From positions 1 through 64,000 of the forward strand of contig JAKPPT010000138.1 of the NCBI GenBank assembly GCA_029547205.1: a stretch of 64,000 nucleotides of DNA. The letters run 5' to 3'. A program made the position numbers and the translations under genes. Below the pieces are notes generated by a model, which saw nothing but the letters and a program-made list of their open reading frames with translations, was not told the origin of the DNA and searched no databases. Below, in pieces: positions 1 through 64,000 of this stretch; within the stretch, counting starts at the first letter, position 1, and the number at the start of each line of letters is the position of its first letter. This DNA is from Spirochaetota bacterium (GTDB lineage Bacteria; Spirochaetota; Spirochaetia; Treponematales; UBA12059).

Positions 1-41
1 TGTCCATCTTCATTGGTAATAAACGTCAAATCGCTACTCAT
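1..41 (-). CDS. Start of a gene leaving the window, possibly a PLD-like helicase
   Basis: Thirteen codons are visible, starting MSSDLTFITNEDG. The ATG overlaps the stop of the methyltransferase gene in an ATGA junction, and a purine-rich ribosome site (GAGGAAGGGGAG) precedes it, so the two genes are probably translationally coupled. An N-terminus reading LTFITNEDG reminds me of helicases with an N-terminal phospholipase D-like domain that sit beside restriction or defence methylases. This rests on memory of short N-terminal text only. The rest lies outside the window. Confidence 0.4.
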   Translation of the reverse strand, partial: MSSDLTFITNEDG

Positions 42-967
42 ATAGTACTCCCCTTCCTCATTAAGGTGACTTTATAAAGAGATTTTTCTATTCCTTTAAA
101 AGTAATTAAACGATTATTTTCACAAAACTTTGGATTGCGGAAGGTATCGCCAATTTCTATCTGCCCCTCCATATCATGGATAATCATATTCATGTTTGCC
201 ATTGCCCAGGTCTGAGGAATGTATTCCTGACCGTAAAGCTTAAGGGGCTGAAATTTTTTAATTCCATTTGCTTTCATTTTCTCGTTCAATACAAGCTCGC
301 ATTTGATAAGAAGGCCTGCCGAGCCACAGCAAGGGTCATATATCCGCATACCAGGTTCAGGGTCCATGATTTTTGCCATGATTATGCCAACTTCTTTGGG
401 AGTATAGAATTCTCCGGCACTCTGGCCGCCGCCTTCGGCAAATTTACGAATCAGGTATTCATAGCTACGACCAATGATGTCTGGTTCAACATCATTTAGC
501 CCAAGCCGCTTTTGACTTATTTTTTCAATTAGATTGGACAGGCAGTTATCATCAATATCCCGCACTCCGTGTGTGGTGGCGTTAAAATCTATGCGGTCGA
601 TAATACCTGATAGTTTGGGATTTTCTTTGGCTATGTCGCGCAAATAATTGGTGAGTTTTTCTCCGATCTTGTCGGTAAGTTTGCGAATTACTGACCAAAC
701 GGGTTCTTCGGGGTTTTCGGGTCTGAATGGGATATAAAAACGAACCAGTTTTTTATCACGCTCTACCAGTTTAAAAGCTTTTGCCCGCGAACCAACTTCA
801 TGAGCAATTCTATTGATTTCATCGTCAAAGACATCACAAAGCCGTTTGACAAAAATTAAGGGTAAAATAAAATCTTTATACTTGGGGGCTTCCTGAGCAC
901 CGCGAATGCTGCAGGCAGCGTCCCATATCCACGCTTCCATCGATTTGTTTTCAGCTTCTTTTGCCAT
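38..967 (-). CDS. hsdM: Type I restriction-modification DNA methyltransferase subunit M, C-terminally truncated
   Basis: HsdM N6-adenine methyltransferase subunits recognise and methylate DNA as part of a type I RM complex. Residues ~10-160 match the N-terminal helical HsdM domain, followed by GEFYTPKEV and the SAM-binding motif DPCCGSAGLL at ~210-220. The protein stops at 309 residues, soon after GDTFRNPKF. Family members usually run to about 500 residues and carry the catalytic (D/N)PP(F/Y/W)-type motif just beyond this point; here it is absent and the last ~25 residues do not resemble the family. An AGGAGC ribosome site precedes the ATG. No hsdS or hsdR is visible. It probably cannot methylate DNA unless the missing part is supplied elsewhere. 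The stop overlaps the next gene (ATGA). Confidence 0.85.
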   Translation of the reverse strand: MAKEAENKSMEAWIWDAACSIRGAQEAPKYKDFILPLIFVKRLCDVFDDEINRIAHEVGSRAKAFKLVERDKKLVRFYIPFRPENPEEPVWSVIRKLTDKIGEKLTNYLRDIAKENPKLSGIIDRIDFNATTHGVRDIDDNCLSNLIEKISQKRLGLNDVEPDIIGRSYEYLIRKFAEGGGQSAGEFYTPKEVGIIMAKIMDPEPGMRIYDPCCGSAGLLIKCELVLNEKMKANGIKKFQPLKLYGQEYIPQTWAMANMNMIIHDMEGQIEIGDTFRNPKFCENNRLITFKGIEKSLYKVTLMRKGSTI

Positions 968-1115
968 TGTATGCTCCTGGTTGGGATTGTATCATTTTTT
1001 TATTTTGTCAGGCTATTCTGTGATGTTAACAGAGTACACTGTAATTTCAGTCTCTTACACTGTCAATGAGCAATTTTAACGATCAAGTTACAATTCGCAA
1101 TGTGCGCAATGCATC

Positions 1116-1153
1116 ATGATACATTCGTGCCGTAACCGTACTGAATGTATCAT
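1116..1153. repeat. 11-bp perfect inverted repeat
   Basis: ATGATACATTC at 1116-1126 is the exact reverse complement of GAATGTATCAT at 1143-1153, with a 16-base spacer. Part of the left arm (ATACATTCGTG, 1119-1129) recurs as a direct repeat at 1608-1618, on the other side of the transposase remnant. It may be debris of an insertion element; no function is shown. Confidence 0.5.
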
Positions 1154-1182
1154 ACAAAAATCTTACCAAAGCGTTGCGGGTC

Positions 1183-1230
1183 TGTCACTGTCCTTTGCTG
1201 TCACTGTCCTTTGCTTTCACTGTCCTTTAC
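1183..1230. repeat. Three tandem copies of a 16-bp unit
   Basis: The unit TGTCACTGTCCTTTGC occurs at 1183-1198 and 1199-1214 identically and at 1215-1230 with two changes. It lies just past the 3' side of the decayed transposase frame. There are no spacers, so this is not a CRISPR array. Confidence 0.85.
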
Positions 1231-1245
1231 GGAGTTTCGTTTATT

Positions 1246-1524
1246 CTAAGGCATTTTGCACTGTTTGTAGGTTTTATGGACGCTTGCTCGAATTCTGGTT
1301 TTGTTGATGAATTCGAATCCGTTGTCGTTGTCTACGCTAGGCAGCTCATACGGCAGTGATTGTGTAAGGCTTTCCGCTCCCTCCTTGACCCAGCGATGAG
1401 CACTGTTTCGCAGTACTAGTAGCACGCTCAACCCAAGACAAACATCGGTCATGGTCAACGTCCTGCAAAACTCGCCGTTTACGGTTCCGCCATCATGAAA
1501 AATAGTGTCAAATTCAAAGGAGCC
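1246..1524 (-). pseudogene. Decayed integrase-core (DDE) transposase remnant
   Basis: Read on the minus strand, the frame is open from 1524 to 1246 and shows the middle of an integrase-core transposase. FEFDTIFHDGG carries the first catalytic Asp; TLTMTDV and RNSAHRW are family-like; and LPYELPSVDNDNGFEFIN carries the second Asp in a DNG-EFIN context typical of this family. A TAA stop lies immediately upstream (1525-1527), family resemblance is lost after EFIN, and the third acidic residue (usually in a VEQKN-type segment) is missing. No start codon or complete ends were found. This is a dead fragment; the IS family (IS481/ISNCY-like) is my inference. Confidence 0.6.
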
Positions 1525-1797
1525 TTATGGTCGCTCTTCGAAACCAAATGAAAGCTTGAATAGCAGATTGTGTCAATTGAAGTATCCATATTCATCATTC
1601 CTGTTTCATACATTCGTGATAAGCCTCAGACAGTACTAAAAGATCATGAGCTTTATTGAGCAGTTTGTCAAAATATATCGATACTGTAAAGTTCTTTCCG
1701 TAAGCAGTGTGACTGGTTGTGGCTATATTCATGGAAACATCAGAACAATACCTTTCAATCTGCACCCACGAAATTAATTACGAGGCAATGTGCTTTC
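1525..1797. other. Gene-poor stretch, no gene recognised
   Basis: The 931 bases between hsdM and rnfC hold no intact gene. Upstream of the transposase remnant I find only short open frames without ribosome sites or recognisable motifs, plus the ATACATTCGTG repeat at 1608-1618. It looks like an eroded insertion scar. Confidence 0.5.
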
Positions 1798-1826
1798 TTG
1801 ACGGTTTTACGGTTACAGAGTAAGAT
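1798..1826 (+). promoter_or_regulatory. Likely sigma70 promoter of the rnf operon
   Basis: TTGACG at 1798-1803 and TAAGAT at 1821-1826 are separated by 17 bases, about 70 bases before rnfC. A second -10-like TATAAT lies at 1841-1846 without a good -35. Confidence 0.5.
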
Positions 1827-1898
1827 TTTACAAGTTTTTTCTATAATATTGTACAGCATGCGTTTTTCAATTTTTCAACAAAAGGAGTGCTCGAGGAA

Positions 1899-3251
1899 AT
1901 GCGTAAGGCAACTTTCAAGGGAGGAATTCATCCACCCGAAAATAAAGAGCTCAGTGCTCATATTCCTATCGAACAAGTCAATTCGATAAAAAAAGTAGTT
2001 ATTCCACTCAATCAGCACTTTGGTGCACCGATCAAACCGCTTGTAGCCGTTGGCGATACTGTAAAACGCGGACAAAAAATTGCGGATTCTCAGGATCGAA
2101 TGACCGTTCCGCTCCATGCTTCAATCAGCGGCACGGTAAAAAAAATAGAAGCTCATCTCCTTGTAAATAACATGGAGGGACCGGCTATTTTCATTGAAAG
2201 TAACGATTCAAACGAAGAAGAGTTCCTTCCGATTCTGGATCCATTTGCCTGTTCAAAGGATGAAGCGATTGCGCGCATACGTGAAGCTGGTATCATCGGT
2301 ATAGGCGGTGCAGGTTTCCCTGCTTATGTTAAGCTGGCTCCTCCGCCCGATAAGCCAATAGAATATGTGATTGCAAACGCTGCTGAATGTGAGCCATACC
2401 TCACTATCGATGAACGCACCATGGAAGAATCTCCTGATGATGTTGTTGATGGCCTCACAATTGCAATGCATATTGTAAAAGCAAAGCATGGTATTATCGG
2501 TTTGGAAGATAATAAGCAGCACCTCGTTCCTATACTCGAAAAAGCAATTGAGCGAAAAAACACGAGTCTTGGCTTTGATATTAAAATTGTATTACTCAAA
2601 ACAAAATACCCCCAGGGTGGCGAAAAAATGCTCATCACAGCCGTCACCGGAAGAGAAGTTCCTTCTGGTAAGCTTCCTATGGATGTCGCCTGTGTTGTGA
2701 GCAATGTTGGTACACTCAAAGCTATTTCCGAGGCATTCCGAAAGGGGCGCACGGTTGTCGATACCGCACTTACGGTGAGCGGCCGTGCCTGTAGTACACC
2801 CAAAAACCTGTTTGTACCAGTAGGCACCGTTGTGCAGGATCTCATCGGTTCTGTGATTGAGGTTAAAGAAAATGAGGTATGCCGTATAGTAATGGGTGGT
2901 CCTATGATGGGACCTGCGGTTCCATCCGCAGTAGTGCCGCTCCAGAAAAATACGTCTGGTGTGCTCTTTCTCAATGCCGATGAAGCACAGCACTATGCGG
3001 AAGGTTCCTGTATCCGCTGCGGTCGTTGCATGCGTGCATGTTCCTGCAGGCTTTCACCTGCACTCCTCAACCGGGCACTCTCTATAAACGATCTCGATGA
3101 GGCTGTCGCTATTGGCGTTCTTGACTGTATTGAATGCGGATCGTGTAGTTTTGTCTGCCCAGCGCATATTCAGCTTGTACAACGATTTAGAATTGGTAAA
3201 CAGCGCGTACGGATAAAAATGCAAAAGGAGGCTCAACGTGCTACAAAATAA
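1899..3251 (+). CDS. rnfC: Rnf complex subunit C (NADH-side Fe-S/flavoprotein)
   Basis: RnfC is the peripheral subunit where NAD+ is reduced in the membrane-bound ferredoxin:NAD+ oxidoreductase (Rnf). The 450-residue protein begins with the family hallmark FKGGIHPPE, has a barrel-sandwich segment (~50-85), the flavin/NAD region GIGGAGFPAYVK (~135) with NAAECEPY, and KYPQGGEK. It ends with two 4Fe-4S motifs, CIRCGRCMRAC and CIECGSCSFVCP. I chose ATG 1899 over an upstream in-frame GTG (1887), because the GTG lies inside the GGAG ribosome site and the ATG protein matches the usual N-terminus. It is first gene of rnfCDGEAB and overlaps rnfD by 14 bases. Confidence 0.95.
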   Translation: MRKATFKGGIHPPENKELSAHIPIEQVNSIKKVVIPLNQHFGAPIKPLVAVGDTVKRGQKIADSQDRMTVPLHASISGTVKKIEAHLLVNNMEGPAIFIESNDSNEEEFLPILDPFACSKDEAIARIREAGIIGIGGAGFPAYVKLAPPPDKPIEYVIANAAECEPYLTIDERTMEESPDDVVDGLTIAMHIVKAKHGIIGLEDNKQHLVPILEKAIERKNTSLGFDIKIVLLKTKYPQGGEKMLITAVTGREVPSGKLPMDVACVVSNVGTLKAISEAFRKGRTVVDTALTVSGRACSTPKNLFVPVGTVVQDLIGSVIEVKENEVCRIVMGGPMMGPAVPSAVVPLQKNTSGVLFLNADEAQHYAEGSCIRCGRCMRACSCRLSPALLNRALSINDLDEAVAIGVLDCIECGSCSFVCPAHIQLVQRFRIGKQRVRIKMQKEAQRATK

Positions 3252-4251
3252 TCTTCTTCTCTCTTCCAGCCCCCATGTGTACAGTAAAATTGATACTCGC
3301 AAAATAATGCTTGCAGTAATAATTGCATTGCTCCCTGTTACTGTGTATGGTGTGGTTTTATTTGGGGCTCATGCCTTGCTTGTTATTCTCGTTTCTGTCG
3401 CTTCCGCCGTAATCTTTGAGTATGTATTCAGACTTATTACCAAACAGGATATACGTATTGGCGATTTTTCAGCTGTTGTTACAGGATTACTCCTTGCGCT
3501 CATTTTACCTCCATCAACCCCAATCTGGGCAGCCATAATGGGAAGCTTTGCTGCCATAGTGTTTGCTAAGGAGTTTTTTGGCGGTCTTGGAGCAAATCCC
3601 TTTAACCCGGCGCTTATTGGTCGCGCTATTCTCCTCATGAGTTTTCCTCAACGCATCGGCGGAAGCTGGCATATTCCATTCAAGGCCATTTCTGATGCAA
3701 CAACGACTGCTACCCCACTCACCATTCTCAAACTTGGTGGCTCTATTGCTGATGTGGGGAAAAGTTTTGTCGAACAAGGTGTAGCAGCTAATGCTGATTA
3801 CGCATCAATTCTCAATGTGCTGTTTTTAGGAAACCGCGCTGGCTGTATTGGTGAAAGCTCAATACTACTCATTTTAATCGGTTTTGCATTTTTGCTCCTT
3901 GTTCATGTTATCGATTGGATCGTTCCTGTCTGCATGGTTGGTTCTGCATTTGTGCTCTCCTTCATTCTTGGAGCAGATCCTCTATTTGCAATCCTTTCTG
4001 GCGGCCTTGTATTTGGTGCAGTCTTTATGGCAACTGATTACTCTTCAAGCGCGCTTACTGTAAAAGGAAAGGTACTGTTTGGAATTGGCGCTGGTGCAAT
4101 GACCATAATCATTAGACAATTTGGTGGTTATCCCGAAGGTGTAACCTATGGCATTCTTCTCATGAATGCAATTACTCCCTTCCTCGACAAGCTCCGCACA
4201 AAGAAATACGGTTTTGTCAAACCAGTAAAATCAGGAGGAGCACGCTCATGA
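3238..4251 (+). CDS. rnfD: Rnf complex subunit D (membrane flavoprotein)
   Basis: RnfD is an integral membrane subunit with covalently bound FMN and helps form the ion-translocating core. The 337 residues contain about nine or ten hydrophobic segments and GLGANPFNPALIGRA, typical of the RnfD/NqrB family. The likely flavinylation threonine is in SDATTTATP (~150). GTG 3238 is the start: AAGGAGG precedes it by 6 bases inside the end of rnfC. The 3' end overlaps rnfG in an ATGA, so translation of the subunits is probably coupled. Confidence 0.95.
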   Translation: MLQNNLLLSSSPHVYSKIDTRKIMLAVIIALLPVTVYGVVLFGAHALLVILVSVASAVIFEYVFRLITKQDIRIGDFSAVVTGLLLALILPPSTPIWAAIMGSFAAIVFAKEFFGGLGANPFNPALIGRAILLMSFPQRIGGSWHIPFKAISDATTTATPLTILKLGGSIADVGKSFVEQGVAANADYASILNVLFLGNRAGCIGESSILLILIGFAFLLLVHVIDWIVPVCMVGSAFVLSFILGADPLFAILSGGLVFGAVFMATDYSSSALTVKGKVLFGIGAGAMTIIIRQFGGYPEGVTYGILLMNAITPFLDKLRTKKYGFVKPVKSGGARS

Positions 4252-4850
4252 AAAAAACCATTATTCGGCTTGCAACAGCACTCACGCTCTTTTCTGCATT
4301 TGCATGCGTTGCGCTCGCACTTGTTAACTTTATAACTGAACCTGCTATTAATGCAAACAATGCAATTAAACTTAAAGAATCTCAATCACAGATATTTCCG
4401 GAAGCTGAAGATTTTAAGCTTATCGAAAATGGAATCACCTCGAGCGATAGTACGGTGAGCATTGAAAATGCGTGGCACGCAGTTAAAGGCGATGCCTCAC
4501 TCGGAATCATCATCAAAGCTAAAGGTAAGAGCTACGGCGGCGACGCTGTACTACTCATCGGTGTTGGAACTGATCGTCGTATTACTGGTGTGAGAGTTCT
4601 ATCATTAAATGATACACCAGGCCTTGGCGCTAATGCGACAAAGCCCACCTACTTTGTTGACCGCTCATCGAGAACAACATTCCCGGGTCAGTTTGTAGGA
4701 AAATCAATCAACGATCCATTTACAGTAAAAGAGGATGTTATTCCAATCACAGCCAGTACCATCACCAGCAAGGCGTTAACCAATATTATCAAGATTTCTG
4801 CACAGGCTGGTTCCGCCTGGCTTGAAGCACATACAGCAGGAGGCAACTAA
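4248..4850 (+). CDS. rnfG: Rnf complex subunit G (FMN-binding)
   Basis: RnfG has one N-terminal membrane anchor (~5-28) and an extracytoplasmic FMN-binding domain. NDTPGLGANA (~120-130) is conserved in RnfG/NqrC. The covalent FMN site, usually (S/T)GAT, reads TAST followed by ITS, so Thr171 is the predicted attachment residue; the middle Gly-Ala is Ala-Ser here. It overlaps rnfD (ATGA) and rnfE (TAATG). Length 200 is normal for the family. Confidence 0.95.
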   Translation: MKKTIIRLATALTLFSAFACVALALVNFITEPAINANNAIKLKESQSQIFPEAEDFKLIENGITSSDSTVSIENAWHAVKGDASLGIIIKAKGKSYGGDAVLLIGVGTDRRITGVRVLSLNDTPGLGANATKPTYFVDRSSRTTFPGQFVGKSINDPFTVKEDVIPITASTITSKALTNIIKISAQAGSAWLEAHTAGGN

Positions 4851-5482
4851 TGAATAGCTTATGGAATACCTTTAAGAAAGGTCTCATTATAGAAAATCCG
4901 CTCCTCATGCTCATGATCGGTCTCTGCTCATCAGTCGCAGTTACCACTGCTGTAGCGAATGGTATCGGCATGGGGCTTGCTATGACCTTTGTGCTTGTCT
5001 GTGCGGAACTGGTTATTTCTATTTTTAGAAAACTCATTCCCAATGATGCACGCATACCGATATTCATTATCGTTATTGCTGCCTTTACCACAATTGTTGA
5101 TCTTGTAATGCAGGCATATTTCCCTGAACTTTCCAAAGCCATGGGTGTTTTCATCCCTCTCATCGTTGTTAACTGTATTATCATGGGGCGAGTCGAAGCT
5201 TTTGCAAGTAAAGAAAAGCCGCTCACCGCTGTTGTAGATGCTCTCGGCATGGGTCTAGGATATACATGGGTGTTAATTGGCATTTCTACATTCAGAGAGA
5301 TTCTCGGCAACGGAACATTTCTTGACAAACAACTGTTCCCGGACTCATTTGAACCAATACTTTTCTTTACACTTCCCCCAGGCGGCTTTATGGTTTTTGC
5401 TCTGTTTATTGCGCTTAACCTCTGGCTTAAGAAAATTACCGGAAGAACTGCCGGCAACGCCATTGTATCGGAGAAACTATGA
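4850..5482 (+). CDS. rnfE: Rnf complex subunit E
   Basis: RnfE is one of the two paired membrane subunits (with RnfA) that hold an Fe-S centre in the membrane core of the pump. The 210-residue protein has about six hydrophobic helices. The N-terminal ENPLLMLMIGLCSS and later ALGMGLGYTW are RnfE/NqrD-type. The conserved cysteines in GLCSS and VVNCIIMGR are present. The start overlaps the rnfG stop by one base, and the stop overlaps rnfA (ATGA). Confidence 0.95.
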   Translation: MNSLWNTFKKGLIIENPLLMLMIGLCSSVAVTTAVANGIGMGLAMTFVLVCAELVISIFRKLIPNDARIPIFIIVIAAFTTIVDLVMQAYFPELSKAMGVFIPLIVVNCIIMGRVEAFASKEKPLTAVVDALGMGLGYTWVLIGISTFREILGNGTFLDKQLFPDSFEPILFFTLPPGGFMVFALFIALNLWLKKITGRTAGNAIVSEKL

Positions 5483-6054
5483 ACCTCATAAAAATATTTT
5501 TAAGTGCATTTTTAATTGATAACATTGTGCTCATGAAATTCCTGGCACTCTGTCCGTTTGTTGGAATGTCTACCGATGTCAACAAAAGTATCGGTATGGG
5601 ATTAGCAGTAACCTTTGTTACCGTGCTTGCAACGTCTGTAACGTACCCGCTTTACTACCTAGTGCTCGTTCCATTTAATCTTAAATTTTTACAGATTCTC
5701 GTCTTCATTCTGGTAATTGCAAGCCTCGTGCAGCTTGTTGAATTTTTCTTAAAAAAGAATGTTCCTGGACTCTATGCATCAATGGGTATTTACCTTACGC
5801 TGATTACAACAAACTGTGCGATCCTTGGCGTAACATTCAATAATATTTCTTATAAATTCAACTTTATTGAAGCAATTGTATACGCAACAGGTACCGCATT
5901 AGGTTTTATGCTGGCACTCGTGCTCATGGCTGGTATTCGGGAACGCTTGCGCTCTTCACCTGTTCCAAAGTTTTTGCAAGGTACGCCTATTATTTTTGCA
6001 GCAACCAGCCTGCTCGCAGTGGCATTCATGGGTTTTGCCAATCTCATTAAATAG
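5479..6054 (+). CDS. rnfA: Rnf complex subunit A
   Basis: RnfA is the inverted-topology partner of RnfE in the membrane core. It has 191 residues and six predicted helices. IDNIVLMKFLALCPF near the N-terminus and TTNCAILGV (~110) carry the conserved cysteines thought to coordinate the intramembrane Fe-S centre. Length matches the family. It starts in the ATGA of rnfE and is followed 18 bases later by rnfB with its own GAGGAG ribosome site. Confidence 0.95.
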   Translation: MNLIKIFLSAFLIDNIVLMKFLALCPFVGMSTDVNKSIGMGLAVTFVTVLATSVTYPLYYLVLVPFNLKFLQILVFILVIASLVQLVEFFLKKNVPGLYASMGIYLTLITTNCAILGVTFNNISYKFNFIEAIVYATGTALGFMLALVLMAGIRERLRSSPVPKFLQGTPIIFAATSLLAVAFMGFANLIK

Positions 6055-6072
6055 CAGACCGAGGAGTAATAT

Positions 6073-6891
6073 ATGCTTTCAATAATTATCACACTGATTT
6101 TTTCAGTAATTCTTGCTTCAGTCCTCGGTATTGCACTTGGGTACTTCAAGGTCAAGTTCAATGTAGAAAAAGATCCCAGAGTTGCTGAACTCGAGGGTAT
6201 TTTACCTGGAGTAAACTGCGGAGGTTGCGGTTATCCTGGCTGTTCTGGTTATGCAGAAGCGCTTGCTAAGGGTATTGCCCCTGTTAACCTTTGTTCACCT
6301 GGAGGAAAATCTGTTTCTGATGCTATAGCAGCTACGCTTGGCGTTAATGCAGTGAGCACTGAACCGGTTGTGGCTATGCTCCTGTGTCAGGGAACGAAAG
6401 ATGTCGCTAAAGATCGCGGTACATACGTTGGCATCAAAACCTGTCGCGGTGCTAAAATATCAGCAGGCGGCACAAAGACTTGTGCCTATGGCTGTGCTGG
6501 TTTTGGAGACTGCGTTGCAGTATGTCAGTTTGATGCTCTCACCATGGGTTCTGATGGTCTTCCTCATGTCGATTACCTTAAGTGCACAGGGTGTGGCATG
6601 TGTGTTCAGGAATGTCCTCAGCAGCTTTTTGTTTTGGTTCCAAAATCACGAAAAGGCTCACTTGTACTCTGCAGTAACCGTACTACCGCTAAAGCAAGTG
6701 TTATCAAAGCTTGCAAAACTGGCTGCATCAAGTGCGAAGCCTGTGTCAGAGCGTGCCCTGAGCACTGCATCAGTATGGTTAATGGCATTCCCGTTACCGA
6801 TTACAGTAAGTGTACTTCCTGTGGAATCTGTGTAGAAAAGTGCCCAACTAAATGTTATCAGCTCATTCAAAAAACAATTCCACAGATTTGA
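6073..6891 (+). CDS. rnfB: Rnf complex subunit B (ferredoxin-side polyferredoxin)
   Basis: RnfB accepts electrons from reduced ferredoxin and passes them to the membrane core. The order of parts is: an N-terminal membrane helix (~1-25); the Fe-S domain NCGGCGYPGC (~50-60) plus a downstream cysteine; an insert with CAYGCAGFGDCVAVC; then three more 4Fe-4S motifs, CTGCGMCVQECP, CIKCEACVRACP and CTSCGICVEKCP. The 272-residue length is in range. It closes the rnfCDGEAB operon and is followed by a strong terminator. Rnf in this organism would link ferredoxin from fermentation to NADH and an ion gradient. Confidence 0.95.
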   Translation: MLSIIITLIFSVILASVLGIALGYFKVKFNVEKDPRVAELEGILPGVNCGGCGYPGCSGYAEALAKGIAPVNLCSPGGKSVSDAIAATLGVNAVSTEPVVAMLLCQGTKDVAKDRGTYVGIKTCRGAKISAGGTKTCAYGCAGFGDCVAVCQFDALTMGSDGLPHVDYLKCTGCGMCVQECPQQLFVLVPKSRKGSLVLCSNRTTAKASVIKACKTGCIKCEACVRACPEHCISMVNGIPVTDYSKCTSCGICVEKCPTKCYQLIQKTIPQI

Positions 6892-6980
6892 TTGTTGGCT
6901 TCATGCTATGCAATTTCGGTTCTGATTGCTTATCGCTCTCGTAACAATGAGCAGCTCATACAACCGTAATTAGTTATTAA

Positions 6981-7012
6981 AACCTGCTGTGCAGTTGCAC
7001 GGCGGGTTTTTT
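6981..7012 (+). terminator. Rho-independent terminator of the rnf operon
   Basis: AACCTGCTGTGC (6981-6992) pairs with GCACGGCGGGTT (6997-7008) through 12 pairs including two G-U, with an AGTT loop and eight T from 7005. Confidence 0.85.
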
Positions 7013-7053
7013 GTTAGTATAACTATACCACACACTGTGAAAAAGGAGATTTC

Positions 7054-8295
7054 ATGGACAGAGCTTTTTATGAAAAATACGCTGATGTGCTTTTATCAGC
7101 TGTAAACCTTCAGGAAGGTCAAAACCTTCTCATCAGAGCAGAGCCGTATCACCTTGAGTTCGCCGCTATCCTTGCAGCTCAAGCATACAACCGAGGTGCC
7201 CGATATGTACGCTTTGACAACAACGAGATGGAAAACCCTCTGCTCTATAAATCACGCATTGAATATTCAAAAGAAAAATATTTAGACTATGTACCAGAGC
7301 TTCGTATCAATGCGACAAAAATTATGATAGAAGAAGATTGGGCTCTCATAGCCATCCGAGCTCCCGAAGATCCTGACTTGCTAGCACAGCTTGATCCAGC
7401 ACGTAATGCAAAAGCTAGCAAAGCCATCGCCATGGCTATGAAACCATACACAAGCCGCATCAGCAATAATGAAATTGCTTGGCTTGTTGCTTTTAACCCA
7501 ACACCAAAACTTGCTGGTAAGATTATGAATATGAATCCGTCACAGGAAGCTGTTGAAGCGCTGTGGCAGATACTCATACCAATTCTCCGCCTCGATAATC
7601 CAGATCCAGCTCACTTCTGGGTGGAACACGGTATGACACTGAGCGAACGTGCTCACAAGCTTAATAACCTCCATCTCGACAGGCTCCATTTCGAAGGGCC
7701 TGGCACCGATCTTACTATCGGACTTATGGAGGGTTCAATCTGGCATGGCGGTCCGGACAACACACAATCGGGTCGCCGCTTCAGCCCCAACATCCCAACA
7801 GAAGAAGTCTTCACAAGCCCAGACTTCAGACGAACAGACGGTAAGGTTCAGTTTACCTGCCCAGTTTTTGTCCCATCTGTAGGCAAAACCATAACAGGCG
7901 GTTGGCTTTTATTTAAGGATGGCAAAGTGATTGACTATGGAGCACAGGAAGGCAAGGATGTGCTCGATACCTATTTCAGCCTTGACGATAATGCTCGATT
8001 CCTCGGAGAGGTAGCTCTTGTCGACACGTCATCACCGATTTTTAAATCGGGAAAAACTTTTTATAACATTCTGTTTGATGAAAACGCTGCCTGTCATATA
8101 GCGCTAGGCTCTGCATACCCCGGCTGTCTTAAAAATGGATCTACTATGTCTGACGAAGAACTCACCAAAGCTGGAGCCAATGTCTGCTCCGTCCATACGG
8201 ATTTCATGATAGGCTCACCCGATGTTGCAGTAACCGGTATTACGGCAGACGGGAAGCGTATTCCCATCATCGCGGATGGAGTATTCAAGCTGTAA
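7054..8295 (+). CDS. M29 family metallo-aminopeptidase
   Basis: Family M29 aminopeptidases (AmpS/AmpT type) are cytoplasmic two-metal enzymes that remove N-terminal residues from peptides. The 413-residue length fits exactly. The metal-ligand-rich C-terminal half shows NIPTEEVFTSPD, FLGEVALVD, ACHIALG and VHTDFMIGSPD, which supply the expected Glu, Glu, His, His and Asp ligands. An AAGGAG ribosome site sits 8 bases before the ATG. It stands alone between the rnf terminator and ogt. Its peptide specificity cannot be told from sequence. Confidence 0.9.
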   Translation: MDRAFYEKYADVLLSAVNLQEGQNLLIRAEPYHLEFAAILAAQAYNRGARYVRFDNNEMENPLLYKSRIEYSKEKYLDYVPELRINATKIMIEEDWALIAIRAPEDPDLLAQLDPARNAKASKAIAMAMKPYTSRISNNEIAWLVAFNPTPKLAGKIMNMNPSQEAVEALWQILIPILRLDNPDPAHFWVEHGMTLSERAHKLNNLHLDRLHFEGPGTDLTIGLMEGSIWHGGPDNTQSGRRFSPNIPTEEVFTSPDFRRTDGKVQFTCPVFVPSVGKTITGGWLLFKDGKVIDYGAQEGKDVLDTYFSLDDNARFLGEVALVDTSSPIFKSGKTFYNILFDENAACHIALGSAYPGCLKNGSTMSDEELTKAGANVCSVHTDFMIGSPDVAVTGITADGKRIPIIADGVFKL

Positions 8296-8393
8296 AGCAT
8301 ACATACATCGCTCGCAAAAAGCGTAATAGCTCCTGTCACTAGCTCTACCACCGTGCAGAATATGACAGGAGCATTACAAGGAGCAAAAACAAT

Positions 8394-8969
8394 ATGAAAT
8401 ATGAAACGTGGGCTTACTATCCAGAAAGCGAAACGTGGAAACAAATAGATTTTTCTGAAAGTCCTGAATTTTCTGATTTTATAGAAACACCACTCGGTTC
8501 GATAGCAATCATTGCAGGTAAAGCGTATATCCATCAAATTTCCTTTGTTTCTGATCATAGCGACCATTCCCGTTCGGAAAAAACTCACGCTACGCAGATT
8601 AAAAATTTATCCAATCAAGTTTGTACGCTTGCTCATCATCAGCTTAGAGAATATTTTTCAGGTACGCGCACCCGGTTTTCGCTCCCGCTCTATATTCACG
8701 GTACACCGTTTCAATGTTTGGTATGGCGTACGCTCGCAACTGTTCCCTATGGAACCACACGATCGTATAAAGAACTTGCACAATTGAGCGGTAATCCTCG
8801 AGCAGCACGAGCAATAGGGACAGTCATGCACAACAACCCATTAGGAATCGTGCTCCCCTGCCATCGCATTATTGGTGCTAACGGTGAACTTGTCGGATAC
8901 TATGGAGGACTTCATTTTAAAGCCTGGTTGCTTGAACACGAATCCAGGCATTGCGCTCGATCAGTTTAA
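8394..8969 (+). CDS. ogt: Methylated-DNA-[protein]-cysteine S-methyltransferase
   Basis: This suicide enzyme repairs O6-alkylguanine by moving the alkyl group onto its own cysteine. The active-site signature VLPCHRII is present (Cys at ~160), preceded by RAARAIGTVMHNNP with the Arg finger and HTH region (YGTTRSYKELA). The N-terminal ~70 residues are less conserved, as is usual. Length is 191 residues. It is followed 24 bases later by tag on the same strand, so the two alkylation-repair genes probably form an operon. Confidence 0.93.
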   Translation: MKYETWAYYPESETWKQIDFSESPEFSDFIETPLGSIAIIAGKAYIHQISFVSDHSDHSRSEKTHATQIKNLSNQVCTLAHHQLREYFSGTRTRFSLPLYIHGTPFQCLVWRTLATVPYGTTRSYKELAQLSGNPRAARAIGTVMHNNPLGIVLPCHRIIGANGELVGYYGGLHFKAWLLEHESRHCARSV

Positions 8970-8993
8970 AATGCCATAACAAGGTTTAATTCT

Positions 8994-9602
8994 ATGAAAA
9001 CCAAAGAACATGAAAACCCACATACCCTTACAAGGTGCCCCTGGTGCGGGACAGACCCCCTCTATGTTGCATATCACGATACCGAATGGGGTATCCCCTG
9101 CTATGACGACAGGAAGCTCTTTGAGTTTATCATTCTTGAAACCTTCCAGGCAGGGCTTTCCTGGATGACAATTCTTAAAAAGCGAGAAAATTTTCGTAAA
9201 GCTTTTGCTGATTTTGATCCCGTAAAAGTAGCGTGCATTACCGACACTCAACAGGCAGTGCTCATGAACGAATCTGGAATTATCCGCAATAGGCTCAAAA
9301 TTGCTTCCGCTATTACTAACGCTCGAGCTTTTCTGCACTGTCAGGAAGAGTTCGGCTCTTTCAGCACATACTTCTGGCAGTGGGTCGATAACAAACCAAT
9401 TGTCAATAACTGGCGCTCACTACAGGAAGTTCCAGCAAAAACTGAACTTTCTATAACCATCGCACGAGATATGAAAAAACGTGGCTTTGTTTTTATGGGT
9501 CCTACAGTTGTATATGCCCACATGCAGGCTATGGGACTCGTAAACGATCACCTCGTGCAATGCTTCAGGCATAAAGCATGTCAATCATTCGAACAGTATT
9601 GA
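8994..9602 (+). CDS. tag: DNA-3-methyladenine glycosylase I
   Basis: Tag excises 3-methyladenine from alkylated DNA. The N-terminal RCPWCGTDPLYVAYHDTEWG matches the family. By alignment to the E. coli enzyme, Cys15 and His28 correspond to zinc ligands Cys4 and His17; the other two are expected in the C-terminal HLVQCFRHKAC. Glu49 corresponds to the catalytic Glu38. Length 202 is slightly above E. coli Tag (187) because of an 11-residue N-terminal extension. It is paired with ogt. Confidence 0.95.
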   Translation: MKTKEHENPHTLTRCPWCGTDPLYVAYHDTEWGIPCYDDRKLFEFIILETFQAGLSWMTILKKRENFRKAFADFDPVKVACITDTQQAVLMNESGIIRNRLKIASAITNARAFLHCQEEFGSFSTYFWQWVDNKPIVNNWRSLQEVPAKTELSITIARDMKKRGFVFMGPTVVYAHMQAMGLVNDHLVQCFRHKACQSFEQY

Positions 9603-9618
9603 GTACAGCTGTTAATCA

Positions 9619-9735
9619 CTAATTACGCTTCACCACTGGAACAATATTGCTTTTCCCGGAAACGATATTTCCAAATACAGCAAGAAGTGCAGCCCCACCA
9701 ATTAATGCAAGCGGAATAAAAGTTATTTCAAACAA
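9619..9735 (-). CDS. Possible 38-residue single-span membrane protein
   Basis: A short minus-strand frame starting at TTG 9735 encodes FEITFIPLALIGGAALLAVF, then GNIVSGKSNIVPVVKRN. That is one hydrophobic helix followed by a basic tail, the usual look of a small membrane protein. AAAGG lies directly before the TTG, too close for a good ribosome site, and the permease terminator lies just upstream, so expression depends on readthrough or an unseen promoter. It may also be a fragment of a lost gene. No family recognised. Confidence 0.3.
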   Translation of the reverse strand: MFEITFIPLALIGGAALLAVFGNIVSGKSNIVPVVKRN

Positions 9736-9744
9736 CCTTTATTG

Positions 9745-9774
9745 AAAAAAGAGGCTGATAGAGTTTCCTCTTTT
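9745..9774 (-). terminator. Rho-independent terminator of the purine permease gene
   Basis: On the minus strand AAAAGAGG pairs with CCTCTTTT across a 12-base loop and runs into six T. It lies about 30 bases after the permease stop. Confidence 0.7.
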
Positions 9775-9805
9775 CAGCCCCTTAAAAACACCAGTATACT
9801 ACTGC

Positions 9806-11095
9806 CTATTTCAAAATATGTTTGAGAACAAATAAAATTCCAACAATCCACGTTACCACAGAGATGTCTTTAAACTTACCTGATAAAGCTTTGATAAGAA
9901 TATAGGCAAGAATACCAAATACAAGACCTTCTGCAATGCTGTACGTAAGAGGCATAAACAATAATGTAACAAAGGCTGGTATCGCTTCGGTATAGTCTTC
10001 CAGATTGACCTCTTTAATTGGAGCAAGCATAAAGAGACCGACCAAAACTAGCGCTGGAGCAGTGGCGGCACCTGGTACCAGGAGGAAAATTGGTGACAGG
10101 AACAGTGCCAAACCAAAAAGAATAGCTGTAGTTAAACTTGTTAATCCGGTGCGTCCGCCTTCTGCAACGCCTGATGCACTTTCAATGTACGAAGTAACTG
10201 TTGATGTTCCAACACACGCACCAGTAACTGTACCGATAGCATCAGCGAGCAATGCTTGCTTCACACGAGGGATTTCACCATCTTTACCAATTAGCCCTGC
10301 TTGTGTTGTAACACCGACCAAAGTACCAATGGTATCAAAAATATCAACAAATAAGAAAGTAAAAAATACCACAAAGAAATCCAGCGTGAATATTTTATCA
10401 AACTGGAATGCAAACCAAATAGGGGCATCTGGCATTTTTACTGGAACCCACCCCTTACCTACAGTCGTAACACCAAATGGTATGCCAATTATGGTAGTAA
10501 GAATAATACCAATAAGCAGTGCACCTTTAACCTTATACGCAAGCAAAACACCCATAATTACTAAACCAATTAAGGCAACAAGCACCTGCGGAGAACCCAA
10601 GTTACCAAGCTGTACGAGGGTTGCATCATTTTTCACAATGATACCTGCATTCTGTAATCCAATAAAAGCAATAAAGAGACCTATACCGACAGAAACAGCC
10701 TTTTTAATATTGGTTGGTATAGCCTTTACAATTGCTTCCCGTACATTAAAGAGAGAAAGAATTATAAATAGTATACCTTCTAGAAATACTGCTGTTAATG
10801 CTAGCTGCCAGGTATATCCCATACCTAATACTACGGTAAATGCAAAAAAAGCATTCAAACCCATACCTGGAGCAAGTGCTATAGGTAGATTAGCCAATAG
10901 GGCCATTGCCAATGTTGCAATAAGCGATGCAAGCGCAGTGGCAGTAAAAACACCTCCTGGTGGCATACCAGTAGCACTTAAAATACCTGGATTTACAGCT
11001 AGAATGTACGCCATAGTCATAAAGGTTGTAATACCAGCAATGATTTCGGTTTTCACGGTGGTATTGTGCGCCTTTAGCTTAAACAAATTCTCCAT
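9806..11095 (-). CDS. AzgA-type NCS2 purine permease
   Basis: NCS2 family proteins of the AzgA/PbuG branch import adenine, guanine or hypoxanthine with protons. The 429 residues open with TEIIAGITTFMTMAYIL, diagnostic of this branch. Then come LAPGMGLNAFFAF (TM3 substrate region), the TM8 region LFVDIFDTIGTLVG, and GTSTVTSYIESASGVAEGGRTG (TM10), with 12-14 hydrophobic segments in all. AGGAGGC lies 6 bases before the ATG. It stands alone between its own promoter and terminator. No purine riboswitch is visible in the short leader. It could feed the purine-degradation genes at the other end of the window (inference). Confidence 0.93.
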   Translation of the reverse strand: MENLFKLKAHNTTVKTEIIAGITTFMTMAYILAVNPGILSATGMPPGGVFTATALASLIATLAMALLANLPIALAPGMGLNAFFAFTVVLGMGYTWQLALTAVFLEGILFIILSLFNVREAIVKAIPTNIKKAVSVGIGLFIAFIGLQNAGIIVKNDATLVQLGNLGSPQVLVALIGLVIMGVLLAYKVKGALLIGIILTTIIGIPFGVTTVGKGWVPVKMPDAPIWFAFQFDKIFTLDFFVVFFTFLFVDIFDTIGTLVGVTTQAGLIGKDGEIPRVKQALLADAIGTVTGACVGTSTVTSYIESASGVAEGGRTGLTSLTTAILFGLALFLSPIFLLVPGAATAPALVLVGLFMLAPIKEVNLEDYTEAIPAFVTLLFMPLTYSIAEGLVFGILAYILIKALSGKFKDISVVTWIVGILFVLKHILK

Positions 11096-11126
11096 GTATA
11101 GCCTCCTACTCGATTTAGTTATAAAA

Positions 11127-11154
11127 ATTATAAACCCATAAATGTATATTGCAA
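11127..11154 (-). promoter_or_regulatory. Promoter of the purine permease gene
   Basis: On the minus strand TTGCAA (11154-11149) and TATAAT (11132-11127) are separated by 16 bases, about 30 bases before the ATG. Confidence 0.55.
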
Positions 11155-11246
11155 ATTTTTATTTCAAAATATTTATTTTCCGTATATAATTATTGCTACA
11201 TACATTCTTAATACTATTTCCGATTGTTTATAGCAGGGAGCAATCA

Positions 11247-13322
11247 ATGGAACAAACTAATTATTTTATCAAGCTATTTGTTGGATCTATAGCCTTATTA
11301 CTTCTAATAGCTGCATCTTCATGTACACTCTCTTCCAGTGATAAAATAAACCTCTCTGGCACATGGGAATATACATATTCTCAAAAAGGTTATGAATCAA
11401 TTCAAACCGTACTGGCTAAAGACTTTTACCCACTACCACCTACATCTTTAAATTCACTGTCCATATTTCTGCCTGAAAAAACAGGTTTCCTCTGGCTTAA
11501 ATATACTGTTCCTATTGAACGATCCTTTATTATTCAGAATCCTCAGCTTGCTCTCTACCTGGGCCGCATCACTATGGCTGATGAAACGTATTTTAACGGA
11601 GTGCTCATTGGTTCCGAAGGCAGATTCCCACCAAATGTGTTCAGCGCTTGGAATAAGTTCCGGATGTACCGGATTCCACAAGAAATAATAAAATATAACG
11701 AGTTCAATACTATCCTTATTAAAATCTACATAGACAAAGAGGGATCGCTTACCGGGAAACCTTTTATTGCATCAATTTCGACAGCGCAGCAACAATATGC
11801 AATTGATACATTTATTAACTCCACAGTCAATCTTATCGCATCCGGTATCATGTTAATTGCTGGCATCTATCACATCATTATCTGGCTTAAAAGGAAAAAA
11901 GAAACTGAAAGCCTCTACTTTGCCTTATTGAATATTCTCGGTGCAATATATCTTTCCAATTTTTATTTATATGACACGTTTCTCTTTAATGCTTTTACCA
12001 TTGACTGGCTCTGGTTTCAAAAAATTATTGCAAACATGCTAATCTATATCATCGGATATATAATATGCAATTTCATTATTTCACTCTTAAAGTTAAGAGA
12101 ATATCGTATTTTCCAAATTCTGCGCTTATTGCTATTGATTGTTCCGATTGTATGGATTCTTATTATTCCCGATTATTCCGAGCTCTATAATAAACGTCTC
12201 TACCTGCAATTATTTATAATTCCTGTTATTTTTTATATTTTAGGGCTTGTTGTTTTGTCAGTAATTAAGAAAAATCCTGCTGGACGGATAGTAATTTTTG
12301 GCATGATTCCACTTTTTACAACGTCGCTATTCGATATTATAATTCATTCTGTGTTTAAAATGTACGATTTTCCCTACCTTGCAGGTTTTGGTTTTCCACT
12401 AGTCATATTAAGCATTTTCTTCCTGCTTGCTAGCAGGTTTGCGTCTTCACTCACAGAAGTAGAAGAGCTTAACCTGCACCTCGAAGATAAGGTAAAACAA
12501 CGCACAGCGGAATTACAGAATGCAAACCAACAGTTAAGTGAAACCTTATCTCAATTGCGGGAAGCACAATACATTGCAGAGCGTGACCTAAAAATGGCAA
12601 CGTATGTTCAAACAAGTTTTTATCCAAAAGCAGCACCGCAAACAAAGTATTGGACTACTGGATATTTTTTTAAACCCGCAGCAGCTGTAGCAGGTGACTT
12701 GTATGACTTTTATGTAAAAAACAATGAACTTCATGGTGTTGGTATTTTCGATGTATCCGGTCATGGTATTGCAAGCGGCCTCGTGACGATGCTTGCTAAA
12801 ACAATTATCTTTCATAACTTCTCAGAACATATATCAAAAAAACTTCACGAAGTTCTTGCAATTATTAACAACCAGATTATCAAAAACAAAGGTGATATTG
12901 AGAACTATCTTACCGGCATTCTATTACGCATTAATGAATATATTGTAGAGTATGTTAATGCAGGGCATGTTGATTTATTGTTTTGTAATGGTGCAACGGG
13001 TACGGTAATACCTGTTGTAGATGAAAAAAACCAAGCTAAAGGTATGTTTTTGGGTATTCCGGACTTGCCATGCGAAGCGCATACACTGCGTTTTAAAGTG
13101 AAGCCTGGTGATATCCTCTGTCTCTATACCGACGGTATAACGGAAGCAAAAAATCCGAAGGGCGAAATGTTTGGTGAAAACAGACTCTATAGCTTAATTG
13201 AACGCAATAAAATGCTTGGAGCAGAAGATATTGCGGAAACTATTCAAAAAGCATTTATTGCATTCAAACAAGATGCTCCTCTAACCGATGATGCTACACT
13301 TATCATTTTAAAAGCAAAGTAG
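11247..13322 (+). CDS. 7TM-DISM membrane sensor with RsbU/SpoIIE-type PP2C phosphatase domain
   Basis: This is a predicted membrane receptor that dephosphorylates a cytoplasmic anti-sigma antagonist-like protein. Residues 1-30 form a lipoprotein-like signal (IAASSC). Residues ~35-190 are an extracytoplasmic beta-sandwich of the kind found in 7TMR-DISM proteins (TYFNGVLIGSEGRFPP), followed by seven hydrophobic helices (~195-400) and a coiled coil (~405-450, beginning VEELNLHLEDKV). The PP2C domain then shows AGDLYDF, FDVSGHGIASG and DDAT, the metal-binding aspartates. ATG 11247, behind AGGGAG, is preferred to an upstream TTG frame. MgtC follows 8 bases later. The convergent HATPase/cNMP protein may act in the same regulatory circuit (inference). 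Confidence 0.88.
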   Translation: MEQTNYFIKLFVGSIALLLLIAASSCTLSSSDKINLSGTWEYTYSQKGYESIQTVLAKDFYPLPPTSLNSLSIFLPEKTGFLWLKYTVPIERSFIIQNPQLALYLGRITMADETYFNGVLIGSEGRFPPNVFSAWNKFRMYRIPQEIIKYNEFNTILIKIYIDKEGSLTGKPFIASISTAQQQYAIDTFINSTVNLIASGIMLIAGIYHIIIWLKRKKETESLYFALLNILGAIYLSNFYLYDTFLFNAFTIDWLWFQKIIANMLIYIIGYIICNFIISLLKLREYRIFQILRLLLLIVPIVWILIIPDYSELYNKRLYLQLFIIPVIFYILGLVVLSVIKKNPAGRIVIFGMIPLFTTSLFDIIIHSVFKMYDFPYLAGFGFPLVILSIFFLLASRFASSLTEVEELNLHLEDKVKQRTAELQNANQQLSETLSQLREAQYIAERDLKMATYVQTSFYPKAAPQTKYWTTGYFFKPAAAVAGDLYDFYVKNNELHGVGIFDVSGHGIASGLVTMLAKTIIFHNFSEHISKKLHEVLAIINNQIIKNKGDIENYLTGILLRINEYIVEYVNAGHVDLLFCNGATGTVIPVVDEKNQAKGMFLGIPDLPCEAHTLRFKVKPGDILCLYTDGITEAKNPKGEMFGENRLYSLIERNKMLGAEDIAETIQKAFIAFKQDAPLTDDATLIILKAK

Positions 13323-13330
13323 AGGTCACT

Positions 13331-14038
13331 ATGAAAGAGATACTATTTTATCTTAGCACATCAGAAATAACCTTTATGAGTGCCCTTTTGAGGCTAACCT
13401 TTAGCTTTATTGCATGTGGTTTTATTGGACTTGAAAGGGAAATTCACAAGCAAACTGCAGGATGGCGCACACACATTATTATTGGCCTTGGTGCAACACT
13501 TCTCATGCTCTTATCAGCATGGCTCCCTCAAAGTTTTGGACTTGATACGAGTGACCCTGCCCGAATTGCCGCACAGGTTGTATCGGGCATAGGTTTTTTA
13601 GGAGCTGGCGCTTTTCTCAAAATTGGTAATAATGTAAAAGGACTAACAACAGCATCCACTATCTGGTTTTCTGCAGGCCTTGGACTTACTATTGGTGCTG
13701 GAATGTGGGAAATCTCACTAATTGCACTTTCGCTTGCACTCATTACACTGGTAATTCTTGAATTTCTTGAACGTAAATGGTTTCCACAGGAACGGCTTAA
13801 AGTACTACAGGTATGGTGCAAAGGTGATCTGCCCGATATTCAGCACCTTCAGAAAATTTTTAATAAATACCGAATCACTATACAAACCGTTGACGCATCA
13901 AAAAGCCGATCAGAAACAAGCAATGCCAAAATGAAGCTGCTTATCAAAATATCAGTCAATGTAAACATTAAACAGCTGTTTAATGATTTATATAAGGACA
14001 GTAATATTATCAAAATACGGCTTCAAGAGAATATATAA
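13331..14038 (+). CDS. MgtC/SapB family membrane protein
   Basis: MgtC-family proteins sit in the cytoplasmic membrane and, where studied, modulate P-type or F-type ATPases and survival under low Mg2+ or in hosts. Residues 15-140 contain the conserved GLEREIHKQTAGWRTH and GIGFLGAGAFLK segments and about five helices. A soluble ACT-like tail (~150-235) follows. The gene begins 8 bases after the phosphatase stop and is probably co-transcribed with it. Confidence 0.9.
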   Translation: MKEILFYLSTSEITFMSALLRLTFSFIACGFIGLEREIHKQTAGWRTHIIIGLGATLLMLLSAWLPQSFGLDTSDPARIAAQVVSGIGFLGAGAFLKIGNNVKGLTTASTIWFSAGLGLTIGAGMWEISLIALSLALITLVILEFLERKWFPQERLKVLQVWCKGDLPDIQHLQKIFNKYRITIQTVDASKSRSETSNAKMKLLIKISVNVNIKQLFNDLYKDSNIIKIRLQENI

Positions 14039-14168
14039 ACGGCAATCATAAAAATTATTTGACAAGCAGCAGAATCCAATATACCATTGTCGTCATATGA
14101 AAGGATGTAAATTTAAAAAAATACATTCTTTATATAAATAAAACTACTATCATACAAAGGGAGCTTAT

Positions 14169-15323
14169 ATGAAAAAATTGTTCTACTGTATTGTCATTTT
14201 CATTATCGTATCTGCATCGTTTTCTTGTGTAACAACATCAAATGCAGCAACCAGCCAATCATCCAAAAATCGTCCATTATTGTTTAGCTTTTTACCTATA
14301 GAAGTTAAAACGGCCGTTGTTCCATCAAAAGAAAAACTTATAACCAGCACACCACAGAGCACAGCTTTCACTGATATAAAGCAAATTCCACAAGAAAAAA
14401 TAGTTAAACTTATTAATACTGTTGGAATCAATACACAAAAAACCTTTAAACCAGGAGAAACCCTCTATTCGTTCATTAATGGACAGGTAATTGAAGTCGA
14501 TACCACAGGATCAACAGCATGGGGGAAATACATACTCATTGAGGGTTCTTATAAATATTTTCTATCAGATGGTGAAAAGAATACCAAATACAGAATACTT
14601 ATTTGTTATCTTGCTGACATTGCACCTGATATAAAGCCAATGATAACTATTAAACCTAATATGATTCTTGGCACCATAAATATTGATAGCGCAGGAAAAA
14701 GCACAAACATTCTGCTATTTACGCCTGATACTCAGGATGTGTTCTTAAATTTTTCAACCCCGACCTACCCGGTTGATTTTAGGAATAATCGTTGGTTTCA
14801 TATTTCTACACTGCTCAATCAAAATTCAGAATACTTTTTTAAATATCCAGAATGGAGCCCTTATGAGGCTGCCTACACATTCTGTCATTGGCACGACCCC
14901 GAAACAGGAGAAGAGCGCAGGGATCCACCACCACCAAATTTTTCAGAAGTAACCTTTATTCAAAGTGGATGTCGTTTTTCACTGCAATTAGAAAAAAGAC
15001 CTTACTTACTCACAGCAGAAGAACAGCAACATATTGAAAACAAACTAAACATTTTTAGAAGCGTAGTAGCCTTTGGTGATTTTGTTTCTGTAACAACATG
15101 GAAAGATAAGGACTATACCTACTATCTTTTCTGGGGACCTAGAATGAATGGCTATATACAAGAAGAATGGGAACCCCAAAAGCTAGTTACAATATCAGCC
15201 GCAATTATTACTGCTGATGTTGTAACAAACAGCCTTGTTTTATATGTAAGTGAGTTCTCCTATAAGCCAATTAGTCAGAAATTAGATTTGGTTAAAAACA
15301 CAGTTCTAAAATTTGAAGATTAA
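14169..15323 (+). CDS. Lipoprotein of unknown function
   Basis: A 384-residue protein with a clear lipoprotein signal (MKKLFYC..., cleavage before Cys20 in SASFSC) and an AAAGGGAG ribosome site. I do not recognise the mature domain. Residues ~95-180 (PGETLYSFINGQVIEV ... WGKYILIEG) have the strand-and-glycine rhythm of LytM/M23-like beta folds, but zinc ligands are not evident, so a peptidase role is not claimed. A TTGACA / TATACC pair at 14059-14085 (15-base gap) may be its promoter. It ends at a strong bidirectional terminator. Confidence 0.75.
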   Translation: MKKLFYCIVIFIIVSASFSCVTTSNAATSQSSKNRPLLFSFLPIEVKTAVVPSKEKLITSTPQSTAFTDIKQIPQEKIVKLINTVGINTQKTFKPGETLYSFINGQVIEVDTTGSTAWGKYILIEGSYKYFLSDGEKNTKYRILICYLADIAPDIKPMITIKPNMILGTINIDSAGKSTNILLFTPDTQDVFLNFSTPTYPVDFRNNRWFHISTLLNQNSEYFFKYPEWSPYEAAYTFCHWHDPETGEERRDPPPPNFSEVTFIQSGCRFSLQLEKRPYLLTAEEQQHIENKLNIFRSVVAFGDFVSVTTWKDKDYTYYLFWGPRMNGYIQEEWEPQKLVTISAAIITADVVTNSLVLYVSEFSYKPISQKLDLVKNTVLKFED

Positions 15324-15346
15324 ATCGTACAAAACAACACACCTGC

Positions 15347-15398
15347 AAAAACTATTGCTGGTTTCTAGAGCACATACACTATACCAGCAATAGTTTTT
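15347..15398. terminator. Bidirectional terminator between convergent genes
   Basis: AAAAACTATTGCTGGT (15347-15362) is perfectly complementary to ACCAGCAATAGTTTTT (15383-15398), with a 20-base loop. T runs flank it on both strands, and its right arm reaches the stop codon of the minus-strand gene. Confidence 0.85.
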
Positions 15399-16728
15399 AT
15401 TCTTTTAAAGCTTTATATGCATCGAGTTCTTGCTTGATACGCAAATACTCTGTGTTAAGCTTGGACATTCGCAAATTGAGCCGTGTGATGCGCTGAGCAA
15501 GCAGCCGTGCCAGGAAGATACCATAGTGCGGATTATCGCGTATGAGGTTTACAAAATCCTGTTTAGAAATCTTAATTAGAACACTTTTTCCTTTAGAAAC
15601 TACTGTTGCAGAACGATGATTGGAGAGCAGAAAACTCATTTCCCCTAAAAACATATCATCCGGTGTGAGTGCTGAAACAAGTTTTCCTTTAGTGTACACA
15701 TACAGTGTTCCGGAAACTATGTAGTAAAGATAATCAGAAGGTTCTCCCTCCAGGCATACATACTGTCCATCTTGAAAAACCATCTCATGCGAGGAATCGA
15801 AAATGCCAGGTATTACGTTTGATTCATTTTTTTGATGTTGAATTTCAAATGTTACTTCATTTCCCTTATCATTGTATTGTAGCCGCTGCACATAAATGTT
15901 TGCCATCTTTATGCCCATGCCATGGAGCCCTGGTTCATCTTTTTTTTCGGCTAATCGCGATTTCCAGTCAAAACCGTCACCTTCATCACGTATAACAAAA
16001 CGGCTCCAGTCCTGTGTCATGGTATACGAAAAATAAACTTTTTTTTCCTTAATTTCCGGAAGTTTATTCTTTTCCCGAATCAAATCCATAATATCTTTGT
16101 TTTGTTCAAGCCATGCAGTTTTTTCATCATAGCTGATTTTACAATTGCCATGCTCAATTGCATTGATTAACAATTCCATTAAAGCAATATGCAGTTTTTC
16201 TTTTGTCTCACGATTAATGAGATTCGCATTATACAAGTAGTTTGTAATAAGGTTAGAATAGGTTGTTATATCCAGAGGATCATTATCAATGATAAAAGAA
16301 CCAGAAATATTTTTTAACAGTTTCTGCTGGATACCACGTTGAAATAAAATCTGTTTATTCTGTTTGATTATTTTAAGCAGTCGAATAAAATTACTCTGCA
16401 GTTCATTTCGCTTAAGTATTGCAATAACATTTTGTCCTTTTAATATTTCCTGAAGTTCATCCTCTAAAAGACCAGAATGTATTGCTATAATACCGCCATA
16501 GTGAAGCCATTCATCAGAACGTATTTCATCACAAATTCCTTTAATGTCTGCTGCTTTATCCGAAAGATTGAAAATTTTTACTTCTGGCAATTCATATTTA
16601 AGAAAAGAGACTGTTTCATCTTTATCGGTAAAGAAAACTAAGGAAAAATCTTTATTAAACACATCACTTTGTGCTTTTATAAATGAATTTAATGCTTGAT
16701 CACTCGAAACAACCGGTATTTGTCTCAT
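15397..16728 (-). CDS. Regulator with HATPase (anti-sigma kinase-like) and cNMP-binding domains
   Basis: Residues ~1-130 look like a degenerate receiver-like fold. Residues ~150-300 carry a GHKL ATPase of the RsbW type: the N box is ELLINAIEHGN, the G boxes are DEGDGFDW and GLHGMGIKMA. Residues ~310-420 are a CRP-like cyclic nucleotide-binding domain (GEPSDYLYYIVSG, GEMSFLL), and the C-terminus is coiled coil. No DNA-binding domain follows. ATG 16728 behind GGGAG is preferred to an upstream TTG. This architecture suits a partner-switch kinase whose activity is gated by a cyclic nucleotide or by membrane signals. It converges on the RsbU-type phosphatase region. Confidence 0.85.
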   Translation of the reverse strand: MRQIPVVSSDQALNSFIKAQSDVFNKDFSLVFFTDKDETVSFLKYELPEVKIFNLSDKAADIKGICDEIRSDEWLHYGGIIAIHSGLLEDELQEILKGQNVIAILKRNELQSNFIRLLKIIKQNKQILFQRGIQQKLLKNISGSFIIDNDPLDITTYSNLITNYLYNANLINRETKEKLHIALMELLINAIEHGNCKISYDEKTAWLEQNKDIMDLIREKNKLPEIKEKKVYFSYTMTQDWSRFVIRDEGDGFDWKSRLAEKKDEPGLHGMGIKMANIYVQRLQYNDKGNEVTFEIQHQKNESNVIPGIFDSSHEMVFQDGQYVCLEGEPSDYLYYIVSGTLYVYTKGKLVSALTPDDMFLGEMSFLLSNHRSATVVSKGKSVLIKISKQDFVNLIRDNPHYGIFLARLLAQRITRLNLRMSKLNTEYLRIKQELDAYKALKE

Positions 16729-16788
16729 AAAAACTCCCTTATTACTCAATAATTACACATTTTTCATGAGATTGCAATCATTATGCAG

Positions 16789-16816
16789 TTGACTTTTTTG
16801 GCGATATCCGTATAAT
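16789..16816 (+). promoter_or_regulatory. Promoter of the tRNA gene
   Basis: TTGACT (16789-16794) and TATAAT (16811-16816), 16 bases apart, lie 11 bases before the tRNA. Confidence 0.7.
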
Positions 16817-16827
16817 TACGGATACTC

Positions 16828-16901
16828 GGGCCCATAGCTCAGCTGGTTAGAGCAGTGGACTCATAATCCATTGGTCCCTGGTTCAAATCCAGGTGGGCCC
16901 A
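16828..16901 (+). tRNA. tRNA with anticodon CAU (probably Ile2, otherwise elongator Met)
   Basis: The 74-base cloverleaf folds completely: acceptor GGGCCCA with TGGGCCC, D arm GCTC/GAGC, anticodon loop CTCATAA with anticodon CAT at 16861-16863 plus one flanking base, and T arm CCTGG-TTCAAAT-CCAGG. CCA is not encoded. The anticodon arm and following bases (ACTCATAATC, TTGGTC, CTGGTTCAA) look closer to E. coli tRNA-Ile2 (lysidine-modified CAU) than to elongator tRNA-Met, and the regular first base pair argues against initiator. The last 41 bases are antisense to the end of the neighbouring radical SAM gene. Confidence 0.93.
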
Positions 16902-17868
16902 CGAGCTTTTCTAATTTATTCTTACACACAAAATCGCAAAATCCACAGATATCTCGTGTTTTCCCTGCAAATGTGTATCCCTTTTTCTCAAGCGCTATTC
17001 GTAATGCACCTAAACCATGTTCATAGCACCAAGCGAGATAGGTGTTTTTTCTGGAATTATCGAGCACATGACTTACAGAGTCCTTGAGTGTCCCTATAAT
17101 GAGCGGATCCTGCTCATTAGCAAAACCACAGCAAGCAGCAATAGTGCCATTTGCATGAACATAGAGTACATTACCAGGACCAGTACAAAAATCATCAGAA
17201 AACCATTCTGTATCATTCCAGGCTAGTGTATCAGCACTATGTGATCGCTTGATATGTGTAATTGGAATGTATAAACCTAAACCATCAATTATACTTTGAG
17301 CTTCTTGATTTAAGCGAAGAGTATCAACAATTCTAAAGGGAATAGCATCACATTCAAGAATGCCGTTTATACTTTGTGCAAGATCTTCAAGTAACATCCT
17401 GTTTTCGCATGGATCTTCCTCGTACACACAGGCTAGTTCTATGCTTTCCTTATTTTCAGCTATGCTGTGTACAGTTTCAATAAACACTGCAAGCTCGCTA
17501 ATAGATTGTCGATGATACTTATCAAAGCTGATACAAATAGTACCATCAAAACCAGCATCGTATATTTTGCTTACTATAGCTTTAAGCTCATTCTCTGTTC
17601 TAAACCAAACACCGTTCGTCATTATTCTATCAAAAAAGAGATCGATTTCCCGTACATGCTGTACTAACTCTGCCAACTGATCTGGTAATAAAAATGGCTC
17701 TCCTCCAGAAAAACCAACACGTTCAATTTCAAATTCTTTACACTCATCGAGAAACCGTTTGGCTAAATCGATATCGAGAACCTCATTATTTCTTGAAACC
17801 GTACAGTGCGCACATGTTAAGTTACATGCATCGGTGAGTGCAAAAATTACTTCCTCTGGCTTAAACAT
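16861..17868 (-). CDS. Radical SAM protein with SPASM-like C-terminal cysteines
   Basis: A radical SAM enzyme of unknown substrate. The cluster motif CNLTCAHC is at ~14-21, GFSGGEPFLL at ~53, and a C-terminal auxiliary-cluster region shows CTGPGN ... AACCGF and DICGFCDFVC (~230-320), as in SPASM/twitch proteins that modify peptides or proteins. No peptide substrate gene was seen nearby. The frame continues past the natural-looking end (CKNKLEKL) into the tRNA antisense strand, adding VGPPGFEPGTNGL before a TGA at 16863-16861. Those last residues are a by-product of tRNA sequence, not a domain. It is divergent from UMP kinase. Confidence 0.85.
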   Translation of the reverse strand: MFKPEEVIFALTDACNLTCAHCTVSRNNEVLDIDLAKRFLDECKEFEIERVGFSGGEPFLLPDQLAELVQHVREIDLFFDRIMTNGVWFRTENELKAIVSKIYDAGFDGTICISFDKYHRQSISELAVFIETVHSIAENKESIELACVYEEDPCENRMLLEDLAQSINGILECDAIPFRIVDTLRLNQEAQSIIDGLGLYIPITHIKRSHSADTLAWNDTEWFSDDFCTGPGNVLYVHANGTIAACCGFANEQDPLIIGTLKDSVSHVLDNSRKNTYLAWCYEHGLGALRIALEKKGYTFAGKTRDICGFCDFVCKNKLEKLVGPPGFEPGTNGL

Positions 17869-17978
17869 ACCATATGAGTATGCGCTACTTTTAGTCTAAA
17901 TGCAATTCCATATTCCACAAGAATATGTTATGCTTTATGTCATCTTAATTCGCAATTTTAATGTTATCTGGAGGAACT

Positions 17979-18668
17979 ATGACTAAAGTAATATCACTTG
18001 GTGGTTCGATTGTTGCTCCATCTACTCCCGATATTGAATTCCTCAAGCAATTCCGAACAGCAATTATCTCCTGGCTCAATACGAGTGCAGATCATAGAAT
18101 AATTTTTATCGTAGGAGGGGGTGCACCTGCCAGAGCATGGCAGGAAGCATACAGAGCAGTCAGCAATGCTAATGACAGTGAAGTACAAGATTGGATAGGA
18201 ATCATGGCAACACGATTGAACGCACAGCTAGTAAAATCGATTTTTTCAGACTTGTGCCCGCAAGATATAGTTACTAACCCAGAGGCTGTTACAATCTTTG
18301 CTGGAAGAATTCTTGTAGCAGCAGGATGGAAACCCGGTTTCTCTACCGATTATGATGCCGTTGTACTTGCAGGACGATTCTCAGCCGATTGTGTCATTAA
18401 TCTATCCAATATCGAAAAAGTGTATACTGCAGATCCCAAAAAAGATCCTGCTGCAAAACCCATCGATGCTATTTCATGGAAAGAATACCGTGCCATGGTA
18501 GGAGACACATGGGAGCCTGGAAAAAATACACCATTTGATCCTATTGCTGCAAAAAGTGCTGAATCAATGCGTCTTAAAGTTATCTGTGCTGGAGGCAGGA
18601 ATATTGAAAACCTGCTCAACATTCTTGATGACAAACCCTTTATTGGCTCAGTAATTGGGCCGAACTAA
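17979..18668 (+). CDS. pyrH: UMP kinase, archaeal/spirochaete type
   Basis: UMP kinase phosphorylates UMP to UDP in pyrimidine synthesis. This amino acid kinase fold protein shows ISLGGSIV at the N-terminus, IVGGGAPAR (~45), STDYDAVVLAG and INLSNIEKVYTADP (~130-155). The spacing and short length (229 residues) fit the archaeal-type enzyme also found in spirochaetes rather than the common bacterial PyrH. ATG 17979 is chosen because GGAGG at 17970-17974 precedes it by 4 bases; an upstream in-frame ATG (17961) lacks a ribosome site. Confidence 0.88.
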   Translation: MTKVISLGGSIVAPSTPDIEFLKQFRTAIISWLNTSADHRIIFIVGGGAPARAWQEAYRAVSNANDSEVQDWIGIMATRLNAQLVKSIFSDLCPQDIVTNPEAVTIFAGRILVAAGWKPGFSTDYDAVVLAGRFSADCVINLSNIEKVYTADPKKDPAAKPIDAISWKEYRAMVGDTWEPGKNTPFDPIAAKSAESMRLKVICAGGRNIENLLNILDDKPFIGSVIGPN

Positions 18669-18693
18669 TTATTTGCATATCTCAATAATTTAA

Positions 18694-19605
18694 TTAAGGC
18701 AGCTTACTGAGCATTTCTGTATACCGCTTAACATCATCAAGCCGGCCAAGCTTTTCCGAAAGCTGTATTAATTCAGTAATACAGCGTTTTGCTGCTCCAA
18801 CATCATTAAGGAGCAATGCGACATAGAAAGCTCTTCTATAAAAATCAAAAGATTTTTCGTATGCGCCTGCTTTCTGTGCAAGCTTTCCAAGCGCTTCAAG
18901 ATCTAAGAGTATACCACGAGAATTTTCTGCCTTTTTATCGCCATCAAGAGCCTTTTGCATCCATTGTTCTGCTATCGTATTATTATTTGTTTTATTTGCA
19001 ATAATTCCTAATGTATAGCAATTTGCTGCATACTCGCTCCACTTTTTTTCTTTTATATTAATATTACTTGCGGATTCCAGAAGGGGTTTCGCTTCATCAT
19101 ACCGTGCCTGTTTTACATACACAACTGCTGTATTATGTAAAATCACAGCGAGTAAACGATTGTTATTTTTTGACAACAAACTTTTTGCTTCCTGCAGCAC
19201 AGACAGGGCTTGTTCCAAATTGTTTTTAGCATAGTAATATTCACCCAAGTTACATAAACATAGTGCTATAAGATCGTTATCTCCATAAAACTGTGCATCT
19301 TCATACGCATGCTGTAACTCTTTATAAGCATCTTCATATTGCTGGATAAGCAAATACACTCTGCCTAGAGAGCTGCGAGCTTTAATTGCTCCTTCTTGAT
19401 TGTCTACTATCAAGTTTGTTTCAAGTGCCTGGTTATAGTATTGCAATGCTGATGCATACTGTCCCTTACTAGTAAATTCATCAGCAAGTTTAAGATAGCC
19501 TGCAGCTTCGTTTTTTTGTTCATAAATTATATTTTCAGATTTTCCAAGCGTAGAACATGAATACATTACTAAAACAATTAGCACACCCGTGCATAATCTT
19601 CTCAT
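18694..19605 (-). CDS. TPR-repeat lipoprotein, last gene of the Mla-like operon
   Basis: The N-terminus is a lipoprotein signal (VLVMYSC, Cys17). The remaining ~285 residues are a string of tetratricopeptide repeats (for example GQYASALQYYNQALETN and NLEQALSVLQEAKSLL), about six units. Its start overlaps the stop of the MCE protein (ATGA), so it belongs to the transporter operon. It may be an envelope partner of the lipid transporter, filling a role like MlaA/MlaC, which are not seen here (inference). Confidence 0.8.
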   Translation of the reverse strand: MRRLCTGVLIVLVMYSCSTLGKSENIIYEQKNEAAGYLKLADEFTSKGQYASALQYYNQALETNLIVDNQEGAIKARSSLGRVYLLIQQYEDAYKELQHAYEDAQFYGDNDLIALCLCNLGEYYYAKNNLEQALSVLQEAKSLLSKNNNRLLAVILHNTAVVYVKQARYDEAKPLLESASNINIKEKKWSEYAANCYTLGIIANKTNNNTIAEQWMQKALDGDKKAENSRGILLDLEALGKLAQKAGAYEKSFDFYRRAFYVALLLNDVGAAKRCITELIQLSEKLGRLDDVKRYTEMLSKLP

Positions 19606-20672
19606 TCTATATTTCCCTCCCTCATACTTTGATATAATGATTGCTGTTCCTGACGCTCTGGTATACCACCTTTTATGAGAGGATTATTCTTTATACCTTC
19701 TAGTACATCTTGTGCTTTTTGTATCGCAATTCTTGTTTCATTAAGTACTGTAGCAATTTTAGGAACTTCTGCATTGAGACTGGAAATAATATATTGAAGG
19801 TTTTTAACACTCTTTTCAATTTCAGCTGTTATACTGTTAATTCTTGTTAATAATGTATTATTTTTATCACCAAGCAGCTTTGGTATGAGCCCAGTCGGAT
19901 CACGCAAAGCTTCGCTCGTTGCTTCAAAATTTCCAGTTATTACATTGAGTGATGCAACCAGTGTGTTTACTTGATCGATAAGCTGGCTTGTTCTTGATTG
20001 AACATCAGCTATAACACCATTGACATTGTCCATCATTTCAGGAAACTGATGAGTTGTATTCTGAATATCATTTACAATATTTCCAAGCGGTCCTGTACTT
20101 TGTCCGGCAAGCGCTCTATTTATCTCGGTAAGTGTTCTATTTACGGTTATAACTGTTTTATTTACATTTTCAAGTAAAGGATTTATATTTGAGAGTAGCC
20201 TTGTTATTGTATCATCTTTAATAGGCACATCCACTAAACCCTGTTCAATGTAAGCCTGACCTTCGGGCGTATCCGAAAGATAAATAAACGAACCTTCTTC
20301 AAGCAGTTTATCACCTTTTCCTGGGAGAAACAAAAGTTGTGTTCCAAGGCCAATTGGAGATACAGATAATTCTAAAAGTGAATACTCCTTAACCTTTTCA
20401 TAGTAAGTATCATATATATAAAAATCTACATCAACAGTGTTTGTTTCATTGAGCCGTATTTTGCTAATTTTTCCAACCTGAAAACCTTTCATGAGAATTG
20501 GTGTTCCTTCTGCAATATTGCCAGCAGAAGTAAAAACAGTTTTAAAATAGTAATTTTTTGCAAACCAGCGTTGATTTACACCTAGCAAAATTACAATAAC
20601 ACCAAGAAATACTAAAGAGAGAATTATAAACAAACCCACTATTTGGTCAGCAAATTTAATCTTAAATTTCAT
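19602..20672 (-). CDS. MCE-domain (MlaD-like) component of a lipid ABC transporter
   Basis: MCE proteins are membrane-anchored hexamers that ferry lipids across the periplasm. Residues ~10-32 form one anchor helix. Residues ~38-115 are a single MCE domain (VFTSAGNIAEGTPILMKGFQ VGKI pattern and SPIGLGTQLLFLPG), followed by a long helical region (~160-345) typical of MlaD extensions. The gene overlaps its neighbours on both sides by ATGA. Length 356 is larger than E. coli MlaD (183) because of the helical tail. Confidence 0.88.
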   Translation of the reverse strand: MKFKIKFADQIVGLFIILSLVFLGVIVILLGVNQRWFAKNYYFKTVFTSAGNIAEGTPILMKGFQVGKISKIRLNETNTVDVDFYIYDTYYEKVKEYSLLELSVSPIGLGTQLLFLPGKGDKLLEEGSFIYLSDTPEGQAYIEQGLVDVPIKDDTITRLLSNINPLLENVNKTVITVNRTLTEINRALAGQSTGPLGNIVNDIQNTTHQFPEMMDNVNGVIADVQSRTSQLIDQVNTLVASLNVITGNFEATSEALRDPTGLIPKLLGDKNNTLLTRINSITAEIEKSVKNLQYIISSLNAEVPKIATVLNETRIAIQKAQDVLEGIKNNPLIKGGIPERQEQQSLYQSMREGNIE

Positions 20673-21499
20673 ACATCACTCCGGTTTGACATTTCAGAAC
20701 CATCGCCTATTATTTCTTCTTCACAGACACGCCTTCCTCGGCGCTTTAAGCGTTGCAGTGTACCTTTCATAGATACTGCAGTATTTTCTATTACGTCTTC
20801 ATAACAACCAAATATTTCAAGTTTCCCAAGTTTCATAACTCCTATATAATCAGCAAAACGGTAGAGTAATTCCTCATTATTTGTTGCAATAAGCAATGTG
20901 ACGCCACGTTTTCTCAATTTTGTTATTTTATTATAAACATGCTCTATACTATCATCGTCAAGATTTGCTGTCGGATCATCCATAAAAACAATTTCTGGAT
21001 CGGTAATTAGAGCACGAGCTATAGCAATGAGCTTCTGTTCGCCCACAGAAAGCTCTGCAGGCCGAACCGTAAGTGTCTCATAATAGCCGAGCTCTTCTAC
21101 CAATGCTCTGACCCTTTTTTGTACCTCGTTTTGAGGCAGTTCTGGAAAATGTACCTGTAGTGGCAGAGCAACATTGTTAAATACACTCGTGTTTTGCCAT
21201 AGCGCTCCATTTTGAAATACAAATCCCGTTACTTTTCTTAGTGCTTCTTCCTGTTTTTCTGAAAACCAAAAAATGTTCTTTCCGTGTATAAGTACAGCTC
21301 CGCTCTCTGGAACAATTAATCCTCCTGCTATTTTAAGCACTGTTGATTTACCGCACCCTGTTCCCCCAATAATGCATGTACAGGCGCCAACTGGTTGTTT
21401 AAATGAAACATCTGAAAGAATTTGATTATCATCAATTGAAAAGGAAACTCTTTCGAGAGTGACTGCTGGTATTGTAAGTGTTGCTGTGTTATCCGACAT
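20669..21499 (-). CDS. ABC transporter ATPase (MlaF-like)
   Basis: Walker A is GGTGCGKST (~46-54), the signature motif is the variant LSVGE (usual LSGGQ), and Walker B is IVFMDDPTANLD. It powers lipid movement with the adjacent MlaE-like permease and MCE protein. A ~35-residue C-terminal extension is rich in Arg and Glu. The start lies inside the end of the permease gene (11-base overlap) and the stop overlaps the MCE gene. Confidence 0.88.
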   Translation of the reverse strand: MSDNTATLTIPAVTLERVSFSIDDNQILSDVSFKQPVGACTCIIGGTGCGKSTVLKIAGGLIVPESGAVLIHGKNIFWFSEKQEEALRKVTGFVFQNGALWQNTSVFNNVALPLQVHFPELPQNEVQKRVRALVEELGYYETLTVRPAELSVGEQKLIAIARALITDPEIVFMDDPTANLDDDSIEHVYNKITKLRKRGVTLLIATNNEELLYRFADYIGVMKLGKLEIFGCYEDVIENTAVSMKGTLQRLKRRGRRVCEEEIIGDGSEMSNRSDV

Positions 21500-22322
21500 A
21501 CTGTATTACCGTTACAAATACATCTGCTATTACAATTAGAACAATGCAAGAGCCAACAGCTTTTATCCCAGCTACAGGAATTTCTGTGCTAGCCCTGTTA
21601 ACCGAAAAACCCTGAAACATCGACATAACAGCAATAATCATTCCGAATATCAACGCTTTAAGCATACCAAGAAAAATATCTTTAAGTTGCAAAACTTGCA
21701 TGAGATTGCTTAAGTATTCCCTGATAGGAATTGCTTTAAAGAGCTGTACAACGGTAAAAGAACCAAGAAGTCCAAATATATTGAAATAAATTGTTAAAAC
21801 AAGCATTGAAACTGTAACACCAATTAAGCGGGGTACAGCAAGATATGAAATGGGATTAATACCAGAAGCTATATAGGCTTCTATTTCATTATTTACAACC
21901 ATAGTGCCAAGTTCTGTTGCAATAGCTGTACCAGAACGCGCAGTTACTACAAATGCTGTTAAGAGGGGTCCAAGTTCACGGGTAATTATCAAAATGAGAA
22001 TCTGGTACATGAGTTTAGTCTGTCCGAATTGCGGCAAAAACCCGGTTCCAATAATTATTACGGCAGCACCAATTGCAATTGCCATCACCACATTGATTAT
22101 TAAAGCTTCAAAACCGGTAAAGAGGATCTGCATAACGAGTACTTTATAGCCTACTTGACGCTTTTTAAAAAAACCGCCTATAGCTTTGAGTACATTATAG
22201 AAGAAACCCAAAGCATAGAGCAGAGAATATATAGACGTACGTACTTTTTTCCCTGTGAGTTCTAGAATATTCACATAACAAGTATTATGTATATTGTATA
22301 AATTTTCAATAAACAAAATCAA
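21489..22322 (-). CDS. MlaE-family permease of a lipid ABC transporter
   Basis: MlaE/Ttg2B family membrane permease with about six hydrophobic segments. The conserved central region ITRELGPLLTAFVVTARSGTAIATELG is followed by INPISYLAVPR. The first open codon is TTG 22322, with AGG 5 bases before it; no ATG is available upstream of the conserved part, so the exact start is uncertain. First gene of the permease-ATPase-MCE-TPR lipoprotein operon. Its promoter region overlaps that of the divergent FecR-domain gene. Confidence 0.88.
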   Translation of the reverse strand: MILFIENLYNIHNTCYVNILELTGKKVRTSIYSLLYALGFFYNVLKAIGGFFKKRQVGYKVLVMQILFTGFEALIINVVMAIAIGAAVIIIGTGFLPQFGQTKLMYQILILIITRELGPLLTAFVVTARSGTAIATELGTMVVNNEIEAYIASGINPISYLAVPRLIGVTVSMLVLTIYFNIFGLLGSFTVVQLFKAIPIREYLSNLMQVLQLKDIFLGMLKALIFGMIIAVMSMFQGFSVNRASTEIPVAGIKAVGSCIVLIVIADVFVTVIQYVG

Positions 22323-22402
22323 TAACCTACTATTTCATTTTTTTTCAATACAAATGCGTTATAATAGAAATTAATTATACCCTCACATGAAAGGAATTGT
22401 AC

Positions 22403-23509
22403 ATGAAAAGGAATTTTTTTATAGTTTTTTTTATTCTTTTTGTAACCACAATATTTGCACAGCAACCCAAATCCCCCATTTTTGGTACCATAGATTTTGT
22501 AGAAGGTACAATATCGGTTACCAGGGCAAACAAAGTGATAACCAATATAAATCCCGGTGATACTATCTTTATCGATGATTTTATTAAAACTGGGAATGAT
22601 GGAACGGTTATTATTCAGCTTGATAAAAAAACCGGTATGCGGGGCACTATTACCATTAAACCTAAAACATCAGCCTACTTACGCATTAAGCAGGATGCTA
22701 ACGCCCCTAAAACAATCATTGAAGTACTGGCTGGACAAATCCAATCAAAGCTTGCAAAAATTTCTGGTAATCCGAGTTTTTCCATCGCTACTGACACCGC
22801 TGTCATGGGCGTTCGTGGTACGGAATTTGGTGTTGTTTCCTCACCAACGGGAGGTATCCTCGTTTATTGTACCGAAGGAGCCGTCGAATGTTCGGAAGAT
22901 GGCGAGAGTACAGTAATTAGTAAAGGCCAATCAGTAGAAAAAAAGTTCGGTGAACGCTTCAAAAAGGTTGCTGTAGCAGTGTCTAACTATGAGACATTCG
23001 CTGCAAAATGGTGGACAGATGATATCGAAGCTTTTCGAGCCAACCCTGCTAAAGCATTAAAATTCTATAAAGATAAATACGACGAACTCTCGAAACGTTT
23101 TAACAATGCATTCGAACTACTTCAGAAAAGTCCAATACTCACTAAATGGATTAAAGAAGATGCTGAACGTGCTACAATAAATCCAAACAGTCCTGAAACT
23201 TTACGCGATAAAAAAGAAATAATCGGGCACTTATTAGAAATTCGAAAAACACTGGTTATCTTTGAACGTATTTATTACCGCATGCTGCTCCTCGAGGATT
23301 ATATAAAAAATACCAGTGCAGAAAAAGCTTTGTTAGCTCCAGGATTGACTGTCGGTGATTTTATACGACGTATAACAAGTGAAGCAGCTGCTTTTGAAAA
23401 AAAAGTAGCTCTGTTCCGCTATGCTGAACTTTTATATAATCTGAGAAACGGTGGCACAGGTATGTTTGACAATGATAATGATTTTTTTGGTTCAAGCATG
23501 GATAGCTAG
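22403..23509 (+). CDS. Exported FecR-domain protein
   Basis: A signal peptide (~1-19, ending IFAQ) precedes a FecR-type beta domain at ~25-170: GTIDFVEGTISV, DTAVMGVRGTEFGV and YCTEGAVECS with GQSV are typical. The rest (~190-368) is helical and unrecognised. FecR domains in spirochaetes are often on exported proteins without the FecI sigma factor, and no sigma gene is seen here, so regulation of iron uptake is not implied. ATG 22403 behind AAGGAA is chosen. TATAAT at 22360-22365 is a likely -10. Confidence 0.8.
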   Translation: MKRNFFIVFFILFVTTIFAQQPKSPIFGTIDFVEGTISVTRANKVITNINPGDTIFIDDFIKTGNDGTVIIQLDKKTGMRGTITIKPKTSAYLRIKQDANAPKTIIEVLAGQIQSKLAKISGNPSFSIATDTAVMGVRGTEFGVVSSPTGGILVYCTEGAVECSEDGESTVISKGQSVEKKFGERFKKVAVAVSNYETFAAKWWTDDIEAFRANPAKALKFYKDKYDELSKRFNNAFELLQKSPILTKWIKEDAERATINPNSPETLRDKKEIIGHLLEIRKTLVIFERIYYRMLLLEDYIKNTSAEKALLAPGLTVGDFIRRITSEAAAFEKKVALFRYAELLYNLRNGGTGMFDNDNDFFGSSMDS

Positions 23510-23558
23510 TATCGCTTAACTGCTGTAATACAAAACTCAAACTATTTTTAATAATCTT

Positions 23559-23590
23559 AAAACAGGAGTAAAAAGCTCCTGTTTTATTTT
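23559..23590 (+). terminator. Terminator after the FecR-domain gene
   Basis: AAAACAGGAG (23559-23568) and CTCCTGTTTT (23576-23585) form a perfect 10-bp stem with a 7-base loop, followed by ATTTT. Confidence 0.85.
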
Positions 23591-23649
23591 TATTAAAATA
23601 TAATTATACTTGCTATAAACAGCATGCCATATCGCATAGAGGAGAATAT

Positions 23650-24834
23650 ATGAATCCATTTAGCTTTTACTGCCCGACAAAAGTAGTGTTTGGTCCCGGT
23701 ATGATCAATGAGCTTGATAAACAACTCTCAAACTATAAGTTTAAATCTTTTCTTGTTGTAACCGGAAGCAGTGCAACTAAAAGCTCAGCTGGTTTTTTAA
23801 AACTGCTCGATATTTTAAACCGGAATGGCTATTCTTACTCGGTATTCAGTAATGTTAAACCAGATCCTACTGCTGACATGGTACGTGAAGCAGCAGCGCA
23901 AATTTTAAAAAACAAGCATGATGCTGTAATTGCATATGGCGGTGGTAGTCCTATTGATTGCGCTAAAAGTGCTGCACTTATGGCGAGTAATAATACCGAT
24001 ATCATGGAATATGTTTTAGTAAAACAAACTCCTCAAAAACCAGCATTGCCAGTAATTACAATTCCTACTACAGCCGGTACCGGCTCAGAGATGAGTGCAG
24101 CTGCAGTTACCACAGACCCAGTAAGTAAAAGAAAAATAGGTCTCTCTCACCCCTCTTATTTTCCCCACCTCAGTATTATTGATCCTGAATTGCATATCAG
24201 CATGCCCGCTCCTATAACAGCTGCGACTGGCCTCGATGCATTAACGCACGTTCTTGAATCATGGTTTTCACTCGGTGCTAACCCTGTTTCAGACAGTATC
24301 AATGCTGTCAATATAAATCTTATTGGAACAAATCTTCTTAAAGCCTATTGTGAACCAGACAATATACAAGCTCGTTCTGCTATGGCTTATGCGAGTTCGA
24401 CAGCAGGTATGGCATTTGCAAACACAGGTCTCGGTATGGTCCATGGTTTTGCACATCCGCTTGGAGCACTGTTTGGTATTGCCCATGGTGTTGCAAATGC
24501 AATAATGCTTCCGTATGTATTTGCTGCGATGAAACATCAACTTACAGATAAATTAGCTGGCTTGAACGCCTGTTCTATTATTGCAGATAAAACCTATCAG
24601 TATGAAAGTCCTGAAAAGCTCATTGAAGGCATACTGGCACTTCGCTCTGCCTTACAAATTCCTATGAGCCTCAAAGAACTGGCTCTTTCAGAAAAAGATT
24701 TACAGGCAGTACATGCGGATGCGTGTACCTACCGAATGCGTCCCAAAAGTCCGCGCGCTTTTACCGATCAAGAATTATACAAAGTTCTCTATGCTGCCTG
24801 GACTGGTGATCTCGATATGGCTTATGCAATTTAA
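23650..24834 (+). CDS. Iron-containing alcohol dehydrogenase
   Basis: Group III (iron-activated) alcohol dehydrogenases interconvert alcohols and aldehydes with NAD(P)H. The 394-residue protein shows the nucleotide-binding GGGSPIDCAKSAA (~97-109), IPTTAGTGSEMSAAAV (~139-154), and the metal site GMVHGFAHPLGALFGIAHGVANA (His residues at ~260-285). It stands alone behind GAGGAG. It probably serves fermentation or aldehyde disposal; the substrate (ethanol, butanol, propanediol) cannot be fixed from sequence. Confidence 0.93.
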   Translation: MNPFSFYCPTKVVFGPGMINELDKQLSNYKFKSFLVVTGSSATKSSAGFLKLLDILNRNGYSYSVFSNVKPDPTADMVREAAAQILKNKHDAVIAYGGGSPIDCAKSAALMASNNTDIMEYVLVKQTPQKPALPVITIPTTAGTGSEMSAAAVTTDPVSKRKIGLSHPSYFPHLSIIDPELHISMPAPITAATGLDALTHVLESWFSLGANPVSDSINAVNINLIGTNLLKAYCEPDNIQARSAMAYASSTAGMAFANTGLGMVHGFAHPLGALFGIAHGVANAIMLPYVFAAMKHQLTDKLAGLNACSIIADKTYQYESPEKLIEGILALRSALQIPMSLKELALSEKDLQAVHADACTYRMRPKSPRAFTDQELYKVLYAAWTGDLDMAYAI

Positions 24835-24853
24835 AAGTATATTTTATACTCAC

Positions 24854-24882
24854 TTTACGCTGGGAACTATATTTAGTATAAT
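24854..24882 (+). promoter_or_regulatory. Promoter of the thiol-disulfide gene pair
   Basis: TTTACG (24854-24859) and TATAAT (24877-24882) with a 17-base gap, about 30 bases before the TlpA-like gene. Confidence 0.6.
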
Positions 24883-24912
24883 ATAGGATATACTATATAT
24901 AAGGATATGTAT

Positions 24913-25518
24913 ATGAAACGTATTAACGCTCTTGTGCTTATAATAGCAGGGACACTCCTGCTCATTACCTGTAACAAAGCTAAACCTGCAGATGCTGCTG
25001 AGAATACCACTGCCCCCGCATTGCAGAACTCCTCTGCACAAAGTTCAGATTGGTACTTTGCAGAATTTGAACGCTTAGGCTTCTCTGTGTTTAGAAACTA
25101 CACTACCTTTCCTAAAATTGCTTTTTATGACTTTGCTAATAAGCAATACACTATCGATGATTTTGCAGGAAAAATAGTTCTCTTGAACATTTGGGCAACC
25201 TGGTGTCCACCCTGTAGAATGGAAATGCCCACAATACAAAAGCTTCATGATGCAAAACTCTCTGAAAATTTTATCATTTTGGCTGTAAGTACTGGTGAAA
25301 ATTCTTCTACGGTTAGCTCTTTTATTAAAGAAAACAACTATAGTTTTCCTGTATTTCTTGATCCTTCCACTAACCTGGGTGCACAGCTCGCATCTCGCGG
25401 TATACCTACAACCTACATTATTGATAAGAAGGGACGAGTTCTTGCAGGTACAATTGGTTCTCGTGCATACGACGGAAAAGAGTTTATGAAACTCATAGAA
25501 CGTTTGAGCAAAGAGTAA
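24913..25518 (+). CDS. TlpA-like thioredoxin-fold lipoprotein
   Basis: A membrane-tethered thiol-disulfide oxidoreductase. The lipoprotein signal ends LLITC (Cys17 from ATG 24913). The thioredoxin domain shows NIWATWCPPCRMEMP (active-site CPPC at ~97-100) and the cis-proline region SRGIPTTYIID. ATG 24913 is preferred to ATG 24907, because AAGG at 24901-24904 is only 2 bases from the earlier one. The CcdA-like gene follows 4 bases downstream and would supply electrons across the membrane. Confidence 0.9.
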   Translation: MKRINALVLIIAGTLLLITCNKAKPADAAENTTAPALQNSSAQSSDWYFAEFERLGFSVFRNYTTFPKIAFYDFANKQYTIDDFAGKIVLLNIWATWCPPCRMEMPTIQKLHDAKLSENFIILAVSTGENSSTVSSFIKENNYSFPVFLDPSTNLGAQLASRGIPTTYIIDKKGRVLAGTIGSRAYDGKEFMKLIERLSKE

Positions 25519-25522
25519 ACTA

Positions 25523-26464
25523 ATGAATTTATTAACTAGTATCAGTGCTTTTTTTGCTGGTCTTCTCAGCTTCCTTTCGCCGTGCATTTTGCCACTCATT
25601 CCTGCCTATATTGCACTCATTGGCGGTATTACCTGGGATGAACTGAAATCAGATTCAACTACACACCGGAAAAAACTGATACTTCGCACATTTTATTTTA
25701 TTACCGGATTTAGTGTGGTATTTACAGTGTTAGGCATACTTTTTTCTGGTTCAGGAATGCTCACAACTGGTTCAACCTTTATGATTCTTAGCACTATTGC
25801 AGGAATTGTAGTAATACTGTTTGGCATTAATATTGCTTTTAACTTCATCCCATTTTTAAACTACGAAGCACGCATTCATATAACTAAGCCCGCCTCATCT
25901 CCATTTAGCGCTCTGCTCATTGGAATGGCATTTGGAGCAGGCTGGACACCCTGCGTTGGACCAATGCTCGCTTCTATCTTACTTTTAGTTTCAAGAAATC
26001 AATCAATCGTGGTTGGAACCATTGCTCTCCTGTTATATTCTCTTGGGCTTGCTGTTCCATTTTTACTAACTGCTTTCTTTTTTGAAAAGATAAATCATCT
26101 CTTTAAGTTTTTATTAAAAAACATGAAACTCATAAAACTATTATCTGCTGTATTTTTAATTGTTCTGGGCATTCTCATGCTTTCTGGTAGTCTTCAAAAA
26201 CTCACCGTTCTAGTTATGCAGTTATCATTCTCACTAAACTCATTCCTTTACACATATCCTGTTGCTTCAAAGCTTATTGACAGCGCACTGTTGCTTATTC
26301 CAGTAATCATTGTTGTAATCAAATTGCTTACTGCAAAAACAAAGCCAACAATTGCTCAATGGGTTATTCTTGGATTTTTTTCTGTATTAGTAATACTTGA
26401 ACTTATCAACGTATTCAGTTTAAGCAAACTAATTGCAACATGGCTGCGTTTTCAAGGAATATAA
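25523..26464 (+). CDS. ccdA: CcdA/DsbD-family transmembrane electron carrier
   Basis: This protein moves reducing power from cytoplasmic thioredoxin to extracytoplasmic thiols. SFLSPCILPLIPAY (~17-30) and GAGWTPCVGPMLASIL (~137-152) each hold one of the paired redox cysteines in the first and fourth helices. At 313 residues it is longer than minimal CcdA (~240), with extra C-terminal helices. No cytochrome c maturation genes were seen, so its partner is most likely the TlpA-like lipoprotein next to it. Confidence 0.9.
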   Translation: MNLLTSISAFFAGLLSFLSPCILPLIPAYIALIGGITWDELKSDSTTHRKKLILRTFYFITGFSVVFTVLGILFSGSGMLTTGSTFMILSTIAGIVVILFGINIAFNFIPFLNYEARIHITKPASSPFSALLIGMAFGAGWTPCVGPMLASILLLVSRNQSIVVGTIALLLYSLGLAVPFLLTAFFFEKINHLFKFLLKNMKLIKLLSAVFLIVLGILMLSGSLQKLTVLVMQLSFSLNSFLYTYPVASKLIDSALLLIPVIIVVIKLLTAKTKPTIAQWVILGFFSVLVILELINVFSLSKLIATWLRFQGI

Positions 26465-26484
26465 TGCTGGATAGTATGCCTGGA

Positions 26485-27450
26485 TTAATGAATTCCTGCT
26501 TTAAACATATTTTTTACATATACACGCCGTAATCGTTCCAGCCATACAACAATCATAGCTAATATAATTCGTGGTATAACCAACCAAAATAATGGTACAC
26601 CGATGACTAAGAATAAAAAGGTATCTTCCAACAAACTGTGCATCATCCCCGCATGGTGATTAAACAAATCTGCATCAGTGCGGGTCATGGTACCTTCTTC
26701 TACACTCTTAATAATAATTCCTGCCCCATATGCGTACCCCACTGTGTTAACCAGTATCCAGAGGATTGAAGTTTCTTTGCTCAATCCAAACATACGCATA
26801 AGTGGAGCAAAGAGTCGCGAGAGTTTTTCGGCTATAGCAAACTCTTTGAGTATTTCCTGGAGTATCATTATGCTAAAAACAAGCAACACAATTTTCTTTA
26901 TCAATTGCAGTAATGACATCGCCCACGATTGCAATGCCTGTATAAAACTCACAGATCCAGTTGCTGCTGTTTCTGTCACGGTTCGTATTGCAGAAAATTG
27001 AGGTGGCAGTACAAGGTTTAGAATAAATGCTGTGAGCAATGCCATGCCGATGCGTAAAAAAACCATTTTCAGTGCAGAAGAACCTGTTTTTTTCATTACA
27101 ATAGTCTCTACAATCATGTTGTGTGCAGTTAGACACATCAGTGCTAGTATGATGATATCATGCAATGATAGAGACAATGTTTTCATTACAGCAATTGCAC
27201 TGTAGATATTTAACAAAATAGAACTGATAAACACCAGTGCTGCTTCACCAGGAAGACCAAATAGCTTCATAAATGGTTCTAAAATAACAGCAATGACAGG
27301 TATAACCTTAAACCAGTTTAATAAAAATACAGCTAAACTAACTGGAATCATTACTTTAAAAAGAAAAAGCACCGTACTAAAACCGCTATAAATGCCCCTT
27401 TTGATCGCAGACCAAAAACGATTAGCCACTATTGTACTCCCTTGATCCAA
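26485..27450 (-). CDS. Gate (nucleoside-recognition) domain membrane protein
   Basis: A 321-residue membrane protein with about eight hydrophobic segments and two Gate-type repeats, as in spore-maturation SpmA/SpmB-like and nucleoside-transporter-gate proteins. Visible parts include KVMIPVSLAVFLLNW, FGLPGEAALVFISSILLNIYS and LFAPLMRMFGLSKE. The substrate is unknown. It starts 5 bases after the MBL hydrolase stop and is the last gene of a five-gene minus-strand operon, convergent with ccdA across only 20 bases. Confidence 0.8.
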   Translation of the reverse strand: MDQGSTIVANRFWSAIKRGIYSGFSTVLFLFKVMIPVSLAVFLLNWFKVIPVIAVILEPFMKLFGLPGEAALVFISSILLNIYSAIAVMKTLSLSLHDIIILALMCLTAHNMIVETIVMKKTGSSALKMVFLRIGMALLTAFILNLVLPPQFSAIRTVTETAATGSVSFIQALQSWAMSLLQLIKKIVLLVFSIMILQEILKEFAIAEKLSRLFAPLMRMFGLSKETSILWILVNTVGYAYGAGIIIKSVEEGTMTRTDADLFNHHAGMMHSLLEDTFLFLVIGVPLFWLVIPRIILAMIVVWLERLRRVYVKNMFKAGIH

Positions 27451-27455
27451 ACTAT

Positions 27456-28379
27456 CTATGGCTCAAGGTAGTATAGCTTTCCTTCCCGTGCCATTTCAAG
27501 ATGAAGTGTTGTTTTAGCATTTATTTTTGTGGAATAAAATAGTTCAAGTTCTTGCAGTTCAGTATCCGTCCTCTGTGGATCATGGTGAAACAGAACAAGG
27601 TTTTTTACTTTAGCTTTATATGCTGCATTGATTGCATATTCATACGAACTATGCCCCCACCCGATTTTGCTTGAAACATACTCTTTTGCCGTGTACTGAC
27701 TATCGTGTATGCAGATATCAGCATTATTCATAAATGCAAGTATTTTTGCATTTTCTTCTTTTGCAGTTTCTTCACCCTCTCTTGCAATTTCCGGATCATA
27801 GTCGGGTTGAGATGGATCTGTAGGAAATACATTTCTGTAAGGCTCATGGTCATAAATGGTAACAAGTGCCTTTCCCTTATACTCAATTCGATACCCAAGA
27901 CACAATACGGGATGGTTTAAGTATTTTGTAATAACAGTAATGCCATCATCCAGATCTAATTTAGTTTCCTGAAGGCTTTTATATTTTATAGAGGATGATA
28001 ACTCATCATGACGTACAGGCCAGTACCGATATGAAAGCTGTGTTCCAATGACTTTTTCCAACGGTTCATCTTCAAAGCTCACGGGTCCATGAATTGTCAA
28101 AACTGTCCCTGGTATATAAATTGGAGTAAACATGGGAAATCCCATGATATGATCCCAATGAGTATGCGTTAGAAAAATATCCGCCCTAATCGGTCCATTT
28201 TTTAATTCATTTTTTACTAAAGAATCACCAAGAGGCCGTATACCTGAACCAGCATCAATAATTATGATTCGCTTATCACATCGAACTTCAAGACACGAAG
28301 TATTGCCACCAAATAGCACAGTATCCTGACCAGGGACAGGCATGGAACCTCTGTCTCCCCATATCTTCACTGAAAACAT
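27456..28379 (-). CDS. Metallo-beta-lactamase-fold hydrolase
   Basis: The 307-residue protein has the N-terminal VKIWGDRGSMPVPG of a subgroup often annotated as cyclic-nucleotide or phosphodiesterase-like MBL proteins. The metal motif is HTHWDH (~72-77), with further ligands expected in HPVLCLG, YDHEPYR, IHDSQYT and LFHHDP. It probably hydrolyses a phosphodiester or ester; cyclic nucleotide as substrate is only a suggestion. It starts 3 bases after the HDOD gene ends. Confidence 0.85.
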   Translation of the reverse strand: MFSVKIWGDRGSMPVPGQDTVLFGGNTSCLEVRCDKRIIIIDAGSGIRPLGDSLVKNELKNGPIRADIFLTHTHWDHIMGFPMFTPIYIPGTVLTIHGPVSFEDEPLEKVIGTQLSYRYWPVRHDELSSSIKYKSLQETKLDLDDGITVITKYLNHPVLCLGYRIEYKGKALVTIYDHEPYRNVFPTDPSQPDYDPEIAREGEETAKEENAKILAFMNNADICIHDSQYTAKEYVSSKIGWGHSSYEYAINAAYKAKVKNLVLFHHDPQRTDTELQELELFYSTKINAKTTLHLEMAREGKLYYLEP

Positions 28380-28382
28380 GTA

Positions 28383-29252
28383 TTATTCCTTGATTTTTAA
28401 GAAGATAGAAGCCTTTTCGATTTCCGAATTAACTATATCATCGATCTGATGCAGCCACTCTTTAGGTATTGCTAATGCATTCCAATATTCTGACGGAACT
28501 TTTTCAGGATACAAGCAACCTGAAAAACCTATACCGTTTTTATTTGCATAATTATCTGCAACAATAACGGTCATAATAATATCTTTATATTCACCTTCGT
28601 ATAATTCCAAACTATGGTGATACCGAATTGTATCAGCTATTGCACCACTTAAACGCCATGCTTCGATTATGAGTCCGCCAACATCCGTGTGATCCATATC
28701 AAATGTGCGCTTTTCAGCTAGGTACAAGGGAATTTTTTCACTATCAGCTATAGCCATCGCTTTAATAAAATCATCACTCACAATGTTATTGAGAGGAATT
28801 TTTCCAATATCGTGCAAGAGTCCTGCAGCAAAATATTCATCGAGCTGTTTGTTATCAATTTTTCTCTCTTTAGCAATCAGTTTAGCTACCACACCTGTAC
28901 ATAAGGAATGCCGCCAAAACCCTTCCATATTGAGTGCTTTAAAAGAGCTCTTATCAGAAAGTTTATCGAGTACTGCGGTACTTAACGCAAGATTTTTAAC
29001 AGTATTGAGCCCCAGCATGATGATTGCACGTACTAAATTAGTAATTTTATTTTGTACGCCATAATATGCAGAATTAATGAGCTTAATTACTCTACCCATT
29101 AAGACAGGATCCAATGAGATTACTTTATCAAGGTCTACCGGACTTGTTTTTGGATTATTGCAGACTTCTATTACTTTGGTTACACTTGTCGGTAGGCTTG
29201 GCATTTGCATAATGTAATTTTTTATTTTATTCTGGTAAAAATCACTTGCCAC
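28383..29252 (-). CDS. HDOD/HD-domain signalling protein
   Basis: HDOD proteins are HD-superfamily output modules; most have lost the metal site. Here residues ~15-220 match HDOD (MQMPSLPTSVTKVIEVCNNP, LINSAYYG, IIMLGLNTVKNLALSTAV). The histidines typical of active HD enzymes are partly kept: FWRHSL, AAGLLHDIGKIPL, MDHTDVGG and RYHHSLELY. A phosphohydrolase activity is therefore possible. The start overlaps the large TPR gene by 11 bases. Confidence 0.85.
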   Translation of the reverse strand: MASDFYQNKIKNYIMQMPSLPTSVTKVIEVCNNPKTSPVDLDKVISLDPVLMGRVIKLINSAYYGVQNKITNLVRAIIMLGLNTVKNLALSTAVLDKLSDKSSFKALNMEGFWRHSLCTGVVAKLIAKERKIDNKQLDEYFAAGLLHDIGKIPLNNIVSDDFIKAMAIADSEKIPLYLAEKRTFDMDHTDVGGLIIEAWRLSGAIADTIRYHHSLELYEGEYKDIIMTVIVADNYANKNGIGFSGCLYPEKVPSEYWNALAIPKEWLHQIDDIVNSEIEKASIFLKIKE

Positions 29253-32200
29253 TATTTTTTTCCTCCCTCATCCGATCAATCAATTTTGCTAGCCGATTAG
29301 ATACTTCAACGCCCTCAATAACTGTTTTTTCTTGAGTGTTTACCTTTTTGTATATATCGATATTTTGAATGAGGGTATCTAACTTTTGAGCTACCCCGCT
29401 CTCTTGTAACACATGCCTCTTTTCTTCCGGGAGACATTCTGTTAATGATTTTAAATAAACAAAAAGGCGCTCTACTTCATCACTGATAATACTAAAAGAA
29501 GCTTTTTGAGCTTGTCTGGTATTTTTCGGCTCTGGCACGTTTGATTCTGGCATTTTTTCTTGTGCATCACCCGCATTGGAGAACGTTGGTGAAACAGATG
29601 ATTCTTCTGTAGTTGGTTCTTGCAACGTTTGCAGTTCTTGTGATTCTTCTGCTTCCTGCAAAAAATCTTCCGGCACTTCTTCGATACTAACTTCATCACT
29701 TCCGGGGATTTCTCGATCAACTGAAGGTTGTTCAAACTCATCTGGTCCAAGCTCTACCTCAAAATCAGGTTCGGTTTCAACAGGTTCCTGTTCTTCGATA
29801 TACTCTGGAAAATCTTCCGATGTTTCAAGCAGCTGTTCTCCATCTGTTAATGCTTCTTTGTCTTCCAGAAGCGGTTCCTCCACATCAGGTTCGACTACAT
29901 CAGGCATTTCGAGCGCTTCTTGCAGTGAGTCCGGAATTGTTTCCAAATCTTCATCAAGTTCAGATTGTAGCAAGTTATCTTCTGTGTATTCTGGAACATC
30001 CTCAATTGCTTCTGCTTCATCAAGTAAGTTACTTTCATCGAGTGGTACATCCATAAGGTCTTCTGGAATTAATTCAAGATCTGCATCATCTTCCAGCAGT
30101 GGTTCTGGTTGCGGTTGAGATAAATCGATTGGTTCTGGTGGATAAGGTTCATGATGCAATCCCTGCTCCAAAGATTCACTGCTAGCACCTTTTTCATTTC
30201 CACCACTGCTATCAGGCTGATACGGTTTTTCCTGAGCTGCTGTACTACCAGGAATAGGTGATTGTGCATTCATTTGCGGTTGAGGGGCAGAAATAATAAT
30301 CGGTGCCTGCTGCGGATATTGTGGATACTGTGGAAATTGCGGATACTGCGGGTACAGAGGAGGCTGTGGTTGTGCCATACTTGGTTGAGCTTGTTGCGGG
30401 AAAGGCTGCTGATTTTGATTCTCCATCCCTCGCTGATTGTATGGTTCCTGATAGGGCTGTTTAGTATCCAGTGTTTCATCTGGCTTGCGTTGATCTTTAT
30501 TCATGCCTGTTTCAGAAGAATTACTTTCCGCTCCTGTACCTCTTGAACCAGCAGGATACTCTGGTTCACGCTCCATTCCATTGAGCAATTGCCCCTCAAA
30601 ACTCTGTATTTCCTCTTCCTCTTCTTCTGTTTGAATAATTGGCTCATCGGTCTCAAATACTTCTTCATGCTCATCAAGCACCAGCAGTTCATCAGATTCA
30701 TCAACAGGAATATATTCCGATCGGAGCAATGCCATGAGCTCTTCATATTCTTTAGTTGCTTTTGCTGATGCATCTTCTACCGGAGCATTGAGATGCTCTT
30801 TAAGTTTGTTGATGTTCTTTTCCCATTGCTCCTTCATACTTTCAGAAAATGATGAAACAGCGTTTTCATACATTGACAGCGATTTGTTAAGTCGATCTAT
30901 TATTTCTCTATTCTCAAGTGTATCAACCAGGCTCATAACTTTTTCTGCAGCCTGAACTGCGTCATCAATTTGTCCCAGCTTCTGATATGCAACAGAAAGT
31001 TCGTACCATGCTTCAGCAAATTTTTCATCTCTTGCTAACAGTGCTAATAATATCTTTTTAGCATCATCATATTTCCCCTGTACATTATACGCACGAGCTA
31101 AGTTGAGTAATAACTGTTTATTCAATGGAAATCTTTCTAAGCCATGTTTTATTGTTTCTTCAGCATGGCTTGCTTCATTATTTTTTATGCAAATATCTGC
31201 ATACTGGATAAACCACTCAGGATTTTCTGAATCAAGATTGATTAAGTTCTTTAATACCGATTTTAACTGCTTGTAATCCTTAAGCTCTAGCAAAATAACC
31301 ACATATTCCTGTAGTACCGAGACGTTCTTCCCATCTTTTTTCATTAGCTTCTTTATTTCTTCGAAAGCTTCATCTATTTTACCTTTAAAACGAAGTGATT
31401 TTACATAAAAAAGATGTAAAGGAACGTTAGTAGGAATAAGTTCTACCAGTGCTTTTATTTCATCAAGCGCTTCAATTGGCTTACCGCTTTGCTCAAGCAA
31501 ATATTCGATATTAGCAGCTGATTTTATATACGAAGGATCGACTTCCAGTGCTTTTCTGTACCAGCGTAATGATTCATCCAGTTTGCCTAGCTTTGCATAA
31601 ACTTGACCAATATTATTACGAGCTGCAGCATTTAATGGTTCTATAGTTAAAATTTGATTAAACACCTCTAATGCTTTTTTATTTTCCCCCAACTGTATAT
31701 AACAAGTACCATAATGCTGCATTGCCTCAATCCAGCCCGGCCTTGCTTTGACTGCCAGTTCAAATTCCCGTAAAGCATTTTTATAATCCTCTGCTTTTTC
31801 ATAAATCATTCCCAGATTTAAATGGAATGATGGATAGTTTGGATCTATCGAAAGACCTTTTTTAAATATTTGTATTGCCTTTTGCGTATCATCCATAAGC
31901 ATATATGTTGTGCCTAAATTATTGTAAGCCATAACATGGTGAGGATTCAGTTCTAGTGCTTTTGAATAAGCCATTTCTGCTTTTTTATAATCTTTCAATG
32001 CTTTGTGTACATTACCCATGCCAAACAGCAATTCTGCATCTGTAGGTGCATATTCTATTGCTTGTTCAAATGCTGAAAATGCATCAGAAACTTTATTGAG
32101 TCTAAGATATACCGTACCAATACCTTCAAGTGCACGTACATTTTTTGAATCTAATTCTAATATTTTACTAAATGTTGCAAGAGCTTCTTTGAGCTGATTA

Positions 32201-32364
32201 TTTCTAAAATATGCTGTACCTAACAACAAACGAGGTTCAATATTTGTTGGATCCTCAACAATTAATTTGCGTAAAACTTGTTCAGCTATTTCAAAATCTC
32301 TGAACTGGATTGCATTCTGGGCTTTTTTTATTAATGTTTCATAGTTTGCCGTTTTTCTGCTCAT
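29242..32364 (-). CDS. Large TPR protein with disordered acidic and Pro/Gln-rich tail
   Basis: A 1040-residue protein without signal peptide. Residues ~8-485 form about fourteen tetratricopeptide repeats (consensus such as YNNLGTTYMLMDDTQKAIQIF). A helical linker follows (~490-560), then a long low-complexity region. The latter is acidic (EEEEEE, ~575), then Pro/Gln/Tyr-rich with YPQ/FPQ repeats (~660-710), then again acidic to ~950. The last ~85 residues (ISDEVERLFVYLKSLTECLPEE ...) are ordered. It looks like a cytoplasmic scaffold. The start is coupled by ATGA to the LamG/FN3 gene upstream and its end to HDOD downstream. No precise function is known to me. Confidence 0.88.
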   Translation of the reverse strand: MSRKTANYETLIKKAQNAIQFRDFEIAEQVLRKLIVEDPTNIEPRLLLGTAYFRNNQLKEALATFSKILELDSKNVRALEGIGTVYLRLNKVSDAFSAFEQAIEYAPTDAELLFGMGNVHKALKDYKKAEMAYSKALELNPHHVMAYNNLGTTYMLMDDTQKAIQIFKKGLSIDPNYPSFHLNLGMIYEKAEDYKNALREFELAVKARPGWIEAMQHYGTCYIQLGENKKALEVFNQILTIEPLNAAARNNIGQVYAKLGKLDESLRWYRKALEVDPSYIKSAANIEYLLEQSGKPIEALDEIKALVELIPTNVPLHLFYVKSLRFKGKIDEAFEEIKKLMKKDGKNVSVLQEYVVILLELKDYKQLKSVLKNLINLDSENPEWFIQYADICIKNNEASHAEETIKHGLERFPLNKQLLLNLARAYNVQGKYDDAKKILLALLARDEKFAEAWYELSVAYQKLGQIDDAVQAAEKVMSLVDTLENREIIDRLNKSLSMYENAVSSFSESMKEQWEKNINKLKEHLNAPVEDASAKATKEYEELMALLRSEYIPVDESDELLVLDEHEEVFETDEPIIQTEEEEEEIQSFEGQLLNGMEREPEYPAGSRGTGAESNSSETGMNKDQRKPDETLDTKQPYQEPYNQRGMENQNQQPFPQQAQPSMAQPQPPLYPQYPQFPQYPQYPQQAPIIISAPQPQMNAQSPIPGSTAAQEKPYQPDSSGGNEKGASSESLEQGLHHEPYPPEPIDLSQPQPEPLLEDDADLELIPEDLMDVPLDESNLLDEAEAIEDVPEYTEDNLLQSELDEDLETIPDSLQEALEMPDVVEPDVEEPLLEDKEALTDGEQLLETSEDFPEYIEEQEPVETEPDFEVELGPDEFEQPSVDREIPGSDEVSIEEVPEDFLQEAEESQELQTLQEPTTEESSVSPTFSNAGDAQEKMPESNVPEPKNTRQAQKASFSIISDEVERLFVYLKSLTECLPEEKRHVLQESGVAQKLDTLIQNIDIYKKVNTQEKTVIEGVEVSNRLAKLIDRMREEKNSGK

Positions 32365-33836
32365 GGCGCTATCCTCATGGGTCTTGCAGTGACTTCTTGC
32401 GAAAATTCCCCTATCTGTACAGCTGTTTCATCATCAAACGCTGCAATGCAAATAAAATACAAGCTTCCATTAGTTAAATTAGTTAATGCAAAACTTGAAA
32501 TATTTGCTCCTTTAATAATTATAGGACTTTTTCCCTCTTTTGCATCGGTACCAAAATACTTTCCGGATTCTTTTCCATAGTAGATTACGTAACCTTTCAC
32601 ATCTGGTTCATTCGAAGGTGTCCAATACAGCTTTATTGTACCATTACCAGCAACAGCTGTTAAATTTTTTGGCGGCAATGGCAGTCGATTTTGTTCATAA
32701 ACAATTTCTGTCTGTTTAATAATTGGACTGGTCATACCTGCTGGATCAGGAAAAAGCTCATACTTAAGCTGAAGGTACCTGCCAGTATCATTTTTATAAT
32801 TGTCTCGAGTGAGCATTTTCCAATCTGCATCGGTCCAGGCTTGTGCACTATTTGCTAAGCGATAGCTTATTACAACTTGTTGTTTTGAATCACCAACAAT
32901 GGTTGGCTTTATTGTTGCGACACGGCTATCCTTTGATCCTAAATCAATTATTGGTGAAATAGCTATACCACCATCAAGAGGATATCGCTTTTCTGAAACC
33001 TGTTCCAATACACCTTCAGTTATTCGAAAATTATCGATAAAACCTGTAAAATTTGGGGCAAGATCAAAATTAATTGTAGTACCCATCAATCCAGTGAAAA
33101 GCTTCCCGTTCTCTTTGCCGTTTGCTGTTAAATATACAATCGCTTCTGGTTTGCCATCTTTTATGAGCTGAAGTAATCCATTTTCAGAATTGTACGATAC
33201 TAAATAGTGCGCCCATACATCAGGGGTAATTGGAGTTAGTGCTGCAAGATTGATAACTTGTTCTTTGCTCTCATTAAAAAAAATATTAATAAAATTGATT
33301 CTCAGCTTATTTTGCAACACTATTCCAGAAATCTGTTGGGTGTACCAATTTTTACCAAACTGTCGTGAACCTTTCCAAAAAAATATGATTTCCCCATTTG
33401 CAGCAAGTTGAGGTTTTATCCAAAAATCTAAAGAAAAACTTTCTAAAACTGTATTAGGTGAAAATATTGTGCTAGCAAGTGGATTCAGTGTAATTTTTCC
33501 GTTTGGTGCTTTTACATAGAGGCTTCGGTTGCCAAACTTTTTTTCCTGTGGTGATAATTGCAACAGTCCTTCTCTTGTAACCCTCCACTTTTTTACCGTA
33601 TCAGATAAAGGTTCTTCTTCAAAATCCAATAAAAGATCGGTTGTATATACATGACTTGTATCTTTTGATTCTAATAGTAAATCGCCATTGGATAAGGCTT
33701 GCGTGTTAATAAAAGTCCATCCAACAGGAGAAGATGGAATTACTGTTGCGGCATTGAGGACTAAAAGTGTATCTTGTGCAAATAAGAATGAAAAAATAAG
33801 AAAAAAAGATACCGCAACTATAATAATTTTTCTCAT
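32361..33836 (-). CDS. Exported LamG-like and fibronectin type III domain protein
   Basis: A signal peptide (~1-20, FSFLFAQ) precedes a concanavalin/LamG-type lectin fold at ~100-275 (SFSLDFWIKPQL, WAHYLVSYNSENGLLQLIKDG, IDNFRITEG). A fibronectin type III domain lies at ~390-485 (PPKNLTAVAGNGTIKLYW, VKGYVIYYGK). A surface or periplasmic binding role is likely. It is the first gene of the minus-strand operon that continues into TPR, HDOD, MBL and Gate genes. It is divergent from uvrC across 160 bases. Confidence 0.82.
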   Translation of the reverse strand: MRKIIIVAVSFFLIFSFLFAQDTLLVLNAATVIPSSPVGWTFINTQALSNGDLLLESKDTSHVYTTDLLLDFEEEPLSDTVKKWRVTREGLLQLSPQEKKFGNRSLYVKAPNGKITLNPLASTIFSPNTVLESFSLDFWIKPQLAANGEIIFFWKGSRQFGKNWYTQQISGIVLQNKLRINFINIFFNESKEQVINLAALTPITPDVWAHYLVSYNSENGLLQLIKDGKPEAIVYLTANGKENGKLFTGLMGTTINFDLAPNFTGFIDNFRITEGVLEQVSEKRYPLDGGIAISPIIDLGSKDSRVATIKPTIVGDSKQQVVISYRLANSAQAWTDADWKMLTRDNYKNDTGRYLQLKYELFPDPAGMTSPIIKQTEIVYEQNRLPLPPKNLTAVAGNGTIKLYWTPSNEPDVKGYVIYYGKESGKYFGTDAKEGKSPIIIKGANISSFALTNLTNGSLYFICIAAFDDETAVQIGEFSQEVTARPMRIAP

Positions 33837-33995
33837 CAGTGGTTAGTACTCCCTCTATACCCTATAATCTTTAGGATAGTTTACACCATTTTCTTATCTT
33901 TTTAAATCTTGTATCTATAGTATGTTTTTTTATTATTATAGTATATGGTATGTATCGGCAAAAACAGCGTAGTGCTGTACAGATAAGTTTAAGCT

Positions 33996-35819
33996 ATGGA
34001 TTCAATTGAAACATTAAAACGCATTGCATTATCAGCTCCACAAAGTCCTGGTGTATACCTCTGGAAGGATAATGAGGGGACTATTCTCTATATTGGCAAA
34101 GCTGTATCACTTAAAAATAGACTATTGTCATATTTTTCATCGAAAAGCCCTTATAAAGTTCGTTTCATACTAAAACATGCCACAACTATTGAATGGATTC
34201 AAACAGAAAATGAATATGATGCCCTTTTATTGGAAAATAATCTAATAAAGCAGTATGCACCTCGCTATAATGTTAATCTCAAAGATGGTAAAACATATCC
34301 TTCAATCAAAATAACCAATGAGCCCTATCCTCGTATTTTTAGAACCAGAACTATTATTAAAGATGGGGGACAGTACTATGGACCCTTTCCGAGCGCTGAT
34401 ATTATTGACCGCTATATCAGCATTATCAAGAAACTGTTTCCTCTACGATACTGTAAAGTAATGCGAAAACGTGAAACTCCCTGTCTGTATTACCATATCG
34501 GGAAATGCTCGGCTCCCTGTGCTAGAAAAATTACACAGGAAGCATACATGCACTTTATTGAACAGGCAAAACTCTTATTAGAAGGTAAAACAGAAACACT
34601 TATTAAAAACCTAACACAAACGATGCATGAGCTATCGCAAGCCATGCAGTATGAAAAAGCAGCACAGTATCGCGATATTATTATTTCTTTAGAAACGTTT
34701 AAATCTGAAAATCCAGTGATGGATTTCTCAGAAGACAACCATGATGTTATTGCATGGAAAAAAGATCATGCACTGCTTACAATTATTGTATTTCAATTCA
34801 GAAATGGAAAAATGATTAATAGAGACTTATTTAGAGAAACGTACGCTGGACCAGAAGAAGAAGCAATTCAGGAATTTATTATTTCCTATTACAATGCATC
34901 AAAAACCATACCTGCTTTCATAATCATGAAGTCTATCACCGGTCAAGAACTTCTCGAACAATACTTCATGCAGCAGCATAAAATTTCGGTAAGCATCAAA
35001 GCACCCAAAACATCTCGAGAAGAATCCAGCAGAGCTCTTGCTGAGTTCAATGCTGCGGAAGATATCAGGCATAGAAGAAAAGAAACGGGCTTTTTTGAAG
35101 GCATGAATGCATTGCTTGCCAGTTTATCACTTCCTAAACTTCCAGAAACTATTATCTGTATGGATATAGCTCAACTTGGTGGTACTCATACTGTTGCATC
35201 AGTTGTACAATTTGTAAACGGTGTTCCCGATAAAAAATCATATAGACTGTACACCATTCGATCGCTCAATGGTGCTATTGATGACTATGAAGCTATCCGT
35301 GAAGCAACAGCACGACATTTTATGAAACTCATCAATCAAGAAGAAGGTATATTTCCCGATTTAATTGTCATAGATGGAGGCATTGGTCAGGTCCATGCAG
35401 CACAGGAAATTCTATCATCACTAAACCTACATATACCGCTTATTGGACTTGCGAAAGAAAAAGAAACAATTATTATGCAGGATAGCTCTGAGTTACAGCT
35501 TGAGCTCACCAATCCAGGCTTACAATTGCTCGTTGCTCTTCGCGATGAAGCACATAGGTTTGCAACAAAAACAAACCAAATTAAACGAAAACAAGCGGTA
35601 CTGAATTCAATTTTTTCAGAAGTTCAGGGCATTGGACCCAAAAAAACCGCATACCTACTTAAGGAATTAAAAACTCTTGAACATGTCGCAGAAGCAGATA
35701 GTACCTATCTGGAAAAGCTGCTCCATATTAACAGAGAACAGGCAGAAGCAATAAAAGAACTAGCACAGAAACACGTGCAAAAGCAAACCCATACCAGTAA
35801 CAACAATGAAAACCAATAA
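33996..35819 (+). CDS. uvrC: Excinuclease ABC subunit C
   Basis: UvrC makes both incisions in nucleotide excision repair. The order of parts is: GIY-YIG nuclease (SPGVYLWKDNEGTILYIGKA, ~15-35); a cysteine cluster (CKVMRKRETPCLYYHIGKC, with CSAPC); UvrB-binding region (~205-240); RNase H-like nuclease (MDIAQLGGTHTVAS and VIDGGIGQVHAAQ); and C-terminal helix-hairpin-helix (QGIGPKKTAYLLKEL). Length 607 is normal. No strong ribosome site precedes the ATG. It overlaps the Rsm22-like gene by 14 bases. Confidence 0.96.
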   Translation: MDSIETLKRIALSAPQSPGVYLWKDNEGTILYIGKAVSLKNRLLSYFSSKSPYKVRFILKHATTIEWIQTENEYDALLLENNLIKQYAPRYNVNLKDGKTYPSIKITNEPYPRIFRTRTIIKDGGQYYGPFPSADIIDRYISIIKKLFPLRYCKVMRKRETPCLYYHIGKCSAPCARKITQEAYMHFIEQAKLLLEGKTETLIKNLTQTMHELSQAMQYEKAAQYRDIIISLETFKSENPVMDFSEDNHDVIAWKKDHALLTIIVFQFRNGKMINRDLFRETYAGPEEEAIQEFIISYYNASKTIPAFIIMKSITGQELLEQYFMQQHKISVSIKAPKTSREESSRALAEFNAAEDIRHRRKETGFFEGMNALLASLSLPKLPETIICMDIAQLGGTHTVASVVQFVNGVPDKKSYRLYTIRSLNGAIDDYEAIREATARHFMKLINQEEGIFPDLIVIDGGIGQVHAAQEILSSLNLHIPLIGLAKEKETIIMQDSSELQLELTNPGLQLLVALRDEAHRFATKTNQIKRKQAVLNSIFSEVQGIGPKKTAYLLKELKTLEHVAEADSTYLEKLLHINREQAEAIKELAQKHVQKQTHTSNNNENQ

Positions 35820-36942
35820 TCTTTATTCTCATTTTACATTTATCAGTAACCACTGGCTCTCACGTTTTCCTTTTTCAGCTCTAGCGCACGCAGTGCTCTC
35901 ACTGCAGCGCGGGCTCACTGGAGAACGCACGCTCATTACAAAAACGTATATGGATGACCCACACTATGTATCGGCATACCTCGCATACTACTGGCCAGTA
36001 TCGTATACCCAGATAGAGCACTGTCTCAAAGAAGCTCATGATGCAAAATGTGATATTGTTTCACCGAAAGCTCACACTCTCACAATTCTGGATTTTGGTT
36101 CTGGACCGGCACCAATGACTACAGCACTTTTAGATTATTTATCACAACACCATCCTGCAGTAAAACATATTACTATTTACCTCGCTGATATATCTCGTAA
36201 CGCAATGGACATAGGAGAAATAATACTTACTAATGCTGCTTACCCATTTACTCTTTCCATTCATAAAGTATCTACGAGTTCGATTGCAGCAATACTCGAT
36301 CTACAGGTGTACTTTGATTGTATTATTTTTGGACATAGTCTGAATGAATTGATAGTAAAACAAGCTTCATCTTTTGACGAAATTAATAATCTCGTTATCA
36401 AAGCTCTGAACAGTTCTGGCGTTGCTCTCTTGATTGAACCAGCACTGCTTGCCACCAGCAGAAACCTTATTGCACTGAGAAACTTTTTGCTTGAAAAAAA
36501 GACAATTTCCTATTCTCTGCCCTGCCCCAATAAAGCACTATGCAGTGCTATAGAAGCAGGTGCTTCACATACCTGTCACGACGAGTTTAGTTGGGAAATG
36601 CCCCCGTTGGTTGCTCGCCTGGCGCAATCGAATAAACTTGATCGTGATACTATTAAAATGACATGGTTTCTCATGTTCAAACAATCTCAATTCTATAAAA
36701 ATGAAAACTATATTGTTGTATCAGAACCGCTACTAAACAAGGCTGGACGAGTACGTTACATTGTTTGCGGATCTTCTGGACGAATTGGTCTTTCAGCATC
36801 AAAAACCGATGTTCATGCAAAGGAACTTGGTTTTTTTAAACTAAAACGTGGTGATGTCATACAAATAGAAAATCCTCAAATCCGTGAAAGCGGATACGGA
36901 ATTGCTGAAGAAACTACTATTGTAGTGATAAAACAGCATTAA
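35806..36942 (+). CDS. Rsm22-like small-subunit methyltransferase family protein
   Basis: Rsm22/METTL17 family proteins bind the small ribosomal subunit and have a SAM-dependent methyltransferase fold. LSLQRGLTGER and VSAYLAYYWPVSYTQ (~30-65) match the family N-terminus, ILDFGSGPAPMTTALLDYL (~88-106) is SAM motif I, and the cysteines in PCPNKALC ... SHTCHDEF (~240-262) correspond to the family's metal or Fe-S site. The C-terminal ~100 residues form a small beta domain. It is translated from an ATG inside the end of uvrC. Confidence 0.8.
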   Translation: MKTNNLYSHFTFISNHWLSRFPFSALAHAVLSLQRGLTGERTLITKTYMDDPHYVSAYLAYYWPVSYTQIEHCLKEAHDAKCDIVSPKAHTLTILDFGSGPAPMTTALLDYLSQHHPAVKHITIYLADISRNAMDIGEIILTNAAYPFTLSIHKVSTSSIAAILDLQVYFDCIIFGHSLNELIVKQASSFDEINNLVIKALNSSGVALLIEPALLATSRNLIALRNFLLEKKTISYSLPCPNKALCSAIEAGASHTCHDEFSWEMPPLVARLAQSNKLDRDTIKMTWFLMFKQSQFYKNENYIVVSEPLLNKAGRVRYIVCGSSGRIGLSASKTDVHAKELGFFKLKRGDVIQIENPQIRESGYGIAEETTIVVIKQH

Positions 36943-37073
36943 ACCGCATTTACAATACTTTACAAAGCAAACATTTCTTTACACAAAAACCTGTTACATT
37001 AATCTCCTATTTTATGTTTACTTTACAAACACGGGAAAAGATTTCCCAAATCTGCTATCTAAAGGAGACAGCT

Positions 37074-37502
37074 ATGAAAAAGACAGCCGTATTAACTGCA
37101 TTAGTACTTGCAGTGGTTGTTTCGGTATCAGCTCAGGGTTTTGGACCTGGCATGGGTGGTCAAATGTATCAGGGAACATTCCCTGCAGACACTAACCAGC
37201 AAGTAATTAAAATTGAGGGAAAACTAACACTGGTTCAGGGTCATCCTGCAGTTGTAACAAAAACTGATACCTACTTTATCCGCCTACCAGCATATCTGTA
37301 TGGCTTTATCAGTGAGCTTAAAGAAGGCGCACAGGTAAAACTCGAAGGGTATACACAACCAGTTCCGTACGCTCAGAACACATGGTTCTTCTTGGCAACC
37401 AAACTGACCGTTGCTGGAAAGGATTATGATCTTACTCAGCTCTATGCCAATCGAAATGCAATGCAGAATCGCCCTATGAAAAAACCAGGCGGACGCTGGT
37501 AA
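37074..37502 (+). CDS. Small exported protein of unknown function
   Basis: The 142-residue protein has a clean signal peptide (~1-21, VVVSVSAQG) and a Gly/Met-rich start of the mature part. A compact beta-rich domain follows (KIEGKLTLVQGHPAVVTKTDTYF, KEGAQVKLEGYTQP) that resembles OB-fold-like BOF/YgiW-type proteins in rhythm only. It ends in a basic tail. ATG 37074 follows AAAGGAG; the longer upstream frame lacks a signal-like start. It is followed by a strong terminator. Confidence 0.75.
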   Translation: MKKTAVLTALVLAVVVSVSAQGFGPGMGGQMYQGTFPADTNQQVIKIEGKLTLVQGHPAVVTKTDTYFIRLPAYLYGFISELKEGAQVKLEGYTQPVPYAQNTWFFLATKLTVAGKDYDLTQLYANRNAMQNRPMKKPGGRW

Positions 37503-37531
37503 TACATCTAGCGCATATGACTTAAAGCAAA

Positions 37532-37561
37532 AAGCGGCCTCTTGCCAGGCCGCTTTTTTTT
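37532..37561. terminator. Strong bidirectional terminator
   Basis: AAAGCGGCCT (37532-37541) pairs with AGGCCGCTTT (37548-37557), followed by T8. An A run on the left arm gives a T run on the minus strand, so it may also serve tex. Confidence 0.9.
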
Positions 37562-37602
37562 AGCACTCCTCCCTTTGATAGTAGTGGAGTTATTTGAGCT
37601 AC

Positions 37603-39930
37603 TTATTTTTTAAGCAATGCCGCAAATGGATTATAAGTATTTCCATCATCAGTATCAGTAGTGCGCATACGATTACCTTCTGTCTGTTTTCGTTTTACTG
37701 TAACTACTTTTTTTGCACTATGAGCACTACTGTCAGTATCAGCTTTTCCCTGTTGAGCACGATCCTGTCCAGACTGTAACCGAGAAACTGATTTACAGGA
37801 AAGACTTATTCTTCTACGAATTGTATCGAGCCCGATAATTCTAAATTCCTTTACTTCTCCGACTTTAATAACATCGAGAGGATTTTTTACAAAGGTATCA
37901 GAAATTTCAGAAATATGCACCAATGCCGTTTCTTTTATACCAATATCAACAAACGCTCCAAAATCAACGACATTTTTTACTTTTCCTGTAACAATCATTC
38001 CTTCTTTAAGGTCTTCAAAAACAAGAACTCCAGTTTGTAAGAGCGGTTTGGGAAGCTCATCGCGAGGATCGCGATTTGGTTTTTTGAGTTCCAGAATGAT
38101 ATCTTCTATAGTTGTTTCCCCTACACCATATTTATTTTTAAGCTGATCTTTCATTGCTTTTGTAATTTCTTTTTGTTCTTTTATTAACGGATACAGTTCA
38201 GATGCGAGTGCATAGTTTTCGGGGTGTACCCATGTATTATCAAGGGGATTTTCACTTTCAGGGATCTTGAGGAATCCAGCACATTGTTCAAAAGTTTTAT
38301 CCCCAAGACCTGGAATATTTTTTAGCTCTTCTCTGCTAACTATTTTTCCTTTTTCGTCTCGATACTTTACAATTTTTTTTGCAAGCAAAGAATTGATACC
38401 TGACACATACTTAAGCAGTGCATGGCTTGCTGTATTGATATTTACTCCTACATTGTTTACGACAGACTCAACAACTTCATCAAGTTTTTCTGTTAGATTT
38501 TTTTGGTTTACATCGTGCTGATAGAGACCTACACCTATTGATTTTGGATCGATTTTAACCAGCTCAGCAAGCGGATCCTGAAGGCGTCTACCAATTGAAA
38601 TAGCACCTCGAATGGTTAAATCGAGTTCAGGGAACTCTTCACGGGCAATTTCACTTGCCGAGTAAACTGATGCACCATCCTCATCAACAATTGTAAACTG
38701 CACATTCAGTTGTTTTTCCTGTATTGCTTCACTGACGAGTCTACAAACGTCACTGCTTCCAGTACCATTTCCTACTGCAATAACCTGAATACCATATTCT
38801 TTTACAGCTTTAGCTACAGCTTCTTTTCCAGCTTCAAAATTATGTTCCTGGTTTATAATAAAGTATCCTAAAAATTTACCTGTCTCATCGAGTGCTGCAC
38901 ATTTAGTACCTGTTCTAATTCCAGGATCTATACCCAATACCCTGTTTCCTTTAATTGGCGGAGTAAGCAGCAAATGCTTTAAGTTTGTGCTGAATACGGT
39001 TATGCTATGAAGCTCTGCATGTTCAGTTGCATCAGAACGAAGCTCGCGCAGTACAGAAGGCGCAATAAGCCTTTCAAAAGAATCCTGTATTGCTTCTTTA
39101 TAGTACGAATTAACTAAATTGAACTGATCATAAAACATGGTAAGTGTTGTCTCATAATCTGGTTCAAGGTTTACAGAAATCTCTCCCTCACGTTCTGCAC
39201 GATTTAAAGCAAGCACATGGTGTGGTTTAACATCTTTAAGTGGAGAAGAGAAATCCCAGTACATTTGATACACACTTGTATCTTTTTTCGCATCATCAAT
39301 GCCTTTTGAGTATAGTTTGCAATTGTTATAAAAATGTTGCTTAATAAAGGCACGGTACTCAGGATTTTGTGATATTTTTTCTGCGATTATATCCATTGCA
39401 CCATAAATTGCTTCTTCTGCACTAGTTACACTTAATTCAGGTTTTTCTTCATTTGTACAGATAAATTGCGGTGCAACTTCATCTACAGCTTGTTTGTCTT
39501 TCGTTTGAATAATTTCAGCGAGTGGCTCAAGACCTTTTTCTATTGCGAGCATACCGCGTGTTTTCTTTTTCTTTTTGTACGGAGCATATATTTCTTCAAG
39601 CTCTACCAGGGTTGTACATTTATTAATATTCTCAAATAGATCATCCGAAAGTTTTCCTTGATTAAAGATGCTCTTTATAATTTCTATGCGCCGCTCTTCA
39701 AGATTTGTATAGGATGCCCGCTTTGAAAAAATTTCTCTAACTTGAACCTCATCAAGATTTCCAGTTTTCTCTTTTCTGTATCTGCTGATAAACGGAATGG
39801 TACAGCCTTCATCAGCAAGCTGAAAGACACTCGATACCTGACTAATGCGAACCTGTAAATCTTGAGCTATTTTTGCTTGTAAAGCGAATGTATCTACAGT
39901 AAGCCCATCGATAGTACTCTGATCAATCAT
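37603..39930 (-). CDS. tex: Tex family RNA-binding transcription accessory protein
   Basis: Tex proteins bind nucleic acids and affect transcription. The N-terminal HTH-like region is followed by IPFISRYRKEKTGNLDEVQVREI, the YqgF RNase H-like domain (VLGIDPGIRTGTKCAALD, ~325-345), helix-hairpin-helix motifs (LLKYVSGINSLLAKKIV, IPGLGDKTFEQCAGFL) and a C-terminal S1 domain (GMIVTGKVKNVVDFGAFVDIG, ~645-665). A charged ~50-residue tail follows S1. The start overlaps the thioredoxin-like gene (ATGA), placing it at the end of the dnaN-recF-dciA transcription unit. Confidence 0.95.
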   Translation of the reverse strand: MIDQSTIDGLTVDTFALQAKIAQDLQVRISQVSSVFQLADEGCTIPFISRYRKEKTGNLDEVQVREIFSKRASYTNLEERRIEIIKSIFNQGKLSDDLFENINKCTTLVELEEIYAPYKKKKKTRGMLAIEKGLEPLAEIIQTKDKQAVDEVAPQFICTNEEKPELSVTSAEEAIYGAMDIIAEKISQNPEYRAFIKQHFYNNCKLYSKGIDDAKKDTSVYQMYWDFSSPLKDVKPHHVLALNRAEREGEISVNLEPDYETTLTMFYDQFNLVNSYYKEAIQDSFERLIAPSVLRELRSDATEHAELHSITVFSTNLKHLLLTPPIKGNRVLGIDPGIRTGTKCAALDETGKFLGYFIINQEHNFEAGKEAVAKAVKEYGIQVIAVGNGTGSSDVCRLVSEAIQEKQLNVQFTIVDEDGASVYSASEIAREEFPELDLTIRGAISIGRRLQDPLAELVKIDPKSIGVGLYQHDVNQKNLTEKLDEVVESVVNNVGVNINTASHALLKYVSGINSLLAKKIVKYRDEKGKIVSREELKNIPGLGDKTFEQCAGFLKIPESENPLDNTWVHPENYALASELYPLIKEQKEITKAMKDQLKNKYGVGETTIEDIILELKKPNRDPRDELPKPLLQTGVLVFEDLKEGMIVTGKVKNVVDFGAFVDIGIKETALVHISEISDTFVKNPLDVIKVGEVKEFRIIGLDTIRRRISLSCKSVSRLQSGQDRAQQGKADTDSSAHSAKKVVTVKRKQTEGNRMRTTDTDDGNTYNPFAALLKK

Positions 39931-40277
39931 AGTGTTCCCTCACCTATTTTTTTTGTTAGTTCATTGAGTAATCCTTGAGGATTAAAACCTCCTAAGTAGA
40001 GCAATTTGCCATCAAGACAAATTGCAGGCTCAAGCTGAGCCATAGACAACAACTGATGAACTGTTTCATTCTTTTTTAATGACTCTTCACTTATTTCAAT
40101 AAATTCTGGAATTACTGTTTCTGATAATTGGGAAGCTTGAAGCAATTCACAAAATTTCAAATATACAGCAATAGTTTTTTCTTTTACACACTCTGTTTGA
40201 GAGCAATGAGCACAATCACATGCAGAAGCATGTATGAGTTCCTCAGCATGACCATATACTTCTAGTTTATGTATCAT
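39927..40277 (-). CDS. Thioredoxin-like-fold small protein with CDCAHC motif
   Basis: A 116-residue protein with a cysteine-rich N-terminus (ACDCAHCSQTEC, ~16-28) followed by a thioredoxin-like pattern: IPEFIEISEESLKKNETVHQLL, then PAICLDGKLLYLGGFNP with the cis-Pro-like position. It may bind metal or act on thiols; I do not recognise a named family. ATG 40277 behind AGGAG is chosen. It overlaps dciA by 11 bases and tex by 4, so it is embedded in the replication operon. Confidence 0.65.
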   Translation of the reverse strand: MIHKLEVYGHAEELIHASACDCAHCSQTECVKEKTIAVYLKFCELLQASQLSETVIPEFIEISEESLKKNETVHQLLSMAQLEPAICLDGKLLYLGGFNPQGLLNELTKKIGEGTL

Positions 40278-40761
40278 TTTTTTCTCCTGTATTGCATGAT
40301 TTAAGCAGACTAATTGAAACATGTTCTAATAGTGTTTTAAAATTCTTATCCTCAATTTTATCCAAAATTTCGTGCAATTCCTTTGGTGGCTCTTGAACAG
40401 CTGAATGAGATTCTATCGGTTCCTCTTGTTTCTTTTTTGGAATTTCTGAATCAAGCTGATTATAAAGTCGAAATGCTACACCGGTAATTCTTAATTCCGG
40501 AAATTTTGCCTGAACTTTTTTTTGTATTGATCCAGCATGAAATTGCATCAACGAAATCCAGCCAGAATGTTCCGCTTCGATTATAAGTATACCATTTTTT
40601 ATATCTGCAGGCCGCGTATGAGAATAATAACTGTCTCCTACTATATTTTTCCAGTTAGCATAAAAACGTCCTAGCTCACGGACTACTGTTTGCTGAGTTT
40701 GACTGAAAATTGGCAGTTTCGCAAGAATATCAGATGCTGTTTCTATGAAAGAATCTTCCAT
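40267..40761 (-). CDS. dciA: DUF721 (DciA-like) protein
   Basis: DUF721 proteins include DciA, the ancestral loader of the DnaB replicative helicase in bacteria without DnaC/DnaI. The KH-like domain spans ~25-105 (FYANWKNIVGDSYYSHTRPADIKNGILII, AEHSGWISLMQFHAGSIQKKVQ). The C-terminal ~55 residues are charged and helical. Its place directly after recF is the same as in Treponema pallidum. It overlaps recF by 32 bases. Confidence 0.8.
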   Translation of the reverse strand: MEDSFIETASDILAKLPIFSQTQQTVVRELGRFYANWKNIVGDSYYSHTRPADIKNGILIIEAEHSGWISLMQFHAGSIQKKVQAKFPELRITGVAFRLYNQLDSEIPKKKQEEPIESHSAVQEPPKELHEILDKIEDKNFKTLLEHVSISLLKSCNTGEKNDT

Positions 40762-41821
40762 TACTTACCTCAACAATCATTGTTTTTTTATCAAGATAAT
40801 CCCTGTATGGTTCTGTTGGTAAAAATGTAAAAAATGACTGTGAACTTGGAGGTAAATACTGTATGAATTGTATTCGTTTTTCATAGTCAAGCTCAAGCAA
40901 AACATCATCATATAGGTGAATAGGATTAGTACCATGAAATTTTGAAAATATCAATGACTGAGCTATGCGCATGCTGAGAGCAATTGCACGAAGCTGTCCC
41001 ATTGAAGCCCTGAGAGAAAAATCACCAATTTCGTCTATAAACTCTATTTTATCTCGATGAGGTCCTTTAAGACTCATACCAGCTGATAATTCTCGTCCAT
41101 TAATTTTTTTAATTTGCATTCTGCAGTCATCGATACTTGCTTCTGCTAATGATGGTATGTATCGGAGCGAGAGTTTACAGCTTCCATTTGTAATTTTAAA
41201 AACAGTATCAGAAAAAATTTGAGATAATTCTGTGATTATACGCCTTCTTTTTTGTACTAATTCAAAAGCATAAACAGAAAACTGTTCCGTATAAATATCT
41301 AATAAATCTAACGTATGGTTTTTTAGAGAAAAGTTTTTAAGCTTTAATAGTTTTTTAAAATTTCTTAAACATTCAATATAACTATTGTCACATAAAGAAG
41401 CAGTCTGATCTAAAAACTGTCTTCTCGATTCATTACTGCCTTTTACAAATGATAAGTCTTCATAGGAAAACAGTATGACTGGGTTTTTTTCAATTAATTC
41501 TTTTCTATCGTGAACTTTTTTTTCATTGATACTATATTGCTTTCCCGTTTCTTTATCCCATGAAACAGAAAGAGTGTCTACAAGTTTATCAGTATGCTTT
41601 ATTGCAGAAATTTTCCAGCTGCTTGTTCCGTGTTGCGCATTTGCAATATCGCTTGCTTTGAAAGAAGACCCATAACAAATTGTATAAAGAACATCAAGAA
41701 AATTTGTTTTTCCGGTACCATTATTTCCTATGAGAAATATCTTTTCTGCATTACAATTAAAATCTTTTATTGTTTCAAGATTACGAAAGTTAAAAAAAGA
41801 AACAGATACAAACTGCATCAA
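40730..41821 (-). CDS. recF: DNA replication and repair protein RecF
   Basis: RecF loads RecA at gapped DNA with RecO and RecR. The SMC-like ATPase has Walker A GNNGTGKTNF (~32-41), a signature region SAGMSLKGPHRD, and a Walker B/D-loop region HLYDDVLLELD near residue 315. 363 residues is the usual length. The start overlaps the dnaN stop by 4 bases, and the 3' end overlaps dciA. Confidence 0.95.
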   Translation of the reverse strand: MMQFVSVSFFNFRNLETIKDFNCNAEKIFLIGNNGTGKTNFLDVLYTICYGSSFKASDIANAQHGTSSWKISAIKHTDKLVDTLSVSWDKETGKQYSINEKKVHDRKELIEKNPVILFSYEDLSFVKGSNESRRQFLDQTASLCDNSYIECLRNFKKLLKLKNFSLKNHTLDLLDIYTEQFSVYAFELVQKRRRIITELSQIFSDTVFKITNGSCKLSLRYIPSLAEASIDDCRMQIKKINGRELSAGMSLKGPHRDKIEFIDEIGDFSLRASMGQLRAIALSMRIAQSLIFSKFHGTNPIHLYDDVLLELDYEKRIQFIQYLPPSSQSFFTFLPTEPYRDYLDKKTMIVEVSNGRFFHRNSI

Positions 41822-42921
41822 TCAATATTCATGGGCATGATGACATTAAAATAAGTATCATCAGCATTAACTGGTGATAATAGAATAGCACTATTGTTAG
41901 CATTAAACTTAATTGACACATCTTCTGTATCAAAAAACTTTAAAGGCTCTTCAATATGAGAATCTTTAACACTAATACTAATAGCTGCACCATCATATAA
42001 GCAATCTATTTCTTCACGAGCTGTACCAAGTTCCATTTCTTCTGAAACAAGTGTAAGTTTTTCAGGAGAAAACGTCATTATTGCTTTGCGTGATTTTTTT
42101 TCTATAAAAATAGAAATTCGTCGGAATGCTTCTAACATATCCTGTCTTTTTATTACTGCTTCAAATTCATGACTTGCTGGGATAACTTTTTCATAATTTG
42201 GAAATTCACCTTCAACAAGAATGCTCGTAATAAATATATTTCCAAAAGAAACAAAAATATTTTTTTCATCAGCAAAAAACTTTATTACACCTTCGTTAGG
42301 TATATATTTTAAGAAAAAAGCAAGTGTTTTTGGAGGTATGATGACTCCCTTAAAAGTTTTATTCAAATCAAATCTTACTTTACAGAGAGCAAGACGTTTA
42401 CCATCAGTACCTACCATAATAAGATGACCATCTTTATATTCGAAATACACACCTGACAGGAAGTACCTTGTCTCATCGTCAGAAACAGCATACGAAGTAA
42501 GACGAATCATCTTTTTAAATTTTTCTGCAGGAATATCAATATACTTATCTGCACTAATTTCAGAAAAAGAAGGAAACTGTTCATTTGAGATGACTTTTAT
42601 ATTAAATTGTACTTTTTTGAAAGCTGGCTTAATTTTAATTACATTACCTGTTTCTTCAAATTCTATAACTCCATCAGGTAAAGCAGAAAGTATTTCTACA
42701 AATTTTTCACAGAATACTATACAGGAACCATTTTCATGACCGTCAACTTCAATATATGTAATGAGTCCAAGTTTTACATTTGTGCCTTTAATAGTAAGCC
42801 TGTTATCATTTAGTTCAAGATAAACATTTGATACTACAGAAATAAAATTTTTATTCGTAATTATTTCCTGAGCAATGGCAATTGCTTTATATAAAACAGA
42901 CTTTTCACATGAAAATTTCAT
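41818..42921 (-). CDS. dnaN: DNA polymerase III beta sliding clamp
   Basis: DnaN is the ring clamp that gives the replicase processivity. The 367 residues show three clamp repeats, with MKFSCEKSVLYKAIAIAQ at the N-terminus, YAVSDDETRYFLSGVYFEY (domain 2) and the C-terminal NADDTYFNVIMPMNID, close to the usual MPMR-type ending. AGAGG lies before the ATG. It starts the dnaN-recF-dciA-trx-like-tex unit, separated from dnaA by 316 bases. Confidence 0.95.
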   Translation of the reverse strand: MKFSCEKSVLYKAIAIAQEIITNKNFISVVSNVYLELNDNRLTIKGTNVKLGLITYIEVDGHENGSCIVFCEKFVEILSALPDGVIEFEETGNVIKIKPAFKKVQFNIKVISNEQFPSFSEISADKYIDIPAEKFKKMIRLTSYAVSDDETRYFLSGVYFEYKDGHLIMVGTDGKRLALCKVRFDLNKTFKGVIIPPKTLAFFLKYIPNEGVIKFFADEKNIFVSFGNIFITSILVEGEFPNYEKVIPASHEFEAVIKRQDMLEAFRRISIFIEKKSRKAIMTFSPEKLTLVSEEMELGTAREEIDCLYDGAAISISVKDSHIEEPLKFFDTEDVSIKFNANNSAILLSPVNADDTYFNVIMPMNID

Positions 42922-43237
42922 AGTATACCTCTAAAGAATTTTCATCTATGATACCATATACTAAAACACTAATGCAATAAAGTTTTTAATTAAAGTAAGT
43001 AAAGAGGATTGGAATTATTAATAACTTATTTAAAATTTAAATTTAATAGTCATAATAATAAGTAAAACTTTTGTGGAAAAGTAAACTAATTATTTATAAT
43101 AAATAAAAATAAAAAAATAAAAATCTAACCGTAAAATTGAAAAATAATCCACAATATTAACAACAACAAAAAAAACATGAGCTTATTAACAGGAAGTTAA
43201 TACGCTTTCCACATTTTTTACAGATATGAAAAACTAG
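42922..43237. other. AT-rich dnaA-dnaN gap with DnaA-box-like sites
   Basis: No gene. The 316 bases are very AT-rich and include TGTGGAAAA (43072-43080), TAATCCACA (43145-43153) and CTTTCCACA (43205-43213). Each is within one or two bases of the DnaA box TTATCCACA or its complement. The gap probably contains the dnaN promoter and may form a second DnaA-binding cluster of a bipartite origin. Confidence 0.5.
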
Positions 43238-44623
43238 CTATGTTTTTATATTTTGAATTATTCGCTCAATAATTGTTTTTAATGAAGGATCTAATTTAAT
43301 GAGCTCATCAATTTTCTGGACTGAGTGCATGACGGTAGTGTGGTCTCTGCCACCAAATTCAATACCCAATTCAGTAGTAGAATATTCTGTGATTTCTCGA
43401 GCAATATACATGGCTATCTGACGTGGAAATACAATTTTTTTAGAGCGCTTTTTTCCTTTAATATCGTTTGTAGAAACTTTAAAGTAATCAGAAACGGCTC
43501 TTACTATATGATCAATAGATACATTAACGTGTCTGAATTGATTAAATATATCTTTGAGTACATCCTTAGCTACATCGAGAGTAATAGACTTACCGGTAAT
43601 TTCAACGTAAGCAGCCAGTGTAATTAACGTAGATTCGAGGTCCCTGATATTTGTTGCAACATTGCGTGCTATACTATCAAGTACTTCTTGTGGCAAATTT
43701 AGTTTTAAAGATTCAGCTTTTGTTTTTAAAATTGCGATACGTGTTTCATAGTTTGGAGGTTGTAAATCAACCTTTAATCCACGCTCAAATCTGCTTCGTA
43801 AACGATCGGTTAGATTTTTCAATTCAGATGCTGGCCTATCACAGGTAAAGACCATTTGTTTACCAGAATCATAGAGAGCATTGAATGTATAAAACATTTC
43901 GTCTTGAAAACCTTCTTTGTTTTCAAAGAAATGAATATCATCAACGAGGAGCATATCAACGGATCTATATTTATTTTTAAAAGCAGAAAAATCTTTATTA
44001 TGAATTGCATTGATATATTCGTTGGTAAACTCTTCTGCTGTAACGCAAATTATTTTTTTATTAGGAAAATTTTCGTATGCCTTATTGCCAATAGCCTGCA
44101 TGAGATGAGTTTTACCGAGACCAACACCACCGTATATCAGAAATGGGTTATAAGCCGAACCAGGGTTATTAGCAATAGCGATTGCTGCATTAGCAGCAAA
44201 AGAATTATTGTCGCCAATAACATAATTGCTAAATGTATAATTCAAGCTTAATTGTGGATGCTTTTTTACTTGAGGGGTTTTTGGTGTTTGAATTGGTTGC
44301 TCTTGCAGTAGTTTTTCATTTGTTTCCATGGTTTTTTCGTTAGTAGGTTTATGAAAGCTAGTTTCAGCGGTATTTCCATTTACAATAAATTTTACCAATA
44401 GTTTTTTGCCGGATAGTTCAAAGAGTTTTTTTTCTATGAGAGAACGGTATTTTTTTTCAAGCTGGTCCTTATAAAATAATGATGGTACTTTAATAATTAT
44501 AGAATCCTGTGTAGAAGAATCATAAAGAATATTAAACCACATCGAAAATTCATGTGTATTGAGTTCTTCTGACAACTGACGCATTGCTTCGTCCCAAAAT
44601 ACTGAATAGTCCCATGTATTCAT
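43238..44623 (-). CDS. dnaA: Chromosomal replication initiator DnaA
   Basis: DnaA opens oriC and recruits the helicase. From ATG 44623 the protein is 461 residues: domain I (WDEAMRQLSEELNTHEFSMWF), linker (~85-120), AAA+ domain with Walker A GGVGLGKTHLMQAIGN and Walker B LLVDDIHFF, and DNA-binding domain IV with the signature FGGRDHTTVMHSV. I reject the longer frame up to 44725, because its extra hydrophobic residues do not belong to DnaA and TGGAG precedes ATG 44623. It is divergent from gyrB. Confidence 0.97.
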   Translation of the reverse strand: MNTWDYSVFWDEAMRQLSEELNTHEFSMWFNILYDSSTQDSIIIKVPSLFYKDQLEKKYRSLIEKKLFELSGKKLLVKFIVNGNTAETSFHKPTNEKTMETNEKLLQEQPIQTPKTPQVKKHPQLSLNYTFSNYVIGDNNSFAANAAIAIANNPGSAYNPFLIYGGVGLGKTHLMQAIGNKAYENFPNKKIICVTAEEFTNEYINAIHNKDFSAFKNKYRSVDMLLVDDIHFFENKEGFQDEMFYTFNALYDSGKQMVFTCDRPASELKNLTDRLRSRFERGLKVDLQPPNYETRIAILKTKAESLKLNLPQEVLDSIARNVATNIRDLESTLITLAAYVEITGKSITLDVAKDVLKDIFNQFRHVNVSIDHIVRAVSDYFKVSTNDIKGKKRSKKIVFPRQIAMYIAREITEYSTTELGIEFGGRDHTTVMHSVQKIDELIKLDPSLKTIIERIIQNIKT

Positions 44624-46917
<2,294 letters not shown>

Positions 46918-46920
46918 ACT

Positions 46921-49374
46921 ATGGAACAAGAAACACATAAAACAGGAAAAATAATTCCAGTACCAATAGAAGATGAGATTAAGAACTCATATCTCAATTA
47001 CGCAATGAGCGTCATTGTAAGTCGAGCATTGCCAGATGTCCGTGATGGACTAAAACCGGTGCATCGGCGGTTGCTCTATGCAATGGATGAATTAGGCCTA
47101 AAGCCAAATACAGCGACAAAAAAGTGTGCCCGCATTACCGGTGATGCAATGGGTAAGTATCATCCGCATGGCGACCTATCGTTGTATGATGCACTTGTTC
47201 GAATGGCTCAAGATTTTAGTTTACGCTATCCGCTCGTACAGGGACAGGGAAATTTTGGTTCTATCGATGGAGATCCACCTGCTGCAAGCCGCTATACCGA
47301 AGCAAAACTGTCACGGTATGGCAATGAGATGTTGACAGATCTTGATAAAGAAACAGTGGATTTTGGGCCAAATTATGATGAAAGCTTAAAAGAACCACTC
47401 GTGCTGCCATCGGCATTGCCCAATTTACTCGTTAATGGGGCATCAGGTATTGCAGTAGGCATGACTACTAATATGCCAACACATAACCTGAGAGAAACCG
47501 TTGCTGCAATATGTGCGTATATTGATAAGCCAGAAATCACCGTAGATGAACTGATGTATTACCTGAAAGGCCCCGATTTTCCGACAGGAGCAATTATCTA
47601 TGGTCGCGAAGGAATCAAACAAGCATATAAAACCGGTAAAGGCAAGGTAATCATACGGGCAAAGTTTACAATTGAATCACTAAAAAACAGTAAAGAGCAA
47701 ATTGTATTTACAGAAATACCGTATGCAGTTAACAAAGCTAACCTTGTAAAGCATATTGCAGAACTGGTACGTGATAAAGTAATAGAAGGCATAGGAGATA
47801 TACGAGATGAGTCAGATAGAGAGGGACTTCGTATCGTTCTGGAACTCAAAAAAGATGTTCAGCCAAAACTCATTCTCAATAAACTTTTTACGCATACTGC
47901 ATTGCAATCGACATTTGGTGTTATTAACTTAGCACTCGTTAATGGCAAACCACAGGTATTGACGCTCCATAATCTCATAGAAGAATTTGTCAAACATAGA
48001 GTTGATGTCGTAACAAGGCGTACCCGTTATGATTTACGAAAAGCCGAAGAACGTGCACATATAGTGCAGGGCCTCATCATTGCTATCAATAATATTGATG
48101 AAGTAATTCGTATTATCAAAGCATCATCGAGCATTGATGACGCAAAGGCAGCCCTCATAAGCCGCTTTAGTTTATCAGAAATGCAAGCGCAGGCAATTGT
48201 GGATATGCGTCTCGGACGCCTGACAGGACTGGAAGTAGAACGGCTTGAAAACGAACTCAAAGAGTTGCTTGCTAAAATTGCATATTATAAAGAACTTCTT
48301 GCTGATCAACGAAAGCTACTCGAAGTAATAAAAACAGAGTTACAAACGCTCGCTGAGAAATATGGGGATGATCGAAAAACTGAAATTGTAGATAGCGAAG
48401 CAGAATCTATAGATATCGATGATTTAATAAAAAAAGAAGAGATGGTAATTATCATTTCTAACAAGGGATTTATCAAACGGCTTTCGGTTGCAGCTTATAA
48501 AATCCAGAGCCGTGGTGGCAAAGGCTCAAATAGTGCAAATCTTATTGAAGATGATGCAATCAGTCAGCTGTTTATAGCAAATACACATGACTATCTTCTA
48601 TGTATTACGAGCAAAGGAAAAGCCTACTATAAAAAGGTTCACGAAATACCCATAGCAAATAAGACAAGCAGAGGTGCCCATGTAAAAGGACTGCTTGCTC
48701 TCGATTCAGATGAGGAAATTACCGCAATAGTCGACATTCATGAGTTTAGAGATGATGAATATGTTCTTATGGGTACAAGAAACGGGATTGTAAAAAAAGT
48801 TGCAACGAGTGAATTCGTAAACGCTAAAACGCGAGGAATAATAGCAATCAAGCTCGATGAGGGAGATCTGCTTGTATCGGCATGCCTGACAAGTGGTAAT
48901 GATGAAGTAGTCTTTATAACACGGCATGGTCAAGCACTTCGCATTCAAGAAGCTACGATTCGGGTTATGGGGCGTGCAAGTAGGGGAGTAACAGGAATCA
49001 AGCTAATAGGTAGTGATGAACTTGCATCGATGCTAAGAGTAAACAACGAAGAACAGATGCTCATAATTACTACTAACGGTTTTGGTAAGCGCATTGAGTA
49101 CAGTAATTTTTCTGTTCATGGCCGCTCAACAAAAGGACAGCGAGTGTATGTTCCTGATGAAAAAACTGGAGAAATAACAGCTGCAATTTCACTCAAAGAA
49201 GAAGATGATATTGTCGTGATGACAGGACAAGGAAAGACTCTTAAAATTAGTGCTGATGCTATCAGGCTTTGCGGAAAGAGCGCTAAGGGTGTGCGAATTG
49301 TTGCTATAGAAAGTCCTGATGTCGTTGTAGGTATCGATAGAATAGTAAAAGAACAAGAAGATTTAGAGTCCTGA
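46921..49374 (+). CDS. gyrA: DNA gyrase subunit A
   Basis: GyrA cuts and rejoins DNA. The N-terminal winged helix has the catalytic tyrosine in [10 protein letters not shown] (Tyr125). Residues ~330-500 hold the coiled coil, and the C-terminal domain has six beta-pinwheel blades with the GyrA box-like QSRGGKGS (~525). The quinolone pocket reads [10 protein letters not shown]: Leu86 stands where E. coli has Ser83, while the acidic Asp90 is kept. 817 residues is normal. Transcription ends at a hairpin flanked by parS sites. Confidence 0.97.
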
Positions 49375-49375
49375 T

Positions 49376-49391
49376 TGTTTCACGTGAAACA
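49376..49391. promoter_or_regulatory. parS: parS site 1 (ParB-binding palindrome)
   Basis: TGTTTCACGTGAAACA is a perfect 16-base palindrome and matches the widely conserved bacterial parS consensus TGTTNCACGTGAAACA at every position. It begins one base after the gyrA stop codon, about 4.5 kb from the presumed origin. Confidence 0.92.
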
Positions 49392-49416
49392 GAAACTGGG
49401 TTCTACCAAAAATAAT

Positions 49417-49445
49417 AAAGACTGTCCCTCGGGGACAGTCTTTTT
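49417..49445 (+). terminator. gyrA terminator between the parS sites
   Basis: AAAGACTGTCC (49417-49427) pairs perfectly with GGACAGTCTTT (49433-49443) and runs into TTTTT. Confidence 0.9.
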
Positions 49446-49460
49446 GTTTCACGTGAAACG
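49445..49460. promoter_or_regulatory. parS: parS site 2
   Basis: TGTTTCACGTGAAACG matches the parS consensus at 15 of 16 positions and lies 69 bases from site 1, on the other side of the gyrA terminator. Confidence 0.88.
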
Positions 49461-49477
49461 TAGAAGAGAATTATTGA

Positions 49478-50086
49478 CTAGTGGGTAAGTGCAAACTCTA
49501 CCTGCTGTCTTGTTCCTCGGTAGAGGAGATAGTGGTCGATAGTTACCTTTGGTAATGTAGGATTAGTATCAAAGTGAGCAAACATATGATTCCATGTGTT
49601 TACATAGATAACAATACGGTTGTCCACAAATGTGAAAGAGGATGCAGGTACTTTATCTGAATAATGTTTGACATTAGTCTCAAAAAAAGTTTGCTGGCCG
49701 CTAAATACGTTTGAAAAATTTACCAGTACAGGTTGCCAAATGCCAGAAAGATTCTTTTGGAATTGTATAAAAAAGGTTTCAGTATCTGCAATTCGTTTGT
49801 ATTTAAAAGATCTGTAAATATCATAGACCCAATTTACAACGGATTTGGGATGATCTTCGTCTTTAAAAATAAGTGTGTATTCAATTGAAAGCGTATTATT
49901 GTCGATTTGTGTTGGTTCGATACTCACGCTCAATAATTCGTTTTGATGTTGTATATCGACTGCGGGAATAACAAAAACGGGAAGCAGTGCTGGTTCAGCA
50001 GTAAACTCTTCGAGCGCAGGGCTTTTTGTCGAGCAGGCTGTTAACAACAAAACAACAGCAATAGTTAAAACAAATACTTTATTCAT
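49478..50086 (-). CDS. Lipoprotein of unknown function
   Basis: A 202-residue lipoprotein (signal ending LLLTAC, Cys18). The mature domain is beta-rich (IEPTQIDNNTLSIEYTLIFKD, VDNRIVIYVNTWNHMF) and not recognised. The start has GGAG about 6 bases upstream. It lies downstream of metK on the same strand, separated by a perfect 13-bp hairpin. It may be transcribed from its own promoter or by readthrough. Confidence 0.75.
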   Translation of the reverse strand: MNKVFVLTIAVVLLLTACSTKSPALEEFTAEPALLPVFVIPAVDIQHQNELLSVSIEPTQIDNNTLSIEYTLIFKDEDHPKSVVNWVYDIYRSFKYKRIADTETFFIQFQKNLSGIWQPVLVNFSNVFSGQQTFFETNVKHYSDKVPASSFTFVDNRIVIYVNTWNHMFAHFDTNPTLPKVTIDHYLLYRGTRQQVEFALTH

Positions 50087-50105
50087 TTAGGACTCCTATT
50101 GTGTA

Positions 50106-50139
50106 CACATAGTCTGAGCTACATGACTCAGACTATGTG
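50106..50139. repeat. Perfect 13-bp inverted repeat after metK
   Basis: CACATAGTCTGAG (50106-50118) and CTCAGACTATGTG (50127-50139) are fully complementary with an 8-base loop. No T run follows on the minus strand, so it is not a standard terminator. It may stabilise or process the metK transcript, or bind a protein. Confidence 0.7.
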
Positions 50140-50153
50140 CTTTGACACATGTG

Positions 50154-51314
50154 CTATAAGGCTCGTTTTAATGCTTCGACTTGATCAGTTTTTTCCCAGG
50201 TGAACTGAGGTCTTCCAAAGTGACCATAGACAGCTGTTTCCTGGTAGACAGGTAACCGCAGATTGAGCATATTGATTATACCTGCAGGCGAAAGATCAAA
50301 TACTTTTTTTATTGCCTCAATAATTTTATGTTCTGGTTCTTTTCCGGTATCAAAGAGATCAAGCATAATAGATACAGGAAAGGGAACACCAATTGCATAT
50401 GAGAGCTGCAATTCACAGCGTTCTGCAAGGCCTGCAGCAACAATGTTTTTTGCAACGTAGCGAGCCATATATGCTGCTGAACGGTCAACCTTGGTGGGAT
50501 CTTTTCCTGAGAAAGCACCACCACCATGACGTCCCATGCCACCATAGGTATCAACAATGATTTTCCTGCCGGTAAGACCAGTATCTCCCATAGGACCGCC
50601 AATAACGAATCGTCCCGTAGGATTTACAAAATATTTTGTTTCTTTTGTAAGCAGTCCTGTTGGTTCGAGAACAGGTTTAATGATTTCTTCGATAACTGCT
50701 TCCTGAATTTGCTCATGGGTGATATCTGGGTCATGCTGGTGTGATACCACGACAGTATCAATCCTGGTGGGGATGTGTCCCTCATATTCAATGGTGACCT
50801 GGCTTTTAGCATCAGGACGGAGCCACGGTAGTTTTTTCGATTTTCTGAGTCCGGTTGCGTGCTGAAGAATACGATGAGCGTAGTAAATTGGTGCAGGCAT
50901 ATACTCTGCAGTTTCTTTGCAGGCAAAACCAAACATCATGCCCTGGTCTCCTGCACCCTGTTGTCCAGAATAGAGACCATGACCATCAACACCCTGTCCA
51001 ATGTCGGGGGACTGATCATGAATTGTGTTTAATACAGCCATTGATTCCCAGTCAATACCATAATCAGGATTATCATAGCCAATTTGCTTTACAACAGAGC
51101 GAGCAATAGCTGGAATATCGACGTACGTTTTAGTGGTTATTTCTCCACCAACAAGAACCATACCTGTTGTAGTATAGCACTCACAGGCCACATGGCTCAG
51201 CGGATCATCTTTTAGACAGGCATCAAGTACCGCATCAGAAATCTGATCGCAAATCTTATCGGGATGTCCTTCTCCAACGGATTCGGAAGTAAATAGATAA
51301 CGCTTATCTTTCAT
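50154..51314 (-). CDS. metK: S-adenosylmethionine synthetase
   Basis: MetK makes SAM from methionine and ATP. Motifs: [19 protein letters not shown] (~12-30), [10 protein letters not shown] (~115-124) and [19 protein letters not shown] (~260-278). 386 residues is normal. AAGGAGATATACA precedes the ATG. It lies 33 bases after ahcY on the same strand, so the two steps that make SAM and clear its by-product are co-expressed. Confidence 0.97.
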
Positions 51315-51347
51315 TGTATATCTCCTTGTTATAAAATATTAACATTG

Positions 51348-52775
51348 TTAGTAGCGATAGCTGTCAAGCTTAAATGGTCCATCTGGATTTACGCCAAGAT
51401 ATTCTGCCTGTTCCGCTGTGAGCCTTGTAAGCTTGACGCCTAGTTTTTCAAGATGCAGTCGAGCAACTTCCTCATCGAGCTTTTTAGGAAGCACACGCAC
51501 TGCTGGGTTTCGATTGTGTCGGTTTGTCCAGAGTTCAATCTGAGCTAAAACCTGGTTGGTAAAGCTATTGGACATTACAAATGAAGGATGACCAGTAGCA
51601 CATCCTAAGTTTACAAGACGGCCTTCTGCAAGCAGAATGATTGCGTGACCATCAGGATACACCCACTCATCGACCTGTGGCTTAACTGGTATTCGCTGTA
51701 TACCGGGTGTTTTTTTCATGCCTGCCACGTCAATTTCATGATCGAAATGTCCGATATTGCACACAATAGCACGGTGCTTCATATGCGCGAGGTGTTCAGC
51801 TCTGATAACATTGATACAGCCTGTAGCGGTAACCCAGATATCTGCAATGTCAAGCATGTCTTCTACCTGTGCAACTTCATAACCTTCCATTGCTGCCTGC
51901 AATGCACAGATGGGATCAATTTCTGTAATGACGACCCGTGCGCCTTGACCGCGGAGACTCTGAGCACAGCCTTTACCTACATCGCCATAACCGCAGACGA
52001 CTGCAACTTTTCCTGCAAGCATGATATCGGTTGCCCGCTTGATACCGTCGATGAGTGATTCCCGGCATCCATACAGATTATCGAATTTACTCTTTGTAAC
52101 CGAGTCGTTAACGTTAATTGCGGGAAAGAGCAGTTCTCCTTTTTCTGCCATACGCAATAATCGGTGCACCCCTGTTGTGGTTTCTTCTGATACGCCGGCA
52201 ATATCAGGTACAATGCTGTGCCAGAATTGTGGATGTTCTGCTAGAATACGTTTAAGCTTTGCTTTTAAATAATACTCATCGTCAGAGTGTGATGGAGTAT
52301 CGAGTATCGAAGGTTGTTCTTCTGCTCGATAGCCAAGATGCGCCATGAGGGTAGCATCGCCACCATCATCGACAATGAGGGTCGGACCTTTATTAGGACC
52401 AAACAGAAACGCTTCGAATAAACAGTCCCAATATTCTTCCAGCGACTCACCTTTCCATGCAAATACAGGAACTCCGACAGGTTTATCTGGGGTTCCTGTT
52501 TTGCCAACGACGACGGCGGCAGCAGCTTCATCCTGTGTACTGAAAATATTGCACGATGACCAGCGCACTTCTGCACCAAGCGCAACCAGTGTTTCGATAA
52601 GCACTGCAGTCTGAACTGTCATATGCAGACTTCCTGTAATTCGTGAGCCGCTGAGTGGCTTTGTATCTTGATAACGCGCACGAGCCTGCATGAGACCAGG
52701 CATTTCAGTTTCTGCAAGATCGAGCTGACGCCTTCCTGCCTGGTACAGGGAAATGTCTTTTATTTTGTAATCCAT
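51348..52775 (-). CDS. ahcY: Adenosylhomocysteinase
   Basis: AhcY hydrolyses S-adenosylhomocysteine to adenosine and homocysteine, relieving inhibition of methyltransferases. Motifs: [16 protein letters not shown] and [15 protein letters not shown] at the N-terminus, NAD-binding [18 protein letters not shown] (~258-275), [10 protein letters not shown], and the C-terminal KLDSYRY conserved in the family. 475 residues is typical. The 202-base gap upstream contains extensive complementary pairings (see the leader entry). The short start region has AAGGGGGAAAC before the ATG. Confidence 0.97.
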
Positions 52776-52810
52776 GTTTCCCCCTTAGTAAAGAGTAAAG
52801 CTCAGCATGC

Positions 52811-52946
52811 AAAAAGGAGGAATGATAATGAAGGGAACAACAGTCAAAGGATGGCCTCCTTTTTAGCTGATTTTTTTGCCCTATGGCAAACCGCTCGCAA
52901 TATGGATCAAATCAGCGGAGCTGGCTGTCTCAACGAGATACCAGCT
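52811..52946 (-). promoter_or_regulatory. Structured leader upstream of ahcY-metK, possible attenuator or riboswitch
   Basis: Reading the minus strand from 52946: AGCTGG/CCAGCT closes a hairpin with an inner TCTC/GAGA stem (52946-52919). GCTGATTT (52916-52909) can pair with AAATCAGC (52873-52866), enclosing the hairpin TTTGCC-ATAG-GGCAAA (52890-52875). Alternatively CCGCT (52918-52914) can pair with AGCGG (52895-52891), which excludes the previous pairing. Last, AAAAAGGAGG (52864-52855) and CCTCCTTTTT (52820-52811) make a 10-bp terminator-like stem before ahcY. Mutually exclusive stems followed by a terminator-like stem are what a regulatory leader looks like. It does not match SAM-I or SAH riboswitch sequences I know. 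Confidence 0.45.
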
Positions 52947-52977
52947 AGCTTTACTATCGTATATTTTATGCAAAAAT

Positions 52978-53796
52978 TCAAGCATACGGTCTGCTCAAAA
53001 CAAAGTCATACTTGAGCGGATCCTCTGGTGCTATGTGTTTGAGATGATCTGTAACGGTAAGAACGGTTTTAATGGTGACAGCAGTGGTTTGAATAAATCC
53101 TAGCTTACGATATGATCGTATAGCATGAGTATCGAGGGGAACGAGTAATGCAGCGGGAGTGAGTATTGACCATCCACCCGGATCGATCGCATCTTTTCTC
53201 ACCATCCATCGTAAAAATAGCATCAATCGTTTACATGCTGACCCATTTTTTGGTGAAGGAATTAAATTGGGTTTCCATGTATGCTGCGACGGGTTTGCAC
53301 TTTCTAATGCGCTAACGAATTGGCTCAATGCAGTAAGCAATGAGCCTTCCGTGTTTATCAGTTTTTGTGCAAGTAAGTTTTCAAGAGATCCATACGAAGT
53401 ATAAATAGATTGTAAAGTGAGGAGCAGACTAACGAGGTCAGAGAATGAAAAGAAACGGTACACAAAATTATTAAATGTATAAAAAAGATCTGCCTCATCG
53501 AGAGCAAGTAAAGCACTGAGTGGTTTTGATGCAAAATCATTGTTGGTCTTTTGCTGTGCTGTAACACAAATACCATTCAGTATAGTTTGCACTGTGTCTG
53601 AAATACAGCAAGCTCTTCCAAGTGCGAAATGAGCAGCAATAAATGCTGCAAACTCTCTTTCTCGCGAGTCTTCATATGTACGCACCACCATAAGCGGATC
53701 CGGTGCAATAAACTCTGCATGGTGGTATTTCGTATATTGGTTTTCGAGGAAAACAGCAATTTTTTTATAGTCAATGGTTTGTTTTGAAAAATTCAT
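52978..53796 (-). CDS. DUF2400 (TIGR02757) family protein
   Basis: A cytoplasmic family of unknown function, about 250-280 residues long. Recognisable parts are YTKYHHAEFIAPDPLMVV near the N-terminus, ACKRLMLFLRWMVRKDAIDPGGW (~180) and PLDTHAIRSYRKLGF (~215), with HhH-GPD-like character that has suggested a DNA-repair link. ATG 53796 fits the family N-terminus; an in-frame TTG at 53823 adds nine residues. Neither has a good ribosome site. It is divergent from mocA. Confidence 0.8.
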   Translation of the reverse strand: MNFSKQTIDYKKIAVFLENQYTKYHHAEFIAPDPLMVVRTYEDSREREFAAFIAAHFALGRACCISDTVQTILNGICVTAQQKTNNDFASKPLSALLALDEADLFYTFNNFVYRFFSFSDLVSLLLTLQSIYTSYGSLENLLAQKLINTEGSLLTALSQFVSALESANPSQHTWKPNLIPSPKNGSACKRLMLFLRWMVRKDAIDPGGWSILTPAALLVPLDTHAIRSYRKLGFIQTTAVTIKTVLTVTDHLKHIAPEDPLKYDFVLSRPYA

Positions 53797-53811
53797 ACTG
53801 TATGCTATAAT
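53784..53811 (+). promoter_or_regulatory. Promoter of mocA and the ABC importer genes
   Basis: TTGAAA (53784-53789) and TATAAT (53806-53811) with a 16-base gap, 14 bases before mocA. It overlaps the start region of the divergent DUF2400 gene. Confidence 0.6.
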
Positions 53812-53825
53812 GTACTTCTTCAAGA

Positions 53826-54434
53826 ATGAAAAACAAAGAGACCTGTATCATATTAGCAGCTGGAGCCTCATCGCGAATGGGCTGTAACAAGATGCTCTTG
53901 CCTTGGAATAATAAAACAATATTGAGCAGTGTTATCTGTACCGTTAAAAATACAGGTTTGTTACCCCTCGTTGTTTTAGGTTATTGTGCCGATGCAATAT
54001 TGCATGAAATAAGCCAATATGTAGATGATTCCAAAAGTTCAATAGTAATACATGAAAACTGGCAGCATGGTATGATCACTTCAATTCAAGCAGGGATGCT
54101 TCATGGTGGAGAAAATAGCTATTGGCTATTACATGGTGATATGCCCTGTTTAACAAGCAACATGTTGGAAACTATTATTGCTTCAATGAAAAAGATTGAG
54201 CGTGAGAAGTATGATGTAGTATTTCCGCAGTACAATAATCAGTATGGTCATCCCGTCTGGGTAAGCAGATCACTCTATAACGATATTCTTCGCTTGCCTC
54301 AGGGTGAACGGTTTAGACCATTTTTAGAGACAAAGAAAAGCATAGGAGTTGAAGTACCGTTTCAAGCAATAACAATGGACATTGATACACGTGAAACATA
54401 TGATCACTATTGTAAATTATATGGATCATCATAG
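53826..54434 (+). CDS. mocA: MocA-like molybdenum cofactor nucleotidyltransferase
   Basis: NTP-transferase of the MobA/MocA superfamily; MocA attaches CMP to molybdopterin for enzymes such as xanthine dehydrogenase. LAAGASSRMGCNKMLLPW (~10-27) is the nucleotide-binding motif, LLHGDMPCL holds the metal Asp, and QYGHPVWVSR the conserved GHP. 202 residues is normal. The link to a molybdenum hydroxylase 9 kb away supports MocA rather than MobA. It is followed by an ABC importer on the same strand. Confidence 0.85.
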   Translation: MKNKETCIILAAGASSRMGCNKMLLPWNNKTILSSVICTVKNTGLLPLVVLGYCADAILHEISQYVDDSKSSIVIHENWQHGMITSIQAGMLHGGENSYWLLHGDMPCLTSNMLETIIASMKKIEREKYDVVFPQYNNQYGHPVWVSRSLYNDILRLPQGERFRPFLETKKSIGVEVPFQAITMDIDTRETYDHYCKLYGSS

Positions 54435-54488
54435 AGTATTCAAAATCAACACAATACATGGTGCCATGTTGGTAAAAGGAGAGCACAA

Positions 54489-55490
54489 ATGAATAAAAAA
54501 TTGCAGCTTGGAATTGCGCTGTTTCTAGTAATAGCATCAGTGTTCATGATCTGGGGAGAATCCAAACAACAGACGATCGTGTTAGGTGGTAAAGCTGTAG
54601 TAATGGTCGCTGATGTTGTATATGCGTTTCCGGAATTGAGAAATTCAGTCATTGCTATAGCGGGGACAGACCAAGGGCTGGGATCATTTCTTGAACTTGT
54701 TAGTCCGGGGTTTCTCAGCAAACCGCAGCCTGATAGAAATGCAAGTGTAGAGACGTATGCTGGGTACAAACCCGATATCTTTATTTTCAAGAGTACAATG
54801 AAGCCAACGCTCGGTAAGGGACTTGAAGATCTGGGATTCAAGGTCTTGTATCTTGATTTAGAGAGTCCAGAGGATTATTACAAAGATATTACGGCACTTG
54901 GAAAATTATTTGGATTAGAAGCGCGAGCAAATGCTTTGATTCAGTACTATAAAACAAAAGTATCATTCGTTCAGAATCTGAAAAAGCCAGACAAGCTACC
55001 TAAAGTACTGGTTGTACAGTATACAGCTGATGGACTTATGGTTCCGCCCGATTCATGGATACAGACACGAATGATTGCAATGGCTGGTGGTATTCCTATA
55101 TGGAAGGGGAGCAATCCTGGTTCTGGTTGGGCAAAGGTGAGCCCTGAACAGTTACAGGCATGGAATCCTGATATCATGTTGGTTATCAACTATCGAGAAG
55201 ATGCAAAGCTCGCTGCACAAAAAATAATGAAAGACAATGCATATAAAGCTATCAACGCAATTAAAACAGGAAAGGTTTTTGGTTTTGCGCAGGATTTTTA
55301 TTCATGGGATCAGCCTGATACCCGATGGATTCTTGGTTTGTTGTGGGTAGCTAAAATAATAAATCCTGAAAACACCCAGACAGTACAGATTAGAGAGGAA
55401 GCATTTGAATTTTTTAATTATTTTTATGGGATTGACCGCTCTGCATTTGAGGAAAAGATAGCAATAAAATTTGGCGGTAGTATTGAATAG
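54489..55490 (+). CDS. BtuF/FecB-type ABC substrate-binding protein, possibly for molybdate or tungstate
   Basis: Class III periplasmic binding protein with an uncleaved-looking N-terminal signal (~5-24). The family pattern includes DVVYAFPELRNSVIAIAGT, YKPDIFIFKSTMKPTL, and a C-terminal DFYSWDQPDTRWILGLLWVA (~275-295). Relatives of this type import iron siderophores, cobalamin or, in the MolBCA system of Haemophilus, molybdate. Its place after mocA makes an oxyanion more likely (inference). AAAGGAGAG precedes the ATG. The gene end overlaps the permease. Confidence 0.82.
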   Translation: MNKKLQLGIALFLVIASVFMIWGESKQQTIVLGGKAVVMVADVVYAFPELRNSVIAIAGTDQGLGSFLELVSPGFLSKPQPDRNASVETYAGYKPDIFIFKSTMKPTLGKGLEDLGFKVLYLDLESPEDYYKDITALGKLFGLEARANALIQYYKTKVSFVQNLKKPDKLPKVLVVQYTADGLMVPPDSWIQTRMIAMAGGIPIWKGSNPGSGWAKVSPEQLQAWNPDIMLVINYREDAKLAAQKIMKDNAYKAINAIKTGKVFGFAQDFYSWDQPDTRWILGLLWVAKIINPENTQTVQIREEAFEFFNYFYGIDRSAFEEKIAIKFGGSIE

Positions 55491-56484
55491 CACTGTAAAG
55501 ACAAATAGGGTAAAACTATTTCTCATTACATGCATAGCAGGTGTCGTAATTATAGCACTCACCTTATGGGGAAGGTATCCAAAACCAGGATTGCTAACAC
55601 TCAACGATATTCTACATGATGAGCTTGCTCTCCGTATGTTTATTTTGATACGTGTACCCCGAATGGTAGCAGCATTGCTTTTAGGTGCTGTGCTGGGTCT
55701 TTCCGGATGCGTATTTCAGTATGTTTTTGCAAACCCGCTTGTTGATAGCGGGTTCCTTGGTGTTTCACAAGGAGCGGGACTTGGTTCTATCATCGCAATG
55801 CTTGCAGGATTCCCATTTACGTTACAGATTGGATGTGCCTTTGCCGGTGCTCTGCTCAGTCTGGCACTCTCTATACTGCTTGCAAAATACATCCGGTTTG
55901 GAGGACTCATACTGAGACTGGTACTTGCTGGTATTGCTGTTTCATCAGTGTTATCAGCGCTGATTTCGCTGATCAAATTTACAGCAGACCCACTGCGACA
56001 GCTTCCTGAAATAACATACTGGCTTATGGGTGGATTATCGGGTGTTCGTTTACCAATGCTGGTGCTTCCGAGTATTATTGCAGGTATAAGCTGCTTGGTT
56101 TTAATAAGCTTGCGCTGGCAGATAGGTCTGCTTGCATTAGATGATAGAGCAGTAAGAAGTCTTATAAAAAATCCGTTTGTATTACGGATTGTGCTATTAG
56201 CGTTTGCTGTAGCAGGTACAGCTGCAGTAACAGCGTATGCAGGTATTGTAGCCTGGGCGGGTTTAATTGTTCCTCATATAGCAAGGATCGTATTTGGTGC
56301 AGAGACAAGGAGTACCGTGCCAGCTTCCATTGTTCTGGGAAGTATGTTTATGGCTGTATGTGATACACTTGCACGTTCCTTGTTTCCAATTGAATTGCCA
56401 TTAGGAATTGTCACTGCACTAGCAGGCGCAGCAAGTTTTACTGTTTTGTTGGTATTTATTCCAATTAAGGTGGAACGCGGATAG
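55483..56484 (+). CDS. FecCD/BtuC-type ABC permease
   Basis: Membrane permease of about ten helices. Motifs: RVPRMVAALLLGAVLGLSGCVFQ (~60-80), ANPLVDSGFLGVSQGAGLGS and AYAGIVAWAGLIVPHIARI (~265-283), the cytoplasmic coupling region. No ATG exists before the conserved part; TTG 55483 with GGCGG upstream is my choice, and TTG 55471 is the alternative. It overlaps the binding-protein stop and precedes the ATPase gene by 3 bases. Confidence 0.88.
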   Translation: MNSTVKTNRVKLFLITCIAGVVIIALTLWGRYPKPGLLTLNDILHDELALRMFILIRVPRMVAALLLGAVLGLSGCVFQYVFANPLVDSGFLGVSQGAGLGSIIAMLAGFPFTLQIGCAFAGALLSLALSILLAKYIRFGGLILRLVLAGIAVSSVLSALISLIKFTADPLRQLPEITYWLMGGLSGVRLPMLVLPSIIAGISCLVLISLRWQIGLLALDDRAVRSLIKNPFVLRIVLLAFAVAGTAAVTAYAGIVAWAGLIVPHIARIVFGAETRSTVPASIVLGSMFMAVCDTLARSLFPIELPLGIVTALAGAASFTVLLVFIPIKVERG

Positions 56485-56487
56485 CGA

Positions 56488-57207
56488 ATGGAGTTAGTTT
56501 TTGATAAAGTTACATACACATATCCACATAGAAAACAGAGTGCAGTAAACAATATTTCTTTCACATGTCCAGGCGGATCGATCTGTGCACTTATTGGACC
56601 CAATGGCGGTGGAAAGTCTACCGTGTTACAGCTTGCCTGTGGAATACTAAAACCCGATACAGGAAAACTTTTATGCAGTGAAAAACCTGCTTATTTACCT
56701 CAGCAAGAACGAATTGCCTATTCCTTTAGTGTGTTGGAGTATGTGTTGTTTGGCCGGGCGCCTTCATTAAAGCTGTTTGAAACACCAGCTCCATCCGATG
56801 AAGCGCGAGCAGTGCAATGTCTCAATGAACTTGGTATTGAGCATCTGAGCTACAAGAGAATAACAGAACTATCTGGCGGAGAATTGCAGCTCGTAAGAAT
56901 TGCGAGGGTCTTAGTACAGGACAGCAGCATTTTACTGCTAGATGAACCTACCGATATGCTCGATCCAGCACATATTGCAACGTTGATAACGATGTTAAAA
57001 AGAGAGAAGCAGCAAGGGTCAATAGTACTTATGGCTACTCATGATTTATTTATAGTTCAGGACTATGCTGATTATATTATAGGAATAAAGAGTGGCATCC
57101 AGTTTTTATGTAATGCAAAAGCTCAATGTTTTACAGCCAGTAATCTTGAAATGCTTTTTGATGTTTCTATGATGCCACGAGAAATATTCATACCTACTAT
57201 ACCATAA
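56488..57207 (+). CDS. ABC transporter ATPase of the FecE/BtuD type
   Basis: Energises the BtuC-type permease upstream. Walker A GPNGGGKST (~37-45), Q-loop YLPQQERIA, signature LSGGELQLVRIARVL, Walker B ILLLDEPTDMLD and switch His in MATHDL. 239 residues is typical. Last gene of the mocA-binding protein-permease-ATPase unit. Confidence 0.9.
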   Translation: MELVFDKVTYTYPHRKQSAVNNISFTCPGGSICALIGPNGGGKSTVLQLACGILKPDTGKLLCSEKPAYLPQQERIAYSFSVLEYVLFGRAPSLKLFETPAPSDEARAVQCLNELGIEHLSYKRITELSGGELQLVRIARVLVQDSSILLLDEPTDMLDPAHIATLITMLKREKQQGSIVLMATHDLFIVQDYADYIIGIKSGIQFLCNAKAQCFTASNLEMLFDVSMMPREIFIPTIP

Positions 57208-57253
57208 AAATTGTATCGCATTAAAAATTAGCGGTGAAGTAGATTAAAACGCC

Positions 57254-58279
57254 TTATTGATTAGCTAGTAAAGTGATAAAATCATCGAAGGGCATGGGTT
57301 TATAAAAGCAGAAACCCTGGATGTAGTCGCAGTTGATAGAGTATAAAAAAACAGCCTGTCCGGTTTGTTCTACGCCTTCAGCAACAACAGACATGCCAAG
57401 ATCGTGAGCAAGACTGGTAATTGATTTGCACATATGCTGTGATTTTTTATTGTCTGGTAAATGGATAACGAATGAGCGATCAATTTTAAGAATATCAGCG
57501 GGCATTTCTAGTAAACGCGAAAGAGATGATAATCCTGTTCCAAAATCATCAATAGAGACTTTTATACCTGCAGTGCGAACCTGTTTGATAAAGGTTTCAA
57601 CTTCGCTTGAGTTCCAAGAGTCCATAATAGTAGATTCTGTGATTTCTAGTTCAAGCTGTTCAGGGTTAACACTATATTTAGTAATTTTATCATGAATTGA
57701 GTTAAACAATTTTGTGTTGTTGAGCTGTTGCGGAGAAATGTTAAGTGCAATATTGACTGTCGGATTTTGTTGTGCAATGAGTGCTAGTTCTTTACAGCCT
57801 GTATCAAGTACTATGTCTCCAATTTCATAAATGAGTCCAGTTTTTTCAGCAATTTCAATAAAAGTTCCCGGATAGTACAATTTATCTTCATATATCCAGC
57901 GTACGAGACATTCAGCACTTTTTACAGTGCCATGACGGTCTACTTTTGGCTGATAATGGAGCACAAATCGGTTAGATGAAGATTTACCAGACAGTGTTTT
58001 TTTAAGCTGAGCAGTTATTATTTCGGTTGCACGTTTTCGTTCTGCAAGTTGTTCATTGTATATAACGACCTGAGGTGCATTAGTTTTTTTTGCTTCAACG
58101 AGTGATTCATCAGCGCTTTTCATGAGTTCAGATACAGTTTTTCCATGATCAGGGAAAATACTTATACCCATGCGGTATTTTAGCAAAAGGAGATGGTTTT
58201 CGTATTTCCATACATTATCAATGTTGTGGATTAGATTTTTTACCACTTTTGATTCTAGAGTATGTTTTCCATCTGTCAA
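57254..58279 (-). CDS. GGDEF-EAL protein, C-terminal part (frame after the poly-A shift)
   Basis: This open frame holds the end of a GGDEF domain (RMGISIFPDHGKTVSELMKSAD) and a complete EAL cyclic-di-GMP phosphodiesterase domain. The EAL motif itself is changed to ECLVRW, but the other catalytic positions are present: NISPQQL, ELEITES, IDDFGTGLSSL, LKIDRSFV, AEGVEQ and QGF. The same frame continues upstream without stop to 58480 and encodes the rest of the GGDEF domain, including RTEGDEF. It has no start codon before TTG 58279 and no ribosome site, so it is the second half of one gene with 58467-59261, separated by one extra A in a run of ten. Confidence 0.85.
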   Translation of the reverse strand: MTDGKHTLESKVVKNLIHNIDNVWKYENHLLLLKYRMGISIFPDHGKTVSELMKSADESLVEAKKTNAPQVVIYNEQLAERKRATEIITAQLKKTLSGKSSSNRFVLHYQPKVDRHGTVKSAECLVRWIYEDKLYYPGTFIEIAEKTGLIYEIGDIVLDTGCKELALIAQQNPTVNIALNISPQQLNNTKLFNSIHDKITKYSVNPEQLELEITESTIMDSWNSSEVETFIKQVRTAGIKVSIDDFGTGLSSLSRLLEMPADILKIDRSFVIHLPDNKKSQHMCKSITSLAHDLGMSVVAEGVEQTGQAVFLYSINCDYIQGFCFYKPMPFDDFITLLANQ

Positions 58280-58466
58280 AATTAAAAACTCATCGCCTTC
58301 TGTCCGGCAGATTAAATCCTGGGGTGAAAGAAATCGTTTTATTTGCTTTGCTATATGCGCAAGGCATACGTTACCAGCGTTATATCCATAGTAATCGTTA
58401 AGCTGTTTGAAGTTATTGATATCAAATAAAATGAGTGTAAAAGGTGTTTTAGAAAATGATGCAGCA

Positions 58467-59261
58467 TCAATTTTTTTTTTCTAATTGTTCCATGCCGGCT
58501 TTTCGTTTAATAGTATCAGTGAGTTCGTCATAAATCTCAAAATATTCCATGCTGCGAATTATCTGTTTGTATCTAATGGCGTTGCTGATAACACCATAGA
58601 GAGATAAGAGAGTGATAGCAAAAACGGCTCGTGGAGACTTTCCTTGTGCAAGCGGATAATCAACGCTATCTGCAATAGTAGAGAGCATGAGAATTAAATA
58701 ACAGATGACAAAAAGCCATAAAAGAATATCGGGTTTTTGGCGCTTGTCTTTTTTAAAAAGCTTAATTATGAAAAAAATTAAGGGTGTCAGTGAGAGCAAT
58801 GAATAGGTTATTGCATATGGGATATACCCTTTTGCAAGGATATAGTCGCTGCCATTAAAAGTGAACGTTCCTGAAATGTAGATAAATATAATGGGTAGAG
58901 AACAGAGAGCTATATAAATTTTAGTAAATAATTTTGGCCGGAAACCTGTAGACTGTAATATATCTAGAAATATGAGAATGAGGATAAGCGGGATCATAGT
59001 TAAAAGAATGTAATTGAGTGTAATAAATATTTCTGATGATGTTTTAAAAAATGATTTGATAGCTATGAATGCTACTACATTAAATAGTGCGCAACCTAAA
59101 ATCCACCAGCTGCGAAGTAACAGGGTTTTGCTTGATTTGCTAGTAATATTAAGTATTAATGAATAAACAGAAAGTACAAAAACTGATACAACGAGTATTT
59201 TACTGTGAAATATCTTATTCAAGCTAAAATCCAGTAAAGTATACAAAATTATACTCCTCAT
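58467..59261 (-). CDS. Membrane N-terminal part of the split GGDEF-EAL protein
   Basis: 264 residues with about seven hydrophobic helices (~15-230) and then the start of a GGDEF domain (YDELTDTIKRKAGMEQLEK). The frame closes two codons after a run of ten A. If one A is removed, the frame runs on through IDAASFSKTPFTLILFDI, the RTEGDEF motif and the EAL domain to 57254, giving one 668-residue protein. The membrane part could sense a signal for cyclic-di-GMP turnover. It is divergent from ygiQ. Confidence 0.8.
   Translation of the reverse strand: MRSIILYTLLDFSLNKIFHSKILVVSVFVLSVYSLILNITSKSSKTLLLRSWWILGCALFNVVAFIAIKSFFKTSSEIFITLNYILLTMIPLILILIFLDILQSTGFRPKLFTKIYIALCSLPIIFIYISGTFTFNGSDYILAKGYIPYAITYSLLSLTPLIFFIIKLFKKDKRQKPDILLWLFVICYLILMLSTIADSVDYPLAQGKSPRAVFAITLLSLYGVISNAIRYKQIIRSMEYFEIYDELTDTIKRKAGMEQLEKKN
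58471..58480 (-). repeat. A10 homopolymer at the gene split
   Basis: Ten T on the plus strand (ten A in the coding sense) mark exactly where the GGDEF-EAL frame is lost. A9 restores it. Confidence 0.9.
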
Positions 59262-59361
59262 AAGCTTATGTTTTATAATGATTTTATATTTAGTTTCGTT
59301 TCTTGCTGAGCTTCTGTCAGGAACACTATACAGTAAAAAAGACTTTCTTTATACTCTTGCT

Positions 59362-61230
59362 ATGCCATTTCTTCCTACAACACAAGCTGATTTAGCTAAA
59401 GCAGCGGTACAAAGATTAGATTTTGTAATACTCTCTGGTGATGCATATGTAGATCATCCATCGTTCGGAACTGCACTCATAGCACGATTACTGGAAAGTA
59501 GAGGCTATACGATAGGAATCATTGCACGTCCGGATCCCGATGATGTTTCAGTGTTTCGTGCTCTCGGAAAACCACGTCTCGCATTTCTTATTACGAGCGG
59601 TGCAATGGATTCGATGGTATGCAAGTATACTGCTAATAAAAAATTGCGCTCGGAAGATGAATACAGTCCGGGAGGTGATCCTTCGCTCTGTCGCAGTGCC
59701 GATGGAACGCTCCACCACTATCAAAAAAATGGCAGGAAAACATCAGCACGGCCGGATCGTACGATTATTGCGTACTGTACAAAGGCTCGGGAAGCATTTA
59801 AGGGTGTACCGATCATTGCAGGCGGGATTGAAGCATCGCTCCGCCGGCTTTCGCACTATGATTACCTTTCTGATACAGTGAGGAGACCAATCGTTTTAGA
59901 TGCAAAAGCTGATTTAGTTATATATGGAATGGCAGAACGCGCAGTGTTAGAGACTGCAAGGCGATTAGCAGATAATCCACCAGAGCAGGTTGGATATGAA
60001 CAAGCGATAGTGAGTTTGCGGGGTATTCGTGGAACGGTGTGGCGTTGTTCACATGTAAACGATGTTCCCAGTACTGCAATTTGGCTTCCGTCATTTGAAG
60101 AAACAGCTCAGGATAAACAGATTTTTGCGCGTTCTTTTGCATTGCAATATCAAAATACCGACCCTGGGACAGCTCATGTTTTAGTTGAACAGGCAGGAAA
60201 TCAATTTGCTGTGCAGGAACCGCCTCAATATCCGCTAACCAGAAATGAACTTGATGCGCTATATGATTTACCATACATGCGGGCATGGCATCCCGTTTAT
60301 GATACCTATGGAGGTGTCCCTGCGTTTCATGAGGTACAGTTTTCGATAACCTCAAACCGTGGATGTTTTGGAGCATGTGCGTTTTGTTCGCTGGCGTTTC
60401 ATCAAGGAAGAATTATAACGAGTCGTTCTCATGAATCGATACTCAAAGAGGCTCGTGTATTAACCAGGCAGAAAAACTTTAAGGGTTACATTCATGATGT
60501 TGGCGGTCCCACTGCTAATTTTAGAAATCCTGCTTGTGTTAAGCAGGAAAATGGCTCTGCTTGTGTTGATAAAAGATGTCTGGTACCTGTCCCTTGCAAA
60601 TCACTCAAAACAAGTCATGAAGATTTTATACTGTTATTAAAAAAATTGAGAAGCCTTCCTGGTGTCAAAAAGGTTTTTATACGCTCTGGTATTCGGTTTG
60701 ATTATATTTTGGCAGGCAACAATGAGGAATTTTTGCAAGAGTTAGCTTTGCATCATGTTTCTGGGCAGCTTAAAGTTGCTCCAGAGCATGTATCTGATCA
60801 TGTGCTTGCATTGATGGGAAAACCGCCACACGCTGTCTATGAAAAATTTGTAGAACGATGGAAAGCAATCAATAAAACTCTGGGACTAAAACAGTTTTTA
60901 ATTCCCTATTTTATTGCATCATTGCCAGGAGCTACGCTCAAGGATGCCGTAGAGCTTGCGGAGTATCTCCGTGATTCGGGCTTTATTCCTGACCAGGTCC
61001 AGGACTTTTATCCGACTCCGGGAACACTTGCGACCGCCATGTACTATACAGGAATTGATCCTTTGACCGGCAAGCCGGTGTATACGGCAAAAGGTGCGCG
61101 AGAACGGGCTATGCAGCGTGCGCTTCTCCAATACTCTCATCCTGAAAATCGCCAGCTTGTCAAAGAAGCTCTCACGTTAGCGGGTAGGGAAGACCTCATA
61201 GGGAAAGGACCCAGGTGCCTGGTTTCATAA
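59362..61230 (+). CDS. ygiQ: YgiQ family radical SAM protein
   Basis: Large radical SAM family of unknown reaction. From ATG 59362 the protein starts MPFLPTT, as in other YgiQ proteins. GDAYVDHPSFGTALIARLLE (~30-50) is the B12-like N-terminal region, and GGIEASLRRLSHYDYLSD is diagnostic. The cluster motif SNRGCFGACAFCSLAFHQGR (~325-345) contains CxxxCxxC. The C-terminus has QDFYPTPGTLATAMYYTG. The frame is open up to 59278, but the extra residues are not family-like. No clear ribosome site precedes either start. Confidence 0.92.
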   Translation: MPFLPTTQADLAKAAVQRLDFVILSGDAYVDHPSFGTALIARLLESRGYTIGIIARPDPDDVSVFRALGKPRLAFLITSGAMDSMVCKYTANKKLRSEDEYSPGGDPSLCRSADGTLHHYQKNGRKTSARPDRTIIAYCTKAREAFKGVPIIAGGIEASLRRLSHYDYLSDTVRRPIVLDAKADLVIYGMAERAVLETARRLADNPPEQVGYEQAIVSLRGIRGTVWRCSHVNDVPSTAIWLPSFEETAQDKQIFARSFALQYQNTDPGTAHVLVEQAGNQFAVQEPPQYPLTRNELDALYDLPYMRAWHPVYDTYGGVPAFHEVQFSITSNRGCFGACAFCSLAFHQGRIITSRSHESILKEARVLTRQKNFKGYIHDVGGPTANFRNPACVKQENGSACVDKRCLVPVPCKSLKTSHEDFILLLKKLRSLPGVKKVFIRSGIRFDYILAGNNEEFLQELALHHVSGQLKVAPEHVSDHVLALMGKPPHAVYEKFVERWKAINKTLGLKQFLIPYFIASLPGATLKDAVELAEYLRDSGFIPDQVQDFYPTPGTLATAMYYTGIDPLTGKPVYTAKGARERAMQRALLQYSHPENRQLVKEALTLAGREDLIGKGPRCLVS

Positions 61231-61298
61231 ACAGTTAGTATCGTTGTGGTACATTACATTTTTTGGAATCAAACCGCTCGCTGCACAGCTAAAAACAA

Positions 61299-62030
61299 TC
61301 AAGTAACCTTTCTAATAGCTATGAGTTCATTTACCATAACGTTTCGGACTGCTTCTGCAAGATCACCTGCGTTTTGATATTCTGAAACAGGAACTGGCGG
61401 CAGAATATGAATGTATATAGTATGCTTTCCCGGCGCAATAAAGCCCTTTTTAGGAAGGAGCTGGTAGGGTCCATCGATAACAATGGGAAGAATATCCGTT
61501 TTAGTATTAATAGCTGCTTTAAAGGTTCCTCTTTTAAATTCATGGATTTCGCCATCTTTCGTTCTGGTGCCTTCTGGAAATAATAGTATTGATTCCCCTC
61601 GGTTAAGATGATTCTCTATTGATGCAAGTACGCCCATCTGACTCTTGAGGCTCTTTCTGTCGACAAGCAAATGACCGCTCAAGAGTAAGTTCCATCCAAC
61701 AATAGGTACAAATGCAAGTGCTTTTTTACTAATCATTTTAACGGGATAAAAGAGCCGGAAAGCAATAAGGACATCGAGCAGGGATTGATGATTCATGACA
61801 ACAATGTGTGTCTTTTTCTTGTCGAGATACTGCTTACCCTGGATATCCAGGTTCCAGAGGGGGCTTAATGCAAGGGCAATGGTACACCAGAGCGAAGAGT
61901 GATAGTGCATGATAATTCGTTTTTTATCAAAAGGTGCAGTAAGTAAAAATAGAACAATCTGAAAAGGAATAAAAAGAATAAAACACAGTACAATTTCAAA
62001 CCATGTGAATAGAGAAAGAATAGCAAGCAT
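61299..62030 (-). CDS. plsC: 1-acyl-sn-glycerol-3-phosphate acyltransferase
   Basis: PlsC adds the second acyl chain in phospholipid synthesis. The acceptor motif NHQSLLD (HX4D) and the phosphate-binding FPEGTR are present, with GTFKAAINTKTDILPIVIDG further on and N-terminal membrane helices. The frame is open to a TTG at 62144, but that lies inside a terminator hairpin and the extra residues are not family-like. ATG 62030 gives 243 residues, the normal size. ATG 62090 is another option. None has a good ribosome site. Confidence 0.85.
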   Translation of the reverse strand: MLAILSLFTWFEIVLCFILFIPFQIVLFLLTAPFDKKRIIMHYHSSLWCTIALALSPLWNLDIQGKQYLDKKKTHIVVMNHQSLLDVLIAFRLFYPVKMISKKALAFVPIVGWNLLLSGHLLVDRKSLKSQMGVLASIENHLNRGESILLFPEGTRTKDGEIHEFKRGTFKAAINTKTDILPIVIDGPYQLLPKKGFIAPGKHTIYIHILPPVPVSEYQNAGDLAEAVRNVMVNELIAIRKVT

Positions 62031-62103
62031 ACGGTAAACAATAGTAGTATTACATGAGAAAATCAAGTGCAAGGGTATCGAAAAATACATAAACAGTAAA
62101 AGA

Positions 62104-62139
62104 AAAGAGGTTGCCTTAATTTTACTGGGCAACCTCTTT
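62104..62139 (-). terminator. Terminator after the carbamoyltransferase gene
   Basis: AAAGAGGTTGCC (62104-62115) and GGCAACCTCTTT (62128-62139) form a perfect 12-bp stem with a 12-base loop. On the minus strand it runs into TCTTTTCTTTT. Confidence 0.8.
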
Positions 62140-62216
62140 AGCAAGGATTATGTGCTGTGTACTATATGTTGAGCATATGGCTGTAACAGCACGGAGCAAA
62201 ATGTAAGGGCTACATA

Positions 62217-63407
62217 CTATTCAATTTCCCTTTTGTGATTACGTTCGATGAGAGTTTTCAGTGTTTTCACAGGGTCCTTGCGTTTTCCGAGAAGAATCAT
62301 TGCTGCGATGATGTATGGTTTGAATCCTGCTTCACGATAGGTGTCATTGCGGTAGCGATCAAAAACGCTTGCTGCAACTTCACCTGCTTTGCAGGAAACA
62401 TCAGTAATATCTGCTGGTAGGCAGTGCATGTAGAGCGCCTTGCCACCTTTTGTAAGCTTCATTTTCTCTTCGGTGCATTCCCAGTCAATGAATTTTGCAT
62501 TGTTAGCAAGACACTGCTTTTCAAGCTCCTTAAGTCCAGCCTGGTCGCCCGCGTGGAGGAGGGGAACACGCTTCAGCATTACATCATAGGGAGCCCAGCT
62601 TTTGGGATACACGATATCAGCATCCTTAAAAGCTTCTTCCATGCTGTGACTGTGGACGAACTTGCCGCCGCTCGCTGCAGCCTGCTTTTTAGCAAGTTCG
62701 ATAACGTCTGGAATGAGGTCGTAGCCTTCCGGATGTGCGAGGTGTACTTCCATTCCAAAACGAGTTGCAAGACCGATAATGCCCTGTGGAACAGAGAGTG
62801 GTTTGCCGTAAGAGGGTGAATATGCCCACGTCATTGCTATTTTTTTCCCTTTGAGTTTATCGAGTCCACCAAAATGTTCTGCAAGGTGCAATATGTCAGC
62901 CATAGATTGTGTTGGATGATCGATATCGCTCTGTAGATTGACGATTGTTGGGCGGGATGGGAGTATTGAATCCTGTACAGCCTCATCTAATGCCTGTGCA
63001 ACTTCACGCTGATACCGGTCTCCTTCACCGAGATACATATCATCGCGTATGCCAATTGCTTCAGTAAGGAAACTAATCATTACAGCAGTTTCCCGAACCG
63101 TTTCACCGTGTGCAATCTGGCTCTTGCCTTCATCGAGATCCTGTACATAGAGACCGAGCAAATCGCAAGCACTCGAGAACGAAAATCTGGTTCGTGTAGA
63201 GTTATCCCGGAAATTAGAAACTGCAATTCCGGAATGCCAGATGCGGGGGCTTATGTTTGCTTTACGCATTTCCTGGAGAATGCGTGCAACAAGAAAAGTT
63301 GCTTCTATTTCATCGCTTGTTTTTTCCCATGTTAAGAGAAAATCCTTGTTGTACATGGCAATTTTTTTTGTTGACAACCTGTCGAGTAAATCATTAATAA
63401 CGCTCAT
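62217..63407 (-). CDS. ygeW: Knotted carbamoyltransferase YgeW
   Basis: YgeW belongs to the aspartate/ornithine transcarbamylase fold. At 396 residues it matches E. coli YgeW rather than the ~310-residue OTC and ATC enzymes. Carbamoyl-phosphate motifs are NFRDNSTRTRFSF (~64-76), HPTQSMADILHLAEHF (~170-185) and HCLPADI (~330). In E. coli and gut anaerobes ygeW sits with xdh, mocA (ygfJ), ssnA, ygeX and ygeY in anaerobic purine breakdown. Here the molybdenum hydroxylase is directly upstream (39-base gap, same strand). AGGAGG precedes the ATG. Confidence 0.9.
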   Translation of the reverse strand: MSVINDLLDRLSTKKIAMYNKDFLLTWEKTSDEIEATFLVARILQEMRKANISPRIWHSGIAVSNFRDNSTRTRFSFSSACDLLGLYVQDLDEGKSQIAHGETVRETAVMISFLTEAIGIRDDMYLGEGDRYQREVAQALDEAVQDSILPSRPTIVNLQSDIDHPTQSMADILHLAEHFGGLDKLKGKKIAMTWAYSPSYGKPLSVPQGIIGLATRFGMEVHLAHPEGYDLIPDVIELAKKQAAASGGKFVHSHSMEEAFKDADIVYPKSWAPYDVMLKRVPLLHAGDQAGLKELEKQCLANNAKFIDWECTEEKMKLTKGGKALYMHCLPADITDVSCKAGEVAASVFDRYRNDTYREAGFKPYIIAAMILLGKRKDPVKTLKTLIERNHKREIE

Positions 63408-63446
63408 CGTTCCTCCTCTGTTTCAATACGCTATATTCAAGCAGCG

Positions 63447-64000
63447 CTACAGTACTGCTTTGTGTGGTGTTTGTATAGTTCCGAGTTGTTTCAAAATACG
63501 TTCTGGTGTGAATGGCCACTCTCTGCACCAGATACCGAGCGCATCATGCAGTGCAATTGCAATTGCAGGAGCAGCTCCATTAACCGATATTTCTGAAACT
63601 GATTTCCCGCCAAAGGGACCTATCTCATCGTCTACAGGGACAAATTCAACGTGGAAGTCTTCTGGCACCTCGTATATTGTAGGAATTTTATAGTCGAGAA
63701 AATTGGTATTGATGAGTGCCCCCTTTGTATCAAATAGGAGCTCTTCATAAAGCGAATGTCCGATGGCTTTTAATACAGCTCCATAGACCTGTCCCATAGC
63801 AAGGTCGGGATTGATAGGTGTTCCGCAGTCTTGATAGGCATGGTAGCGGAGTATCCTCACTTCTCCCGTATCCGGATTTGCTTCTAAGTCTACAAAATGC
63901 GCTGCATAGGGGAAGGCTGCATGATCGGTCTTGAAGCTGCCAAACCCAACGAGTTCTGCGTGTCCTTCGCCTTGAACGGAAATGTGTGCGAGTTTCGCAA
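63447..64000 (-). CDS. Molybdenum hydroxylase (xanthine dehydrogenase type), C-terminal part
   Basis: The frame enters from the right edge of the window (first full codon at 63998) and gives the last ~184 residues of a molybdopterin-binding large subunit. VQGEGHAELVGFGSFKTDHA, QDCGTPINPDLAMGQVYGAVLKAIG, FLDYKIPTIYEVP and the active-site region IGPFGGKSVSEISV, with the catalytic Glu position, are those of the XdhA/XdhD family. Location next to ygeW suggests the XdhD-like purine hydroxylase of the anaerobic purine cluster. The N-terminal part is outside the window. Confidence 0.88.
   Translation of the reverse strand, partial: AKLAHISVQGEGHAELVGFGSFKTDHAAFPYAAHFVDLEANPDTGEVRILRYHAYQDCGTPINPDLAMGQVYGAVLKAIGHSLYEELLFDTKGALINTNFLDYKIPTIYEVPEDFHVEFVPVDDEIGPFGGKSVSEISVNGAAPAIAIALHDALGIWCREWPFTPERILKQLGTIQTPHKAVL

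Follow-up and report, generated by a model that had tools for sequence, protein, structure and literature searches.

One extra A splits a gene for a membrane cyclic-di-GMP (c-di-GMP) protein in two in the draft genome (2.65 Mb, 151 contigs) of a Spirochaetota bacterium; spirochaete-type FlaA is encoded by 3 genes of this genome and by 0 in 14 control genomes, in support of a spirochaete. The gene lies in the window, that is, the whole stretch of 64,000 nucleotides that was analysed, and its features are collated in Table 1. We favour, with even confidence, the explanation that the tract, slippery for both DNA and RNA polymerase, recently gained one base by slippage, which left a leaky and revertible null. 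At present, the frameshifted allele is known from a single draft genome.

Table 1. Features of the split gene (positions in the window).
Feature	Position	Strand	Source
Upstream half: seven hydrophobic segments and first part of GGDEF (YDELTDTIKRKAGMEQLEKK)	58467–59261	−	ORF list, family and hydrophobicity search
A10 run at the break, upstream-frame reading GAA AAA AAA AAT TGA	58471–58480	−	sequence
Downstream half: 405 codons and stop; remainder of GGDEF (EGDEF) and complete EAL (ECL)	57254–58471	−	
ATGAGGAGTATAATT, containing the ribosome-binding sequence GAGGAG ahead of TTG 59246	59247–59261	−	sequence

The upstream frame comprises 264 codons and ends in ...GMEQLEKKN*, with its stop codon TGA (58467–58469) directly 3' of the A10 run, which is read as ten T on the forward strand. 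The downstream frame is one base out of register relative to the upstream frame and opens at 58471; its first ATG, GTG or TTG codon is found at 58279, past the EGDEF motif. A +1 (or −2) shift from AAA AAA fuses the halves (...LEKK|IDAASF...) to give a protein of 263+405=668 residues, or of 663 amino acids if translation starts at TTG 59246, which is the likelier start and lies shortly 3' of GAGGAG. The split gene is a single-gene transcription unit, standing alone between a convergent gene for an ABC-transporter ATPase (56488–57207) and the divergent ygiQ (59362–61230; TIGR03904, 762 bits). Elsewhere in the window, a gene for the knotted carbamoyltransferase YgeW was found on the reverse strand (62217–63407; NF005538, 680 bits).

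The original prediction held that the two frames would form one 668-residue protein if A10 were A9, that good coding sequence is kept in both halves and that decay is recent or absent; each of these statements is supported. With the downstream half alone, the Pfam GGDEF match starts at profile position 29 (97.9 bits); with the fused protein, it runs over profile positions 2–158 of 161 (109.7 bits) and the domain becomes whole. The match thus moves from position 29 to position 2 once the halves are fused, and the break therefore lies inside one domain. The fused protein also gives an EAL match of 218.7 bits, so that GGDEF and EAL are present in one polypeptide. Coding strength was 0.17 bits per codon for the upstream half and 0.28 bits per codon for the downstream half, near the values of the 53 other genes of the window (mean 0.26, sd 0.065) and far from those of off frames (−0.06 to −0.15). 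Both halves are still coding in their own frames, and a single lesion separates them. When both strands of the window were searched for A/T runs of at least nine, a single instance was obtained, exactly at the frame break.

The upstream half gave no match above the cut-off in the family search; a weak one, at 12.6 bits and below the cut-off, was to HisKA_7TM, the 7-TM region of histidine kinases. The nearest solved structures for the downstream half were 5m3c (E=5.7e-62, residues 2–399) and 4rnh (Motility regulator, MorA). ECL, LNIS, ITES, DDFGTG, LKID, AEGVE and YIQG of the EAL domain align with the corresponding residues of both structures, and the Glu, Asn, Glu, Asp-Asp, Lys, Glu and Gln residues of the metal/substrate site are all kept. 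This agrees with the earlier statement that the EAL residues are preserved outside the EAL triplet itself (ECL for EAL), and phosphodiesterase activity is likely as judged from the kept site. An active diguanylate cyclase would carry [GSA]G[DE]EF together with an intact GTP site; the protein has EGDEF, AGN in place of AGD, and SPQD in place of RxxD at the inhibitory site. Cyclase activity is unlikely with a GGDEF site so degenerate. The gene would thus probably encode a MucR-like protein with seven transmembrane segments, GGDEF and EAL that acts as a c-di-GMP phosphodiesterase, its inactive GGDEF domain serving for regulation. The best structure match, 5m3c from Pseudomonas aeruginosa, is an entry named 'Diguanylate cyclase'; the protein is MucR, the membrane domain of which is of the MHYT type. 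A multi-pass membrane N terminus, GGDEF and EAL are common to both proteins; unlike in MucR, the membrane half described here has no family match above the cut-off, the GGDEF motif reads EGDEF and the gene is broken in two.

Long A/T runs are avoided in this genome. The genes of the window (55 long ORFs) contain one A/T run of at least nine versus 6.1 expected, a depletion of about sixfold, and none of 200 synonymous shuffles was as low as observed; runs of six or seven in the same ORFs are not depleted relative to the shuffles. The pattern is the same as that described by Baranov et al. (2005), who found runs of at least nine to be avoided in the coding sequences of many bacteria and ascribed this to transcriptional and replicative slippage (PMC1088944). 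The whole genome holds 72 A/T runs of at least nine, five of which have length 10 and none of which is longer. Forty-five of the 72 are located at least 20 codons within intact frames, and two of the 72, both A10, are situated at frame breaks: that of the split gene and C130:283105–283114 (L092:3006–3015). Two other A10 runs (L061, L075) lie inside intact frames. At the second break, a frame reading MGLLEKAD...LLKRAEKK ends and a 270-codon frame (KLDAPRASQ...) continues in another register; the L092 protein has no family or relative, and its break was recognised from the reading frames alone. Scanning 389 kb of the genome for frame switches, as a check rather than a census and on DNA picked to include all runs of at least nine, yielded no other unexplained one and missed L092, the upstream piece of which is short. 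Frame switches at L042, L095, L098 and L099 were rejected, as they proved on reading to be neighbouring or overlapping genes; L074, L082 and L090 are gene starts, where an ATG lies close to the A run; L102 is situated upstream of a ParE-like gene. Tracts of other kinds were also noted. A G13 tract (L114:1501–1513; C69:120348–120360) closely follows a transposase-like remnant and precedes an HsdR-like restriction gene by approximately 190 bp; it is a candidate for promoter-type phase variation. An intergenic repeat around CCAATCCCAAATCCACCCCCC..ATATTGACACCTGGTACGCG is present in three copies with differing poly-C length (L107:1100–1790; C45, approximately 17.8–18.5 kb).

The main rival to a recent slip, which we consider possible, is that the tract is really A9 and the gene intact, A10 being an error of sequencing or assembly. 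The frameshift is a singleton in an otherwise well preserved gene, and most singleton frameshifts can be expected to be errors or newly arisen indels (PMC3711429); moreover, both unexplained breaks coincide with the longest A/T runs of the genome, which are the hardest to call correctly in a consensus. Against this stand the 45 runs in intact frames, the 389-kb scan with no other unexplained switch and the two A10 runs that leave their frames unbroken. The assembly is therefore not generally faulty at homopolymers, and a general proneness to such errors is disfavoured, although the break site itself is not thereby cleared. The sequencing error that had been named as an alternative in the original prediction is accordingly retained as a local error and disfavoured as a general fault.

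Searches for relatives were conducted with both halves. The downstream half gave no orthologue for tract comparison among 59 related genomes (best match 37% identity), and wider genome contigs returned only matches of 29–33% identity from other phyla. The membrane half was not found in the 59 related genomes or in 23 family genomes.

Evolved phase variation by slipped-strand mispairing, in which an A9/A10/A11 tract would toggle the phosphodiesterase, is unlikely in our estimation. In its favour, the A10 homopolymer is placed exactly at an intragenic break in a genome that avoids such runs, a second gene is apparently broken at an A10 run, and a c-di-GMP phosphodiesterase of Clostridioides difficile is phase-variable, though by DNA inversion (PMC9286219). 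However, the A9 form is to be expected from codon use: given the residues E-K-K-I and the codon usage of the window, the probability of GAA AAA AAA ATT is about 0.79×0.76×0.76×0.53=0.24, and the tract therefore needs no selection. Dozens of tracts in intact genes match or exceed this form in length. The tract is, furthermore, known at one length and from one assembly, in which a mixed population of A9 and A10 alleles would look identical, and no relatives carrying the gene were found. The description of the tract as the hallmark of phase variation was therefore too strong: A9 arises by codon choice in about 24% of cases, and a second length was not encountered in any allele, strain or orthologue. 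That A10 is a working contingency switch both for the phosphodiesterase and for the second gene at C130, with leaky expression at the RNA level when off, appears improbable. If switching did occur, the gene would resemble pdcB and pdcC of C. difficile in that production of a c-di-GMP phosphodiesterase is turned on and off; these are controlled by invertible DNA upstream (PMC9286219), unlike the homopolymer inside the gene in the present case. Our literature search returned no report of a homopolymer-switched EAL or GGDEF gene.

Passage through the break at the level of expression was considered as well. The frame is restored by an mRNA with one A fewer or two more, or by a ribosomal shift of +1 or −2; a −1 shift leads into the third frame, which is closed by a stop after approximately 44 codons. 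Programmed transcriptional slippage, yielding the short and the long protein at a set ratio, is very doubtful. There are precedents for it: tssM of Citrobacter rodentium is interrupted just after an A11 run and rescued by RNA polymerase slippage, with approximately 20–25% frameshifting (PMC4256274), and slippage on nine A yields both products of Thermus dnaX (PMC1088944). Programming would, however, require the break to be conserved across relatives, the polymerase would have to drop one A or add two, and the RNA polymerase of E. coli is less prone to slippage on A runs than on T runs (PMC6260861). The present gene is like tssM in having its interruption right behind a long A run; in tssM, where extra A residues bring back the frame, rescue has been measured and neither product is dispensable, whereas in the present gene it is conjectural. 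The split gene also resembles the 'pseudo-pseudogenes' that Baranov et al. (2005, PMC1088944) describe at A9/T9 runs, in that a one-base indel lengthens the A run at the break and transcriptional slippage could restore the frame, in runs of a length (at least nine) that is avoided in coding sequence; it differs in that the frame would be regained by loss of one A or gain of two.

A programmed ribosomal frameshift at the A run is scarcely credible. The heptamer A AAA AAA is of the slippery kind, but a standard −1 shift would end up in the wrong frame and +1 or −2 would be required, no Shine–Dalgarno-like stimulator was found in the 24 nt upstream of the tract, and the downstream hairpin is weak (−3.6 kcal mol−1 in 80 nt). 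A programmed −1 event is thus disfavoured by both the frame and the stimulator search. Of the transcriptional slippage and programmed frameshift suggested in the original prediction, the former stays plausible and the latter, in its usual ribosomal −1 form, is disfavoured. A putative promoter within the gene (TTGACA-16-TAGAAT, 58279–58252), from which an EAL-only product could be made, was rejected, since 8 such sites versus 9.7 expected are not above chance.

A recent slip, the explanation that we favour, would have proceeded as follows. With the codons GAA AAA AAA ATT, the beginning of the GGDEF domain would have contained an A9 run, and a replication slip from A9 to A10 would have shifted the frame in the sequenced lineage, so that the protein would be truncated after its membrane part. 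We infer that the additional base is real and that it originated by slippage; the event would be recent because there is one lesion and both halves are still coding. Since the tract is slippery, A10 would be easily reverted by replication and the null would probably be leaky: a fraction of the mRNAs would lack one A (or gain two) and still be translated into full-length protein. Leaky expression through transcriptional slippage at A10 is plausible by analogy, as RNA polymerase is well known to slip at such runs (tssM, dnaX).

The genome contains matches to 17 GGDEF, 10 HD-GYP and four PilZ domains (remnants included), and the remaining phosphodiesterases are one other EAL protein and several HD-GYP proteins. 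A GGDEF gene (C45:79270–79575, L146) and an HD-GYP gene (C63:168820–169143, L145) are decayed remnants with several stops and frameshifts; such genes therefore do get lost in this lineage, and one more fresh inactivation of a c-di-GMP gene would be unsurprising. Should the tract prove phase-variable, c-di-GMP turnover would be switched by an intragenic homopolymer, the only comparable case found in our literature search (pdcB/pdcC) using DNA inversion. If A10 is real, this is a clear example of a gene that annotation would class as a pseudogene, although it may still be expressed via transcriptional slippage and can readily revert.
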